In this document: one piece after another, positions 1 to 64,000 of the stretch
Layout of the letters: the number at the start of each line of letters is the position of its first letter
Position numbering within the stretch: the stretch's first letter is position 1
Notes under the pieces: generated by a model
What the model saw: the letters and a program-made list of their open reading frames with translations, nothing else
What the model was told of the DNA's origin: nothing
The model's database searches: none
Program-made: the position numbers and the translations under genes
Source of the DNA: Alkalimarinus sediminis
GTDB lineage: Bacteria; Pseudomonadota; Gammaproteobacteria; Pseudomonadales; Oleiphilaceae
Direction: 5' to 3'
Assembly (NCBI RefSeq): GCF_026427595.1
Contig: NZ_CP101527.1
Coordinates: 2,855,001-2,919,000, forward strand
DNA: 64,000 bases

Positions 1-446
1 GAACGGACCACCTCCAATATACAGCTAGCGCCAATAGTCTGAATGAATGCATCTAACTTATCGCTACTTCCAGCAAGTTGGACCGTATAGACAGAGCTCG
101 TTACATCAACTATTTGACCACGAAAAATATCAACCGTGCGCTTGATCTCTGCTCGCTGCGAACCCGCCGCTTTAAGTTTGATCAGCATAAGCTCTCGCTC
201 TATATGAGTACCTTCGGTTAGATCAACTAGCTTAACCACTTCAATCAGCTTGTTTAGCTGCTTAGTGATCTGCTCTATCACTTTATCTGACCCAGTAGTA
301 GTAACAGTCATTCGTGATAACGTTGAATCCTCAGTGGCCGCAACGGTTAACGTTTCGATATTATAATTGCGCTGTGAGAACAACCCAACCACTCTTGATA
401 GTGCTCCGGGCTCGTTTTCAAGCAATACTGAGATTATACGACGCAT
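1..446 (-). CDS. ilvH: Acetolactate synthase small (regulatory) subunit, 3' end missing
   Basis: Regulatory subunit of acetohydroxyacid synthase, which binds valine and stimulates the large subunit in isoleucine/valine/leucine synthesis. The reading frame starts at an ATG read leftward from 446 and stays open to the window edge: 148 codons of the roughly 163 usual for the family. The N-terminus MRRIISVLLENEPGALSRVV is the typical ACT-domain start, with the NIETLTV strand near residues 29-35 and TVTTTG following. It begins two bases after the ilvI stop codon, so the two subunits are almost certainly co-transcribed and probably translationally coupled. The C-terminal domain end lies outside the window. 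Confidence 0.95.
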   Translation of the reverse strand, partial: MRRIISVLLENEPGALSRVVGLFSQRNYNIETLTVAATEDSTLSRMTVTTTGSDKVIEQITKQLNKLIEVVKLVDLTEGTHIERELMLIKLKAAGSQRAEIKRTVDIFRGQIVDVTSSVYTVQLAGSSDKLDAFIQTIGASCILEVVR

Positions 447-448
447 TA

Positions 449-2167
449 TTAAGTCCTCTCCGTCTTGCTTAACCACATATCTTTCATTGAGCCTCGAGCA
501 ATTTGCATTGGGTAGACGTGCTCGTGTGGATCAACCATGACATTTATAAAGACCAACTTGTCCTTCATAGCGAAGGCTTTTTCAAGTGTAGACTCCAGAT
601 CTTCAAGCTTTTCAACGGTAAGACCAACATGACCGTAAGCTTCAACCAGCTTGGTAAAATCTGGCAAAGACTCCATATAAGACTGAGCATGACGAGACTC
701 ATAGTTCATATCCTGCCACTGCTTAACCATTCCAAGGGACTGATTATTCAGCACTAAAACCTTAACTGGCAAGTCATACTGCTTACAGGTCGATAGCTCT
801 TGAATATTCATTTGAATACTCCCTTCACCTGTAACACAAACAACATCGTCATCAGGAAAGTTAAGCTTAATACCCATCGCAGCAGGAAAACCAAATCCCA
901 TCGTGCCAAGCCCACCCGAGTTAATCCAGCGGTTTGGCTTATCGAACTTGTAATACTGAGCAGCAAACATTTGATGCTGACCTACGTCAGAGGTAACAAA
1001 GGCATTACCTTTTGTTACCTTGTAAAGCGCTTCAATAGCTTGCTGAGGCTTTATACTCTCGCCACCTGTTTCAAAGCGGCCACCATGAAACGCCTTCCAC
1101 TCATCAATCGTTTTCCACCAAGAGGCTAAAGCGTCTTTATCTGGGTCTTGCTTGCTCTCTTTTATGAGCGCTAGCATTTCTTTCAACACAGAGTCCACAG
1201 GACCAACTATTGGAACATCCACTTCAACTGTTTTTGAAATAGAAGCAGGGTCTATATCGATATGAACAATACGCGCTCCTGGACAGAACTTATCTATCGC
1301 ATTAGTAACACGATCATCAAAGCGAGCACCAATTGAAACGATAAGATCAGCATGATGCATCGCCATATTAGCTTCATAGCTGCCGTGCATCCCTAACATA
1401 CCAAGATGCTGCCTGTCGGTAGCAGGGTAGCCACCTAACCCCATTAACGTATTAGTGACTGGATAGTTAAGGAGCTGAGCTAACTCAATCAGCTTATCAG
1501 AAGCCTTACCTAAAATTACACCACCGCCGGTATACAGCACAGGTCGCTTAGCAGCCAAAAGCATATCTACTGCTTTTTTAATCTGACCAGAGTGACCTCT
1601 TGCAACCGGATTATATGAACGCAATTTAACCTTTTTAGGATAAACATACTCATAACGCTCATTAGGCGTAGTCATATCCTTCGGAATATCGACAACTACC
1701 GGGCCAGGACGCCCAGTTTGAGCTAAGTAATAGGCTTTTTTAAGCGTTTCAGGAATTTCAGATGGATGACGAATAGTCAGGTTGTGCTTAACAACCGGCC
1801 TTGAAACCCCCATCATATCGGTTTCTTGGAAGGCATCTTCACCTACAAGCGTAGACGGAACCTGCCCACACAACACCACCATAGGTATTGAATCGGTAAA
1901 AGCAGTAGCAATACCGGTTATGGTATTAGTGGCTCCAGGGCCTGACGTGACCAATACTGTCCCCGCCTTTCCTGTTGCTCGCGCATAGCCATCTGCCATG
2001 TGCGTAGCAGCCTGCTCATGCCTTACTAATATATGTTTTACTTTATCCTGACGGAATAGTGCGTCATAGATATGTAATACGGAACCACCTGGGTACCCGT
2101 ATATGTACTCAATGCCCTCGTCTTGTAAAAAACGGGCTATCATGTCAGCGCCAGACAATAGCTCCAC
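449..2167 (-). CDS. ilvI: Acetolactate synthase large (catalytic) subunit
   Basis: ThDP-dependent catalytic subunit that condenses two pyruvates, or pyruvate and 2-oxobutyrate, in branched-chain amino acid synthesis. It has 572 aa, full length. The activating glutamate is E51 in [15 protein letters not shown]. The ThDP/Mg motif runs from GEGS (about 447) to LNN (about 475), with GEG in place of the textbook GDG. The start is GTG at 2167, giving MELLSGAD as in Pseudomonas IlvI, with a GAGGG ribosome site nine bases upstream. It is followed by ilvH after two bases. The fused order ilvI-ilvH and the match to Pseudomonas make the call firm. Confidence 0.97.
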
Positions 2168-2657
2168 GGTAAATCACCCTCTCGTTTGCGTTTTTCGAAG
2201 CAACCACCAATCCAGGGAGCCTGAGAATCAATCTCTTATGAAGACCGATATCAGATAGACATTACATACATAGCAAATCTTGAGAGGTTATCTCCTGACC
2301 ATCTAAACCACGTTTTAGTAATTTAGAGCTACATTTTTTATCAAAATGACTGTTGTTAAAGTAGGCTCTAACAACAATGCTATGCATGATTCAACAATAT
2401 TACTGCTCGGGGTTACCTGCTGTAGATACCCCCCTGATTTGGGCAACCGACAATTCTGACACCAACTAAGCGATAGTCAATAGTAATTACTGTTTTCAAC
2501 TGAAATATGTCGAATTTTCAACTTATTCTGGATTATTTTTTAAATTTTGTGTCTATAGTTAAAAGATTATAGAGTTAGAAGCTAAAATCGTGCAGCTCAA
2601 AATAGAGCGCATAAGTATGATAACGAGACACACTGACAACTATTAAACGTGGATTAC
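2168..2657. other. Intergenic region between divergent ilvI and the DUF4124 gene
   Basis: About 490 bases without a convincing gene. It must hold the ilvIH promoter and leader (leftward) and the promoter of the DUF4124 gene (rightward). I looked for an attenuator leader peptide rich in Leu/Val/Ile codons followed by a terminator and did not find one. The only structure noticed is a small stem, GGGGT at 2409-2413 against ACCCC at 2428-2432, without a following T run. The part from about 2500 is very AT-rich, consistent with promoter DNA. Confidence 0.5.
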
Positions 2658-3113
2658 ATGAAACTAAAGTACGCTCTTACCATCGCAACTGCGATCTTTG
2701 CAACAGCAAGCATTTCAACCACCGTGCACGCAGGCAACGTTTACAAATGGACTGATGAAAACGGCACAATTCATTATGGCGATAAACGTCCAGAAGGTAT
2801 GCCAACCGAAGTTCTAAAGGTAGAGTCAAAATCATCCGCACCAAGACCGTCACTCAAGCAGCAGATAAACAATCTTGAAGAGAAAGAGAAGCAGGAGCGT
2901 TTAGTGCAGCAGGAGCAAAATAAAGCTAAAGAGGTGGCAGAAAACAAAAACTTACGCTGCAACCAGGCGAGAAACAACCTACAAACAATTGAGAACAATG
3001 CTCGAATTCGAATAGAAGAGAACGGGGAGTTACGGTATATGACACCTGAAGAGATTGCAAAGAAGAAAGAGGATATGAAAAAGGTAATAGCAGAAGCCTG
3101 TCAAGCCGACTAA
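2658..3113 (+). CDS. DUF4124 domain periplasmic protein
   Basis: Small exported protein of unknown function, 151 aa. A signal peptide covers about residues 1-26 (MKLKYALTIATAIFATAS... ending near VHA). It is followed by the DUF4124 signature, GNVYKWTDENGTIHYGDKRP, with the aromatic and glycine positions typical of that domain. The rest is charged and probably coiled-coil, rich in Glu, Lys and Gln (about 75-150). A GTG nine bases upstream is in frame, but ATG 2658 gives the cleaner signal peptide. It stands alone and is closed by a strong terminator. The family name is a motif match; no function is known to me. Confidence 0.8.
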   Translation: MKLKYALTIATAIFATASISTTVHAGNVYKWTDENGTIHYGDKRPEGMPTEVLKVESKSSAPRPSLKQQINNLEEKEKQERLVQQEQNKAKEVAENKNLRCNQARNNLQTIENNARIRIEENGELRYMTPEEIAKKKEDMKKVIAEACQAD

Positions 3114-3146
3114 GACTTAGTAAACATGCTTCTTGCCAAAACATAC

Positions 3147-3171
3147 AAAGGGCCGCAGAGGCCCTTTTTTT
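3147..3171 (+). terminator. Intrinsic terminator after the DUF4124 gene
   Basis: Perfect 8-bp stem AAAGGGCC (3147-3154) with GGCCCTTT (3160-3167), five-base loop, running into a T tract. It overlaps the stop codon of the convergent YdcH-type gene, and the A tract on the other side could let it work in both directions. Confidence 0.88.
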
Positions 3172-3421
3172 ATGCAGTTGCTTCAGCGTTTTTCAGCATC
3201 TGAAACATCTCATCCTTTAACTTCAAACGATTAATCTTTCGACCTTCCAGATATTCATCAGACGGAGTTTCAACACCGGTCTCAATTCGATGAATCTCAT
3301 GGTCAACTTCATGATAGGCTTCGAAAAGCTTCGCAAAATGAGCGTTGTTCATTTTCATTTCACGGATCTGATCACGGTACTCTGGCAATTCATGGATAAG
3401 GTCATGCTTTTCTAACGTCAT
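3170..3421 (-). CDS. YdcH family (DUF465) small protein
   Basis: 83-aa, highly charged, all-helical protein of the YdcH/DUF465 family. The N-terminus MTLEKHDLIHELPEYRDQIR and the mid-protein HEVDHEIHRIETG are characteristic of the family. The second half (about 50-78) carries the SDEYLEGRKINRLKLKDEM segment that matches the family's C-terminal helix. Biochemical function is unknown. The start ATG at 3421 has an AAGGA ribosome site. It lies between clpB and the DUF4124 gene and reads leftward. The stop codon falls inside the terminator of the convergent neighbour. Confidence 0.85.
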   Translation of the reverse strand: MTLEKHDLIHELPEYRDQIREMKMNNAHFAKLFEAYHEVDHEIHRIETGVETPSDEYLEGRKINRLKLKDEMFQMLKNAEATA

Positions 3422-3518
3422 TGATTTTTCCTTTTACTTATTAGGTATACGTCTTTCGCTTCACCCTTAGTGTGCTCCCCTCTTGCTATACAAACTCTGA
3501 TTGAGATCAAGCATCCTA

Positions 3519-3546
3519 CAAAAAAACGCGGCAATTGCCGCGTTAA
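3519..3546 (-). terminator. Intrinsic terminator after clpB
   Basis: Perfect 10-bp palindromic stem AACGCGGCAA/TTGCCGCGTT (3525-3544). On the minus strand it is followed by a run of T (the A tract at about 3519-3526 on the given strand). It lies 30-50 bases past the clpB stop codon. Confidence 0.85.
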
Positions 3547-3573
3547 ATCTGAACTCAAAGGAGCGTTAAACGA

Positions 3574-6150
3574 TTACGATTTGAAGGCTATAGCATCCCC
3601 TTCTACTACCCCTTGGATGGTATCTCCACGCTTGAAGCGACCCGATAGAATATCTTGAGACAACGGATTTTCTACCCATTTTTGTATAGCTCTTTTTAGC
3701 GGTCTTGCTCCGTAAACAGGATCATAGCCAGCCTCGGAAAGCTTACTCATCGCATCAGCATTCATATTCAGTGTCATTTCCTGCTCGGCTAAACGCGCAT
3801 TCAATAACTGCAACTGTATCGCTGCAATGCCTTGAATTTGCTCTGAACCTAACGGGTGGAATACTACGACCTCATCAATACGGTTAATGAACTCTGGACG
3901 GAAATGCCCTCCTACAACCTCCATCACAGCAGCTCGCATTTGGTCATATTGACCATCATCCCCGCCCATGGTCTGAATAACATCAGAGCCCAAGTTTGAG
4001 GTCATAACAATAACCGTATTTCTGAAATCTACCGTGCGCCCTTGCCCATCGGTTAAGCGTCCGTCTTCTAGTACCTGTAATAGTATGTTGAATACATCAG
4101 GATGTGCCTTTTCTACTTCATCCAACAACAGCACAGAGTATGGTCGACGTCTTACCGCCTCAGTTAGATAACCACCTTCCTCATAACCAACATAGCCTGG
4201 AGGAGCCCCAATCAGTCGAGCCACAGAGTGCTTCTCCATAAACTCTGACATATCGATACGAACCATTGCATCTTCAGTATCAAACAAGAACGACGCTAAA
4301 GACTTACATAGCTCTGTTTTACCAACACCAGTGGGTCCCAAAAATAGGAATGAGCCATTGGGCCTGTTTGGGTCCGCCAACCCTGCTCTCGAACGTCGCA
4401 CCGCATCGGAGACCGCTTTAACAGCCTCTTCTTGACCGATTACTCGATCATGCAGCTCATCTTCCATACGCAACAACTTATCCCGCTCACCTTCGAGCAT
4501 TTTTGACACGGGTATACCTGTCCACTTTGAGACAATTTCAGCAATTTCTTCATCGGTCACTCGGTTACGCAGCAGAGTCATCTCCATCATCTCTGCCTGG
4601 CTAGCCATGTCTAACTGTCGCTCAAGCTCAGGTATCTTACCGTATTGCAGCTCTGACATTTTAGCTAGATCTCCGCCACGTCTTGCCGCTTCTAAATCAA
4701 CCCTAGCTTGCTCGAGGTCGCTCTTAATCTTTTGCGAGCCATGCAAAGCCGCTTTTTCTGTTTTCCAGATCTCTTCGAGGTCTGCAAACTCTTTCTCCGC
4801 CGTTTTGATAACCGCTTCGATATCCGCCAAGCGCTGTTTTGACCCTTGATCAGTCTCTTTTTTCAGGGCTTCATGCTCTATTTTTAGCTGAATCAGCCTT
4901 CTTTCGAGTCGATCGAGCGCTTCAGGCTTGGAGTCCATCTCCATTCGTATCTGACTGGCCGCCTCATCCACTAAGTCAATCGCCTTATCCGGTAACTGCC
5001 GGTCTGTAATATAACGATGAGAGAGTTTTGCCGCAGCAATAATAGCCCCATCATTAATTTCTACACCGTGGTGGACCTCATAACGCTCTTTTAGCCCTCT
5101 CAATATGGCAATTGAATCCTCTACATTTGGCTCTTCAACTAGAACCTTTTGAAAACGTCGCTCAAGTGCCGCATCTTTTTCAATATACTCACGGTATTCA
5201 TTTAATGTGGTTGCACCTACACAGTGTAGCTCTCCCCGTGCTAATGCCGGCTTCAGCATATTGCCAGCATCCATTGAGCCTTCAGCCTTGCCTGCACCCA
5301 CCATGGTATGGATCTCATCAATAAACAAGATCACCTGCCCTTCTTGCTTGGCCAAGTCGTTTAAAACGCCTTTTAAGCGCTCTTCAAACTCACCTCTAAA
5401 TTTGGCACCCGCTATCAAAGCGCCCATGTCGAGCGATAATACTCGCTTGTCTTTTAGACCTTCAGGCACTTCCCCATTAACGATTCGCTGCGCTAACCCT
5501 TCAACAATGGCGGTTTTACCCACACCCGGCTCACCTATCAATACGGGGTTATTTTTGCGGCGACGCTGTAGTACTTGAATCGTTCGTCTGATTTCATCAT
5601 CACGCCCGATCACAGGGTCTAACTTACCCTCTTCTGCGCTTGCAGTGAGGTCAATCGTGAAACGTTCTAACGCTTGCCTGTTCTCTTCTGCACCTTGATC
5701 ATTCACTGCTTCGCCGCCTCTAATCCGGTCAATCGCTGCTTCTAACTGCTGTCGGTCAACACCCACATCCTTGAGAAGTTTGCCTAGCGTACCTTTATCA
5801 TCTAACGCAGCCAGCAAGATCAACTCACTCGATATAAATTGATCTTGTCGCTGTTGTGACAACTTATCTGCTTTGTTTAATAGACGTCCAAGATCGTTGG
5901 ACATATGAATATCGCCATCACTCCCCTGAACCTGAGGAAGTTGTTCAATCTGCTGTGCAACGCTCTTTTTAAATGCAGGAATATCGACACCCGACTGTTG
6001 CAGCAATGAGCCAACACTGCTGCCATCCTGATCAAGTAATGCTTGAATCAGATGAACAGGCTCGATGAAGTTATGATCTTTTCCTATAGCAATCGACTGA
6101 GCATCAGACAGTGCGGTCTGCAATCGACTGGTTAACTTATCCATTCTCAT
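3574..6150 (-). CDS. clpB: ATP-dependent disaggregase ClpB
   Basis: Hexameric Hsp100 disaggregase that works with DnaK/DnaJ/GrpE to re-solubilise aggregated proteins in the cytoplasm. It has 858 aa, the usual length. Domains in order: Clp N-domain (about 1-145), first AAA domain with GEPGVGKT (about 205), M-domain coiled coil (about 405-530, rich in Glu/Lys/Arg/Leu), and second AAA domain with GPTGVGKT (about 605) followed by the GYVGYEEGG pore loop. The start [14 protein letters not shown] aligns with E. coli ClpB. A sigma-32-type promoter lies about 100 bases upstream and a terminator follows, so it is probably transcribed alone as a heat-shock gene. Confidence 0.98.
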
Positions 6151-6248
6151 ATATTTCCCCCAACAGGCAAAAATGATCCCTAGTCACGAGACTGCAACCG
6201 CGTCTAAATATACGCACTCGAAGTAGGGATAAACTAATATTAACTACT

Positions 6249-6277
6249 ATGTAGGGGCTTAGGTAGACGGTTTCAAG
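6249..6277 (-). promoter_or_regulatory. Sigma-32 (heat-shock) promoter of clpB
   Basis: Read leftward: CTTGAA (6277-6272), 14 bases, then CCCCTACAT (6257-6249). The sigma-32 consensus is CTTGAA, 13-17 bases, CCCCATNT, so the match is close. The -35 box includes the TGA stop codon of pgeF (6275-6273), so the promoter begins inside the upstream gene. The distance to the clpB start is about 100 bases. Confidence 0.85.
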
Positions 6278-7037
6278 TCAACCAGATTAATGAGGCCATT
6301 CGTCCGGTAGTTCCGGATCGACGATAAGAGTAGAATTGGGACTCGTCACTCCAAGTGCAATATTCGCCACCGTAAATATCGGTCACGCCCTGCATTCGCA
6401 AACGAATACGCGCAAGCAAATATAGATTGGCAAACCATTTTTCACTGTCAATCGCACTCTGCGCAAAAGCCTGTTGGGTTAACGTTAGCATCTCGCTACT
6501 CATTGGCTGAGCAGTAAATGCATCCACCACATCACGCCCGACCTCAAAGGCCGAAGGACCGATGGCTGGCCCCAACCAGGCCGACACTTGTAGTGGGGCA
6601 GGAAATGTTGCCAATGTTGACTCAATAACCCCTCCCGCAAGGCCTCTCCAACCAGCGTGTACCGCGGCTACCTGCCGACCCTGCTTATCACAGAACAGTA
6701 TTGGCAAGCAATCGGCAGTCATAATTACACAGACAGTATTTTTAATTCGGGTATAGGATGCATCAGCGTCTCTCACCACCTCATCAGGTAGTGCTTCACA
6801 TGCAACAGAGCCATGAACCTGATTTAACCATTGAAGTCTATTAACCGACAGACCACACTGAGCAGCAAGTTTATTGCGATTGCGCTGAACATGCTCAAGA
6901 TCATCTCCAACATGACAACCTAAATTAAACGAATCATATGGCGGAAGGCTAAAGCCCCCCAAACGAGTAGTGGTTAGCGCCCTAACATTATTGGGCAGCG
7001 GCCAATCAGGCATGATAAATGACTCACTGAGAGTCAC
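6273..7037 (-). CDS. pgeF: Peptidoglycan editing factor PgeF (YfiH, multicopper-polyphenol-oxidase fold)
   Basis: Purine-nucleoside-phosphorylase-like enzyme of the YfiH/DUF152 family. In E. coli, PgeF removes misincorporated residues from peptidoglycan precursors; older annotations call it laccase or polyphenol oxidase. It has 254 aa. The metal/active-site motifs are visible: NLGCHVGDD (about 39-47), TADCLPILF (about 106-114), AAVHAGWRG (about 124-132) and the C-terminal YCTWSDESQFYSYRR. The GTG start at 7037 has GAGG eight bases upstream; the later ATG at 7013 (MPDWPLPNN) aligns better with E. coli and is an alternative. It follows rluD after three bases, the usual rluD-pgeF pair, and precedes clpB. 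Confidence 0.93.
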   Translation of the reverse strand: MTLSESFIMPDWPLPNNVRALTTTRLGGFSLPPYDSFNLGCHVGDDLEHVQRNRNKLAAQCGLSVNRLQWLNQVHGSVACEALPDEVVRDADASYTRIKNTVCVIMTADCLPILFCDKQGRQVAAVHAGWRGLAGGVIESTLATFPAPLQVSAWLGPAIGPSAFEVGRDVVDAFTAQPMSSEMLTLTQQAFAQSAIDSEKWFANLYLLARIRLRMQGVTDIYGGEYCTWSDESQFYSYRRSGTTGRMASLIWLT

Positions 7038-7040
7038 TCG

Positions 7041-7997
7041 TTATACCTCGCTCTGATGGTGTTTAAGCATCGCCAACAGATGCAACATATCTTCAGGAAG
7101 CTCAACCTCCCAAGACATCTCCTCCCCACTTTCTGGATGGATAAGCGTCAGCTTTTTAGCATGCAACGCCTGTCGCTTAAAGCCTCGAACAGCTTCAGCC
7201 ACCTCTTCAGATGCACCCGCAGGCAAGCGCAAACGACCACCATAAACGGGGTCACCAACCAACGGATAATGCAGATGAGTCATATGAACTCGAATCTGGT
7301 GTGTGCGTCCCGTTTCAAGTTTAAGACGTATGTGAGTATGAGCATCAAAACGCTCAATCAGTCGATAGTGGGTCACCGCAGGTTTCCCAAAAGGGTGTAC
7401 AGCCATTTTTATACGGTTTTGCGGGTGGCGTGCCATGGGTTGTTCAACGCAACCTCCTCCTGTCATCACCCCTGTTACAACTGCTTCATACTCTCGCCCC
7501 ATTGTGCGGGTCTGGAGCTGTTCAACAATTGAGGTATGAGCGACTAGCGACTTGGCCACCACCATTAGCCCTGTCGTATCTTTATCCAGGCGATGAACAA
7601 TGCCCGCACGAGGTAACTTGGCTATATCGGGATAATGATGCAGCAAAGCATTAACCAACGTGCCCGAGCCATGACCGGCTGCAGGATGAACCACCAACCC
7701 AGCGGGTTTATTAAGCACAATTATATGGTCATCTTCATAGACAATATCAATAGCAATATCTTCCGCTTCCCAACGCTCTTGAGATTCAACTTCAGCATGT
7801 ACACTTACTACATCATCAGTTGCCACTTTATCTCTAGGCCTTACAACTTGGCCATTAACGCTAACAGCTCCAGACTTTATCCACCCCTGAATACGGGAAC
7901 GGGAGTGCTCAGGCATCAACTCTGCCAATGCTCTGTCTAACCGTTGCTCTCCAAGAGAGAGAGGAATAATAAAATCTGCTTCAATAACTTCTGACAT
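7041..7997 (-). CDS. rluD: 23S rRNA pseudouridine(1911/1915/1917) synthase RluD
   Basis: Makes three pseudouridines in helix 69 of 23S rRNA, important for ribosome assembly and termination. It has 318 aa. An N-terminal S4 RNA-binding domain (about 18-80, with SRSRIQGWIKSGAVSVNG) is followed by the RluA-type catalytic domain with GIVHRLDKDTTGLMV, whose aspartate is the nucleophile, and LETGRTHQIRVH further on. The start MSEVIEADFIIPLSLGEQRLD is normal for the family. It is divergent from bamD, as in Pseudomonas, and probably leads an rluD-pgeF transcript. Confidence 0.96.
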   Translation of the reverse strand: MSEVIEADFIIPLSLGEQRLDRALAELMPEHSRSRIQGWIKSGAVSVNGQVVRPRDKVATDDVVSVHAEVESQERWEAEDIAIDIVYEDDHIIVLNKPAGLVVHPAAGHGSGTLVNALLHHYPDIAKLPRAGIVHRLDKDTTGLMVVAKSLVAHTSIVEQLQTRTMGREYEAVVTGVMTGGGCVEQPMARHPQNRIKMAVHPFGKPAVTHYRLIERFDAHTHIRLKLETGRTHQIRVHMTHLHYPLVGDPVYGGRLRLPAGASEEVAEAVRGFKRQALHAKKLTLIHPESGEEMSWEVELPEDMLHLLAMLKHHQSEV

Positions 7998-8236
7998 TAA
8001 GTGTCCTAATATGTAAAAGATGACTAATATAGCTGCAGCATTTTAACGACCAAGAGCTTCTTTTAATACCCCGCGCTAAATCGTTTTTTCTATATGAGGT
8101 AATTCAATACCTATTCCAATGGGTTTAGTTATGGAATAATAGCGTGACTCAAGATTTTTATCCTGCTCTGGGTGACAAAAATACCCATCCCCAGAAGCTA
8201 TGTTAACGGTATTACCCCTACGGACACCTAATATCA

Positions 8237-9061
8237 ATGCGATTTTTCCATCATATTGCCCTAGCAGCCGGGCTTTTATTTTTAGCGGCATGCGCCTCAA
8301 CGCCAGACCCAGAATTAACTGAAAAAGAGTATTACGATGAAGCAAAAGCTGCTATTGATGCTAACAACTTCTCTCTTGCGACAAAAAACCTCGAAGCACT
8401 AGAGACTCGCTACCCTTTTGGTCGTTATGCAGAGCAGGCACAGCTTGATTTGATCTATGCTCGCTACAACAATATTGACCTTGAAGGCGCTAGAGCCGCA
8501 GCAGATCGCTTTATCCGCTTGCACCCACAAAGCCCACATGTTGATTATGCTTATTATATTAGAGGGATTGCCTCTTACAATTTAGATGTTGGCCTCGCCT
8601 CACAGTACTTCCCCGCAGTAGACGTGACCTCAAGAGACCCTGGTGAGATGAGAAGGGCATTTGATGACTTCTCCCAACTGCTAACACGATTCCCTGATAG
8701 TGATTATGCAGCAGATGCAGAGCAGAGAATGATTGAGATTAGAAATCGCTTATCTGAGTACGAACTTCATGCCGCTCGCTACTATTTAAAACGAGAAGCC
8801 TATATCGCCGCTGCCAATCGTGCGGCCCATATTGTAAAAAGCTACCCCAATACATCTGCAGTTGAATCAGCCTTAACGATTATGATTGAGACCTACCGGT
8901 TACTGGGAATGGAAAGCCAGGCAGATGATGCTCTAGCAGTGCTAGCCGCTAACTTTCCAGACAGCGACTCTTTTGATGACGATATGAAATTTAAGCCTAG
9001 TGAGATTCAAAAACAACAACGCTCACTGCTAAGCGTAGTTACCTTTGGTTGGTTCGAATAA
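8237..9061 (+). CDS. bamD: Outer membrane assembly lipoprotein BamD
   Basis: Essential lipoprotein of the BAM complex that inserts beta-barrel proteins into the outer membrane. It has 274 aa. The signal peptide ends in a lipobox LAAC with the lipidated cysteine at residue 19. Tetratricopeptide-like helices follow, with the family pattern YDEAKAAIDANNFSLA, LEALETRYPFGRYAEQAQLDL and ADRFIRLHPQSPHVDYAYY. The short tail ends in VTFGWFE. It is divergently transcribed from rluD across about 240 bases holding both promoters, and is convergent with nadE, with a hairpin in the 50-base gap. Confidence 0.96.
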   Translation: MRFFHHIALAAGLLFLAACASTPDPELTEKEYYDEAKAAIDANNFSLATKNLEALETRYPFGRYAEQAQLDLIYARYNNIDLEGARAAADRFIRLHPQSPHVDYAYYIRGIASYNLDVGLASQYFPAVDVTSRDPGEMRRAFDDFSQLLTRFPDSDYAADAEQRMIEIRNRLSEYELHAARYYLKREAYIAAANRAAHIVKSYPNTSAVESALTIMIETYRLLGMESQADDALAVLAANFPDSDSFDDDMKFKPSEIQKQQRSLLSVVTFGWFE

Positions 9062-9067
9062 GAGCTA

Positions 9068-9090
9068 CGGCCATTAGTTGTTAATGGCCG
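9068..9090. terminator. Stem-loop between convergent bamD and nadE
   Basis: Perfect 9-bp stem CGGCCATTA (9068-9076) with TAATGGCCG (9082-9090), five-base loop. There is no clear T tract on either strand, so termination is inferred from position between the two stop codons. Confidence 0.5.
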
Positions 9091-9111
9091 CCAATCCTAA
9101 TAGAAAAAACC

Positions 9112-10740
9112 TTACTCTCCGGCTTTCCATCCTGATGTAATAGGGTAACGACGATCTTTACCAAATCCTCTCTCGGTAATACGAACGCCAATCGGTGCTT
9201 GTCTGCGCTTGTATTCGTTTATATCAACTAAACGGATAACACGCTCAACCACACTTCGCTCATACCCTTCGGCGACAATCGCATCAGCACTATAATCGCA
9301 CTCAACATACAGATACAAAATATGATCTAACTCGTCATAGGGAGGCAGACTATCCTGATCTTTTTGATCTGGTGCTAACTCTGCAGATGGTGGTCGCTCA
9401 ATAACTCTGACAGGAATAACAGGGGATATAGTATTACGATAACGAGCTAACTTATAAACCAAGGTTTTAGGTACGTCTTTTAACACATCAAAGCCACCCG
9501 CCATATCACCGTACAATGTTGAGTACCCAACAGCCATTTCACTCTTATTACCTGTCGTTAGCACCAATGAGCCAAACTTATTGGACAAGCTCATTAATAG
9601 TACGCCTCTGCATCTCGCTTGCAGATTTTCTTCTGTGGTATCAGGTGCCAATCCGCTAAATGGGCCGCTAAGGGTTTTCATAAACGCATCATACATCGGC
9701 TCGATCGAATAAACGTCATATTTAACACCCAATGCTACTGCTTCTTCCTCTGCATCCTCAAGACTCATATCAGAGGTATATTTAAAAGGCATCATCACCG
9801 CATGCGCCCTATCTTTACCAATAGCATCGACCGCTACGGCTAGCGTTACAGCAGAGTCAATCCCGCCTGAAAGCCCAAGCACAATCGACTTGAATCCATT
9901 TTTATTGACATAATCTCTGACGCCTAAAACTAACGCATTATAAACTCGACTTTCTAATGATAGCTCTGGGTGTAGCGTTTGCGGTACAGGTTGGCATTTC
10001 TGCTCACAATTAAAGTCAACAGGATACAAACCTGACTCATATTCTGGTGCATTCACAACACACCTACCGGATTGATCAATAACCATAGAGCCGCCATCAA
10101 ACACCAACTCGTCTTGCCCCCCCATTAGATTGACGTAAACAATCGGGATACCATGCTCAGACGCTTGGCGACAAAGTAACTCTTTACGTTGACCCAACTT
10201 ATTTTCATGAAAAGGCGATGCGTTTAGGTTTAGGATTAGGTCGGCATTACTGTCGGCTAACTGCTTCACTGGCTCTTTTTGCCAAATATCTTCACAAACC
10301 GTTAAGCCAATTTTTAACCCTTTAAACTCAACAATCCCAGGCTCACGACCTGCTTCAAAGTAGCGCTTTTCGTCAAACACTTGATAGTTTGGCAGGCACT
10401 GCTTGCGATAAAGCTGAACGACCTCCCCTTCGGTAATAAATGCAGCAACGTTAAACAGGCTGTTATTTTCTTTCCAGGGATAACCAATAACAACCGAAAT
10501 ACCCTTTGCCGCTTGCTTTATATTCTGCAGCGCTCTTTCAATTCTAAGCTGCAGACTAGGCCTTAATAAGAGATCTTCTGGCGGGTATCCCGTTAGTGTC
10601 AACTCAGGAAAAACGATAATATCTGCTTGATGTGTATGACTTGCTTGCTCTATCGCCTCTATCGCCTTTGAGGCATTTCCTGGGATATCACCCACTAGAA
10701 AGTCAAGCTGAGCCATTACTACACGTAACTGATCGGACAT
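9112..10740 (-). CDS. nadE: Glutamine-dependent NAD+ synthetase
   Basis: Amidates deamido-NAD to NAD using glutamine. Two-domain form, 542 aa from the chosen start. The N-terminal nitrilase-type glutaminase has the Glu-Lys-Cys triad: E46 in FPELTLTGYP, K113 in YRKQCLPNY and C149 in LTVCEDIW. The C-terminal synthetase has the PP-loop SGGIDS (about 291-296) and TTGNKSE. A GTG four codons upstream (10752) is also possible; ATG 10740 (MSDQLRVVMAQLDF) matches the family start. The gene sits between bamD and pilS, reading leftward. In P. aeruginosa, as I remember it, those two are adjacent, so nadE looks inserted or retained here. Confidence 0.95.
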   Translation of the reverse strand: MSDQLRVVMAQLDFLVGDIPGNASKAIEAIEQASHTHQADIIVFPELTLTGYPPEDLLLRPSLQLRIERALQNIKQAAKGISVVIGYPWKENNSLFNVAAFITEGEVVQLYRKQCLPNYQVFDEKRYFEAGREPGIVEFKGLKIGLTVCEDIWQKEPVKQLADSNADLILNLNASPFHENKLGQRKELLCRQASEHGIPIVYVNLMGGQDELVFDGGSMVIDQSGRCVVNAPEYESGLYPVDFNCEQKCQPVPQTLHPELSLESRVYNALVLGVRDYVNKNGFKSIVLGLSGGIDSAVTLAVAVDAIGKDRAHAVMMPFKYTSDMSLEDAEEEAVALGVKYDVYSIEPMYDAFMKTLSGPFSGLAPDTTEENLQARCRGVLLMSLSNKFGSLVLTTGNKSEMAVGYSTLYGDMAGGFDVLKDVPKTLVYKLARYRNTISPVIPVRVIERPPSAELAPDQKDQDSLPPYDELDHILYLYVECDYSADAIVAEGYERSVVERVIRLVDINEYKRRQAPIGVRITERGFGKDRRYPITSGWKAGE

Positions 10741-10881
10741 AGATACCCACACACTGCTGTCACAAATTTGATATTAATTACACAGACTCTCTGTGTAACG
10801 AGTAATGAGGTATTATACTGAATCTAACGCCTTGTAACGAATAGAATAATCGCTTCAGACAGAAAACAATTGGAGTCAGGA

Positions 10882-12537
10882 TTGGAACACTCAGTACAGA
10901 GCCTTCGGCTTTTTCGCTTTTATAACCACTACCGTATTGTAGTGAGCCTAATTCTTGTTGGTGCGGTTTTCTTTAATATCTCGTTTATCGACCCCGCACA
11001 ACAAAAGTCTGCGCTCTATCAAATTACAACTGTTTGTTACGTCTCAATCAATATTTTTACTGCGTTTATTTTACTCGCAGGCTTTAGAGCAGCACCTAAA
11101 CATATCATCACATCGATTATTTTTGACATCGTCATACTGCACCTGCTGATGTACGCTAGCAGTGGTGTTCAAACGGGCTTAGGGAACCTCGTCGTCATCA
11201 GCGTGGCGGCTGGCAACATTTTAATTAGAGGAAGAATCGGTACCCTTTTCGCTGCGTTAGCCGCGCTAGCCTCTCTCGGGATAGAGCTTAATCAGGTATT
11301 TAATTATGATGCAAAAGTTGACGGTGTGGTCAGAGCCGGATTACTCGGCATTATCTATTTTGCTGCGGCATTTTTACTACAAAACATATCTAGACGCATC
11401 AGCCAAAGTGAAGAACTGGCTCAAGTGCGAGCCAAGAACATTATTGAGCTAGAGAAACTTAACCATCAAATTATACAGCGCATGCAAACAGGCATTGTCG
11501 TAACAGATGAGTTTGGCAATGTGCGATTGCTTAATCAGGCCGCGCTATCGCTACTCAATGTAGACGATGAACGAAAGCTCCCCCCCCAATTAAAGCAACG
11601 ACAAGACCTGTGGAGAGCAAACCCCAACATTCGCACAGAGCCTTTTAAAACATCTACCTCAGGCACCATGTTGCAAGCGAACTTCACTCAACTCAAGAAA
11701 GACACCGGCTCAGGCATACTGATATTTATTGAAGATACCAGCAAAATATCTCAGCAAGCACAACAGATGAAGCTTGCCTCACTAGGTCGGCTGACCGCAG
11801 GTATAGCACATGAAATTCGCAACCCACTAGGAGCCATCAGCCATGCTGCACAGCTTTTGGCCGAATCGGACTCACTAGCTCCAGCCGACCTGCGTATGAC
11901 CGATATTATTCAGCGTCACTCAGGCCGGGTGAACGGAATTGTAGAAAGCATTTTGCAGCTTTCAAGGCGCAAACAACCCGAGGCTATCGAAAATGATATC
12001 AACGAATGGCTGACGAAGTTTTTTCAAGACTACACACTATCTCATAGCCCTACACCTGAAATCACCTTGAAACTCGGTAGCGAGACACCAATGGCTCGTT
12101 TTGACCCTTCTCAAATAGAACAAGTAGTTACCAACTTGGTTGATAACGGTTTACGATATAGTGAAAAAGTAGTCGGAAAGCCGACTCTGACGGTTTGTAG
12201 TGGCATCAACAAACGAAATCACTTAGCATTTATTGATATTATTGATCAAGGCAGCGGCGTTAGCCCTGAGAACGTAGATCACCTTTTTGAACCATTCTTT
12301 ACTACTGAAAGCAGCGGCACTGGACTAGGGCTTTATTTATCAAGGGAGCTATGCGAAAGCAATCAGGCACAACTTAATTACTACTCCAATAGCCAACCTA
12401 AAAACGTTGAAACAGTTACAGATACTCACACAAACAACGAGCACAACAATCTAGCCAGCGAAGGAACAATCAGTGAGACTAACAATTCAGGTAGCCGATT
12501 TCGAATTACCTTTGCACACCATAAACGAATTATTTAG
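10882..12537 (+). CDS. pilS: Type IV pilus sensor histidine kinase PilS
   Basis: Inner-membrane kinase that phosphorylates PilR to control pilin transcription. It has 551 aa. About six transmembrane helices lie within residues 15-170. A PAS-like segment follows (about 195-285), then HisKA with the phosphorylated histidine in AGIAHEIRNPLGA (H310 from this start) and HATPase motifs NLVDNGLRYS, DQGSGV and GTGLGLYLSRELCES. The start is TTG 10882 with GGAG six bases upstream; another TTG at 10870 is in frame. Just before the last strand SRFRITFAH there is an insert of about 30 residues rich in Asn, Thr, His and Glu. The stop lies 12 bases before pilR. Confidence 0.95.
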   Translation: MEHSVQSLRLFRFYNHYRIVVSLILVGAVFFNISFIDPAQQKSALYQITTVCYVSINIFTAFILLAGFRAAPKHIITSIIFDIVILHLLMYASSGVQTGLGNLVVISVAAGNILIRGRIGTLFAALAALASLGIELNQVFNYDAKVDGVVRAGLLGIIYFAAAFLLQNISRRISQSEELAQVRAKNIIELEKLNHQIIQRMQTGIVVTDEFGNVRLLNQAALSLLNVDDERKLPPQLKQRQDLWRANPNIRTEPFKTSTSGTMLQANFTQLKKDTGSGILIFIEDTSKISQQAQQMKLASLGRLTAGIAHEIRNPLGAISHAAQLLAESDSLAPADLRMTDIIQRHSGRVNGIVESILQLSRRKQPEAIENDINEWLTKFFQDYTLSHSPTPEITLKLGSETPMARFDPSQIEQVVTNLVDNGLRYSEKVVGKPTLTVCSGINKRNHLAFIDIIDQGSGVSPENVDHLFEPFFTTESSGTGLGLYLSRELCESNQAQLNYYSNSQPKNVETVTDTHTNNEHNNLASEGTISETNNSGSRFRITFAHHKRII

Positions 12538-12549
12538 CGATTAAACACT

Positions 12550-13911
12550 ATGACCATTAAAACAGCCCTTATTGTTGACGATGAACCCGACATTAGAGAA
12601 TTGTTAGAAATTACTCTTATGAGAATGGGCATAGAGACACAAACGGCAGAAAACTTAACTAAAGCGAAGGCGTTGTTAGAGCAGCATGACTTTAATTTAT
12701 GTCTGACAGATATGAACCTGCCCGATGGTAATGGTATCGACTTGGTCTGCCATATACAGCAATGCTTCCCGCACATCCCAGTGGCCGTTATTACCGCCTA
12801 TGGTAGTGTTGAAACAGCCATCACATCGCTAAAATCGGGGGCATTTGACTTTGTATCCAAACCCGTAGACCTCGCCAGGTTGAGAGAGCTGGTTAGCTCA
12901 GCCCTAAAACTCACCGAAGAGAAAAAAGTAAGTAAAGAAGCCGTCGAAACCGGGAATCTTTTACTAGGAGAGTCTCCCGAGATGGAACGTTTGCGCAAAC
13001 AGATACGCAAGCTAGCGCGCAGCCAAGCACCGGTATACATCAGTGGCGAGTCAGGCAGCGGTAAAGAGTTAGTCGCACGCATGATGCACTTACAAGGCCC
13101 TAGATCAGAAGCCGCATTTGTACCAGTAAACTGCGGAGCGATACCTAGCGAACTCATGGAAAGTGAGTTCTTTGGTCATAAAAAAGGGAGCTTTAGCGGA
13201 GCTGTCGATAATAAAGAAGGGCTTTTTCAGGCTGCTAATGGTGGTACGTTATTTCTAGATGAAGTCGCTGATCTACCGATTGGTATGCAAGTAAAGCTGC
13301 TAAGAGCGATACAGGAGAAGGCAGTACGCGCGGTAGGCGACCAAAAAGAAGTGGCCGTTGACGTCAGAATACTCAGTGCCACCCATAAAAACCTCGCCGA
13401 ATTAGTGGAAGCGGGCGAGTTTCGACAAGACCTTTACTACCGAATTAACGTAATCGAGCTAGACGTCCCAAAACTACGGGACCGTGCTGGCGACATTCCA
13501 CTACTTGCAAACCATATACTGCAACGCATTGCAGAAGAGTGTGACGTCTTTGATGCCACAATAAGTGATGAGGCGATGAAGTGCCTTAAAGAGTATCACT
13601 TTCCAGGCAATGTTCGCGAACTTGAGAACATCATCGAACGGGCTTTCACCCTCTGTGAAGACGATATTATCGAGGCGAGTGACCTACAACTTCGTCCCGC
13701 TAGCAAATCAGACGGTGCTATGGAGTTTTCAGAAAACGCAGCAAAGAGAAGTGATGAGACTTCACTGGAAGACTTCTTAGAAGGTATTGAGAGAAAGACC
13801 ATCGAGCAGGCCTTAGAGGAGACTCGTTGGAACAAAACCGCTGCCGCGAAAAAGCTTGGCATCACATTCAGAGCATTGCGATACCGACTGAAAAAGCTAG
13901 GGATGGAATAA
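12550..13911 (+). CDS. pilR: Type IV pilus sigma-54 response regulator PilR
   Basis: NtrC-type activator of sigma-54-dependent pilin transcription. It has 453 aa. The receiver domain has phospho-acceptor D54 in LTDMNLPDG and K104 in FVSKP. The AAA+ domain has Walker A GESGSGKE (166-173), the sigma-54-contact loop GSFSGA (213-218) where most family members have GAFTGA, Walker B GGTLFLDEVADLP, and FRQDLYYRINV. The C-terminal Fis-type HTH is RWNKTAAAKKLGITFRALRY. The order pilS-pilR with a 12-base gap is the usual operon. The target pilA gene is not in this window. Confidence 0.96.
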   Translation: MTIKTALIVDDEPDIRELLEITLMRMGIETQTAENLTKAKALLEQHDFNLCLTDMNLPDGNGIDLVCHIQQCFPHIPVAVITAYGSVETAITSLKSGAFDFVSKPVDLARLRELVSSALKLTEEKKVSKEAVETGNLLLGESPEMERLRKQIRKLARSQAPVYISGESGSGKELVARMMHLQGPRSEAAFVPVNCGAIPSELMESEFFGHKKGSFSGAVDNKEGLFQAANGGTLFLDEVADLPIGMQVKLLRAIQEKAVRAVGDQKEVAVDVRILSATHKNLAELVEAGEFRQDLYYRINVIELDVPKLRDRAGDIPLLANHILQRIAEECDVFDATISDEAMKCLKEYHFPGNVRELENIIERAFTLCEDDIIEASDLQLRPASKSDGAMEFSENAAKRSDETSLEDFLEGIERKTIEQALEETRWNKTAAAKKLGITFRALRYRLKKLGME

Positions 13912-13921
13912 CTCAGAGCTT

Positions 13922-13960
13922 TGTAGGGTTAGTTACACTTATGTGCAAGGTAGCCCTACA
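13922..13960. terminator. Hairpin between convergent pilR and thiO
   Basis: TGTAGGGTTA (13922-13931) pairs with TAGCCCTACA (13951-13960), ten pairs including one G-U, with a 19-base loop. No T tract follows on either strand. A terminator role is inferred from position only. Confidence 0.4.
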
Positions 13961-13986
13961 CTGCCACTCATAATCAACTACTAGAA

Positions 13987-15093
13987 CTAAGCGACCTCAA
14001 TCTGCTTGACCCTGTATTGTAACTCATAAGGCGTGGGGTCAAGAGGGCTCACCTCACCAAGTAGGAGAGCTGTCATCACCCGCACAGCCGCTGGCGCTAA
14101 CACCAACCCATTCCTAAAGTGGCCACTATTCACATATAGATTTTCAATACCCGGAACCGCACCAATAAATGGGACACCTTCAGGAGCTCCAGGCCGCAAG
14201 CCAGCCCAATGATGCTCAATTTGCGCTTCAGCTAATACAGGAAACATATCAATAGCCGTATCAGCCAACTGTTGTTTAGCCTGCTCTGTAGTTTGTTTAT
14301 CAAAACCCACATACTCTAAAGTACTGCCTGCTAGCACCCGGCCATCTCGCCGGGGAATAACGTATTTGCCGTCGTTTAATACAACTCGATTAACAACTCC
14401 AGGCTTGGCATTAAATAGAATCATCTGCCCTCTAACAGGTTCAATCGGCAACGATACACCAACCGATTCCAACAAGCCTCCCGACCATGCGCCTGCTGTC
14501 ACAACCACATTATCTGCATTAATGACCTTGTCCTTTAATTTCACACCCGTTACCTTGTCAGCGTGTATAACCAAGCCTGATACCGCAGACTCTTCAATAA
14601 TACTGACCAAAGGCTCGCTCATAATGCTTTTGTACAATGCCTGCATCAACCGAGGGTTGCGAATACTTCCTACTTGGGGCATCCATAACGCATCACCAAC
14701 ACCCTCCCTGAGATTGGGTTCTAGCTTGTATATTGCATCTTTTTCGACCAGTTCAGCCCAATTATTGTGAGCACTAGCCCACTCAAGCGCTGCAGACTGA
14801 TCTTCGATAGAGAGCATCAGAAGTCCGTGGCGAGTAAGCTCAGGGTCAACACCACTTTCAGCCTCAAGGGACTCAGCCAGATTGCCATAATAGCCTTGAG
14901 ACCATGCTGCTAACGCGGTTACCGGCTCTGAATAACGCCAAGGGTAGAGTGGAGATACGATACCTCCACCCGCCCAACTAGCCTCTTGCCCACAAAGCCC
15001 TTTATCGATCAGCGTTACTTCAACGCCTGCTTGCGCAAGCTCTCTTGCCTGCATCATGCCGATGGCGCCAGCGCCGATTATGATTGTTTTCAA
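13987..15093 (-). CDS. thiO: Glycine oxidase ThiO (FAD-dependent)
   Basis: DAO-family flavoprotein that oxidises glycine to iminoglycine for the thiazole half of thiamine. It has 368 aa. The N-terminal FAD motif is MKTIIIGAGAIGMMQARELA (GxGxxG at 8-13), with acidic residue D36 at the end of the second strand (LIDKG). QEASWAGGGIVSPLYPWRY is characteristic of the ThiO group, and the C-terminal SGHFRNGLVLAPAA contributes the flavin-binding arginine. Its position between pilR and fimT, on the opposite strand, matches the Pseudomonas arrangement as I remember it. No other thiamine gene is adjacent; thiL lies 27 kb away in the window. Confidence 0.9.
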   Translation of the reverse strand: MKTIIIGAGAIGMMQARELAQAGVEVTLIDKGLCGQEASWAGGGIVSPLYPWRYSEPVTALAAWSQGYYGNLAESLEAESGVDPELTRHGLLMLSIEDQSAALEWASAHNNWAELVEKDAIYKLEPNLREGVGDALWMPQVGSIRNPRLMQALYKSIMSEPLVSIIEESAVSGLVIHADKVTGVKLKDKVINADNVVVTAGAWSGGLLESVGVSLPIEPVRGQMILFNAKPGVVNRVVLNDGKYVIPRRDGRVLAGSTLEYVGFDKQTTEQAKQQLADTAIDMFPVLAEAQIEHHWAGLRPGAPEGVPFIGAVPGIENLYVNSGHFRNGLVLAPAAVRVMTALLLGEVSPLDPTPYELQYRVKQIEVA

Positions 15094-15202
15094 TGTGAAT
15101 CTCTGGGGGCGTATGGAATTTAGTATGTAATGACTAATTTTCCATATTAAAGTGGCGGTGTAAATGGAATTTACGCTAATTATTTATCAAGGAATGATGA
15201 AG

Positions 15203-15763
15203 ATGAAGACAAAAAAGGGTTTTACACTTATTGAATTGCTGCTGACAATATCAATAATAAGCATATTATCCAGCTTAGCATTTGCTAGCTTTTCTAACAT
15301 TATCTCTCAACATCAAGGCTATACTGCAATAAGTAAACTGCTACTCGCAGTGAACTTAAGTCGAAACCAATCAATAAGCTCGGCCTCAATAACCACACTT
15401 TGCCCTAGTGAAAACAACCTAAAATGTGCTGGAAAATGGGAAAAAGACTTAACCTTATTTATTGACCATAATGGCAATCGAAAAGTAGACCCAAATGACA
15501 AAATAATCAGAAAATTCTCACCGATGCCTAATGGCTCCAAACTTTTTTGGCGCTCATTCCAAAATAAACAATACCTCCAATTCGCCCCGTCTGGCTATAC
15601 TCGCAATCAAAACGGAACCTTCACTTACTGCTCGCCCAGCAAAAAGCTGGTACAAGCAAAAATGTTGATAGTCAATCGTGCAGGTAGACCTAGAGTGGCT
15701 CAAGATACTGATAATGACGGGATTCCAAACAGCCCATCAGGAGCAATGCCAAATTGCACATAG
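15203..15763 (+). CDS. fimT: Type IV minor pilin / pseudopilin FimT (GspH/FimT family)
   Basis: Minor pilin-like protein, 186 aa. The class III leader MKTKKG precedes FTLIELLLTIS, with cleavage after Gly6 and the conserved Glu at +5, then a hydrophobic helix to about residue 30. The globular part has the FimT/GspH pattern: a DHNGNRKVD loop, then YLQFAPSGYTRNQNGTFTYC. FimT in related bacteria takes part in DNA uptake and pilus assembly. Three in-frame ATGs (15194, 15197, 15203) lie just after AAGGA; 15203 gives the shortest, most typical leader. It is the first rightward gene of the minor-pilin cluster and is divergent from thiO. Confidence 0.88.
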   Translation: MKTKKGFTLIELLLTISIISILSSLAFASFSNIISQHQGYTAISKLLLAVNLSRNQSISSASITTLCPSENNLKCAGKWEKDLTLFIDHNGNRKVDPNDKIIRKFSPMPNGSKLFWRSFQNKQYLQFAPSGYTRNQNGTFTYCSPSKKLVQAKMLIVNRAGRPRVAQDTDNDGIPNSPSGAMPNCT

Positions 15764-15926
15764 CACTGATATCCATTACATAAGTTGACGCAAAAGATCA
15801 ATATAAAACACTAAACATTTGACATAATCAATGAGGCGCCTTTTACTATAAACAAAATATTCAAATGATGTCTTAGTATCATGCAATCAAGCATTAACAG
15901 CGCCGACATCTTCTTTGAGGTATATA

Positions 15927-16379
15927 ATGATAAACGCAAAACAAATGAAGAAAGACCAAGGTTTTACACTGATAGAGCTGATGATAGTAGTGGCGATTGT
16001 CGGTATATTGGCTGCAATAGCATACCCATCGTATACATCTCATGTAAACAAGACATACAGAGCAGATGCGCAAGCTGATCTATTAGCCGCTGCGCAAGCG
16101 GCCGAAAGGTTTTATACCGCTAATTTTACATACTCAGGTTTTAGCTTAGGGACAGCGGCGACAGATGAATATGTTAATTGGTCTCCTTCAGACGGAAGTT
16201 CAGCCAAAAAACGATATACCTTAACAGTAGTAACAGCTACGGCAAATACATACACACTTAGGGCTATTCCAACCGGAGGCCAAACCGGAGACGGAGCTAT
16301 CGAAGTTGACGCAGACGGTAGTCGAAGATGGAACCCTGCCAACGACAGCACCGCAGCAGCAGGACAAACTTACTGGTAG
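15927..16379 (+). CDS. pilE: Type IV pilin PilE-like minor pilin
   Basis: 150-aa pilin. The leader [12 protein letters not shown] precedes [24 protein letters not shown], the classical N-terminal helix with Glu at +5. The body has [27 protein letters not shown], typical of the PilE group of P. aeruginosa. No obvious C-terminal disulfide loop is seen, since cysteines are lacking, so it is more likely the minor pilin PilE than the major subunit. ATG 15927 has GAGG six bases upstream; a shorter start at 15945 (MKKDQG) is possible. It lies between fimT and fimU, whereas in P. aeruginosa pilE is at the far end, after pilY2. A large hairpin follows. Confidence 0.85.
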
Positions 16380-16389
16380 CTACTAAATT

Positions 16390-16425
16390 GAGAGCAGTCT
16401 CACATTTTTAAGCGAGGTTGCTCTC
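16390..16425 (+). terminator. 12-bp stem-loop after pilE
   Basis: GAGAGCAGTCTC (16390-16401) pairs along its whole length with GAGGTTGCTCTC (16414-16425), with two G-U pairs and a 12-base loop. It begins 11 bases after the pilE stop codon. There is no T tract, so it could be a weak terminator or a 3' stabilising structure that separates pilE output from fimU and later genes. Confidence 0.5.
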
Positions 16426-16533
16426 ATATAAGACCGTTTATCAAGAATAGTCCTCCTTTCATCTCGTTCCAGCAGAAACATTCCTCCTTATAAATTATAT
16501 TGTCTATTATCAAATTTCACAGGATTTATCGGA

Positions 16534-17004
16534 ATGCACCGAAATAAAGGTTTTACTCTTCTAGAGCTACTAATGACGATAATAATTGTATCTATTGTTG
16601 CATCTATTGCTCTGCCAAGTTTTCTTTCAGTCATTGAACGCAACCAACTAAGCAGCCAGGCAAACTCTTTTATTGGTGCGGTCTCGATGGCAAGAAGTGA
16701 AGCCGCAAAACGAGGAGTGACAATGTCCCTGATTAGCAACTCAACAACAAGCGATTGGAGTAGTGGATGGTGCTTGACTCCCGGGGCGACAAATTGCACT
16801 GGCACTGTCACTCACAAATACCCTCCTACAGCCGGTGGCCTTGTTCTGTCAGGAAACAGAAGCATTTTCAGCTTCGACGCTCGAGGTTACTTAAGCACAA
16901 GCAGTGGCACTCTCACACTTTGTAAAAGTTCAGGTAAAGAGGGGCAGCAAATTACTATCAATGCTGCAGGCCGAGCCAACGGTCAACGAATCACCTGCCC
17001 CTAG
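16534..17004 (+). CDS. fimU: Minor pilin FimU (GspH/FimT family)
   Basis: 156-aa minor pilin. The leader MHRNKG is followed by FTLLELLMTIIIVSIVASIALPSF, with Glu at +5. The segment SSQANSFIGAVSMARSEAAKRGV is the hallmark of the GspH/FimU group, and cysteines at SGWCLTPGATNC and TLCKSSGKEG probably form disulfides. FimU belongs to the FimU-PilV-PilW-PilX priming complex of the type IV pilus. It is followed by pilV 14 bases later and starts the contiguous pilus operon. Compared with fimT it carries the conserved alpha-1C segment, which is why I assign the name FimU. Confidence 0.85.
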   Translation: MHRNKGFTLLELLMTIIIVSIVASIALPSFLSVIERNQLSSQANSFIGAVSMARSEAAKRGVTMSLISNSTTSDWSSGWCLTPGATNCTGTVTHKYPPTAGGLVLSGNRSIFSFDARGYLSTSSGTLTLCKSSGKEGQQITINAAGRANGQRITCP

Positions 17005-17018
17005 AAAGAGGAACTAAT

Positions 17019-17543
17019 ATGCATATTTTAGGAAAACAAAAAGGGTTTACCCTTATAGAAATCTTAATAGCAGCACTCATTCTTGCTGTTGGTCTATTAG
17101 GCATTGCAGGTCTACAGATGGGCGGACTCAAAAATAATGTCAGTGCGATGTATAGAACACAAGCAGTTCAGTTTGCTAATGACATAATAGACCGCATCCG
17201 GGCAAACCCTACCGCTGCCTACGCAGCAACATTAACTGCTGCGCCCTCTGTGGTTACAAACTGTGCAAGTAGCTCTGCAAATTGCTCTGCCGCAAATATG
17301 GCCTCATATGACGTAACACAGTGGAAGTGCATGCTAGGCAACTTTAGCACCAACTCAGCTTGCACCACATTAGCAGCTGCAGATAGCTCAACCAACTTAA
17401 CCCTAGGTCTTCCAAGTGGCGACGGATCAATAGTGCTAAACGGAAGCATATATACCATTACCATCACATGGGCTGATGACAAACGCCTAGATAGCAACAA
17501 TAACCCTATTCTCACCAGCTTCGTTATGGACTTTGAGATATGA
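17019..17543 (+). CDS. pilV: Minor pilin PilV
   Basis: 174-aa minor pilin. The leader MHILGKQKG is followed by FTLIEILIAALILAVGLLGI, ending in AGLQ, the PilV family pattern. The next segment has NDIIDRIRANPTAAY, also typical. Two cysteine pairs lie in the globular part (NCASSSANC and WKCMLGNFSTNSAC). In P. aeruginosa PilV sits in the priming complex with FimU, PilW, PilX and PilY1. The start ATG has GAGG seven bases upstream. Its last four bases overlap the pilW start (ATGA), implying translational coupling. Confidence 0.9.
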   Translation: MHILGKQKGFTLIEILIAALILAVGLLGIAGLQMGGLKNNVSAMYRTQAVQFANDIIDRIRANPTAAYAATLTAAPSVVTNCASSSANCSAANMASYDVTQWKCMLGNFSTNSACTTLAAADSSTNLTLGLPSGDGSIVLNGSIYTITITWADDKRLDSNNNPILTSFVMDFEI

Positions 17544-18544
17544 ATATTAAATTACATAAAGAAAGTGGGATAACTCTTGTTGAGTTAATGATCGCAATGC
17601 TGTTAGGAATTCTACTAACCGGAGGTGTTATTCAGACTTTTAGTGCAAACAAATTAACGTTTAATACCATAGAAGGGATATCCAGAGTTCAGGAAAGCGC
17701 AAGATTCACCCTAGATACCCTAACAAGAGAAGCTCGAATGATCGGCTACATGGGGTGCATGTCTATCGATATGCCCATTCACAATACATTATATGCAGCT
17801 TATCAAGGTGAGTTCGACCTCAGCTCGGGCGTTACTGGATACAACGGTGGGGCTAGCAGCTGGACCCCCACGCTGCCAACCTCCCTTAGCGGCTTGAGCA
17901 ACTCTCCGTCGACAGGCACAGATATTCTTAAAATTTTTGGTATGAGTTCCAGCGGAGAACGACTCGCAACCAGTATGCCCGACTCGTCCGCAGCGCTCAA
18001 AGTTGTATCACCAACCTCTCTAGCCACTAATGATGTCGTATTTTTAAGCGATTGTGAAAAAGGCGCCATCTTTCAAGCAACGCAGGTAAATACAAACTCT
18101 ACAAGCGGCGTAGATAATGTAGTCCATAACCAGGGTTCAGGCTGGAATGAAACAAAACCACTGACCACAGATGGAAGTAGCTTTGGCGAGGATGCCACGG
18201 TCTATAAACTTGTAACCAAGTACTATTATGTTGCACCGGGAACAGGTGTTAACAGTCAAGGTAACGCAGTTCAGTCACTTTATGTGATGGAGAACGGCAC
18301 GGTGTCTGAACTAATAGAAGGCGTAGAGAATCTACAAATTTTATTTGGTGTAGATACCCCACCCGCAGACACACTAGCTAACAGATATGTGACGGCAAAC
18401 AACATTAGTGCAAATGACGAAGTAGTCAGTATTCGACTAATCATTACCACAAACAGCATCAACACTGCCACAGCAGAAGGTGATGGTCTTCTAAGACGAA
18501 CTTTTACTCAAACAGTAAAAATCCGCAACCGCGGCTCACTTTAA
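17540..18544 (+). CDS. pilW: Minor pilin PilW
   Basis: 334-aa large minor pilin. The leader MNIKLHKESG is followed by ITLVELMIAMLLGILLTGGV, with Glu at +5. The next helix, TFSANKLTFNTIEGISRVQE, with SARFTLDTLTREARMIGYMGC is the PilW signature. The C-terminal DEVVSIRLIITTNS... ending in RRTFTQTVKIRNRG is also typical. It acts in pilus priming and, in P. aeruginosa, in the PilW/PilX/PilY1 surface-sensing pathway that feeds c-di-GMP signalling. It overlaps pilV by four bases and is followed by pilX 21 bases later. Confidence 0.92.
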   Translation: MNIKLHKESGITLVELMIAMLLGILLTGGVIQTFSANKLTFNTIEGISRVQESARFTLDTLTREARMIGYMGCMSIDMPIHNTLYAAYQGEFDLSSGVTGYNGGASSWTPTLPTSLSGLSNSPSTGTDILKIFGMSSSGERLATSMPDSSAALKVVSPTSLATNDVVFLSDCEKGAIFQATQVNTNSTSGVDNVVHNQGSGWNETKPLTTDGSSFGEDATVYKLVTKYYYVAPGTGVNSQGNAVQSLYVMENGTVSELIEGVENLQILFGVDTPPADTLANRYVTANNISANDEVVSIRLIITTNSINTATAEGDGLLRRTFTQTVKIRNRGSL

Positions 18545-18565
18545 AGTTGAAGGAGTATATTACAT

Positions 18566-19129
18566 ATGGCCATTCACAATATTGATGGTACCCATCTAAA
18601 AAGGCAAAAAGGGATCGCCTTATTTATAACATTGGTGATGTTGCTAATAATGACATTATTAGCCCTGTACAGCATGCAAGGCACTATTTTAGAAGAAAAA
18701 ATGTCAGGAAACTCACGGGATAGGTCAATGGCATTTCAGGCTGCTGAAGCCGCGCTAAGGTCCGGGGAGGCCTATCTTGCAGCCCAAACAATTATTCCAA
18801 CAAGCAGTTTTACTAGCACAGGAAATGCCGATGGTTTATGGACACAAGCAGCCGCAGGCGCTTCGCCTCGGTGGGAGGCCAACATTTGGTCAGACAATAC
18901 AAAATCAAAGGCCGTCAGCACCAGTCTTTCTGGGTTAGCATCAAACCCTCGATATATTATTGAATATATCACCGAAGTCGTTGAAGAAGAGGATAAGGTA
19001 AATCTACAAAATATTGGAGAAACGACCGGTTCAGGTTCTGTCAATATCTACCGTATTACTGCCTACGGGGTTGGAGGTTCAGCCAACGCCCGCGTTTTAC
19101 TTCAAACAACATATGGCAAAAAGATATAG
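18566..19129 (+). CDS. pilX: Minor pilin PilX
   Basis: 187-aa minor pilin. The leader MAIHNIDGTHLKRQKG is followed by IALFITLVMLLIMTLLALYS. The residue at +5 is Ile, not Glu, as expected for PilX/GspK-type tip proteins. LEEKMSGNSRDRSMAFQAAE follows and is a strong family marker. The C-terminal part ends in YRITAYGVGGSANARVLLQTTYGKKI. AAGGAG stands upstream of the ATG. PilX is thought to cap the priming complex next to PilY1. It lies between pilW and pilY1 with short gaps, in one transcript. Confidence 0.92.
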   Translation: MAIHNIDGTHLKRQKGIALFITLVMLLIMTLLALYSMQGTILEEKMSGNSRDRSMAFQAAEAALRSGEAYLAAQTIIPTSSFTSTGNADGLWTQAAAGASPRWEANIWSDNTKSKAVSTSLSGLASNPRYIIEYITEVVEEEDKVNLQNIGETTGSGSVNIYRITAYGVGGSANARVLLQTTYGKKI

Positions 19130-19153
19130 CCCACTGCTTAGGAGCGGATAATC

Positions 19154-22100
19154 ATGAAAAAATTAGCATTTAATATTTCAACAAGGGCTTCAATAACATT
19201 GTTTTTTTCTACCATGTTATTTTCCATTTCGACCCAAAGCGCACCTCCATCTGCCGCACCAGTTGTGACTCCGGTTAACCTCAACATCAGCTCACAACCT
19301 TTAGAGCTAACCCTTGGTGTAGAACCTAATATAATGATGATTGCAGATGACTCAGGCAGCATGGAAGATGAGTTTATGACTCCCGATAAGGACGGTGACT
19401 ATTTTATTCCTAATAATAGTGGGGGCTCAACACAATATTGGAAGCTATTTGATCACTGTTTGAATTACAGTAGCTCCGAAGTGCTCCCATGGAACTCTAC
19501 CGCAACAGGTGTTTGGCGAGCTAGAAACTCCGATTACAATAAGATTTACTACAACCCACTAAATACTTACGAACCTTGGGCCGGAAAACCGGCTATGGCA
19601 ATAAGCAGCGCAAGTTCAAGCAGTTTTTCTGTACCTCAAAACCCTTCCAAGCCATCTTGTGGCAATGTAGATATACTCGCTAACAGCAGCAATGACTTAC
19701 AGTATTACCCAAGATACTACACCTGGAATGACATCAACAATGACGACATAGTCGACTCAAATGAGCAGGGGTCACACATACTAATCAAACCATCAACTGC
19801 GACATATAATATCGGTAGCAACTCTCAGCGCACAGATTGCGGAACTGACAACACATCATGTACCTACGTACAAGAAATCAATAACTTTGCAAATTGGTTT
19901 ACCTACCACCGTCGAAGAGAGTTCGTCGCTAAATATGCTTTTGGTAGTGTAACAGGAGGAACAGAATCAGTTCGCTTGGGCTATGCCACAATAAACAAGA
20001 ACAATAACGACAATATCAAAATAGCAGAAATGACTGGCAACTTGACCACCGGAACCAAAAAAACGCTACTTGATAAAATATATAAACTTAACCCATATAG
20101 CGGTACCCCTCTACGAGAATCTTTAAACAAGGCAGGCAAGTACTTTGAGTGTAAGGCAGGCAGCTTTTTTTCTTCAAGTGACTCAAGCCCTGGAAATTCG
20201 AACTGTCCGGTACTACCAGCATCACAAGGAGGAGAGTGCCAACAAAACTTCACACTATTGGTCACTGATGGTTTTTATAACGGAAGCAGTGCACTGAGCA
20301 ACGATAAAGACAGTGATGGCAATACAGCCTTTGATAAAGGCGCATATTCAGACAAGTCGGACGGGTCAGGTCGAAGCAAAACACTTGCCGATATAGCGAT
20401 GCATTATTATGAACGAGACCTGCAAACCACCCTCAACAACAAAGTACCTGCAGTTTCTAGAGATCTTAATGGTCTGGTCGACAGCTCTATGCTCAACACT
20501 GATTTGTTAGTGGATGGTTCGTTGACCTACATGCACCAGCATATGAAAACTTTTACAATCGGTTTTGGTGTTGATGGCACACTCAGTGCGATGCCTGCTG
20601 ATGTGACGAACCAAGCCTTTTCTTGGCCAAATCCAACAACCAATGATGTCAACAAAATAGATGATTTACGACATGCGGCATTTAATGGCAGAGGGGACTT
20701 TTACAGTGCTTCAGACCCTAACTCATTAACAAAGGCTCTGACAGATATTTTTGAAGAGATCGCATCTGCAAGCGGTACCGCGAGTGCAGTAGCATTCAAC
20801 ACTCAAGAGATTCAGGCTGAAACAAAAGTCTACCGCGCATTTTTTAATACAAAAACAAATACGGGCGACTTAGTCGCACAAACGGTCAACTCAGATGGGT
20901 CAATTGACCCTAGCTTGGTATGGAGTGCAGCTAATAAGCTAGATAGTAAAGCCACCGATGCTTCCGACAGAGAGCTTTTAAGCTATAACGCTACCACCGG
21001 AAATGGCATACCTTTTCGTCATGCAAACCTAACGACAACACTCACTGAAGATGAAATTAATTACCTAAGGGGCAGCAGAGCTTTAGAAGTACCAACAGGT
21101 TCCTTTAGAGCTCGACAGCAAACAAAAGGACGACTAGGCGATATTATCCACTCTACTCCACTTTTTATTGGGGCGCCTAACTTCAATAAGAGAGACTTTT
21201 CCCCCTACCCTGTGACCAGTGGAGAGTTATATTCTGAGTTTGCTGAGGTTTCATCTATTGCTAACAGAAAACCATTAGTCTATGTCTCAGCGAACGACGG
21301 TATTTTACACGCATTCAATGCTACCACCGGGGTTGAAGAATTTGGGTATGTACCTAGTAATATCATTGAAGGTATGAAAGACCTAACGGATCCCAACTAT
21401 GATCACAAGTATTATGTCGACCTAACCCCTGTGGCTAATGATGTATACATTAGACCAACTGGAACTGGCTCTAGCCATGATTGGAAAACAGTATTAATTG
21501 GTGGCCAAGGCGCTGGAGGAAAGAGCTATTTTGCGCTAGATATTACTGATGCAAACCTGACTGAAAGCAATGGAGCCAGTAAAGTACTGTGGGAATTTAG
21601 TCATGCAGCAGATCTTGGCTATACCTACAGCCCACCATCAATAGTCATGACTAATACCGAAAATAATGGCAACAAACGCTGGGCGGCAGTATTTGGCAAC
21701 GGATACAACAGTCAGTCAGGCGGCGCTAAACTGTTTATCGTGTTTATTGACGGCGGAATTGACGGAACTTGGACTCTATCAGATGATTACCTCATTATTG
21801 ACACAGCAGCAGGCCCTACATCGAGCTTACCAATGAATGGCCTAGGCATTCCACGAGTGATTGACAGCGATGGTAACGGTACCGCAGATTATGCCTATGC
21901 GGGAGACTTACACGGCAATATGCATCGCTTTGACCTAACCAGTAGCAATACAGGTAGCTGGGGAACCAAAAATATTTTCACCGCTCGATATCTCACCACA
22001 TCAGCATCTCCTCAGCCAATTACAACTAAGCCTATTGTTGCGAGAAACCCAAACTTTCCTGATGACTTTATTGTGTCCTTTTCAACAGGTAGCTGGTTTA

Positions 22101-22723
22101 CAACAGCCGATGGAACAAGCACGGACATTCAATCCATATACGGTATCTGGGATACTATGGCAAACAATACATCCATTGCGAAATCAGACTTAGTTGAGCA
22201 AGTAATCACTAATGTAGTCGATAACACGTTTGGTAACATTAGAACGCTTACAGATAATACGGTAACGTATACAAGCGGTAATGGTTCGGACAAAGGTTGG
22301 TTTATTGATCTTGATGTACCTATGGCTGGAAGCACATCAGGGGTTGAGTTTCCTGGAGAAAGAGCCATTCGTAATTTTCAGTCAAGAGGAAACTATCTCT
22401 TTATTAATACGGTAATTCCTCAAAATAGCTCTAGCTGTGTACCTGGTACAGGTGGATTTGAGATGGCAATGAACCCTCTAACGGGTGGTTCGGGATCAGA
22501 CCCTATATTCGACTTTAATGGTGATGGTACCTTCGACGCTAGCGATAACTTAAGTAACAACAATGTTGTTGCAGGTCGCAGATTTGATGGCGCCATTCCA
22601 TCTGACTCAACATTTATTGGCAACAAACGTTATACACAGCTAAGTGATAAGAACATCGTTTCGATCGACACTAATACAGGCGCAGGTCTAACGACTGGTA
22701 GAATTTCTTGGAAAGAGCTATAA
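19154..22723 (+). CDS. pilY1: Pilus tip adhesin / biogenesis factor PilY1
   Basis: 1189-aa exported protein with a signal peptide (about 1-29). The N-terminal von Willebrand A-like domain has the MIDAS motif DDSGS (65-69). The C-terminal beta-propeller (about 640-1100) includes FGYVPSNIIEGM and a DWKTVLIGGQGAGGKSYFALD blade. Calcium-type loops are D193-E204 (DINNDDIVDSNE), D904-D912 (DSDGNGTAD), which matches the known PilY1 calcium site, and D1120-D1131 (DFNGDGTFDASD). An RGD tripeptide lies at 513-515. PilY1 opposes PilT retraction and acts in adhesion and surface sensing. It follows pilX by 24 bases. Length is close to the P. aeruginosa protein. Confidence 0.95.
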   Translation: MKKLAFNISTRASITLFFSTMLFSISTQSAPPSAAPVVTPVNLNISSQPLELTLGVEPNIMMIADDSGSMEDEFMTPDKDGDYFIPNNSGGSTQYWKLFDHCLNYSSSEVLPWNSTATGVWRARNSDYNKIYYNPLNTYEPWAGKPAMAISSASSSSFSVPQNPSKPSCGNVDILANSSNDLQYYPRYYTWNDINNDDIVDSNEQGSHILIKPSTATYNIGSNSQRTDCGTDNTSCTYVQEINNFANWFTYHRRREFVAKYAFGSVTGGTESVRLGYATINKNNNDNIKIAEMTGNLTTGTKKTLLDKIYKLNPYSGTPLRESLNKAGKYFECKAGSFFSSSDSSPGNSNCPVLPASQGGECQQNFTLLVTDGFYNGSSALSNDKDSDGNTAFDKGAYSDKSDGSGRSKTLADIAMHYYERDLQTTLNNKVPAVSRDLNGLVDSSMLNTDLLVDGSLTYMHQHMKTFTIGFGVDGTLSAMPADVTNQAFSWPNPTTNDVNKIDDLRHAAFNGRGDFYSASDPNSLTKALTDIFEEIASASGTASAVAFNTQEIQAETKVYRAFFNTKTNTGDLVAQTVNSDGSIDPSLVWSAANKLDSKATDASDRELLSYNATTGNGIPFRHANLTTTLTEDEINYLRGSRALEVPTGSFRARQQTKGRLGDIIHSTPLFIGAPNFNKRDFSPYPVTSGELYSEFAEVSSIANRKPLVYVSANDGILHAFNATTGVEEFGYVPSNIIEGMKDLTDPNYDHKYYVDLTPVANDVYIRPTGTGSSHDWKTVLIGGQGAGGKSYFALDITDANLTESNGASKVLWEFSHAADLGYTYSPPSIVMTNTENNGNKRWAAVFGNGYNSQSGGAKLFIVFIDGGIDGTWTLSDDYLIIDTAAGPTSSLPMNGLGIPRVIDSDGNGTADYAYAGDLHGNMHRFDLTSSNTGSWGTKNIFTARYLTTSASPQPITTKPIVARNPNFPDDFIVSFSTGSWFTTADGTSTDIQSIYGIWDTMANNTSIAKSDLVEQVITNVVDNTFGNIRTLTDNTVTYTSGNGSDKGWFIDLDVPMAGSTSGVEFPGERAIRNFQSRGNYLFINTVIPQNSSSCVPGTGGFEMAMNPLTGGSGSDPIFDFNGDGTFDASDNLSNNNVVAGRRFDGAIPSDSTFIGNKRYTQLSDKNIVSIDTNTGAGLTTGRISWKEL

Positions 22724-22742
22724 AAGCATTTAGGAGCTAAAT

Positions 22743-23069
22743 ATGAAAAGTTTACAGTTAGCCTACTATTCATTTGTTAAAGTTTTGATACTTACCCTTT
22801 CTGTGAGTATTTCAGCCAATGCAGAAACTCTCACAAGGCAGTCAGAAGGACTAATTCAAGAAATTGACATTGCAAATCAAACGATCACAATATCGGCGTA
22901 TAAGTACAACCTGTCGCCAAACACTTCCATTCTTACAGAGAGTGGCAGTAAGTCATACCTAGGTAATTTAAATGAAGGGGATAAAGTTCGCATTAAATAT
23001 GAGAGCAAAAATAGAACAGTGAACGATATCACTGTTCTACCAATTGATAGAAAGATAAATTTGAAATAA
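22743..23069 (+). CDS. PilY2-like small exported protein
   Basis: 108 aa, with a signal peptide of about 27 residues ending near SANA. The mature part is a small beta-rich domain: LIQEIDIANQTITISAYKYNL, then LGNLNEGDKVRIKYESKN. This resembles the PilY2 protein that follows PilY1 in P. aeruginosa, and more broadly small domains with 'V..ID...I.I....Y' strands and 'G..V...Y' turns. The position 20 bases after pilY1 supports the call. Sequence similarity to PilY2 is recalled rather than aligned, so the name is left tentative. It is convergent with ispH. Confidence 0.6.
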   Translation: MKSLQLAYYSFVKVLILTLSVSISANAETLTRQSEGLIQEIDIANQTITISAYKYNLSPNTSILTESGSKSYLGNLNEGDKVRIKYESKNRTVNDITVLPIDRKINLK

Positions 23070-23074
23070 TAATT

Positions 23075-23111
23075 AAGAGTTGTCGCCTTAATTTTTGAGG
23101 GGGCAACTCTT
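23075..23111. terminator. Hairpin between convergent pilus operon and ispH
   Basis: AAGAGTTG (23075-23082) pairs with CAACTCTT (23104-23111), and further pairs (CC against GG) lie inside the loop. The right arm runs into the ispH stop codon. Downstream on the minus strand the sequence is A/T-rich (AATTATTATTT). It probably ends both transcripts. Confidence 0.55.
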
Positions 23112-24060
23112 ATATATTGGTAACAGGTATCCGCAACTCTTTAGGCATACTAAAGACAATATTCTCCTCACGCCCCTGAATCTCCTCAGGAACATTTCCG
23201 CCTAACGCTTGGATGCGCTCGACCACCTGCTTTACAAGCACATCAGGTGCAGACGCCCCAGCAGTAACTCCAACATTTTTTCGGCCATCAAGCCATGCTG
23301 GGTCAATACCTTCTTCGTTATCTATTAAGTATGCGGGGGTTCCCATACGCTCAGCAAGCTCTCTTAAACGGTTAGAGTTTGAGCTGTTCGGCGAGCCTAC
23401 AACTAGCATTAAGTCACAATCTGCAGCCAACTGCTTTACCGCATCTTGCCTGTTTTGAGTTGCATAACAGATATCGTCTTTTCGCGGGCCTTCTATGTTA
23501 GGGAATTTGCTACATAGCGCATCTATTACCCGAGCCGCATCATCCATCGAGAGTGTTGTTTGCGTTACATAAGTAAGCGCTTCGGGGTTTTCAACTACTA
23601 ACTTGTCGACATCGTCTTCATCTTCAACAAGATAGATATTTCCACCAAAAGAGAAGTCATACTGCCCCATAGTGCCTTCGACTTCAGGATGCCCTTCGTG
23701 GCCAATCAGTATGCATTCTCGCCCATCTCGACTATAGCGACTCACTTCAAGATGGACCTTGGTAACTAATGGGCATGTAGCATCAAAAACTCTTAATCCA
23801 CGTGTTTTTGACTCTTCTTGAACCGCTTTCGATACACCATGAGCACTAAATATAACTAATGAGTCATCTGGCACTTCATCCAACTCATCAACAAATATTG
23901 CACCACGATCACGCAGGTTATCGACAACAAATTTATTGTGAACAACTTCATGACGCACATATACAGGTGCACCAAAAACATCCAGCGCACGATTCACAAT
24001 CTCGATTGCTCGGTCGACCCCCGCACAAAAGCCACGCGGGTTTGCCAGACTTATTTTCAT
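23110..24060 (-). CDS. ispH: 4-hydroxy-3-methylbut-2-enyl diphosphate reductase
   Basis: Last enzyme of the MEP isoprenoid pathway; reduces HMBPP to IPP and DMAPP using a 4Fe-4S cluster. It has 316 aa. The three cluster cysteines are C12 (NPRGFCAGV), C96 (DATCPLV) and C198 ([11 protein letters not shown]). The substrate histidines and glutamate are in VRHEVVHN and [14 protein letters not shown], and [12 protein letters not shown] is present. It follows fkpB by 25 bases, the fkpB-ispH pair common in gammaproteobacteria. With ispB at 35 kb the window holds two isoprenoid genes. Confidence 0.97.
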
Positions 24061-24085
24061 ATAGCGCTACCTAATTTCATATTAC

Positions 24086-24538
24086 TTACTTATCTTCGCC
24101 CAAAGCCGTTACACTGAGTATTTGCACCTCAAAGCGCAACGTTTTACCTGCTAACGGGTGATTAAAGTCAATCAACACCTCGTCATCACTCAGCTCGGCT
24201 ACAACACCCGGTAGTTCTGATTTGTTGGCATCTGCAAATGAGACAACTAGCCCTTCAGCAAGCTCCATATCAGCTGGGAACTCTGACCTTTTCATCCTCT
24301 GCTGGTTATTCGGATTGGGCATTCCAAATGCTTTTTCAGGTGGCACATCCCACTGCCCTTTCTCACCAGCCTTCATACCGACTAACAACTCTTCGAAACC
24401 GGCGGGAAGATTACCATCACCAAACTCAAATGCAGCAGCATCACCTTCGAATGTAGAATCAACAACACTGCCATCATCAAGCTTTAGGGAAAAATGTAGT
24501 ACCACACCGGTGTCTTTACCTACTTCCAATTCACTCAT
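24086..24538 (-). CDS. fkpB: FKBP-type peptidyl-prolyl isomerase SlpA/FkpB
   Basis: 150-aa SlyD-like prolyl isomerase with an IF (insert-in-flap) domain, probably a cytoplasmic chaperone. The FKBP core shows VVLHFSLKLDDGSVVDSTF, then FEFGDGNLPAGFEELLVGMKAGEKG and PPEKAFGMPNP. The C-terminal half has VVAELSDDEVLIDFNHPLAGKTL, a strong SlyD/SlpA marker. The metal-binding His-rich tail of SlyD is absent. The ATG at 24538 follows a leader made almost entirely of 15-bp repeats, with its own promoter at 24689-24718. It is co-transcribed with ispH. Confidence 0.95.
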   Translation of the reverse strand: MSELEVGKDTGVVLHFSLKLDDGSVVDSTFEGDAAAFEFGDGNLPAGFEELLVGMKAGEKGQWDVPPEKAFGMPNPNNQQRMKRSEFPADMELAEGLVVSFADANKSELPGVVAELSDDEVLIDFNHPLAGKTLRFEVQILSVTALGEDK

Positions 24539-24556
24539 GCTCTTTATCCTGTTAAA

Positions 24557-24691
24557 AAGTACCTTTCAAATAAGTACTTGTCGAGTAAGTACCTGCCGAG
24601 TAAGTACTTGTCGAGTAAGTACTTGTCGAGTAAGTTCTTGTGGAATAAGTTCTTGTCGAATAAGTACCTGTCGAGTCATTACTTGCAAATT
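24557..24691. repeat. Nine-unit 15-bp tandem repeat in the fkpB leader
   Basis: Units of 15 bases run from 24557 to 24691. The core unit, AAGTACTTGTCGAGT, is exact at 24572, 24602 and 24617. Units at 24587, 24632, 24647 and 24662 differ by one to four bases, and the first and last units (24557, 24677) are degenerate. Each good unit has an 8-base sequence centred on AAGTACTT, a perfect palindrome in the exact copies. The unit is five codons long and open in frame on both strands over most of the array. It lies between lspA and fkpB. Confidence 0.95.
24566..24679 (-). other. Candidate 37-codon pentapeptide-repeat leader ORF
   Basis: Read leftward from ATG at 24679 to TGA at 24566, the repeat array encodes Met, seven pentapeptides (TRQVL five times, IRQEL and IPQEL once each), then Ile. 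The order is TRQVL, IRQEL, IPQEL, then four TRQVL. The ATG lies only a few bases from the start point expected from the promoter at 24689-24718, so it would be a leaderless message; no ribosome-binding sequence is seen. The stop is 27 bases before the fkpB start. Translation is unproven and the open frame may simply follow from the repeat length. Confidence 0.25.
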
Positions 24692-24718
24692 ATATTTTCT
24701 CAAAATAAGAATATACAA
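24689..24718 (-). promoter_or_regulatory. Probable promoter of fkpB-ispH
   Basis: Read leftward: TTGTAT (24718-24713), 18 bases, then TATAAT (24694-24689), a perfect -10 box. The predicted start is near 24682, at the edge of the 15-bp repeat array, so the mRNA leader would consist of the repeats. Confidence 0.6.
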
Positions 24719-24767
24719 AACACTCACTGATAGAATAGCTTGAAGCCTCTAACGGAGGCACTATTGA

Positions 24768-25244
24768 TCAAGCTTTTTCTGGTTCATCTTCGTTAGGTTT
24801 TCGAAATATGTCTAACGCCATCATAATCGCCCCTACCGTAATAGCAGAGTCTGCGACGTTAAAGGCAGGGAAGTGATAGCTCTCCCAGTAAAAGTGTAAA
24901 AAGTCGACAACATACCCGAGTAGCACACGATCATATAAGTTACCAAGTGCGCCCCCTAATACTAACGCAATGGCAATCGCGAGCCACTTATCTCCCTTAA
25001 TCGAGGCAAGCCACTTAACCAACATCACACTGATAGCGACCGCAAGTGCAGCAAAGAACCAGCGTTGCCAACCGCCCGCATTTGCTAGAAAGCTAAATGC
25101 GGCGCCTGTATTGTGGAGTAACGTAAAATTAAAGAACGGTAAAACAGGTACAGAAATGGCGTAATCGAGCATGTCAGTTGCTAGCCATTTTGTTCCTAAA
25201 TCCAGCACAACAACTACTGCAGACAACCATAACCATTTCAACAT
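24768..25244 (-). CDS. lspA: Lipoprotein signal peptidase II
   Basis: Inner-membrane aspartyl protease that removes signal peptides from prolipoproteins such as BamD and the lipoprotein at 39.6 kb. It has 158 aa and four transmembrane helices. Conserved blocks: LGTKWLA (about 16-22), NTGAAFSFL (45-53), GALGNLYDR and YVVDF with catalytic D114, and FNVADS with catalytic D132. It follows ileS, as is general in gammaproteobacteria, but a terminator-like hairpin lies in the 83-base gap, so lspA may receive only part of the ileS transcript. Confidence 0.97.
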   Translation of the reverse strand: MLKWLWLSAVVVVLDLGTKWLATDMLDYAISVPVLPFFNFTLLHNTGAAFSFLANAGGWQRWFFAALAVAISVMLVKWLASIKGDKWLAIAIALVLGGALGNLYDRVLLGYVVDFLHFYWESYHFPAFNVADSAITVGAIMMALDIFRKPNEDEPEKA

Positions 25245-25279
25245 AAAAACCTTACTTTATCGCTTAATTTCAACCCATT

Positions 25280-25302
25280 AAAAATGGTGCGCATAACGCA
25301 CC
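25280..25302 (-). terminator. Intrinsic terminator between ileS and lspA
   Basis: On the minus strand, GGTGCG, five-base loop, CGCACC (25302-25286), followed by ATTTTTA. A compact GC-rich stem with a T tract. It would end or attenuate the ileS transcript before lspA. Confidence 0.6.
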
Positions 25303-25327
25303 TTCTGATTTGCTTTAATACAACTTT

Positions 25328-28162
25328 TTAGGCGAACTTTCTGGACTCGCCTTCGCCATCAACGTTCTCAATGCAGCGTCCACAAAGCTTAGGGTGAACT
25401 TCGTGAGTACCAACATCCTGTCGGTGATGCCAACAACGATCACACTTCTCATGCTCACTCGGCACGATAAGTACTTTAAGGCCTGTTACATCAGTCGCTA
25501 TCGCTTGATCTGAACCTGGCGCATCAAGCCCCACGACCTTCGCTTCTGATGTAATCAGAACGAACCGTAGCTCTTCACCAAGCGTGGTTAATGCCTGATT
25601 TAATTCACCATCACAGAACAAAGTCACCTCTGTTGTCATAGAACCCTTAATATTGCCAGCTTTACGCCCTTCTTCTAGCTGCTTATTGACCGCAGTTTTA
25701 ACAGCCAGAATCTGCTCCCAATAAGCTCGACCCTGTGCTTCATTATCATTTAACGAGGTTAAGCCTTCATACCACTGCTCAACAAATACGCTCCCGCTTC
25801 TATCACCTGGCAAACTTGACCAAATTTCATCAGCCGTAAAGCTAAGTACAGGAGCAATCCACCTTACCAATGCTTCTGTAATATGATACATCGCTGTTTG
25901 ACAGGAGCGACGCTCTATACTGTCTGGCTGAGTGGTGTACTGACGATCTTTGATGATATCGAGGTAGAAACCACCCAAATCAATACCGCAGAACTGGAGT
26001 ATTTTCTGATTCACTGCCAAGAAGTTATATTCGTTATACGCTTCAATAAGCTCTTTTTGCAACAACAACGCTCGATCAACAACCCAGCGATCTAACGCCA
26101 GCATATCCTCAGGAGCTACAACGTCAGTCGCAGGATTAAAGCCATTAATATTCGCTAACAAGAAACGTGAGGTGTTTCTAATTCTGCGGTAAGAGTCTGC
26201 TGTACGCTTGAGAATCTCGTCTGATACGGTCATTTCACCGCTATAGTCGGTTCCTGCAACCCACAAGCGAAGAATATCAGCGCCTAGCTTGTTCATCACT
26301 TCTTGAGGCGCGACTACATTACCCATAGACTTGGACATCTTCTTGCCCTGACCATCGACTGTAAAGCCATGAGTTAAGACTTGCTTATAAGGGGCTTCTC
26401 CATTGATCGCAATACCGGTTTTCAAAGAGGACTGGAACCACCCCCTATGTTGATCTGACCCCTCAAGATAGAGGTCTGCCGGATACTGGCCTAACTCTTC
26501 TCGCTGCTTCAATACAGCCGCATGAGTGACACCGGAGTCAAACCATACATCCAAGGTATCGGTCACTTTTTGCCATTTATCCGCATCATCACCCAATACC
26601 TCAGCCGGATCGAGATCAAACCATGCATCCATACCATCTTTTTCAACACGCTTCGCAACTTCTTCAATCAGGCGACTGGTTTCGGGGTGCAGTTCTTGTG
26701 TTTCTTTATTCACGAACAGTGCAATAGGAACACCCCAAGTACGCTGACGCGAAATACACCAGTCAGGGCTCTGCTCTAGCATACCTTCAATGCGTTGCTG
26801 GCCCCATGAAGGCACCCACTTCACGCCCTTGGTTGCCTCTAGTGCAGACTCTTTAAGACCGTTCTGATCCATACTCACAAACCACTGAGGCGTAGCACGA
26901 AAAATCAGTGGTGTCTTTGTTCTCCAACAATGAGGATAACTGTGACGGAACGACTTTTTGTAGACCAGTTTTTTGCGTTGATCCAAGACATCGAGAACTT
27001 TAGCATCAACTTTATAGACGTGCTCACCCGCAAACATATCTGTACCGTCACGGAATACACCATTGTCGTCAACTAAGTTTAGGGTTTTAAGGCCGTACAC
27101 ACGCCCCACATTAAAGTCATCAACACCGTGATCCGGTGCAGTATGTACCGCGCCTGTGCCTGCATCAGTTGTAACGTGCTCCCCTAAAATCACAGGGACC
27201 TGGCGTTTTGCATAAAACGGATGTGAAAGTAGTTTATTTTCTAATTCAGCCCCTTTACAGTGCCCCACAACCGCATAATCATCAATACCATAGCGTTGCA
27301 TATTATCAATATGCAACGCTTCAGCCATAACCATGCGCTCTTTGCCAAAACCGGCATCACACTCTACCAATACATAGTCTAATTCTGCATGCAATGAAAC
27401 AGCCTGGTTAGAGGGAAGGGTCCAAGGAGTAGTTGTCCAGATAACGACGGCAACCTCACCTTCTCCACCACCGTTCTCTAGTGTAAATGCCTTGATAAAG
27501 TCAGCCTGATCAACCGGTGTAAATCGCACATCGATGGCAACAGACTCTTTATCTTGATATTCGACTTCTGCCTCTGCCAGAGCAGATCCACCCACCACAC
27601 TCCAATAAACAGGCTTAAAACCTTTATGAAGATGGCCGTTTTCAACGATCTTGCCTAACGACCGAATAATATCGGCTTCGAATGCGTAATCCATTGTGAG
27701 ATATGGGTTATCCCAATCACCAAAAACACCCAAACGAATAAAATCTGCTTTCTGACCATCGACCTGTTTTTGAGCATACTCACGACATGCTTTTCGAAAT
27801 GCCTTGAAGTCTACCTTTACACCTGCTTTGCCGATCTTTTTCTCTACATTGTGCTCAATCGGCAAACCATGACAGTCCCAGCCTGGAATATAAGGCGCGT
27901 CATAACCACTGATAGTTTTTGCTTTAACAATAATATCTTTTAAGATTTTGTTAACCGCATGGCCAATATGAATATTGCCATTTGCATATGGAGGGCCGTC
28001 ATGAAGAACGAATTTTTCAGCACCACGCCGTGCATCCCTAATTTGCTGATAAATACCATTATCCTGCCAGTTCTTTAGCATCTTCGGCTCGCGCTGAGCC
28101 AGATTTCCTTTCATCGGAAAGTCGGTATCAGGTAGGTTCAGTGTGTGCTTATAATCACTCAT
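25328..28162 (-). CDS. ileS: Isoleucyl-tRNA synthetase
   Basis: Class I synthetase charging tRNA-Ile, with an editing domain. It has 944 aa. The HIGH motif is in [14 protein letters not shown] (about 57-70). The editing domain (CP1) includes [12 protein letters not shown] and [17 protein letters not shown]. The KMSKS motif is in [12 protein letters not shown] (about 600). The C-terminal zinc ribbon has CDRCWHHR and CGRCIENV. The start [20 protein letters not shown] is standard. Its N-terminal neighbour is ribF (93 bases apart) and lspA follows. No T-box is expected or seen. Confidence 0.98.
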
Positions 28163-28255
28163 CTTGGGTCACTTCATCACAATTAAAACAAACGGCTAAA
28201 TCCAATCACCTAACGCTTGTTTATTTGGGTTAACATTTATTTCTGAGTCTTTTAT

Positions 28256-29239
28256 CTATTTTTTATTATGACTGCTCAGCATATCAAAATAGTTTTGTGT
28301 TTCTTTAATATCGTTAAATATTTGCTCTTTCAGCTCATCAACACTAGCAAACTTTTGCTCGTTGCGGATTTTGTGTCTAAATACTACCTTTAGGTGTTGA
28401 CCATAGATAGAACCTTCAAACCCAAAAAGATGAACTTCAAGTGATGGCTGTACGCCGTCAACGGTGGGACGAAACCCTATATTCGCGACCCCCTGCCAAG
28501 AGTCACCGGACAAAAGCTCAGCCTCAACCGCATAAACGCCGTTTAACACTAAGACCTTTCGCCCTAGCGACACATTCGCAGTGGGTACGCCAAGCTGCCG
28601 TCCTAGCTTTCGCCCATGTACAACGCAGCCAGAAATAGTATAAGGATGCCCAAGCAAGCGAGCCGCTAACTGAAACTCATTGTTATCTAGAGCGTTGCGA
28701 ATTCTAGTGCTGCTTACTCTACCACCTTCAAGCTCTACGGTGCGCGTACTTTCAACCGTGAAGCCAGCCCCCTGCTGCTCGAGCGCCTTACCAGACTGGC
28801 TCAATAGAGAAAAGTCTCCAGTGCGATCACAGCCAAACCTAAAGTCATCACCAATTACCAAGTGGCGAATATTAAGCCCCTCGACCAACACTTGCGCTAT
28901 AAATAGGTTCGCCGACATCTCATGCAGTTGGTCATTAAATGCCAAACAAACAAGGTAATCTACCTGAAGCTCTCGAAGTGCGACCAACTTCTCTCTAAAA
29001 CGCATTAAACGTGCTGGTGCATCTGCCTTTCTAAAATACTCTTGCGGCTGTGGCTCAAAAACAACAACAACCGATGGCACTCCGAGTGCCTTCGCTTTGT
29101 CTTTAACCTGTTCAATGATAACTTTGTGGCCTAAATGGACACCATCAAAGTTACCGATTGTAGCGACACAGCCAGAATCACTAAAGCGAAACGCTTTGTT
29201 GAGCGAAACCAAACTACGCAGCCCACGTACGAGCTTCAT
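28256..29239 (-). CDS. ribF: Bifunctional riboflavin kinase / FAD synthetase RibF
   Basis: Turns riboflavin into FMN and then FAD. It has 327 aa. The N-terminal FAD synthetase (nucleotidyltransferase) domain has TIGNFDGVHLGHK (about 24-36) and the VSSTRIRNAL motif. The C-terminal kinase domain has HGRKLGRQLGVPTANV, the PTAN motif being the kinase signature. The start ATG 29239 gives MKLVRGLRSL as in E. coli; a TTG three codons earlier is less likely. It lies between murJ and ileS, the usual gammaproteobacterial order. It completes the flavin pathway whose earlier enzymes are encoded at 43-46.7 kb. Confidence 0.97.
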   Translation of the reverse strand: MKLVRGLRSLVSLNKAFRFSDSGCVATIGNFDGVHLGHKVIIEQVKDKAKALGVPSVVVVFEPQPQEYFRKADAPARLMRFREKLVALRELQVDYLVCLAFNDQLHEMSANLFIAQVLVEGLNIRHLVIGDDFRFGCDRTGDFSLLSQSGKALEQQGAGFTVESTRTVELEGGRVSSTRIRNALDNNEFQLAARLLGHPYTISGCVVHGRKLGRQLGVPTANVSLGRKVLVLNGVYAVEAELLSGDSWQGVANIGFRPTVDGVQPSLEVHLFGFEGSIYGQHLKVVFRHKIRNEQKFASVDELKEQIFNDIKETQNYFDMLSSHNKK

Positions 29240-29325
29240 TAAGACCAACCTACTAAAACAAATGGGCGATTATATAAGGAACCCAAGATTAAATCTAACC
29301 ATCTAAGCACATTACTGCTCGCCTT

Positions 29326-30942
29326 TTAATGTCTAACCAGAAACGCCCGAAGTCTTATTCCAGACAGATACAACGCAACAAAATACGAAGCACCGCCGGA
29401 AACGACTACCAATGCAAGATAGGCCACACGTTCAATCACCGACATCAAGAGCCAACTAGGCAGAAAATTCAGTATTGCTGCAACCACTAACGACATTACG
29501 ATGAGCGAAAAGAGCAATTGAGAAATAAACCTTGCCCACCCTTCCTGCAGCCAATAGACACGTTCTTTTTGTAAACCTCGATAGAGCAAATACGCATTCA
29601 ACCATGCGGAGAGAGAGGTAGCCAAAGCCAGACCAGTATGAGCCAGCGGCCAAATCAATATTAAATTAAAGACCATATTGACCACCATGGCGACAACCCC
29701 AATTTTAACGGGGGTTTTAGTGTCTTGGCGCGAAAAATACCCTGGCGCTAACACTTTGATCAACATAAACGCCATCAGCCCTGATGCGTAAGCCCGAAGG
29801 CTAAGAGTTGACATTGAGACATCATGCTCTGTCAATTCGCCATGATAAAACAGTGTTGCCAACAAAGGTTCAGCCAATAACAAAAGGGCAATAGCCGCAG
29901 GAAAACCAATTAACAGAACAACCCTGAGCGCCCAATCTAACGTTTTTGAAAAAGCGTCTGCAGATTCAGTTGTATGCTTTCGAGAGAGCGAGGGCAGTAT
30001 AACGGTTGCGATGGCTACCCCAAAAACCCCTAAAGGCAACTCAGACAACCTATCGGAATAGTAGAGCCAGGAGACACTTCCTGTTTGCAGAAAAGAAGCC
30101 AACACCGTATCTAGCAAGAGATTAATTTGGCTAATCGACACCCCAAACAACGCAGGTAACATCAACCGCATAATTCTAACCACCCCCTCATGCCGGTAAT
30201 CGAGCCTGGGGCGAGGCATCAGCCCTAGCTTAAGCAAAAAAGGAAACTGAAAGAACAACTGTAGCATGCCCGCAATCAACACTCCCCAGGCCATTGCGAT
30301 TACAGGGTGCTCAAACAGTGGTGATAGCCAAATAGCCGAAGCGATGAGAGACAAATTTAACAATACTGGCGTAAATGCCGGCACAGCAAAGCGGCCGTAA
30401 CTATTTAAGATAGACCCAGCAAACGCAGTTAATGATATCAACAGCAGGTACGGAAACGTTAAACGCAACATCTCGCTTGCTAACGAGAACTTTTCTGCCT
30501 CATTAATAAAGCCAGGGGCGAAAATAGTCGTCAACACAGGTGAACCAACCACCGCCAGCAGCGTTACAACAAGCAACACCATACCCAATACACCGGCCAC
30601 AGAGTTGATTAACGCTCTGACATCCTTAATCCCTTTATTGGTTCTGTACTCAGAAAGCACCGGCACAAATGCTTGAGAGAATGCCCCTTCAGCAAATAGA
30701 CGCCTGAGAAAGTTAGGTATTTTAAAGGCAACAAAAAATGCATCGGCACCAGCCCCCGCACCAAAGTACCGAGCTATGACTATATCTCGCACCAAACCTA
30801 AAATCCTAGAGAGCATTGTCATTGAGCCCACAATACTGCTAGATTTTAAAAGACCTGGTGAAGATGCAGCTTGCTTGCCAGAACCACCAACATCCTTTTG
30901 CCTGTTTTTTTCTGGCAAACTACTCTCTTTTTCGCTCTTCAA
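29326..30942 (-). CDS. murJ: Lipid II flippase MurJ
   Basis: Flips the peptidoglycan precursor lipid II across the inner membrane. It has 538 aa with about 14 transmembrane helices. The family start is visible at MTMLSRILGLVRDIVIARYFGAG (about 41 on), followed by ADAFFVAFKIPNFLRRLFAEGAFSQAFVPV, the MurJ signature. Before it there is a charged N-terminal tail of about 40 residues (KSEKESSLPEKNRQKDVG...), longer than in E. coli. The start is taken as TTG 30942 with a GAGAG stretch upstream; the only later start is at the MTMLSRI methionine, which would remove the tail. It precedes ribF by 77 bases. Confidence 0.95.
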   Translation of the reverse strand: MKSEKESSLPEKNRQKDVGGSGKQAASSPGLLKSSSIVGSMTMLSRILGLVRDIVIARYFGAGAGADAFFVAFKIPNFLRRLFAEGAFSQAFVPVLSEYRTNKGIKDVRALINSVAGVLGMVLLVVTLLAVVGSPVLTTIFAPGFINEAEKFSLASEMLRLTFPYLLLISLTAFAGSILNSYGRFAVPAFTPVLLNLSLIASAIWLSPLFEHPVIAMAWGVLIAGMLQLFFQFPFLLKLGLMPRPRLDYRHEGVVRIMRLMLPALFGVSISQINLLLDTVLASFLQTGSVSWLYYSDRLSELPLGVFGVAIATVILPSLSRKHTTESADAFSKTLDWALRVVLLIGFPAAIALLLLAEPLLATLFYHGELTEHDVSMSTLSLRAYASGLMAFMLIKVLAPGYFSRQDTKTPVKIGVVAMVVNMVFNLILIWPLAHTGLALATSLSAWLNAYLLYRGLQKERVYWLQEGWARFISQLLFSLIVMSLVVAAILNFLPSWLLMSVIERVAYLALVVVSGGASYFVALYLSGIRLRAFLVRH

Positions 30943-31123
30943 CTCTGCTCTCTCGGTATTTTTTCGACCATAACCTCTCTCTAGAGCCCTGCTCCCATGC
31001 AGTATCTAGAAAGATTGCGACATAAAAGTGGGCAATAATATCACTCTCTCTTTAATAATTCGCCTCAACTCTGTATCATTGCTCGTCCGAAGGATCAGTA
31101 CTAATCATTTTACTAGGTTTTTA

Positions 31124-31152
31124 TTGACAATAAGGTTTTAAACGGGCATAGT
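31124..31152 (+). promoter_or_regulatory. Promoter of rpsT
   Basis: TTGACA (31124-31129), 17 bases, then CATAGT (31147-31152; four of six to TATAAT). The -35 box is perfect. It lies 67 bases upstream of the rpsT start. Confidence 0.6.
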
Positions 31153-31218
31153 CTCGCGTCATTTATTTTGAGATCGCTCAAAAGTATACAGCATTTTCGC
31201 TAGTCGAGGAGTTCAACG

Positions 31219-31485
31219 GTGGCAAATTCCCCATCTTCAAAAAAGCGCGCACGCCAGCAGGAAAAGCGTCGCCAGCATAACGCAAGCCAACGCTCAATGG
31301 TTCGCACATACATTAAGAAAGCTACTGCTAAGATCGCAAGCGGTAACTACGAAGAAGCTCAGGCAGCTTTCCAAGCTGCTGTTCCTGCTGTTGACAGCAT
31401 GGTTAACAAAGGCATTCTTCCGAAAAACAGAGCAGCTCGCATCAAGAGTCGCTTGAATGCACGAGTTAAAGCGCTTAAAGCTTAA
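31219..31485 (+). CDS. rpsT: 30S ribosomal protein S20
   Basis: Primary 16S rRNA-binding protein of the small subunit. It has 88 aa, normal length. MANSPSSKKRARQQEKRRQHN and the C-terminal GILPKNRAARIKSRLNARVKAL are conserved. It starts with GTG (31219) with a strong GAGGAG ribosome site; a non-ATG start is also found in E. coli rpsT, where it matters for autoregulation. It is divergent from murJ and convergent with proB, with its own promoter and a very strong terminator. Confidence 0.98.
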   Translation: MANSPSSKKRARQQEKRRQHNASQRSMVRTYIKKATAKIASGNYEEAQAAFQAAVPAVDSMVNKGILPKNRAARIKSRLNARVKALKA

Positions 31486-31490
31486 TTCGT

Positions 31491-31534
31491 ACAGACACAA
31501 AAAAACCGGCTACGGCCGGTTTTTTTGTGTCTGT
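31491..31534. terminator. Bidirectional terminator between rpsT and proB
   Basis: Perfect 20-bp inverted repeat: 31491-31510 pairs with 31515-31534 around the four-base loop TACG. The core is CCGGC/GCCGG flanked by A7 on the left and T7 on the right, so it works as an intrinsic terminator on both strands. Confidence 0.95.
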
Positions 31535-31570
31535 AACTTATAAAGAGCTAACGCCCAAGCGGGCATTTCC

Positions 31571-32704
31571 TTAAACCAATACCAAATTATCCCTATGAAC
31601 CAACTCTGGCTCATTTACATACCCTAGCACGGACTCTATCTGGTCACTTGGTAAACCGATTATTTTAGCCGCATCAACAAAATCATAACCTACCAATCCA
31701 CGAGCCACCTCATTCCCCTGCTCGTCGACACAAGCAACCATCTCTCCACGCCTAAACTGACCCGAAATGGACTTAACACCCACCGCCAACAAACTACGAC
31801 CTTTTTGACGAAGTACATTCACAGCCCCCGCATCCAGGACTAACTGTCCCTTCGTCTGCAAGTGACCAGCCAACCACTGCTTGCGCGCCACCTGGCGCTC
31901 TTGACTAGGCAGTAGCAATGTACCCAAATTTTCACCTCTCCTGATGCGACAAAGGACCTGATCTATCCGCCCCCCAACAATAACAGTCTGAGCACCAGAA
32001 CGAGCCGCCAACCGCGCTGCTCGAACTTTCGTAACCATCCCTCCACGACCAAGAGCTCCAGAGCCACCTGCGGCCATTTGATCTAATGACTCATCATCTG
32101 CCTGCGCCTCACTAATAAGTGACGCATCAGTATTTTTACGAGGATCTTTATCATACAAACCATCTTGATCCGTAAGAATAATGAGCGCATCAGCTTCGAC
32201 CAAGTTAGCCACTAGCGCACCTAACGTATCATTATCACCAAATCGAATCTCATCTGTCACCACCGTGTCATTTTCATTAACGATAGGAATAACACTCATA
32301 CCAATCAACGATTTCAAGGCACTCCGAGCATTTAGGTAGCGCTTTCGGTCAGATAAATCATCATGAGTGAGCAGTATTTGCGCCGTATTCAAACCGTATC
32401 GCTTAAATTCCGTCTCATAGGTCTGAATCAACCCCATCTGCCCTACAGCTGCCGCCGCTTGAAGTTCATGCAGCTCTCGAGGCCTTTGCGTTAACCCTAG
32501 CCGAGTCATACCCTCAGCAACCGACCCAGATGAAACCAACACCACCTCAACACCCTGCTCGCGGAGCCACACCAACTGATCAACCCACAACGCAATAGAA
32601 GCTTTATCAAGCCCCTTACCATCGTTAGTCAATAATGCACTTCCGATTTTAACTACCCAGCACTGAGATTTTGACAACGCCTGCCGACCCGACAAATTAA
32701 CCAC
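31571..32704 (-). CDS. proB: Glutamate 5-kinase
   Basis: First enzyme of proline synthesis, phosphorylating glutamate. It has 377 aa. The amino-acid kinase domain has [18 protein letters not shown] (about 16-33), [33 protein letters not shown] and [15 protein letters not shown]-terminal PUA domain covers about 280-365 ([20 protein letters not shown]...). The start is GTG 32704 with weak ribosome-site support; a few residues either way are possible. In Pseudomonas proB also follows obgE. It is separated from obgE by 126 bases that include a heptamer array. Confidence 0.96.
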
Positions 32705-32792
32705 CTATATGAACAACAAGATAGAAGAACTAGCAATAAGGGGTAAATAGCGAGCAACAAGTGACAAAATATAATCACCCCCCCTTATTACT

Positions 32793-32827
32793 TTTAACCT
32801 TAAACCTTTAACCTTTAACTTTGAACC
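32793..32827. repeat. Five-unit heptamer array (TTTAACC-like)
   Basis: Five successive 7-base units, TTTAACC, TTAAACC, TTTAACC, TTTAACT and TTGAACC, end three bases before the obgE stop codon region (32831). On the strand of transcription of obgE and proB the unit reads GGTTAAA. No stem is formed. Confidence 0.85.
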
Positions 32828-32830
32828 ACA

Positions 32831-34057
<1,227 letters not shown>

Positions 34058-34184
34058 CTACGCCACATCAAATAGCAGCCGACCACTTCAAACTAAACAC
34101 TCATCGTAACAATATAGCAATAACACCAACAGGTGCGCTACTTGCCAACAAAACCACCAGTAGAAATCTATCGGCAGCCCAAAC

Positions 34185-34214
34185 AAAAAAAGCCCCGCAA
34201 TAGCGGAGCTTTTT
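34185..34214 (-). terminator. Intrinsic terminator after rpmA
   Basis: Stem AAAAAGC-C-CCGC against GCGG-A-GCTTTTT with a four-base loop and one mismatch. On the minus strand the stem is followed by a T tract. It lies 16 bases past the rpmA stop, before obgE. Confidence 0.8.
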
Positions 34215-34230
34215 CGATACCACCAACAGA

Positions 34231-34488
34231 TTAACTTGCTACAACAGTAACATATCTGCGGTTCTTGGCACCTTTAACTTCAAATTTGATAACACCGTCT
34301 GCAGTTGCAAACAAAGTGTGATCTTTACCACAACCAACATTTACTCCAGGGTGAAACTGAGTTCCACGCTGACGAACAATAATGTTACCTGCTTTAACTA
34401 CCTGACCGCCGTACATTTTGACACCAAGTCGTTTCGACTCCGAGTCGCGGCCGTTACGGGTACTACCACCTGCTTTTTTGTGAGCCAT
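34231..34488 (-). CDS. rpmA: 50S ribosomal protein L27
   Basis: 85-aa ribosomal protein near the peptidyl transferase centre. [20 protein letters not shown] and GVKMYGGQ are fully conserved family blocks, followed by [13 protein letters not shown]. No N-terminal cleavage extension, as expected for a gammaproteobacterium. It is separated from rplU by 20 bases, the universal rplU-rpmA pair, and a terminator follows. Confidence 0.98.
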
Positions 34489-34508
34489 CTGTCCTCTCCT
34501 CTAGTCGC

Positions 34509-34820
34509 TTACGCGTTAATTCCAGTGATTTTAACTTCCGTATACCACTGACGGTGACCCATCTGCTTCATGTGGTGCTTACGGCGCTTAAATTTCATGA
34601 TTTTAACTTTGTCATGACGACCATGGCTAACTACTTCTGCAGTAACCTTAGCACCCTCAACAACAGGAGCACCAATTTTAATGTCATCACCATTAGCAAC
34701 TAATAACACTTTATCAAAATCGACAGCGCCACCAGTTTCTACTTCAATTTTTTCTAGCTTCAGCACTTCACCTTCAACTACACGGTGCTGCTTACCACCA
34801 CTAACAATAACTGCGTACAT
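34509..34820 (-). CDS. rplU: 50S ribosomal protein L21
   Basis: 103-aa large-subunit protein. The start [20 protein letters not shown] and the C-terminal [20 protein letters not shown] are conserved. The start codon has CGGAG six bases upstream. A small perfect stem (ACTACC 34832-34837 with GGTAGT 34842-34847) sits in the leader just before the ribosome site; it may influence initiation, but I know of no described L21 leader of this form. First gene of the rplU-rpmA operon. Confidence 0.98.
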
Positions 34821-35005
34821 ACAAATCTCCGACTACCCATAGGTAGTACCATCTATTGCTCGTGCAAAACTCTAAAGTACAACTATTAGTAAACTTACAC
34901 GACCAAATTTATATACAAATTCGTCTTCACATCCAAACTTAACTACCTGCTTCTACTGGAAGCACTCTGTCAACCATATTGCAGGGCGGTTCTGAAGGGC
35001 GCGTA

Positions 35006-35034
35006 ATTATATTAAAGGCGGTAAATATCTGCAA
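35006..35034 (-). promoter_or_regulatory. Probable promoter of rplU-rpmA
   Basis: Read leftward: TTGCAG (35034-35029), 17 bases, then TATAAT (35011-35006), a perfect -10. It would give an rplU leader of about 180 bases. Confidence 0.5.
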
Positions 35035-35124
35035 GTTTAAATTACCACCAAAAAAATGAACGCATCACAAACCATATTTAACTCAATTTATCGTCAAGAA
35101 CCTGAAGTGCAGCCCCCTTATAAC

Positions 35125-35153
35125 TTGACACTAGAGCAGCCACCCCATAGCAT
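35125..35153 (+). promoter_or_regulatory. Probable promoter of ispB
   Basis: TTGACA (35125-35130), 17 bases, then TAGCAT (35148-35153; four of six to the -10 consensus). It lies about 100 bases before the ispB start. Confidence 0.5.
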
Positions 35154-35256
35154 TCTCTGGAAAATATTTCTGGGCATATGGTTTCGACTAATTCATTTAG
35201 CCTGCTCCATCACCCTCTCGTCATATAACATCAACTAGAAGCATCTGAGCATCACT

Positions 35257-36225
35257 ATGCAGGCACAACAAATACTCGAAACAGTGGCTAACGATTTTGG
35301 GCAAGTTAATCAACTTATTATAGAGCAACTCTCTTCCGATGTTCCTCTAGTTGAAAAAATAGCCCACTACATCGTTGAAAGCGGCGGCAAACGAATGCGC
35401 CCTCTGTTAGTGCTACTGACCAGTAACGCCCTTAGCTATAAAGGTAGCGATAACATTAAACTGGCCACTATCATTGAGTTTCTGCATACCGCTACCCTGC
35501 TCCATGATGATGTTGTGGATACATCAGACCTACGACGAGGCAAAGCAACAGCTAATGCAAAATGGGGTAACGCCCCCAGTGTGCTAGTGGGTGATTTTCT
35601 ATACTCTAGAGCATTTCAGATGATGGTTCAGATCAGCAGCATGCCGATTATGAATATCTTATCTGATGCAACCAACGTAATAGCAGAAGGGGAAGTATTC
35701 CAGTTAATGAACTGCAAAAACCCCGACGTTACCGAAGAAAACTACATGGAAGTAATCAAAAACAAAACTGCCATGCTGTTTCAGGCTGCATCGCATAGTG
35801 GAGCGGTTATTGCTGAGGGCACACCTGAACAGCAAGCAGCTCTGCGAGACTATGGCCTTCATTTAGGTTTAGCGTTTCAATTGATTGATGACGTATTAGA
35901 TTACACTGGCTCAGCAGAAGATATGGGCAAGAACGTAGGCGATGACTTAGCAGAGGGCAAGCCAACATTGCCGTTAATATATGCAATGAAGCATGGCTCA
36001 AACGAGCAAGCTCAACTCATTCGTAACGCGATTAGGAAAGGCGGCCTCGAAGACTTATCACTCATCAAAGAAGCCGTGCAGACCACCGGAGCATTAGACT
36101 ACACCATCAATAAGGCCCACGAAGAGTCGGACAAGGCAAAAGCCTGCCTCGAGACACTACAAGACTCAACCTATAAAGATGCCCTATTCGCCTTGGCAAA
36201 CCTGGCGGTTGAACGCAATCATTAG
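35257..36225 (+). CDS. ispB: Octaprenyl/polyprenyl diphosphate synthase
   Basis: Makes the long isoprenoid side chain of ubiquinone. It has 322 aa. The first aspartate-rich motif is LLHDDVVDTSDLRRG (about 84-98) and the second is FQLIDDVLDYTG (about 207-218). SGGKRMRPLLVLL, early in the protein, binds IPP. A promoter is visible upstream. It is divergent from rplU, as in E. coli and Pseudomonas. The chain length cannot be told from the sequence. It is followed after 158 bases by the wax ester synthase gene. Confidence 0.96.
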   Translation: MQAQQILETVANDFGQVNQLIIEQLSSDVPLVEKIAHYIVESGGKRMRPLLVLLTSNALSYKGSDNIKLATIIEFLHTATLLHDDVVDTSDLRRGKATANAKWGNAPSVLVGDFLYSRAFQMMVQISSMPIMNILSDATNVIAEGEVFQLMNCKNPDVTEENYMEVIKNKTAMLFQAASHSGAVIAEGTPEQQAALRDYGLHLGLAFQLIDDVLDYTGSAEDMGKNVGDDLAEGKPTLPLIYAMKHGSNEQAQLIRNAIRKGGLEDLSLIKEAVQTTGALDYTINKAHEESDKAKACLETLQDSTYKDALFALANLAVERNH

Positions 36226-36383
36226 GACTAAGCGAAAGCACTAAAATAATAAGTGATAACAAGATGCTAGCTATCATTAAAAAAGCATTTGTATAATAAT
36301 CACGATATTTACTGTCGCTCGATCAGGATGAGACCCAATGAGCGCAGACTGCCAGAAACTTAACTCCAAGAGCGTTAACTTAT

Positions 36384-38015
36384 ATGCAGCAATTATCGGA
36401 TCTGGATGCATCCTTTCTTTATTTAGAAACTGACAACTCACCCATGCTAATCGGCGGGCTATACGTATTTGATAACGCCCAAAGAGAAACACCCATGAAT
36501 TTTGGTGAGTTTTACTCTTTTATAGAATCCAGACTCCATGTTGCCCGCTTTTTCCGCCAACGCTTAGTTGAAGTCCCTTTAAAGCTAGACCAACCCTACT
36601 GGGTTGATGACCCTGAATTTGAATTATCCAAGCATCTCTCCTACGTAACCCTAGACGGGACAAACAAAGACACACAGCTTACAGAGCTTGCAGCCGAACT
36701 GTTCAGTCAATCATTAGATCGAGACAAACCTCTTTGGTCGATCACCTTCGTCGACGGACTAGGCCGTGATTCAAATTTACCAGAAAACTGCTTTGCGATG
36801 ATTGTCAGAATTCATCACGCTGCAATCGACGCACTCAGTGGCGATGAGGTGATGAGCTCACTACTGGACTTTTCAGCAACGCCAGTCACCACCAAGAAGC
36901 CTTCTGCGTGGAACCCAGAACCACTTCCTAGCAAGTTCAGACTCATAGGCGGCGCCTATGGAAATGCGCTAGGCACACCCTTTAGGCTAGCAAACCTCGC
37001 AAAAGAAACAGCTGCATCAACATTTTATTCAACACTATTGCAGCGGTTGCGCAGCCTTAACCTTCCGCCGGCACTATTTAGCGCTCCAAGAACCGCATTT
37101 AATAAGACCATCAGTGATAAACGCGCACTTCATTATGTCGAAATACCATTGGACCGCATCAAAAACATTCGTAAGCAGATTGACGATAGCACTATAAACG
37201 ATGTGGTAATGGGTATATGTGGCGAAGCATTGCACCACTACCTAAAGGACCACAATGCTACACCTGACGCCCCCTTAATTGCGATGACCCCTATCTCTGT
37301 CCGCTCTAAGAGCCTACAGAAAAAGACCGGAAATCAACTGTCGGCGATGATGCTCTCTCTTGCTACTGATGTATCTCACCCTATAGCGAGAATTAAAAAG
37401 ATCCATGAGAATGCCGTTGTTTCCAAAACATATAGTCAGGCAATATCCGCAGGACGACTAACTGAGCTCATTCCCTCAAGTGTCGCGGCGCTGTCTGCCA
37501 GAATTTATACCGAGTTCCAGTTAGCACAACGCCACAAGCCACTGTTCAACATCCCGATCACGAATATTCCAGGTCCACAAACGCCTCTCTACATGAATGG
37601 ATCTAAACTTATTAGACAAGTTGGAACCGCCCCTCTTTTCGATGGCATTGGCGTAGTCTTAGTGGTTGTCAGTTATGATGGACAAATCACCATCAGCGTA
37701 ACCTCATGCCCAACAATGATGAAAAACCCAGGCGACTTTGGTAGTTATCTGTTAAAAGCAGTCGATAATATAGAGCAGGCACTTCACACCCCTTACTCCC
37801 ATGAAGAGCCAACAACCGACCCTGCCGAGCAGTCTCAATCGTTAATGCAGATGGGATCTGGTTTTATTGATGATATCTCTGGCCTTTTTAGTAACCTATT
37901 CAGTCACAACCCATCAACAACCAACAACCAGAATGGCAAGACAAATAACCATAATGACAAGGCAAGCAACCATAGCGACAAAACAAACAGCCACAACAAA
38001 GAAGGTGACGAGTGA
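36384..38015 (+). CDS. Wax ester synthase / diacylglycerol acyltransferase (WS/DGAT)
   Basis: Bifunctional acyltransferase that joins acyl-CoA to long-chain alcohols or diacylglycerol, forming storage wax esters or triacylglycerol. It has 543 aa. The start MQQLSDLDASFLYLETDNSPM is family-typical. The active-site motif HHxxxD appears as IHHAAIDALSGDE (about 142-154), with Ala replacing the usual Gly after the Asp. NIPITNIPGPQTPLYMNG and later VVSYDGQITISVTSCP are conserved. The last 40 residues are a low-complexity tail containing three heptads [G/D]K[T/A][N/S][N/S]H[N/S]. A -10-like TATAAT at 36292 suggests its own promoter. It implies carbon storage as neutral lipid. Confidence 0.92.
   Translation: MQQLSDLDASFLYLETDNSPMLIGGLYVFDNAQRETPMNFGEFYSFIESRLHVARFFRQRLVEVPLKLDQPYWVDDPEFELSKHLSYVTLDGTNKDTQLTELAAELFSQSLDRDKPLWSITFVDGLGRDSNLPENCFAMIVRIHHAAIDALSGDEVMSSLLDFSATPVTTKKPSAWNPEPLPSKFRLIGGAYGNALGTPFRLANLAKETAASTFYSTLLQRLRSLNLPPALFSAPRTAFNKTISDKRALHYVEIPLDRIKNIRKQIDDSTINDVVMGICGEALHHYLKDHNATPDAPLIAMTPISVRSKSLQKKTGNQLSAMMLSLATDVSHPIARIKKIHENAVVSKTYSQAISAGRLTELIPSSVAALSARIYTEFQLAQRHKPLFNIPITNIPGPQTPLYMNGSKLIRQVGTAPLFDGIGVVLVVVSYDGQITISVTSCPTMMKNPGDFGSYLLKAVDNIEQALHTPYSHEEPTTDPAEQSQSLMQMGSGFIDDISGLFSNLFSHNPSTTNNQNGKTNNHNDKASNHSDKTNSHNKEGDE
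37935..37997 (+). repeat. Three 21-bp tandem repeats in the 3' end of the WS/DGAT gene
   Basis: Units 37935-37955, 37956-37976 and 37977-37997 encode GKTNNHN, DKASNHS and DKTNSHN in frame. They form the end of the protein's hydrophilic tail, six codons before the stop. Confidence 0.85.
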
Positions 38016-38036
38016 AACGCTACCGCGCTTAAAGCA

Positions 38037-38112
38037 CTCAACGACACCCAAGTTGCTCAACAACACCTAAGGTACTCAACAACACCCAAGACACTCAACA
38101 AAACCTAAGATA
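38037..38112. repeat. Four 19-bp tandem repeats after the WS/DGAT gene
   Basis: Units start at 38037, 38056, 38075 and 38094, with the pattern CTCAACRACACCYAAGNNN. They begin 22 bases after the WS/DGAT stop and end 20 bases before the convergent AMMECR1 stop. No terminator hairpin was found in this gap. Confidence 0.9.
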
Positions 38113-38132
38113 CACAATACTATCAAGCACAC

Positions 38133-38729
38133 TTACTTGATAGACTGCACTTGGTATTTAAAACACCTGATCGTGCTTGACCAGTAATTCTGTGACAAAC
38201 CAGCTTTGGACTTTAACTCTCGAATAAAATCAGTACGTTCAGGCAGCTGCTCCCAAACAGAAGGCAAATATGTCGCCCGATGACGACCATCCTGAATAAT
38301 AAGCCCATCCACATTAGGCTCGAGCGCCGAAGCCAAGTCAGCCTCAGTCGTCACGAAAATCTCCTGCGGATTTGTAAGCACCGAAATAGATAATTCTAAT
38401 AGCTCAAGCTCTTCAACAGTAACGGGAGGAAATCTGGGGTCACTCATAGCAGCACTATAAGCATTGCTAGCCACATCCTGTAACAGGGGTCGATAGGCAT
38501 CAAGTGTGCCAATACAACCTCTTAAGCTACCGCGTTTTAATAAAGTGATAAAACAAGCACCATCAACCAATAACTGGTCTTTGTTTGGCATGCCCTGCAA
38601 ATCAGACTCGAAATGGCTAAGTGGGCAGTTGCGCCCATCCATTGCAGCAATCCGTATAGTCTCTTTTACTACCCGCTTTAAAAAAGACTGCTCTTCAAGC
38701 GACAGCTCAACCGAAGGCATATGCACCAT
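38133..38729 (-). CDS. AMMECR1 domain protein (AmmeMemoRadiSam system protein A)
   Basis: 198-aa protein of the conserved AMMECR1 family, whose biochemical role is not established. Family blocks seen: RGSLRGCIGTLDAYRPLLQD, AAMSDPRFPPVTVEELELLELSISVLT, then GLIIQDGRHRATYLPSVWEQLPERTDFI. The start is uncertain: ATG 38729 or 38720 both fit, each overlapping the end of memo; an earlier ATG at 38765 would add 12 poorly conserved residues. The 14-23 base overlap with memo implies coupled translation. No radical SAM partner (AmrS) is adjacent. Confidence 0.9.
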   Translation of the reverse strand: MVHMPSVELSLEEQSFLKRVVKETIRIAAMDGRNCPLSHFESDLQGMPNKDQLLVDGACFITLLKRGSLRGCIGTLDAYRPLLQDVASNAYSAAMSDPRFPPVTVEELELLELSISVLTNPQEIFVTTEADLASALEPNVDGLIIQDGRHRATYLPSVWEQLPERTDFIRELKSKAGLSQNYWSSTIRCFKYQVQSIK

Positions 38730-39498
38730 ATCCCACCACTCGATCTTTATCTCCAGCAGTATCACCAGAGCTCGCCATTGCCAGTAGCTTCGCCTTCAAC
38801 CCCCTTCTTTTAGCGGTATAGAGAAGACCATTAATGGCATAACAACCACACGCTTCCTCTCCATGAATATCAATCTCAAAACGTAGAATCTTGTCACCTG
38901 TATCCCTATCTAACAGAAATGCCTCCTGATAAGGATGGTAGTGACTCAGATCGGAACTCACGATAATTAACGTCTCATCCCCACCCCAAACCTGATCAAG
39001 AAATAGGGCTGTATCAGCAGAATCGGCAACCCCCACGACAGCGGGTAGTAGTTCAAAGCGCCCTAGTACAGTTTGTAAAAATGGTATTTGCACCTCAAGA
39101 GAGTGCTCATGGATATGCGCCTGGTCATTAACTTCAACATGAGGCAGCGCTAACAAGGTCTCGAAGTCCGACTGGTCGGTCTTCACATCACCAAAAGGGG
39201 TTCTAAAGTAGGCTGCTGAAGAGAGAGCCACTCCTTTTAAAGGGGCTTTATGGCTAGGCCCCAGCAAGACGATACGAGAAACTAAAGAGGACTTTATAGC
39301 ATTATAAGCCGCTGCAGCCACAACACCAGAATAGATATAACCTGCATGAGGCACAATAAGCGCCTTTGGGAATGGGAGCTCCATCTCAGCCGAGGGTTTA
39401 GCTGCACTAGCCAGGTAAGTGGCTATTTCGCGCTCTAATATTTTGGCTTCAGAGGTATAAAAAAGCCCGCTTACAGCGGGCATTCTGACATGTGGCAT
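38707..39498 (-). CDS. MEMO1 family protein (AmmeMemoRadiSam system protein B)
   Basis: 263-aa protein of the MEMO family, which has a class III extradiol-dioxygenase-like fold. The N-terminus VRMPAVSGLFYTSE corresponds to the conserved R-x-PAVAGxFYP. Candidate metal/active-site residues are in PHAGYIYSG (about 50-58), LLGPSHKAPLKG, HEHSLEVQIPFLQ and SSDLSHYHPYQEA. ATG 39498 has AGGGG eight bases upstream, preferred over the internal ATG 39483 because the arginine before PAV is then kept. The first codons also form a terminator-like hairpin (39459-39481), and the ribosome site can pair with an upstream segment. Confidence 0.92.
   Translation of the reverse strand: MPHVRMPAVSGLFYTSEAKILEREIATYLASAAKPSAEMELPFPKALIVPHAGYIYSGVVAAAAYNAIKSSLVSRIVLLGPSHKAPLKGVALSSAAYFRTPFGDVKTDQSDFETLLALPHVEVNDQAHIHEHSLEVQIPFLQTVLGRFELLPAVVGVADSADTALFLDQVWGGDETLIIVSSDLSHYHPYQEAFLLDRDTGDKILRFEIDIHGEEACGCYAINGLLYTAKRRGLKAKLLAMASSGDTAGDKDRVVGYGAYAFG
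39459..39481 (-). terminator. Terminator-like hairpin inside the start of memo
   Basis: Minus strand: GCCCGCT (39481-39475), three-base loop, AGCGGGC (39471-39465), then six T (39464-39459). It is a textbook intrinsic terminator placed at codons 6-14 of memo, in the stretch coding for the conserved PAVSGLFY. Confidence 0.6.
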
Positions 39499-39505
39499 AT
39501 TAAAC

Positions 39506-39571
39506 GCCCCTTTTATATATCAATGCTACATTAGAATTGACGCACCCACTATCAGTGTGGGTCGAAGGGGC
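39506..39571 (-). promoter_or_regulatory. Candidate ribosome-site-masking leader of memo
   Basis: Minus strand: GCCCCTT (39571-39565) is perfectly complementary to AAGGGGC (39512-39506), the memo Shine-Dalgarno. Between them a stem ACCCAC/GTGGGT (39562-39557 with 39549-39544) brings the two closer. The structure would hide the ribosome site. Whether it is transcribed depends on an upstream promoter that I could not place. Confidence 0.4.
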
Positions 39572-39589
39572 TGTTAACGCAAATAAAAA

Positions 39590-40447
39590 CTACTTAAATG
39601 CCCACTTGAGAAACTCTTTCTTCTCTTCTGTGCTAGCACTACCCCAGAGCACCTTTAATCCTTCAATCGTCGGCAAAGCACCGCCTTGAGCTGACACAGG
39701 TGCTACAGGCATTGTTGATGTCGCAGTTGATGGTACCGCAGATTGCCCTGCTACAGAGCTACCAGCGACAGCCGCTCCAACTGCCACTCCTCCTGTAGCT
39801 GCTACTCCTCCTGCTACAGAGCCCTCAGCCACAGCCCCGCCGTTAACGGCTGCCGTCGCATTAGCAGCATTGGCAGTCTGTCCTGCGCCTACCACAGCAG
39901 CTGAAGAAGCATTACTATTAGTTGCGGCTACAACCGCTTCATTTGAGCCGTCAGCACCCTCGACATACAACGAAGACTCAGTTACAAATTGGTCAGATGA
40001 GTCGAGTACCTTGGCTTTAAAAGTTGCAACACTATTACGAGCTTCATCCTTACTTTCAGGGCTTTCAAACTCAAAATGATAGACCTCACCAACCTTAGCA
40101 TTAAAGCGGACAATCATCGGCTTGGTTACAATCAATTCAGCATTAGATTCGCCGACCTCTTTTTTTCCTGGTATTGCCCATAAGGTTTCGTGGGTAAAAG
40201 TAACGGTGTTGACACCAGGCAATAACTGGTAGTTGATATCCAGCTCTGGCAGCAAGTATTTTTTCACCTCTTTACCATTCACCGAAAGCACTTCAATGCC
40301 ATCTGAAACAGACAATATAGCTGAACGCGAAGGATCAACCTTGGGCCCATCATAAGTTTTTACTAACGAAGTTGATGAGCACCCAACTAGAAACAGCAGC
40401 ACTAACGGGGAGATCCAACTCTTCAACAATCGGCCTAATACCAACAT
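39590..40447 (-). CDS. Lipoprotein with DUF2057-like domain and Ala/Gly/Val-rich linker
   Basis: 285-aa predicted lipoprotein. The signal peptide ends with lipobox LVGC, lipidated C23. The N-terminal part (about 40-165) has the look of DUF2057 (YccT-like): DGIEVLSVNGKEVKKYLLP, then LPGVNTVTFTHETLW, a P(L)-x-G-x-N/H-x-V-x-F pattern. A low-complexity stretch, about 170-255, is nearly all Ala, Gly, Val, Ser, Thr and Asn. It ends in LKVLWGSASTEEKKEFLKWA, a short amphipathic segment. ATG 40447 has AAGGA seven bases upstream. Function unknown; the family call is by eye. Confidence 0.65.
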   Translation of the reverse strand: MLVLGRLLKSWISPLVLLFLVGCSSTSLVKTYDGPKVDPSRSAILSVSDGIEVLSVNGKEVKKYLLPELDINYQLLPGVNTVTFTHETLWAIPGKKEVGESNAELIVTKPMIVRFNAKVGEVYHFEFESPESKDEARNSVATFKAKVLDSSDQFVTESSLYVEGADGSNEAVVAATNSNASSAAVVGAGQTANAANATAAVNGGAVAEGSVAGGVAATGGVAVGAAVAGSSVAGQSAVPSTATSTMPVAPVSAQGGALPTIEGLKVLWGSASTEEKKEFLKWAFK

Positions 40448-40630
40448 TCATTTATCCTTTTAGACGATGACTTAAAATTAACGCTAATTGTCACTATTAC
40501 GCTAAGGTTATGCAATAGCCAACGACGGATTATCACGCAACACGAAACTCAATAATTGTTGAAAAAATAGACAAATATTGTAGAGTGTAATGACAACAAG
40601 AAGAAAAAAGTAGAATTAGGGGTACTGACT

Positions 40631-40849
40631 ATGAGTTTAGATACGCATAAATCAGAGGTTCGCGGTGGGGAGCCAGAGGAGGTTCCATTCCGAAGCAACC
40701 GGTTTTTCTGTGTCGGACATAAGTGGTATTTCTCTACACGCGAGGGCTTCGATAGCGGACCCTATGCAGATAGAGAGAGGGCACGTGTCGGGCTAGATCG
40801 ATTTTTACATATTGTTAGTCTGCTGCCAGGCACTAGCAGAGTGCACTAG
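40631..40849 (+). CDS. DUF6316-like small protein
   Basis: 72-aa soluble protein. RSNRFFCVGHKWYFSTREG and GPYADRERARVGLDRFL match what I recall of DUF6316, a small family of marine gammaproteobacteria and pseudomonads. A good AGGGG ribosome site lies upstream of the ATG, and the protein is rich in Arg and aromatic residues. No signal peptide. It is divergent from the DUF2057-like lipoprotein and convergent with pgpA. Function unknown. Confidence 0.7.
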   Translation: MSLDTHKSEVRGGEPEEVPFRSNRFFCVGHKWYFSTREGFDSGPYADRERARVGLDRFLHIVSLLPGTSRVH

Positions 40850-40964
40850 CCATCACTTTAAGCAGACCTTACACCCTTAGACGCAAAGGGGAGTAGGTTG
40901 TGGCCGACAGTAGGAAGCAACGCTAGCCCACCTCAACACGTCAACCTAAGCTCAAACTAGCCTC

Positions 40965-41438
40965 TTATAAAAAAGCATTCAGCAACTGCAAACATATTAA
41001 TGCGTAAACACCTGCTAACACATCATCTACCATAATCCCAAAACCGCCGTTAATCACTTTATCAGCGGTCTTGATAGGCCAAGGTTTCCATATATCAAAT
41101 ATACGAAATAAAACAAACCCTATAACGATCCAGCCCCATCCTGTGGGGGCGGCAATCATCGTTATCCAATAACCGACAAACTCATCCCACACAATCCCCC
41201 CATGATCATGAACGCCAAGCGACTTAGACGCCTCATCACAGAGCCACACACCCAATATAAATGTCACAACAATAAACCCTAGATAAAGCCAAAGGGGTAG
41301 ATATTGAAGTGGCAAATAGAGCAGCACCGCCATTGCGGTACCGAAAGTTCCAGGGGCTTTAGGTGCACAACCACTACCTAGCCCAAACGCTAAAAAGTTA
41401 ACAGGATTTTTTAGAAACCCCTGGGGTAATTTATCCAC
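40965..41438 (-). CDS. pgpA: Phosphatidylglycerophosphatase A
   Basis: Inner-membrane phosphatase that makes phosphatidylglycerol. It has 157 aa and about four transmembrane helices. The family motif is GLGSGCAPKAPGTFGT (about 20-35). The acidic active-site residues are in VWDEFVGYWITM (about 83-94) and RIFDIWKPWPI, and the end has GGFGIMVDDVLAGVYA. The start GTG 41438 has GGAG seven bases upstream. It follows thiL, the usual order nusB-thiL-pgpA. Confidence 0.96.
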   Translation of the reverse strand: MDKLPQGFLKNPVNFLAFGLGSGCAPKAPGTFGTAMAVLLYLPLQYLPLWLYLGFIVVTFILGVWLCDEASKSLGVHDHGGIVWDEFVGYWITMIAAPTGWGWIVIGFVLFRIFDIWKPWPIKTADKVINGGFGIMVDDVLAGVYALICLQLLNAFL

Positions 41439-41487
41439 TCATAATCTCCAGAAAATTTACCAGTCAAAACAACCTACACGGTGCCGA

Positions 41488-42477
41488 CTAAAAATGTGTA
41501 TACCCACCCGGATTCAAAACCCGTTCAGAGCCATCTTTACACTTCATCTTTAAACCCTGCTCTGCGGAGACAACCCCTACAACAACAACATTTTTAAACA
41601 GATCTTCACCTTTTAGCTGATCGTAACGCTGCGCAGGCAAACTAAAACAGAGCTCATAATCATCTCCCGCAGTTAAAGCCAGAGATTGCGCTTCGCTACC
41701 AACCTCCGCGATTAACTTCTCAGAACATGGGATCTGCTCTTCATAAAAGAGTCCGCCAACATTTGATGATGTTGCAATATGATTAAAGTCGGCCAGCAGA
41801 CCGTCTGAAATATCAATGGCAGCATTGGCCTGGCTTCTTAGTAAGCAACCCAGCTCAATTTTGGGCTGAGGGCAAAAGTAGTGTTCTAGCAGGTGACGTA
41901 TGTTATCGTTCACAGCGTCCATCTCGGCCTCCATGTGCAAGAACCTCAAAGCAGCACCCGCTGCCCCTAGAGAGCCTGAGACGCAAATAAGATCACCCTC
42001 TTGGGCACCAGAGCGCTTAATCGCCTGATCAACAGGAACCAAACCATGAACCTGAATTGAAATAGTTAACGGCCCTTTAGTAGTGTCACCGCCGATTAAT
42101 TTAATCTGATGTCGCTCTGCCAGTTGCGACATGCCACGAGAGAACTCTGCCAACCATTCAGGACTACTTTCAGGGATGGTCAACGCCAGAGTAAAAGCAA
42201 CAGGTTTAGCCCCCATAGCCGCAAGATCACTTAAGCTAACAGCTAAACTACGATAACCAAGATGGTAAGGGGAAATGCTTTCAGGGAAGTGAACACCACA
42301 GACCAAGGTGTCGATTGATAGGCAGATTTCATGCCCTGGTGGCGGCCGCAGAATAGCGCAGTCATCACCAATACCTTGCGGTATTATGGGGGAGTCATAC
42401 AAAGACTCATCAAACACCCCCACATTACCAAAAAAACGAGAGATTAAACCAAACTCATCGATAGAGCCGTTAGTCAT
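41488..42477 (-). CDS. thiL: Thiamine-monophosphate kinase
   Basis: Phosphorylates thiamine monophosphate to the active diphosphate cofactor (needed by IlvI, among others). It has 329 aa. The start NGSIDEFGLISRFF is conserved, then GDDCAIL with metal-binding aspartates (about 38-44), SIDTLVCGVHFP, YRSLAVSLSDLAAMGAKP and LIGGDTTKGPL. DISDGLLADFNHI and AGDDYELCF are also family marks. It lies between nusB (23 bases) and pgpA (49 bases). Confidence 0.97.
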   Translation of the reverse strand: MTNGSIDEFGLISRFFGNVGVFDESLYDSPIIPQGIGDDCAILRPPPGHEICLSIDTLVCGVHFPESISPYHLGYRSLAVSLSDLAAMGAKPVAFTLALTIPESSPEWLAEFSRGMSQLAERHQIKLIGGDTTKGPLTISIQVHGLVPVDQAIKRSGAQEGDLICVSGSLGAAGAALRFLHMEAEMDAVNDNIRHLLEHYFCPQPKIELGCLLRSQANAAIDISDGLLADFNHIATSSNVGGLFYEEQIPCSEKLIAEVGSEAQSLALTAGDDYELCFSLPAQRYDQLKGEDLFKNVVVVGVVSAEQGLKMKCKDGSERVLNPGGYTHF

Positions 42478-42500
42478 CTCTCTTTACCACGCTATAACCA

Positions 42501-42980
42501 TTACTTACTGCGCTTACCACGGGTCTCTGCTGCTCGCAACCTGAGTGCTAGTTTATCGAGCACGCTGTTGATATATTTATGGCCGTCAGTCCCACCAAAT
42601 TTCTTGGCTAACTCTACCGCCTCATTGATCACCACTCGATAAGGTACGTCTATACGATGCTGCATCTCAAACGTTCCCATGCGTAACAGAATCATCTCGA
42701 TGGGATCAACTTCTTGCACAGGCCTATCAAGGAAGGGCTCGATCTGCTGGTTTAATTCAGACAAGTTAGCAGGAATACCTCGCAATAACTCTCTGAAATA
42801 GGTTACGTCGACCTTACTCATATCATTATCAACTGAGAACTCAGCTTCGATTTGAGCGAGGCTCGATCCAGAAAGTTGCCATTGATACAATGCCTGCAGC
42901 GCTAACGAACGAGACTTGCGACGTTGTGCTATGCCCAACCTCGCATTGTTTGAAGCATTATTGGCGGACTGATCGCTCAC
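42501..42980 (-). CDS. nusB: Transcription antitermination factor NusB
   Basis: Binds boxA RNA with S10 in rRNA antitermination complexes. It has 159 aa, all-helical. [19 protein letters not shown] (about 21-39) is the RNA-binding arginine-rich helix, and [21 protein letters not shown] is the most conserved stretch. The start is GTG 42980, five bases after the ribH stop, with GGAG ten bases upstream. It has about 15 extra N-terminal residues compared with E. coli. Confidence 0.97.
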
Positions 42981-42985
42981 CGGGC

Positions 42986-43462
42986 TTACGCTCCCATACC
43001 GTTAAATAGACTAACCATCTCTAAAGCAGAAAGTGCTGCCTCACCACCTTTATTGCCGGCTTTAGTACCAGAGCGTTCAATAGCTTGCTCGATGCTATCT
43101 ACCGTCAATACACCAAAAACAATCGGTAGTTCAAGATTAAGGGATACTGCGCCCAACCCTTTCACACACTCGCCCGCTACATATTCAAAGTGTGGCGTAC
43201 CACCACGAATAACGGCTCCCAATGCGATAACAGCATCATACTTACCGGTTTTCGCCACTCTCTGAACCGCTACAGGAATTTCAAACGCACCAGGTACACG
43301 ATAGATTTCGATATCTTTCTCTTCAATGCCGTGACGCTTAAGCGTATCGATAGCGCCTTCCAACAAACTCTCGACCACAAAGCTATTAAAACGACCCACT
43401 ACAATCGCATAACGACCACTGCAGTTTCGAAAATCACCTTCGTATGTTTTTATAGACGACAT
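42986..43462 (-). CDS. ribH: 6,7-dimethyl-8-ribityllumazine synthase
   Basis: Penultimate riboflavin enzyme; joins the 4-butanone phosphate from RibB with the pyrimidine made by the RibA and RibD steps. It has 158 aa. Motifs: [17 protein letters not shown] (about 21-37), [30 protein letters not shown] with the catalytic histidine in TPHFEY, and [30 protein letters not shown] closes the protein. It lies 132 bases after the ribB-like gene and five bases before nusB, as in Pseudomonas. Confidence 0.97.
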
Positions 43463-43594
43463 CTAAATCTCCAACATTAACTTGTGGCAAGCCACTGATA
43501 TTCAAAAATATTCTTTATAGATACAGCTTATCTGCATCAACCAATTAAAACCCAGTCACCACTACCAACCAACACTCATACACATCGATCACGG

Positions 43595-44707
43595 TTATGG
43601 TTGATAAGGTATATATTCAACAACCTCAAGATCAAAGCCTGAAATCGCCGAGAATTTCATTGGCGCACTTAGAAGCTGCATTTTACGCACACCTAGATCA
43701 TTCAAAATCTGAGAGCCTGTGCCTACAGTCTGATACACACCTGAACCGGCCTGCGCCGATCCTCGCGGTTTCTTAGGAGCGAAGAACTCAGTTACGCGAG
43801 CTTCTAGGTCATCGTCTGAATTGGTACCTAATAAAACAACAACGCCAGCACCTTCTGATGCTACTTTTTCCAGCGCCCGGTGCAAAGGCCAACTTGCAGA
43901 GCCCTTTTGTCTCGCGCCCAATAGATCGCGTAAAGTATCTGCCATGTGAACACGGACGGTCACGGGCGTTTCCGGATCAATATCACCTTTAACCATCGCA
44001 AGGTGAGTGTCACCTTGAATGGTGTCTTTATAGGTAACCAATTTAAATTCGCCATGCTCAGTATCAATCTGATACTCGTCTACCTTTTCAACCGTCTTCT
44101 CATTCAGCGCCCGGTAGTGAATCAGGTCTGCAATGGTTCCTATTTTTAGATTGTGCTCTTTAGCAAACGTCTCAAGGTCTGGTCGACGGGCCATCGTGCC
44201 GTCTTCATTCATGATTTCAACAATCGCTGCCGCCGGCTCATACCCGGCCATTCTGGCAAGGTCGCAACCCGCTTCAGTATGCCCTGCTCTGCTAAGAACG
44301 CCACCCGGCTGAGCCATAAGCGGGAAGATATGACCAGGCTGAACAATATCTTCAGGCTTAGCGGTACGACTTACGGCAGCACGCACAGTGTAAGCTCTAT
44401 CTGCAGCAGAAATACCTGTTGTAACCCCTTCTGCAGCTTCAATAGATACCGTGAAATTTGTTTGAAATTGAGCGTTATTCGAGTGAACCATTAATGGCAA
44501 CCCTAAAAACTCACAACGCTCATGAGTCAACGTCAGACATATTAGTCCACGCGCATGCTTTGCCATGAAGTTAATATCTTCTGGCCGCACTTGCTCTGCT
44601 GCGATAATTAGATCACCTTCGTTCTCACGATCTTCATCATCCATCAAGATAACCATTTTACCTTGACGAATATCTTCAATAATCTCTTCTATGCTATTGA
44701 GCTCCAT
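43595..44707 (-). CDS. ribB: DHBP synthase fused to a degenerate GTP cyclohydrolase II domain (RibBX type)
   Basis: The N-terminal half (about 1-200) is 3,4-dihydroxy-2-butanone-4-phosphate synthase: [34 protein letters not shown] and the downstream [13 protein letters not shown] motif are intact. The C-terminal half (about 205-370) has the GTP cyclohydrolase II fold pattern but lacks the zinc cysteines of GCHII (C-x2-GD...RCDC). In that place it reads [18 protein letters not shown]. This is the RibBX type, in which only the RibB activity is retained, so a separate ribA must exist elsewhere. 370 aa; AAGG precedes the ATG. Confidence 0.9.
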
Positions 44708-44883
44708 TGAGCCACCTTTTCAAAAATTTAACGTTTCCAGACTTCAGACGCTCGTGACAAACTGCTAGTTCATCAGTGAAGTCTAATCGCTTATTGCGTA
44801 TTTCGCCTGCATTTTTAATCAGCTTAAACCTCTGTAACTTTTAGATTAGAGGCTCGAATTCAACTGATACTTAAAAATCTCTA

Positions 44884-45555
44884 CTATTTCATAAAACCAT
44901 TACTAGCTAAAAAATCTAAATTAATTTTCGAACTATGACTACCTGACGATGCGCCACCATCCTGAGTGAAGGTTAGCAGGCGCTCTAAGTATCTCGCAAC
45001 GAGGTCTACTTCTAAATGTACTTTAGAGCCTTGTCGATAGTCATTAATAACTGTCTCTGCTGCTGTATGAGGCACAATATTCAACACAAACTGAGCAGCC
45101 GAAACAGCATTGACCGTCAAACTTACACCATCAACAGTTATTGAACCTTTCTCAGCAATATATTTAGCTAGCTCTTCTGGTGCATCAATCACCATACGGA
45201 TAGAACGTCCATCATCATAACGATCAACCACAACCCCCACGCCGTCAACATGACCACTAACCATATGCCCACCCAGACGGGTCGCCAGAGTAAGTGCTTT
45301 CTCCAAATTAACTCGCGTACCAACACTGTAGCCCCCCATACGGGTATGGGTCATGGTTTCGTTAGATACATCAGCCCAAAAACCATTACGTTCAAGTGAG
45401 GTGACCGTTAAACAAACACCATTTACAGCAATACTATCGCCTAATTTAACGTCTTCAAGATTCAAGTCTGACGTCTCTATAAAGAGACTGCTATCTCCAC
45501 CTTGAGAGCGTATAACGCCTACTCGTCCTATTGCTTCAATAATACCGGTAAACAT
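44884..45555 (-). CDS. ribE: Riboflavin synthase (alpha subunit)
   Basis: Dismutates two lumazines to riboflavin. It has 223 aa and a duplicated barrel: the first half starts MFTGIIEAIGRVG and has NGVCLTVTSLE; the second has HMVSGHVDGVGVV and VDGVSLTVNAVS. The C-terminal tail SKINLDFLASNGFMK is typical. Called ribC or ribE depending on the nomenclature. It lies between ribD (12 bases) and the ribB-like gene (176 bases, no FMN riboswitch seen). Ribosome site AAAGGTAG. Confidence 0.96.
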   Translation of the reverse strand: MFTGIIEAIGRVGVIRSQGGDSSLFIETSDLNLEDVKLGDSIAVNGVCLTVTSLERNGFWADVSNETMTHTRMGGYSVGTRVNLEKALTLATRLGGHMVSGHVDGVGVVVDRYDDGRSIRMVIDAPEELAKYIAEKGSITVDGVSLTVNAVSAAQFVLNIVPHTAAETVINDYRQGSKVHLEVDLVARYLERLLTFTQDGGASSGSHSSKINLDFLASNGFMK

Positions 45556-45567
45556 GTACGCTACCTT

Positions 45568-46683
45568 TTATTCCGCTTCAAGTTGATAGATAAAACGAAT
45601 GTCATTCCCGACAGCTCTACTCTCAACCAGTTTCATGGGTATTTGTTGAGACATTCTATCAAGAGGAAGGTTGAGCAAAGGTCGAGCTCGACTCCCCATC
45701 AACGTGGGCGCCATATAGACCCATAATTCATCGACTAGCTGCTGGTATACAAATGCACCTGCAAGTGTTGCACCCGCTTCAATCAACACTTCATTACAAC
45801 CCTGTGCCGCAAGCCAACTCAAAAGCAGTTTTAAATCAACTCGCCCATTATCTGCAGCAAACGATTTAAAGGAGATTTGATCGGAATGGCGCAAGTCGTG
45901 CTCTACGCCTTTATTGCTAGCCATCGCCACTACAATCTTGCCCGCTAAACCTAACAGCTTTGACTCTGAAGTAATATCACCTTCTGAATCCACTACGACT
46001 CTGAGAGGCTGCCGTTCAGCAATGAGATCCGCATTATCCAAGCCTAGCTCTTCAGCTCTTACAGTCAGTGATGGATCATCCAGATTAACCGTACCTGACC
46101 CCGTAATAATAGCAGAGCTGCGCGCCCGTAAACGCTGCACGTCCTGCCTAGCCTCACTACCAGTAATCCACTGACTTTCACCTGATGCCATAGCAGTGCG
46201 ACCATCAACACTCATCGCCAACTTCACACGAACCAATGGAAACCCAGTCTTCATCCGTTTGATAAAACCAGGATTAAGGGCTTCTGCTTCTGTCTGAAGC
46301 AGGCCAGAGTCAACAATAATACCGGCATCCCGAAGCATCTGAAAACCGTTCCCAGCGACTAGCGGGTTAGGGTCTTGCATGGCGGCGACTACTCTTTTTA
46401 CCTTCGCTTCAATAAGAGCATTAGCGCAGGGTGGTGTTCGACCAAAATGACTACAAGGTTCTAACGTAACATAGGCAGTTGCGCCTTCTGCCTCCGCCCC
46501 TGCTTCTACAAGCGCGTTTACTTCGGCGTGTGCTTCACCGGCCTTTTGATGCCAGCCTCTTCCTATCACTTTGCCATCTTTAACAATAACACAACCCACG
46601 CGAGGATTTGGCTCGGTCGTGTAGAGCCCTTTATTGGCTAGCTGAATCGCTTCAGCCATATAAATTCGGTCTTGGTCAGTCAT
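45568..46683 (-). CDS. ribD: Bifunctional deaminase / reductase RibD
   Basis: Second and third riboflavin steps from the pyrimidine branch. It has 371 aa. The N-terminal deaminase has the zinc motif HAEVNAL (about 51-57) and EPCSHFGRTPPC (about 76-87). The C-terminal reductase has VRVKLAMSVDGRTAMASGESQWI, then RLRARSSAIITGSGTV and LIEAGATLAGAF. The start MTDQDRIYMAEAIQLANKG is normal. It lies between nrdR (22 bases) and ribE (12 bases), the common order nrdR-ribD-ribE-ribB-ribH-nusB. Confidence 0.97.
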   Translation of the reverse strand: MTDQDRIYMAEAIQLANKGLYTTEPNPRVGCVIVKDGKVIGRGWHQKAGEAHAEVNALVEAGAEAEGATAYVTLEPCSHFGRTPPCANALIEAKVKRVVAAMQDPNPLVAGNGFQMLRDAGIIVDSGLLQTEAEALNPGFIKRMKTGFPLVRVKLAMSVDGRTAMASGESQWITGSEARQDVQRLRARSSAIITGSGTVNLDDPSLTVRAEELGLDNADLIAERQPLRVVVDSEGDITSESKLLGLAGKIVVAMASNKGVEHDLRHSDQISFKSFAADNGRVDLKLLLSWLAAQGCNEVLIEAGATLAGAFVYQQLVDELWVYMAPTLMGSRARPLLNLPLDRMSQQIPMKLVESRAVGNDIRFIYQLEAE

Positions 46684-46705
46684 TAATGCTCACTTCCAGG
46701 CAAAA

Positions 46706-47170
46706 TCAGGCTTCTTGATTGGGATTGGACAAGCGATCAATCTCTTCTTTGAACTCATTGAGATCTTGAAAGCTGCGATAAACTGATGCGAACCGAACAT
46801 ATGCAACTTCGTCTAGCTTACGCAGTTCTGTCATCACTTCTTCACCAACCACCATGGATTTTAGCTCCCGCTCTCCAGTAGCCCTCAGACGGTGCTTAAT
46901 GCGATTGATCGACTGCTCAATCTCTTCGGTGCTAACGGGTCGTTTTTCAAGTGCTTTAATAAAACCTGCTCGCAGCTTTTCTTCATCGAAAGGCTGTCGT
47001 GTGCCATCATGTTTGACAACTCTAGGCATAACTAACTCGGCAGACTCGTAGGTCGTAAAACGCTCCCGACATGAGAGACACTCACGGCGACGTCTTACCT
47101 GCCCCCCACCAGCAACTAACCGGGAATCAATAACCTTGGTATCTTCTGCACTACAAAACGGGCAATGCAT
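46706..47170 (-). CDS. nrdR: Ribonucleotide reductase repressor NrdR
   Basis: ATP/dATP-sensing repressor of ribonucleotide reductase genes. It has 154 aa. The N-terminal zinc ribbon is [16 protein letters not shown] with [12 protein letters not shown], and the ATP-cone follows ([18 protein letters not shown]). The last part, [18 protein letters not shown], is strongly conserved. The start has AGGA at the usual spacing. It stands at the head of the riboflavin operon, 150 bases downstream of glyA with a terminator in between. Confidence 0.97.
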
Positions 47171-47219
47171 GGCGTCTTCCTGTAAAGAGGGTTAACGTGA
47201 TGATGTTCTGGCGAATCTG

Positions 47220-47250
47220 TAAGAAAGGCGGGCAAAGCCCACCTTTCTTA
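47220..47250 (-). terminator. Terminator hairpin after glyA
   Basis: TAAGAAAGG-C-GGGC, three-base loop, GCCC-A-CCTTTCTTA: a 13-pair stem with one mismatch (47220-47250). On the minus strand the right arm ends in TTTCTTA. It lies between the glyA stop and the nrdR start. Confidence 0.6.
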
Positions 47251-47320
47251 ATTTAAGCACCCAACACTGAATACCGATACTATCACTATTTAGTGTCTGT
47301 GCTTGAGAGAGTGATTCTGG

Positions 47321-48577
47321 TTAGTTTGCATAAACCGGATGCTTAGCACAAAGCTCTATAACTTTAGCTTTGGTACTGGCAATGACATCTTCATTGTTGA
47401 TGTCATCAAGAATATCGCAAATCCAACCAGCCAGTTCTTTCGCTTCAGCAGTTTTAAAGCCACGACGGGTTATTGCTGGAGTACCAATACGTAGACCACT
47501 GGTCACGAATGGTGAGCGAGGGTCATTAGGGACCGCGTTTTTGTTGACTGTGATGTTGGCACGACCTAACGCAGCATCGGCATCTTTACCCGTAATATCT
47601 TTGCTGATTAGATCAACCAAGAACAAATGATCGTCAGTACCGTTAGACACGATATCAATACCACGCTCTAGGAAAACCGAAACCATTGCCTGCGCATTGT
47701 CAGCAACCTGCTGCTGGTAAGCTTTAAACTCATCAGACATTGCTTCTTTAAAGCAAATAGCTTTAGCTGCAATAACATGCATTAATGGTCCGCCCTGGCT
47801 TTCAGGGAATACGGCAAAGTTCAATTTCTTTTCAAGCGCTTCATCTGCCTTAGCTAAAATCAAACCACCACGAGGACCACCCAATGTTTTGTGAGTCGTT
47901 GTGGTTGTAACGTCTGCAATATTAACTGGGCTCGGGTAAACGCCGGCAGCGATCAAACCTGCAACGTGGGCCATATCAACAAACAAATAAGCGCCAACCT
48001 CATCAGCAATATCGCGGAAACGCTGCCAATCAACAACTCGTGAGTATGCTGAAAAGCCTGCTACTATCATTTTTGGCTTATGCTCACGCGCTAGTTCAGC
48101 TACCTGCTCATAATCAATTTCGCCAGTTTCTGCATTCAACCCGTATTGTACAGCGTTGTAGATACGACCAGAGAAACTAACTGATGCACCATGAGTTAAG
48201 TGTCCACCGTGCGCTAGGCTCATACCCAAAATTGTATCGCCAGGCTCACATAGCGCCATATAAACTGCTGCGTTGGCCTGCGAACCTGAGTGAGGTTGTA
48301 CGTTGGCATAATCTGCACCGAACAACTCTTTCGCACGATCGATAGCCAACTGTTCGATTACGTCAACATGCTCACAGCCGCCATAGTAGCGCTTACCTGG
48401 GTAACCTTCTGCATATTTGTTAGTTAAAACAGACCCTTGGGCTTCCATGACTCGGGGGCTGGTATAGTTCTCTGAAGCAATCAATTCAATATGTTCTTCT
48501 TGACGCTTAGCCTCTGCTTCAATTGCAGCAAAAACTTCATCATCAAATCCAGCAATAGTCATATCACGAGTAAACAT
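47321..48577 (-). CDS. glyA: Serine hydroxymethyltransferase
   Basis: PLP enzyme interconverting serine and glycine with tetrahydrofolate, the main source of one-carbon units. It has 418 aa. The PLP lysine is in [15 protein letters not shown] (about 229). [34 protein letters not shown] and [11 protein letters not shown] are conserved. The ATG at 48577 has AGAGG six bases upstream. It is divergent from ettA across 187 bases and followed by nrdR. Confidence 0.98.
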
Positions 48578-48764
48578 CTGCAGCCTCTACCCTAATTCTC
48601 AGTGGATAGCCCCCCCTGAAAAAGCGAGAGCCAATAAAAAGGCGATATTTTAAACTAATCTGCGCCATACATCACTACACTGCATCGATTTATTGCCATT
48701 CATTCAATTATCCGCTAATTTTTGCGTCTATTCCTTTGCTTATTAACTAACAGGTTTCATTACA

Positions 48765-50426
48765 ATGGCCCAATACGTATACACCATGAACCGCGTGGGA
48801 AAGATTGTCCCACCGAAAAGAGAGATCCTTAAAGATATCTCGTTATCGTTTTTTCCCGGTGCAAAAATCGGCGTTCTAGGTCTTAACGGAGCCGGAAAAT
48901 CAACACTATTGCGGATTATGGCTGGCGTCGATACTGACTTTCATGGTGAGGCCCGTCCTCAACCCGGCATCAAGGTGGGGTACTTAGCTCAGGAGCCTGA
49001 GCTTGATGAGTCAAAAGACGTTAGAGGCAACATTGAAGACGGTGTAAAAGAGATTAAAGATGCGCTGGTTAGAATTGAAGAAGTATACGCCGCTTACGCC
49101 GAGCCAGACGCCGACTTCGATGCACTGGCTAGCGAACAGGCAAAACTAGAAGCCATTATCCAAACATCCGACGGCCACAACCTTGAACGAACACTGGAAG
49201 TCGCAGCCGATGCACTCAGACTGCCACCGTGGGATGCAGATGTAAGCAAGCTATCAGGCGGTGAAAAGCGTCGTGTCGCGCTATGTAAACTGCTACTCTC
49301 CAAACCCGACATGCTGCTGCTAGACGAACCGACCAACCACCTTGATGCAGAAAGTGTCGCATGGCTTGAGCGCTTTTTGCATGATTACACTGGCACTGTC
49401 GTTGCAATTACTCACGATCGCTATTTCCTCGACAATGTTGCGGGTTGGATTCTTGAGTTAGACCGAGGGTATGGCATCCCCTATGAAGGCAACTACTCTC
49501 AGTGGTTAGAAGCTAAAGATCAACGCCTTGAGCAACAAGGCAAGCAAGAAGCAGCTCACCAGAAAGCCATTAAAGCAGAGCTAGAGTGGGTTCGCAGCGG
49601 TACCAAGGGGCGTCATAGCAAAAGTAAAGCGCGTTTACAGCGTTTTGAGGACCTTAACTCGCAAGAGTTCCAAAAGCGCAATGAAACCATGGAGATCTAT
49701 ATTCCACCAGGGCCACGCTTGGGCGACCTGGTCATAGAGGCCAGCAACATCGAAAAAAGCTTTGGCGATAAACTTCTATTTAAAGATCTAACCTTCAAGG
49801 TGCCACCTGGAAGCATTGTGGGTGTTATTGGTGGTAATGGTGCGGGTAAATCAACACTATTCAAAATGGTCGCAGGCATGGAAACACCCGACCATGGTGA
49901 TATAAGAATTGGCGAAACCGTTGAGGTAGCGTACGTCGATCAAAGCCGCAACCTCGATAGCGACAACACCGTATGGGAGGAAATAAGCGACGGACAAGAT
50001 ATATTGCAAATAGGCAGCTATCAAACGCAGTCACGAGCCTACGTTAGTCGCTTCAACTTTAGAGGTAATGATCAACAAAAACGTGTTGGCGACCTTTCAG
50101 GTGGTGAACGAAACCGCTTGCATCTGGCAAAACTGCTAAAGCAAGGTGCGAATGTACTGTTGCTCGATGAGCCTACCAACGATCTTGATGTTGAGACACT
50201 ACGAGCGTTAGAAGAAGCTATTTTGGCATTCCCCGGTTGCGCAATTGTTATCTCCCACGACCGTTGGTTCTTAGACCGAATCGCCACTCATATCCTTGCA
50301 TTTGAGGGAGATAGTGAGGTGGTATGGCATGAGGGTAACTTCTCTGATTACGATGAAGACCTCAAAAAACGTAAGGGTGAGTCGGCCAAAACGCCACAAC
50401 GTTTGAAATACAAAAAACTAGCCTAA
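48765..50426 (+). CDS. ettA: Energy-dependent translational throttle protein EttA (ABC-F)
   Basis: Ribosome-associated ABC-F ATPase that gates the first peptide bond according to ATP/ADP. It has 553 aa. Two ABC domains: Walker A GLNGAGKSTLL (about 42-52) and GGNGAGKSTLF (about 360); signatures LSGGEKRRVAL and LSGGERNRLHL; Walker B LLLDEPTNHLD and LLLDEPTNDLD. The linker between them (P-site tRNA interaction motif) has EWVRSGTKGRHSKSKARLQRFE. The start MAQYVYTMNRVGKIVPPKRE is EttA-specific. No membrane domain. It is followed by a terminator and the PilZ gene. Confidence 0.97.
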   Translation: MAQYVYTMNRVGKIVPPKREILKDISLSFFPGAKIGVLGLNGAGKSTLLRIMAGVDTDFHGEARPQPGIKVGYLAQEPELDESKDVRGNIEDGVKEIKDALVRIEEVYAAYAEPDADFDALASEQAKLEAIIQTSDGHNLERTLEVAADALRLPPWDADVSKLSGGEKRRVALCKLLLSKPDMLLLDEPTNHLDAESVAWLERFLHDYTGTVVAITHDRYFLDNVAGWILELDRGYGIPYEGNYSQWLEAKDQRLEQQGKQEAAHQKAIKAELEWVRSGTKGRHSKSKARLQRFEDLNSQEFQKRNETMEIYIPPGPRLGDLVIEASNIEKSFGDKLLFKDLTFKVPPGSIVGVIGGNGAGKSTLFKMVAGMETPDHGDIRIGETVEVAYVDQSRNLDSDNTVWEEISDGQDILQIGSYQTQSRAYVSRFNFRGNDQQKRVGDLSGGERNRLHLAKLLKQGANVLLLDEPTNDLDVETLRALEEAILAFPGCAIVISHDRWFLDRIATHILAFEGDSEVVWHEGNFSDYDEDLKKRKGESAKTPQRLKYKKLA

Positions 50427-50434
50427 TGGCTGAT

Positions 50435-50459
50435 AGGCGAGTCATTAAAAGACTCGCCT
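50435..50459 (+). terminator. Terminator hairpin after ettA
   Basis: Perfect 9-bp stem AGGCGAGTC (50435-50443) with GACTCGCCT (50451-50459), seven-base loop, immediately after the ettA stop. The T tract is poor (TTCCC). Confidence 0.55.
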
Positions 50460-50517
50460 TCCCGCTAAAAAAAGCTATAGTAAAGGTAACCGTTCAAATG
50501 ATTCATTAGAGGGATTT

Positions 50518-50913
50518 ATGGATAGCAATCAACCTGCTAACGACAAACGCCACTTTAGCCGTATTTTATTTGATGCAACCTGCACACTGCATCAGGGAGT
50601 GCGCGAGTGGTCTGCAGAACTGCTTGATATCTCATTGCGCGGCATCTTGGTACAGTGCACAGAGCTATCCAACGCCGATTTTGAACAGCCTTTCGAAGCA
50701 ACCATTGCGCTATCGGATGGCGGTGAATCAATTATCATGTCACTCAAGCTCGCACATCATGAAGCAACACACTTAGGGTTTGAGTGTGAATATATCGATA
50801 TCGATAGCATCACACACCTTAAACGATTAGTGGAGCTAAACCTCGGCGACCCTGAGATTCTTAATAGAGAGCTAGGCTCACTAACTCTCTACCATCGTGC
50901 TCCTGCGGAGTAG
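50518..50913 (+). CDS. mapZ: PilZ domain c-di-GMP-binding protein, MapZ-like
   Basis: 131-aa stand-alone PilZ protein. The c-di-GMP signature is R11 and R15 in KRHFSR and D37, S39, G42 in DISLRG. It resembles P. aeruginosa PA4608 (MapZ) along its whole length, including GFECEYIDIDSITHLKRLVE and LNLGDPEILNREL near the C-terminus. In P. aeruginosa MapZ inhibits the chemotaxis methyltransferase CheR1 in a c-di-GMP-dependent way; the same partner is inferred here, not shown. It lies next to radA on the opposite strand, also as in P. aeruginosa as I remember it. Strong GAGGG ribosome site. Confidence 0.88.
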   Translation: MDSNQPANDKRHFSRILFDATCTLHQGVREWSAELLDISLRGILVQCTELSNADFEQPFEATIALSDGGESIIMSLKLAHHEATHLGFECEYIDIDSITHLKRLVELNLGDPEILNRELGSLTLYHRAPAE

Positions 50914-50918
50914 TCAGA

Positions 50919-52283
50919 TCAGCCTATAATATTAAGCGCCTCTGATAGTTTTTGTACGGCTATCACCTCCATTCCATCAATCGGCTTCTTCGGTGCATTG
51001 GCTTTTGGCACAATGGCACGCTTAAACCCGTGCTTTGCAGCCTCATGAACTCGTTCTTGCCCACTGGGCACAGGCCGTATCTCCCCCGACAACCCCACCT
51101 CGCCGATAATCACCATATCTTGAGGTAGACAGATACTTCTAAAGCTCGACACCACCGCCAACAGTGCCGCAAGATCAGCACTGGTTTCAGACACTCGAAC
51201 ACCGCCTACCACGTTAACAAATACATCTTGATCGCCGCAATGGAGCCCGCCGTGACGGTGCAAAACAGCTAGCAACATCGCTAGTCGGTTTTGATCTAAG
51301 CCGATAGCCACCCTTTTCGGGTAGCTCATCTGACTCTCATCTACCAGCGCCTGCAACTCAATCAATAGTGGCCGAGTCCCCTCCCAGATAACCGTCACAC
51401 CACTACCCGGCATCTGCTCTTCTGACCGATTGAGGAATATCGCACTGGGATTAGTCACCTCTTTGAGACCGTTCTCAAGCATAGCAAAGACCCCTAGCTC
51501 ATTGACGGCACCAAAGCGGTTTTTGATTCCACGCAAGGTTCTAAAGCGACTGTCATCCGACCCATCTAGCATAATCGAACAGTCGATCATATGCTCTAGA
51601 ACTTTAGGCCCTGCAATCGACCCCTCTTTAGTAACATGGCCGACCAAGAACAACACCGTACCGGTTTGTTTCGCATAACGGGTTAACATCGCTGCACTCT
51701 CACGCACCTGCGAGACACTGCCTGGTGCAGATTCAATCCCCTCCATATGCACAACCTGTATACTATCCACCACTAAAACCTTTGGCTGTGTTTTTTGCGC
51801 TGCCGCTATAATCGACTCCACATTGGTTTCAGACAACATTTGCAAGTTATTGGTTTTGATTCCCAAACGAGTGGCCCGCATTGCCACCTGCTGCAGAGAC
51901 TCTTCACCAGTAATATATAAAGCCGGCATACTGCCCGCCAAATAACACATGGTTTGCAGCAACAACGTACTCTTACCCGCTCCTGGCGAGCCACCAATGA
52001 GAATGGCAGACCCTGGCACAAGACCGCCACCCAATACGCGATCAAACTCACCAATGCCAGAAGTAAAACGTGGCTGCTCTTCGAGATTGATCTGGTCAAG
52101 CGATTGCACTTCCGATAACTTGCCCGCATAACCCTCAAAACGCGCCCCCTTGGAAGACGAGGACTTACCTACTTTAAACTCGCTAATGGTATTCCACTCA
52201 CCACAATCTGAGCACTGACCTTGCCATTTACCATATTCTGCACCGCAATCGGTACAGACATAGGCTGTTTTTACTTTTGCCAT
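50919..52283 (-). CDS. radA: DNA repair protein RadA
   Basis: Branch-migration helicase/ATPase in homologous recombination and repair. It has 454 aa. The N-terminal zinc finger has C10, C13, C24 and C27. Walker A is GSPGAGKS (98-105), the RadA-specific motif is KNRFGAVNELG (about 250), and the C-terminal Lon-protease-like domain has GEVGLSGEIRPV with RAIVPKANAPK. Its stop lies five bases from that of the convergent PilZ gene, so no terminator fits between them. It is divergent from metY. Confidence 0.97.
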   Translation of the reverse strand: MAKVKTAYVCTDCGAEYGKWQGQCSDCGEWNTISEFKVGKSSSSKGARFEGYAGKLSEVQSLDQINLEEQPRFTSGIGEFDRVLGGGLVPGSAILIGGSPGAGKSTLLLQTMCYLAGSMPALYITGEESLQQVAMRATRLGIKTNNLQMLSETNVESIIAAAQKTQPKVLVVDSIQVVHMEGIESAPGSVSQVRESAAMLTRYAKQTGTVLFLVGHVTKEGSIAGPKVLEHMIDCSIMLDGSDDSRFRTLRGIKNRFGAVNELGVFAMLENGLKEVTNPSAIFLNRSEEQMPGSGVTVIWEGTRPLLIELQALVDESQMSYPKRVAIGLDQNRLAMLLAVLHRHGGLHCGDQDVFVNVVGGVRVSETSADLAALLAVVSSFRSICLPQDMVIIGEVGLSGEIRPVPSGQERVHEAAKHGFKRAIVPKANAPKKPIDGMEVIAVQKLSEALNIIG

Positions 52284-52499
52284 TTACGCCCCATTTATCT
52301 ATCAAGCAGAATTAAACAATCCTCTCAGCCCTATGAGTCGATTATTCAGGCTAATATCTGCTACTCTTTAGCTCATTCAGAGAAAATAAAAGAATAATAG
52401 CGACAAAGTTGCTGAACAGATAGACAGCAAGCGACTATTAAGGTCAAAAAAGTAATAATGATCAAACCTAACAACAATGACTCAGGAGATAGGTAAGTC

Positions 52500-53777
52500 A
52501 TGAAATTGGAAACTATAGCCATTCACGCCGGTTACGAGCCAGACCCTACAACCAAAGCCGTAGCGGTACCCCTTTATCAAACTGCCTCTTTTGCGTTTGA
52601 CAGCACTCAACACGGTGCAGACCTATTTGACTTGAAAGTTCCCGGAAACATCTACAGCCGCATCATGAATCCGACTAACGATGTACTTGAACAACGGCTT
52701 ACCCAGATGGAAGGAGGCATCGGTGCTCTCACTATGGCTTCAGGGATGGCAGCCATTACCGCATCCATTCAGGCTATTTGCGAAGCCGGTGAGAACATCG
52801 TAAGTGTGAGCCAACTTTACGGGGGCACTTACAACCTTTTTGCCCACACGTTCCCTAAACAGGGTATCGAAGTACGCTTTGCTGACGGCAACAACATTAA
52901 CTCATTTGCAGAACTCATCGACGACAAAACCAAAGCTATCTTTTGTGAGTCGATTGGCAACCCTGCAGGAAACATAGTAGACCTGAAGGCGTTAGCCGAC
53001 ATTGCTCATCAGCACGGCGTACCACTAATCGTTGATAACACGGTTGCAACACCTTGCTTATGCCGCCCATTTGAACATGGTGCAGATATCGTTATTCACT
53101 CACTCACTAAGTATATTGGCGGCCATGGCACCACAATTGGCGGCATTATTATTGATTCAGGCAAGTTCCCTTGGGCTGAACACAAAGAGCGCTTTGCCGT
53201 CATGAACCAGCCCGACCCATCTTACCATGGCGTAGTATATGCTGAAGCACTTGGGCCTGCAGCCTATATTGGTCGCTGTCGAGTAGTGCCGCTCAGAAAC
53301 ATGGGGGCAGCACTTTCACCTTATAACGCGATGATGATCATGCAGGGTTTAGAAACCCTTGCACTTCGAATGGAAAGACATTGCGAGAATGCGCAAAAGG
53401 TCGCTGAGTTTTTGAACAAGCGGCCTGAAGTAGAGTGGGTAAACTATGGGGGCCTTGCGAGCAGCCCTTATAATACTCTGGCAAAACAGTACATGAATGG
53501 CACACCTTCTGGCATCTTGTCATTCGGTATTAAGGGCGGCATCGAAGCCGGCTCAAAGTTTATCGACGCGCTGCAATTGATCGTTCGCTTGGTTAACATT
53601 GGTGATGCTAAGTCACTAGCATGCCACCCAGCATCAACCACTCATAGACAGTTAAGTGCCGACGAGTTAGCTAGCGCAGGCGTTTCACCGGATATGGTTA
53701 GGTTATCGATTGGTATTGAGAACATAGATGACATCTTAGAAGATATCACACAGTCTCTAGAAGCCTCACAACAGTAA
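52500..53777 (+). CDS. metY: O-acetylhomoserine sulfhydrylase (aminocarboxypropyltransferase)
   Basis: PLP enzyme that makes homocysteine directly from O-acetylhomoserine and sulfide in methionine synthesis. It has 425 aa, the MetY length, about 30-40 residues longer than MetB/MetZ types. The PLP lysine is K204 in HSLTKYIGGHG. TIAIHAGYEPDPTTKAVAVP and YSRIMNPTNDVLEQRL are typical, as are SQLYGGTYNLFAHTF and the C-terminal SIGIENIDDILEDI. A good GGAGATAGG lies upstream of the ATG. I looked for a SAM riboswitch in the 216 bases upstream and saw none. It is followed by a strong terminator. Confidence 0.92.
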   Translation: MKLETIAIHAGYEPDPTTKAVAVPLYQTASFAFDSTQHGADLFDLKVPGNIYSRIMNPTNDVLEQRLTQMEGGIGALTMASGMAAITASIQAICEAGENIVSVSQLYGGTYNLFAHTFPKQGIEVRFADGNNINSFAELIDDKTKAIFCESIGNPAGNIVDLKALADIAHQHGVPLIVDNTVATPCLCRPFEHGADIVIHSLTKYIGGHGTTIGGIIIDSGKFPWAEHKERFAVMNQPDPSYHGVVYAEALGPAAYIGRCRVVPLRNMGAALSPYNAMMIMQGLETLALRMERHCENAQKVAEFLNKRPEVEWVNYGGLASSPYNTLAKQYMNGTPSGILSFGIKGGIEAGSKFIDALQLIVRLVNIGDAKSLACHPASTTHRQLSADELASAGVSPDMVRLSIGIENIDDILEDITQSLEASQQ

Positions 53778-53810
53778 AAAATCAGAAGAACACTTCCTGA
53801 TTCACCACTA

Positions 53811-53844
53811 AAAAAGGCGGCCTGTTTTTGCAGACCGCCTTTTT
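53811..53844. terminator. Bidirectional terminator between metY and hemE
   Basis: AAAAAGGCGG-C-CTG, a six-base loop, then CAG-A-CCGCCTTTTT: a 13-pair stem with one mismatch, flanked by A tract and T tract (53811-53844). It fits both convergent genes. Confidence 0.9.
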
Positions 53845-53870
53845 AGATTTGAGATATTCGATATTGAGAA

Positions 53871-54938
53871 CTAAGACTGGTGATATTTAGGACTCAATTC
53901 ATGAACCGCCTCTACAAACGCTTTGGCGTGTTCAGGATCAACAAACTGGTGAATACCATGCCCCAGGTTAAAAACATGGCCGCTGCCCGAACCATAAGCG
54001 CTGAGAATACTCTCTACTTCTTCGCGAATTCTTGCTGGTGAAGCATAGAGAACACTCGGATCCATATTGCCCTGCAGAGCGACTTTATCGCCAACCAAAC
54101 CTCTCGCAACACCAATGTCAGTTGTCCAATCTAGGCCAAGCGCATCCGCACCCGCATCTGCCATTTGAGGCAACCATTGACCACCACCCTTGGTAAACAT
54201 AATAACAGGCACTTTGCGTCCATCATGCTCTCGAATTAAACCGTCCACAATTTTCTTCATATACTGTAATGAGAATGTTTGATAGGCCGCATGGCTAAGG
54301 TTACCGCCCCAGGTATCAAATATCTGAACAGCTTGAGCCCCAGCTTTGATCTGCTCATTCAAGTAGTCAATAACTGACAAGGTGAGCTTTTCGAGGAGTT
54401 GATGCATCACTTCAGGCTTATCGTACATCATCGCCTTCACATGTCTGAAGTCTTTAGATGAGCCACCTTCAACCATATAAGTTGCAAGCGTCCACGGACT
54501 ACCCGAAAAGCCGATTAACGGCACTCGGCCGTTTAGTTCACTGCGAATAGTAGTAACCGCATTTAGGACATAATCTAAATCGGATGTTGTCTTTACGATT
54601 GGTAAGGCATCAACATCTGCTTCGGTACGAACTATTTTCTTAAAGCGTGGGCCTTCGCCTGTTTCAAAGTACAAACCTAACCCCATCGCATCAGGGATAG
54701 TCAGAATATCTGAGAACAAAATGGCTGCATCAAGCGGAAATCGCTCTAGTGGCTGTATGGTCACTTCACAGGCAAACTCTTTGTTCTTACATAAACTTAA
54801 AAAATCACCCGCTTTACTACGAAGCTCTCTATACTCAGGCAAATATCTACCCGCTTGGCGCATCATCCATACCGGAGTGTAATCTACCGGCTCTCTTAAT
54901 AATGCACGAAGAAAACGGTCATTTTTTAGCTCACCCAT
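53871..54938 (-). CDS. hemE: Uroporphyrinogen decarboxylase
   Basis: Haem pathway enzyme removing four carboxyl groups from uroporphyrinogen III. It has 355 aa from ATG 54938, the E. coli length. The N-terminal [11 protein letters not shown] is the family signature. [46 protein letters not shown] and [11 protein letters not shown] follow. The open frame continues upstream to a start at 55013, but the extra 25 residues are not conserved and AGAGAG lies before 54938. It precedes gltD/gltB in map order reading leftward, as in Pseudomonas. Confidence 0.96.
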
Positions 54939-55315
54939 GTAATGTCTCTCTTTTTGCGTTCTCGAAGGCTGAATGATACCGCCTAAAAAATTAATTCGAT
55001 TGCCAAATATCAATAATTGGCCAAAATAGTCATTATTATCTGACTTAAGATAATAATCTACAAAACTAAAGGAACCACCTACTCGCGCTTACCCTTAAAC
55101 GCCTTATTTTTGCTCTCCCTGCACAGACAGAAACCCATAGCTTATTGATACAGCTAAATTTTCAGTCTTCGCGGGAATAACAGCAGGTGCCTCAATTATA
55201 AGTTTCAGTGTCAGCACTAACGACTATTCCATGACAGAAAAAAGGCACGGTGGTTGCCGTGCCTTCTAATATACACTTTAGCGCTCACTAAAGCGTTAAT
55301 ATTGTATGGTAATGA
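54939..55315. other. Intergenic region between gltD and hemE
   Basis: About 377 bases. Near the gltD end there is a terminator (55238-55265). An inverted repeat CTTTAG...CTAAAG lies close to the gltD stop. The remaining 220 bases, leading to the hemE start, are AT-rich and presumably hold the hemE promoter, but I could not single out convincing -35 and -10 boxes. No small gene seen. Confidence 0.5.
55238..55265 (-). terminator. Intrinsic terminator after gltD
   Basis: Minus strand: AAGGCACGG, short loop, CCGTGCCTT, followed by TTTT (55265-55238). A 9-pair GC-rich stem with T tract, about 50 bases past the gltD stop. Confidence 0.88.
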
Positions 55316-56737
<1,422 letters not shown>

Positions 56738-56847
56738 TTAAAAGCCTCTTTAACTCTCACGTTACTGTTTATCACTGCCTTCACCTAAGTGTTACCTGAG
56801 TCTTGTAGATATCTACCAAAACGACTCAGGTGGTGAAGCCCCCAACC

Positions 56848-59800
56848 TTATTGTGGCTGGGCTCTTGTGCTGTTAAGCAAGTTCTTCAGGCTCGCTGCCT
56901 TTGGTTTAACCAACCAAAAACGAACTACATAATCGTCGAAATTATCGATTATGTGTTGAGCCCACTCACTACCCGTTTCAGTAACGTGCTCTTCAATTAC
57001 ACCACGCAAATGATTGCGATAAGGTTCCATCTGCTCGCTTGAAATACGATGAATCTCTACGAGTTCATGATTGTATTGGTCAACAAACTTATTTTTCTCG
57101 TCAAGAACATAGGCGAAACCACCCGTCATCCCTGCACCGAAGTTATAACCTGTTTCACCCAGTACCGTGATAAGACCGCCCGTCATGTACTCACAACAGT
57201 GATCTCCAACACCTTCAACAACAGCGTTTGCTCCGGAGTTTCTTACTCCAAAGCGCTCACCCGCTGTACCTGCAGCAAATAGTTTCCCGCCAGTAGCACC
57301 ATATAAGCAAGTATTACCAGCAATTGCAGTATCTTGGGTTTTAAATGTGCTGCACTGTGGTGGTCGAATAACAAGTTTACCGCCTGTCATCCCTTTGCCC
57401 ACATAGTCGTTGGCATCACCTTCAAGATACATATTTAAACCACCCGCATTCCAGACACCAAAACTCTGTCCTGCAGTACCGGTTAAATTAAGCTTAATCG
57501 GTGCATCACTCATACCCTGATTGCCATGAAGCTTGGCAATTTGACCAGATAATCTGGCACCAATTGAACGATCACAGTTGGTCACTGAGTAGGTAAACTC
57601 ACCACCAGACTTAGCCTCTATGGCATCCGCCGTTTCTGTGATCATTTTCTCCGCCAAAAGCCCCTTATCAAACGGCTCATTTCTCTCTACCTGACACATC
57701 TGAGGCTTATCAGCAGGGACGTGATCATTAAAGAGTATCGGAGATAAATCTAGGTTTTTCTGTTTATTAGTCTTACCTGGAAGAACCTCTAGTAGCTCCG
57801 TGCGACCAATCAACTCTTCAAGCGAGCGAACACCCAACTTAGCCATCCACTCACGGGTTTCTTCAGCCACAAACTTGAAGAAATGCATAACCATTTCGAC
57901 TGTGCCGATAAAGTGCTTATCACGCAAATTCTCGTTTTGAGTCGCAACACCCGTCGCACAGTTGTTCAAGTGACATATACGAAGGTATTTACAGCCTAGT
58001 GCAACCATAGGCATGGTGCCGAAACCGAAGCTTTCTGCGCCTAGAATTGCCGCCTTGATCACGTCAAGACCGGTTTTTAAACCACCGTCAGTCTGTAGGC
58101 GAACCTTACCTCGCAAATCATTCCCTCTAAGTGCTTGTTGAGCTTCGCTCAAACCAAGCTCCCAAGGAGACCCTGCATAACGAACAGAAGTTAATGGGCT
58201 TGCTGCAGTACCGCCGTCATAACCAGATATGGTAATTAAGTCTGCATAGGCCTTTGCAACACCCGCTGCGATAGTCCCGACTCCAGGCTCCGACACCAAC
58301 TTCACCGATACCAATGCTGTTGGGTTAACCTGTTTCAAATCGAAAATTAGCTGTGCTAAATCTTCGATAGAGTAGATATCGTGATGAGGAGGTGGCGAAA
58401 TCAATGTTACACCAGGTACAGAGTATCTGAGTGTCGCAATTAGCTTGTTAACTTTTCCTCCAGGAAGCTGCCCACCCTCTCCAGGTTTAGCACCCTGTGC
58501 TACTTTAATCTGAATAACGTCAGCACTACTCAGGTAGTGTGGTGTAACACCAAAACGTCCTGATGCAACCTGCTTAATCTTAGATCGCTTATTAGTACCG
58601 TAACGAATTGGGTCTTCACCGCCTTCACCTGAATTTGAGCGACCTCCTAGCGTGTTCATCGCTACCGCCAACGCCTCATGAGCTTCTGGCGATAGTGCAC
58701 CCAATGACATTGCTGCAGAATCAAACCGGGCAACGATGCTTTCCATAGGCTCGACTTCTGAGAGGTCTATTGGCGACTGATTTTCTGATAATTTGAATAG
58801 GTCACGCAATGTAGCGACAGGCCGATCATTAACCAATGATGCGTACTCACGATAGACACCATAATCGCCAGTCTGAACGGCTTGCTGAATAGTCCGAACA
58901 ACATCTGGGTTGTATGCATGGTATTCACTACCGTGAACAAACTTTAACAGACCGCCTTGAGATATTGGCTTTCGCTTTTTCCATGCATCATTGGCTAGCA
59001 ACTGCTGCTCAAACTGGAAGTCGTAGAAGCTAGCACCCTGAATTCTACTTGTTACACCTTTAAAGCAGAGGTCAACAACTTCATCTGCCAAGCCAACCGC
59101 TTCAAAGAGTTGAGCGCCACGGTACGAAGCAATGGTAGAAATCCCCATCTTAGACAGGATTTTCATCAGCCCTTTACCAATACCTTTACGGTAGTTGTTC
59201 TTCGCTTCGATTGGGTCGATCAACATCTCACCAGTACTGATAAGATCGTTAAGCACCTGATATGCAAGATATGGATAGACCGCTGTCGCACCAAAACCAA
59301 ACAACACAGCAAAGTGATGAGGGTCTCTTACAAAGCCACTCTCTACTACTATATTCGAATCACAACGAAGGCCTTCTTCCACTAATCTATGGTGAACCGC
59401 CCCTGTAGCCATAAAGGCATTAATTGGGAGCTTTCCTTCGGTGAGGTTTTTGTCGCTTAGGATAAGAATAACGTTGCCGTCACGAACACTTTGTTCTGCC
59501 TGATCACAAACTGACTTAACTGCCTGCTCTAGACCCTGTTCCGGACTGTAACTAAGCTCAATTTTAGCGACATCAAACCCTGAAGTCTCTTTAGATGATA
59601 AACGCTGGAATTTTGCGGGCGATAATACCGGTGTACTCAGTATTACACGCTTAGCGTGCTCTGGAGTCTCTTCGAATATATTTTGCTCCGCGCCAATACA
59701 GGTTTCCAACGACATAACAATTGCTTCACGCAATGGGTCTATCGGTGGGTTGGTGACCTGGGCAAACTTCTGTCTAAAGTAATCAGCAACTGATCTAACG

Positions 59801-61296
59801 CGCTCAGACAATACCGCCATTGGTGTATCATCACCCATAGAGCCGACGGCTTCTTGCCCATCCTCACCGAGTGGACGCAAGATCTGATCTCGCTCCTCAA
59901 AGGTGACCTGAAACATCTTCATCTGAGTATTCAGCTCATCTCGCTCCATGACTTTAAAGTCTGGAGTCGCTTTACCTAGCGTTGCTTCAAGACGAGTAGC
60001 ATTATCTCTTAGCCACTGTTTGTAAGGGTGCGCACTTTTTAGTATTTGGTCTACATCATCGGTATGTAGAACCTTGCCAGTAAAGGTGTCGACAGCCAAT
60101 ATTTGACCTGGTCCAACACGCCCTTTAGCGACAACATCTTCTGGCTGATAGCCATAGGTACCAATCTCTGAAGCCAAGGTGATATAGCCATTCTTGGTAA
60201 TAACCCAGCGAGATGGGCGCAAGCCATTACGGTCTAGCAAACACACCGCATAACGACCATCAGATAATACAACGCCTGCCGGTCCATCCCATGGCTCCAT
60301 GTGCATGGAGTTGTATTCATAAAAAGAACGAAGGTCAGCGTCCATCGTATCTATGTTTTGCCATGCGGGCGGAATCATCATTCTAACCGCACGGAATAGA
60401 TCAACGCCTCCAGCCAATAAAACCTCTAGCATGTTATCCATGCTAGAAGAGTCTGAACCAGTTCTATTAACTAATGGCTGAATAGACTGTAGATCAGGCA
60501 GGTCGGCAGATTTAAACTTAGAAGCACGAGCCAACGCCCAGTTTCTATTCCCTTCTACTGTATTAATCTCACCATTGTGAGCCAGCATCCTAAATGGCTG
60601 AGCCAATGGCCAACGAGGCATAGTATTAGTCGAGAATCGCTGATGGAATACACAGATAGCGGTTTCAAAAAGCTCGTCCTTCAAATCCAAATAAAAGCTT
60701 GGAAGATCAACAGGCATCATTAAGCCTTTGTATGACAGAACTTTTTCTGAAAGAGAACAAACATAGAACTCTTCATCGCCGGCTAGTTCGATCTCAGCAT
60801 GTCTGCGAGCAAGAAACAATTTAATAGCGAAGTCTTTTTCAGACAGTTCGCCGCCCGCAACAAAGACCTGCTCAATGCCTGGCAAACAGTCTAAAGCCAT
60901 TGGGCCTAGGCAAGCATTATCTGTCGGCACAGCACGCCAGCCAATAACTTCAAGCCCTTCATTACAAAGATGCTTTTCAAACACTTTCTTTGAGGATTCA
61001 GCTTTGGTCGCATCCTGATTAAGGAACGTCATACCAACGCCATAGCGCTGACCAAGATCTGCATCGAATAGTTCTTTTGCAACATGACGCAGGAATGCAT
61101 CCGGCTTTTGCAGCAATAAACCACAACCGTCACCGGTTTTGCCATCTGCAGCAATACCGCCGCGATGGGTCATGCAGGTCAAAGATTCAATGGCTGTCAC
61201 AAGTAGATCATGACTAGCCTGACCCTCCATATGGGCAATCAAGCCAAATCCACAGTTATCCTTGAAATCATCAGGATGATACAAACCTGTCATCAT
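56848..61296 (-). CDS. gltB: Glutamate synthase (NADPH) large subunit
   Basis: Makes two glutamates from glutamine and 2-oxoglutarate. It has 1482 aa. The glutaminase domain starts at C15 ([13 protein letters not shown]), exposed after removal of a 14-residue propeptide. Further parts: the FMN-binding synthase domain with [20 protein letters not shown], the 3Fe-4S cluster site [15 protein letters not shown] (about 1110), and the C-terminal glycine-rich beta-helix ([17 protein letters not shown]). A promoter lies about 100 bases upstream. It is co-transcribed with gltD. As in Pseudomonas, the next gene upstream is the AAA/SPOR protein. Confidence 0.97.
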
Positions 61297-61389
61297 ATTT
61301 CACACTCTCGCGTTTATTCTTTACTAATCAGAAACTTACAAAAAACAGTGATCAAAGTAAGCTTGAGATCCTCAAAATTTGGGGTGGCT

Positions 61390-61418
61390 ATTTTACATGT
61401 CTACTGGTGGGCATACAA
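61390..61418 (-). promoter_or_regulatory. Probable promoter of gltB-gltD
   Basis: Read leftward: TTGTAT (61418-61413), 17 bases, TAAAAT (61395-61390; five of six). The -35 box is weak, which would fit an activated promoter. Confidence 0.45.
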
Positions 61419-61507
61419 ATTTATCGGGTTTTTATATCCGATACTTAAAGCAAAAAAACAGACATTCTCTAATTATTTCAATAAGTAAGAACACGTATAG
61501 ATAATTG

Positions 61508-61544
61508 AATTATCGCTGCATTTTAGCCCAAAACAGCGATAATT
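61508..61544 (-). terminator. Hairpin after the DamX-like gene
   Basis: Perfect 11-bp stem AATTATCGCTG (61508-61518) with CAGCGATAATT (61534-61544), loop of 15 bases. It lies directly after the DamX-like stop and before the gltB promoter region. The T tract is weak. Confidence 0.55.
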
Positions 61545-61551
61545 AGTGGCG

Positions 61552-63255
61552 CTATAGCCCTTCTATGCTTCTGATCCAAGGCTTTTGCTTCTTTACAGAG
61601 GCTGGCAGTTTGTCCATTTTAGCTCTGGCTTGAGCTTTATTAGCATAAACACCAAAAACGACAACATACCATGGTTTTTCTTTATAGAGAGACTCAATAT
61701 AAACCAACTCTGTTGTTGTACGTACACTTTCAATATATTTGATTGCAGTTTGTTCGTTTCTGCTTCCTAACACCTGAATAGTGTAAGCTCCTTTCTGCTG
61801 AGAAGAAACCCACTGATCATCACGAAAACGGGGATGCCTAGCCGGGCTCTGATCAACTAGGCTCTGATCAACTACCACCTGCTTATCTGCTCCCTTACCA
61901 CTTTCTTTCTTTATCGGCTGCACCAAAATCTTTTCGCTTTCTTTAAGGGTTTGCTCAGGCTTAGTACTAACAGCAGGGCCCTCTTCATCCTCTTTGATAG
62001 TACTCTCAGCGGCATCTATCTCGTCACGGCTAGCACTGACAACACTACTTGGCTGTATGACACCTTCAGAAGAGTAAATCGCCTCACCCGCAACATTGAC
62101 CACCGGTGGGCTCACTGTAATAGACTGACTATCATCACGCTCTACTTCGGCTTGTGCTACCTCCACGTCCACGGCAGGCAACTCACTGACTTTTTCCTCT
62201 GCCTGCTTGATCTTTTCTAATAAGCTCTCACGGTCTAAAGTGCTCACTTTCTGGTCTTCGGTCAGGGTAACGCCTCTGCTATCAGCGTTATCCGCTGGGG
62301 ACTCGTCACTCGTTTCTTGACTCCCATTATTGGCGACCTCACTATCGGAAGAAGAAAAAAACAGATTATACTGATAACCAATCACTGCAAACGAAAGCAA
62401 TAGCGACACCACAACCCCCACCAGCAAACCACTAAACCCTCTAGGCGTATTGGTTTTAGGTTGCGGCATCTCAAAGGCATCGAGTAAAACACCAGGGGCA
62501 ATTCTATTAATTCTGCCAGGGCACCCTTTACCTAGCTCATAGAGTGCCTTTCTCTGGTTATCAGAAAACTCCGGCTCTACCTTAGAACCCGCCTTTATCA
62601 GTCGAAGACTAACATAGGTTTCGGCATCTTCTTTGGAAAAAGGCTTTAAATGAATTTGATGAATCCAACTACAGGTGGCGGGGTCAACACCTTCACACGT
62701 TATTGACTGCAGTATTTCAGGCCGACCTGACACCAACAGACAAATGCCGGAATCCCCTCCGAGCCCTCTAAAAGTAGACAACAGGACTTTAAAGCTATCG
62801 CGATTGGTTTTATGGGCATCATCCACAACCAACAACAAGCGGTCCCCAGACGCGGCATTATGAGCGCACGTTTCTAGTACTCGCTCCATTGTACGCGTCA
62901 CGGGCTCACCTTCAATTTGCTGCATATCAAGCCGCTTACACAACTCATGAGCAAGTTTGCGAGGGCTCGCTATCAAAGACGGCTTGAGACTAACCATTCG
63001 AACGCCATCTGCAATATGCTTGCTTAGCTCAGCAAGCAGCGTAGTCTTGCCGCTTCCCGCCTCGCCGGTCAATAACAAGACCATATCACCATAGCTAACA
63101 AGGTGCCTGAGTGTTTCAAGGTTGTGCTGCCGCTGAGCCCCCTGAAAAAACAGATGAGTTGCCTCACTAAAAGGCTCAGTTTTAAGCTGATATTTATCTC
63201 TTAACTGGTCATTTAGAGATAAGTTTCGGTCATGTTCCGTCACGGCAGCATTCAT
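61552..63255 (-). CDS. DamX-like AAA ATPase with SPOR domain
   Basis: Membrane protein of 567 aa joining an ExeA/GspA-type AAA ATPase to a C-terminal SPOR domain. Counting from the upstream TTG, Walker A is GEAGSGKT (70-77) and Walker B is LLLVVDDAHK (about 146-155). One transmembrane helix covers about 284-305. An acidic Ser/Glu/Val-rich linker follows (about 310-485), then the SPOR fold, GAYTIQVLGSRNEQTAIKYI to the end, which binds denuded septal glycan. The order aroB-damX-like-gltB is shared with Pseudomonas. A cell-division role is inferred from SPOR. The start is uncertain: ATG 63255 or TTG 63273. The linker carries a 15-bp duplication at 61846-61875. Confidence 0.88.
   Translation of the reverse strand: MNAAVTEHDRNLSLNDQLRDKYQLKTEPFSEATHLFFQGAQRQHNLETLRHLVSYGDMVLLLTGEAGSGKTTLLAELSKHIADGVRMVSLKPSLIASPRKLAHELCKRLDMQQIEGEPVTRTMERVLETCAHNAASGDRLLLVVDDAHKTNRDSFKVLLSTFRGLGGDSGICLLVSGRPEILQSITCEGVDPATCSWIHQIHLKPFSKEDAETYVSLRLIKAGSKVEPEFSDNQRKALYELGKGCPGRINRIAPGVLLDAFEMPQPKTNTPRGFSGLLVGVVVSLLLSFAVIGYQYNLFFSSSDSEVANNGSQETSDESPADNADSRGVTLTEDQKVSTLDRESLLEKIKQAEEKVSELPAVDVEVAQAEVERDDSQSITVSPPVVNVAGEAIYSSEGVIQPSSVVSASRDEIDAAESTIKEDEEGPAVSTKPEQTLKESEKILVQPIKKESGKGADKQVVVDQSLVDQSPARHPRFRDDQWVSSQQKGAYTIQVLGSRNEQTAIKYIESVRTTTELVYIESLYKEKPWYVVVFGVYANKAQARAKMDKLPASVKKQKPWIRSIEGL
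61846..61875 (-). repeat. 15-bp direct duplication in the DamX-like gene
   Basis: GCTCTGATCAACTAG (61846-61860) is followed at once by GCTCTGATCAACTAC (61861-61875). In the protein it gives the doubled LVDQS-type pentapeptide in the linker just before the SPOR domain. Confidence 0.8.
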
Positions 63256-63282
63256 ATTATTTACAGATTCCAAAAAGCACTA

Positions 63283-64000
63283 TCAACTCGACAACTCAGA
63301 ACTACACGTCAAAGTAGCATCTAGATTAGACGACTCAAACTGTTCAGTAACAAATGCATAACCGAGCTTATCCATCAACACTAAGCGCAAACCACCATCT
63401 ATTACTTTTTTATCCACCGACATCAACGCTCTAAAACGCTCAACACTCATCTCTTTTGGTGGCGCAACAGGTAACGTCGACTTTTCCAATAACGCTATTA
63501 TCCTGCTGACATCATCAGCGCTAATCCAACCTTGCCGACAAGAGAGATCTGCAGCCATCACCATGCCTGCTGCAACCGCCTCACCGTGCAGCCACTCACC
63601 ATAACCCATATGGGTTTCGATAGCATGGCCAAACGTATGCCCCAAGTTAAGAATCGCCCTTACTCCGCCTTCTCGTTCATCTTCACTCACCACCAACGCC
63701 TTACATTGACACGAGGTTTCAATGGCATAAGCAACCGCCTCCGGGTTAAGCGCGATAAGTTTTTCGATATTTGTTTCTAACCACTCAAAAAAGCTTACAT
63801 CACGAATAAGCCCATACTTAATAACTTCTGCAATACCCGCCGCAACTTCACGCTCAGGGAGGGTATTTAACGTGTCTGTGTCGATAATAACTGCATTCGG
63901 CTGATGGAAGGCTCCGATCATATTCTTACCTAGCGGATGATTGACGCCGGTCTTCCCTCCTACTGACGAGTCCACCTGCGATAGTAGCGTAGTCGGGATC
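63283..64000 (-). CDS. aroB: 3-dehydroquinate synthase, 5' end missing
   Basis: Second shikimate enzyme (DAHP to 3-dehydroquinate; NAD and a metal as cofactors). The frame runs off the right edge. The visible 238 codons begin with [20 protein letters not shown], so the GTG at 63975 is an internal valine and not a start. Metal and substrate motifs: [34 protein letters not shown] and [13 protein letters not shown]. The C-terminus has some 20 less conserved residues ([18 protein letters not shown]). The gene is followed by the DamX-like gene, the standard aroK-aroB-damX neighbourhood. Confidence 0.96.

Follow-up and report, generated by a model that had tools for sequence, protein, structure and literature searches.

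A 15-bp tandem array upstream of fkpB in Alkalimarinus sediminis is probably a lineage-specific spacer minisatellite

The 64,000-nucleotide stretch of the A. sediminis genome analysed here (the window) carries a 15-bp tandem array in the lspA-fkpB spacer. We take it to be an ordinary minisatellite of the spacer that is specific to this lineage and probably near-neutral (probability about 0.84). Intergenic minisatellites and VNTR loci are a known class of tandem arrays in bacterial spacers. The present array resembles them in having head-to-tail units within the 10-30 bp range that differ by point changes, in its location in a spacer and in being private to one lineage, although here it is known from one strain. 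It lies in a row of genes on the minus strand in the order ribF-ileS-lspA-fkpB-ispH (features in Table 1). The products of ribF, ileS, lspA and ispH score above their NCBIfam cut-offs, and that of fkpB falls just short, at 124.6 bits for a cut-off of 125. The spacer measures 229 bp, between the last base of lspA (24768) and the first base of fkpB (24538).

Table 1. Features of the fkpB region (window coordinates)
Feature	Position	Strand	Remarks
ispH, 316 aa	23110..24060	-	NCBIfam
fkpB, FKBP-type peptidyl-prolyl isomerase, 150 aa	24086..24538	-	NCBIfam
fkpB ribosome-binding region	24539..24555	-	TTAACAGGATAAAGAGC ahead of ATG; from the sequence
Tandem units, n = 8, 15 bp each	24556..24675	-	Consensus (minus strand) CTCGACAAGTACTTA; TRF and in-register cut
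Ninth unit, decayed	24676..24690	-	Matches consensus at 9/15 positions
TATAAT, presumed -10	24689..24694	-	Perfect match; overlaps decayed ninth unit by 2 bp; read from the sequence
TTGTAT, weak -35 candidate	24713..24718	-	18 nt upstream of TATAAT; 3/6 agreement with TTGACA
lspA, 158 aa, upstream in the row	24768..25244	-	NCBIfam

TRF called the array at 24571-24685 with a period of 15, 7.7 copies and 86% matches. Cut in register, it comprises eight recognisable units whose agreement with the 15-position consensus, read 5' to 3', is 14, 13, 12, 15, 15, 13, 15 and 10; the array proposed in the preliminary description is therefore real, but its ninth unit, at the upstream end, has decayed. We regarded as a minisatellite a set of contiguous head-to-tail units of about 10-60 bp occurring above chance, and the copies here are contiguous, head to tail and beyond chance. 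A search of the window for the unit with up to three mismatches returned 10 matches, 7 of them inside the array, against a chance expectation of 1.8 for the whole window. The array does not fill the whole spacer; it covers 135 of the 229 bp, so that 77 bp separate it from lspA and 17 bp from fkpB.

The core of the eight units takes three forms, i.e. AAGTACTT exactly in three units, AGGTACTT in three and AAGAACTT in two, so the earlier statement that every unit is centred on AAGTACTT holds for just three of the eight. In the other five the 8-bp palindrome AAGTACTT is disrupted without compensating changes. The shorter motif (T/A)ACTT is retained by all eight units, which counts against a pure minisatellite reading and means that weak selection on the array is possible.

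The expansion is lineage-specific, i.e. absent or shorter in relatives, which was our second criterion for a minisatellite. We detected fkpB in all 58 genomes searched and drew 30 loci from these for gap measurement; lspA adjoins fkpB in all 30. The gap is estimated at 229 bp in A. sediminis and lies between -7 and 89 bp at the remaining 29 loci (70, 78, 35 and 58 bp in the four congeners). When the array DNA was used as a query at E 0.001, one of 163 family genomes matched, namely its own, in a search that might miss short or diverged arrays. No array lies upstream of fkpB in any of the four congeners; absence from close relatives was one part of what the preliminary description had named as evidence against its proposal, and that part is borne out.

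The spacer of one congener (G003) does contain a unit-like sequence, TTTGACAGGCACTTA, next to the ribosome-binding site; it agrees with a unit at 12 of 15 positions and lacks the palindrome. A match this good was equalled in 5 of 1,000 shuffles, a count uncorrected for the number of spacers compared. The other three congener spacers (four were tested in all) gave 53, 131 and 227 of 1,000, i.e. no significant unit-like sequence by this shuffle test, and a multiple alignment of the five spacers had too many gaps to use. The comparison suggests that the array grew out of one resident copy like that in G003. Nucleotide identity to G003 averages 78.7% over the aligned blocks, so the two are separate species, and the ancestral state is judged from a rather remote relative. 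We infer the direction of change and the mechanism of duplication as follows: a 15-bp segment beside the fkpB ribosome-binding site would have been duplicated head to tail in the A. sediminis lineage, with replication slippage or unequal recombination as the probable cause, and the copies would have reached about eight or nine and then diverged through point mutation. On this reading the array lies in untranslated DNA, with a possible promoter on its upstream side and an intact ribosome-binding site on its downstream side; because of this placement it would mainly make the leader longer. It is most likely tolerated and would affect fkpB-ispH expression little, i.e. it would be near-neutral.

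Arrays of this kind recur in the same genome. We counted arrays with a period of 10-30 bp and at least three copies in 20 stretches totalling 400 kb, where TRF found 16 with units unrelated to one another and periods of 14-27 bp; a single-base shuffle of the sample (n = 1) gave none. Twelve of the 16 were non-coding by a rough ORF call, a split that is approximate because the same call placed the fkpB array itself in an antisense ORF. Extending the count to 604 kb, window included, gave 20 arrays. The corresponding numbers elsewhere were 12 in 400 kb (G001), 3 in 400 kb (G002), 5 in 200 kb (G014) and 2 in 200 kb (G032); one 200-kb block of G003 contained a single array. The 224 kb surrounding the window contain five arrays of this class, each located inside or between blocks that align to the G003 contig, and none of the five has a counterpart of the class in the 200 kb of G003; arrays of this class therefore differ among related species. 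The sole array in the G003 block lies on the border of an approximately 37-kb stretch that has no aligned block in this part of the A. sediminis genome.

Other repeats were seen in passing. Two neighbouring short tandem arrays (37923-37993, 21 bp; 38036-38117, 19 bp) lie in the window where an ORF of 543 aa ends (3' side) and in the convergent spacer that comes next, at a break in the G003 alignment. Longer tandem blocks occur at L139 10766-12228, L140 11762-12195 and L142 4855-5875, with units of 242, 163 and 363 bp, respectively; they have GGTGCGCAAGCGCACC-type inverted repeats in common and perhaps belong to a mobile or REP-like element that is dispersed in the genome. At about 1708-2862 of L142 (G000:C1:1890001-1910000) a repeat some 36 bp long, GTCTTAATCCCC...GTTCCGAC, recurs roughly every 69 bp and resembles a CRISPR array.

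The array adjoins a perfect TATAAT and essential genes, which counts against the minisatellite reading. The pair TTGTAT-18-TATAAT is present as quoted in the preliminary description, but it can hardly be called a good promoter, having a weak -35 and failing the rule of our promoter scan, which found no site satisfying it in 24000-25300. In G003 a promoter-like TTGCCA-16-TATATT stands just ahead of the single unit-like sequence, and the scan there returned two overlapping sites with a common -35, against 0.5 in shuffles. A promoter at about this position is thus plausible in both genomes, judging from these motifs. The presumed -10 touches the repeat only in the decayed ninth unit, with all eight clear units on its downstream side. 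A hairpin is predicted at the lspA stop codon (24735-24775, minus strand), with no clear T run, and is a possible candidate for a weak terminator or a processing site; read-through from lspA into fkpB is possible. That the array lies in an fkpB leader transcribed from TATAAT is plausible, given the comparable site in G003: the array could make up most of such a leader, and read-through from lspA is equally possible.

In a rival reading, slippage would change how many units separate the promoter from the ribosome-binding site and would thereby tune fkpB-ispH expression between cells. The position of the array between TATAAT and the fkpB start fits such a copy-number-variable leader, and tandem repeats have been described in the promoters of lpdA, cysG-efpA and dop of M. 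tuberculosis, where copy number is reported to change at 10^-2 to 10^-3 per chromosome (PMC12817950). Like the fkpB array, those repeats lie directly upstream of a co-directional gene pair (PMC12817950); the units at cysG and lpdA, however, are 54-58 bp long and are described there as repeated promoter sequence, whereas the fkpB unit has 15 bp and its eight clear copies lie downstream of the presumed promoter. A report on Mycoplasma hyopneumoniae likewise describes a genome with many tandem repeats in its spacers, like that of A. sediminis, and upstream repeats for which qPCR suggested that expression differs with repeat number (PMC5179023). The array being a minisatellite, and upstream tandem repeats in bacteria already having been described (PMC12817950, PMC5179023), the earlier assertion that no element of this type had been described was too strong. 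Among the matches listed in literature searches on fkpB, ispH and lspA operons, promoters and repeats, and on minisatellites, VNTR/MIRU and Oleiphilus, no title concerned the fkpB array.

We predicted the energy needed to open the fkpB start in 37 in-silico leaders, the native one among them, assuming a transcript start at 24684. Opening was predicted to cost 6.2 kcal/mol with eight units and 5.1 kcal/mol with none, with no trend between 0 and 8 units. Across all 37 leaders the values ranged from 5.0 to 8.6 kcal/mol and single variants were up to 3.6 kcal/mol apart; losing a single unit moved the predicted value by at most about 1.6 kcal/mol, and in some leaders that had lost more units the shift reached 2.4 kcal/mol. 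The loss of particular units might therefore matter, which favours a variable leader, but the absence of a trend with unit number speaks against it. So do the differences between the units (86% matches), which would slow slippage, and the location of the eight units outside a reading frame; because they are downstream of the presumed promoter, their number would also leave promoter spacing unaffected. Taken together, we consider tuning by a variable leader unlikely. A related proposal, that a 15-mer close to the ribosome-binding site was amplified under selection as a contingency leader whose copy number sets the translation or stability of the fkpB-ispH transcript, we regard as quite improbable; were it true, it would mean cell-to-cell variation in an essential isoprenoid enzyme.

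The units could instead be clustered sites for a regulator of fkpB-ispH that recognises AAGTACTT, since the consensus contains an 8-bp palindrome that three units keep exactly. Several results make this a very doubtful reading. Besides the uncompensated loss of the palindrome in five units, a search of the whole genome with up to two mismatches gave 16 matches, of which 6 belong to the array; the 10 outside it compare with 17 for a reversed control pattern, and the search for the unit elsewhere that had been proposed as a check thus revealed no dispersed copies beyond chance. The array is, moreover, missing at fkpB in the congeners, and the lone unit-like sequence of G003 does not carry the palindrome. 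We rejected binding sites on the lack of dispersed copies together with the broken palindrome.

A structured RNA or riboswitch was likewise set aside. The predicted fold of the sense strand was not significant (z -1.5, with 18 of 200 shuffles as good), and Rfam gave no family at its gathering score in 24000-25300, the only hit being mir-621 inside lspA at 20.3 bits against 71. The plus strand, which is not the expected transcript strand, gave z -3.9 with none of 200 shuffles as good; palindromic tandem units by themselves inflate fold scores, and we attribute this value to pairing among such units, G-U pairs included, and not to function. The three roles suggested in the preliminary description, i.e. 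protein-binding sites, small RNA elements and a spacer tuned by copy number, consequently find no support in dispersal, palindrome conservation, sense-strand fold, Rfam or predicted start opening.

Cores of AAGTACTT at 15-bp spacing also occur elsewhere. A pattern scan of viral contigs returned 61 stretches with two such cores 15 bp apart, of which 54 fall inside open frames that are 100 codons or longer, as do four of the five with at least three cores within 150 bases; because of this most of the viral stretches look like coding repeats. In viral contigs L100, L108, L118 and L131 there are 15-bp arrays with AAGTACTT cores in long open frames, and several of the viral 15-bp arrays encode Thr/Ser-rich (TSTST) repeats. 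The congener G001 has a 15-bp array whose TRF consensus contains AAGTACTT, in the gene for a large acidic repeat-rich protein (L180) that is presumably FimV-like; we took its likeness to the fkpB array as coincidence.

The array could in principle be coding, since a plus-strand ORF antisense to fkpB (24222-24743) reads through it as STCRV repeats with Cys at every fifth residue, and might be a small gene for a peptide like the CefA RiPP family. The ORF matches NCBIfam NF038108, the CefA family, with a score of 22.9 bits and an E value of 6e-5 (24.2 bits when the genome was searched), and its frame has the highest synonymous share of the six, with 6 of 16 changed codons (0/16 to 5/16 in the others, the next being 5/16 and 4/13). 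The match, however, stays under the curated cut-off of 30 bits, and of the 17 variable cells of the STCRV frame 6 are third codon positions, about what is expected without selection and inside the range of the other frames (4-8 of 17-19 in the six, about one third); there is thus no clear coding selection in any of the six frames. The antisense position of the ORF and the absence of the array from relatives also weigh against a gene. As putative partner enzymes of CefA we considered PF05114 and NF038107, the latter chosen for its number adjoining NF038108. No PF05114 enzyme was found in the A. sediminis genome, and NF038107, a radical-SAM family, reached just 57 bits against a cut-off of 600 and also matches 13 of 14 control genomes, so that it is little informative. 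NF038109, an unrelated family that matched no control genome, was discarded. MbnB_TglH_ChrH (PF05114) enzymes score above the cut-off in two of five genus genomes (L233 in G004, L234 in G001). Literature searches on CefA gave only unrelated papers among the matches listed. The NF038108 score most likely reflects a five-codon repeat that contains Cys, and we hold an STCRV peptide gene to be extremely unlikely.

Read as a minisatellite, the array offers an example of a spacer that grew to 229 bp, compared with 35-78 bp in congeners, within a row of essential genes while the neighbouring genes stayed intact. It also carries a caution, since a striking array beside an essential gene would here be one among several unrelated minisatellites in a genome that accumulates such arrays.
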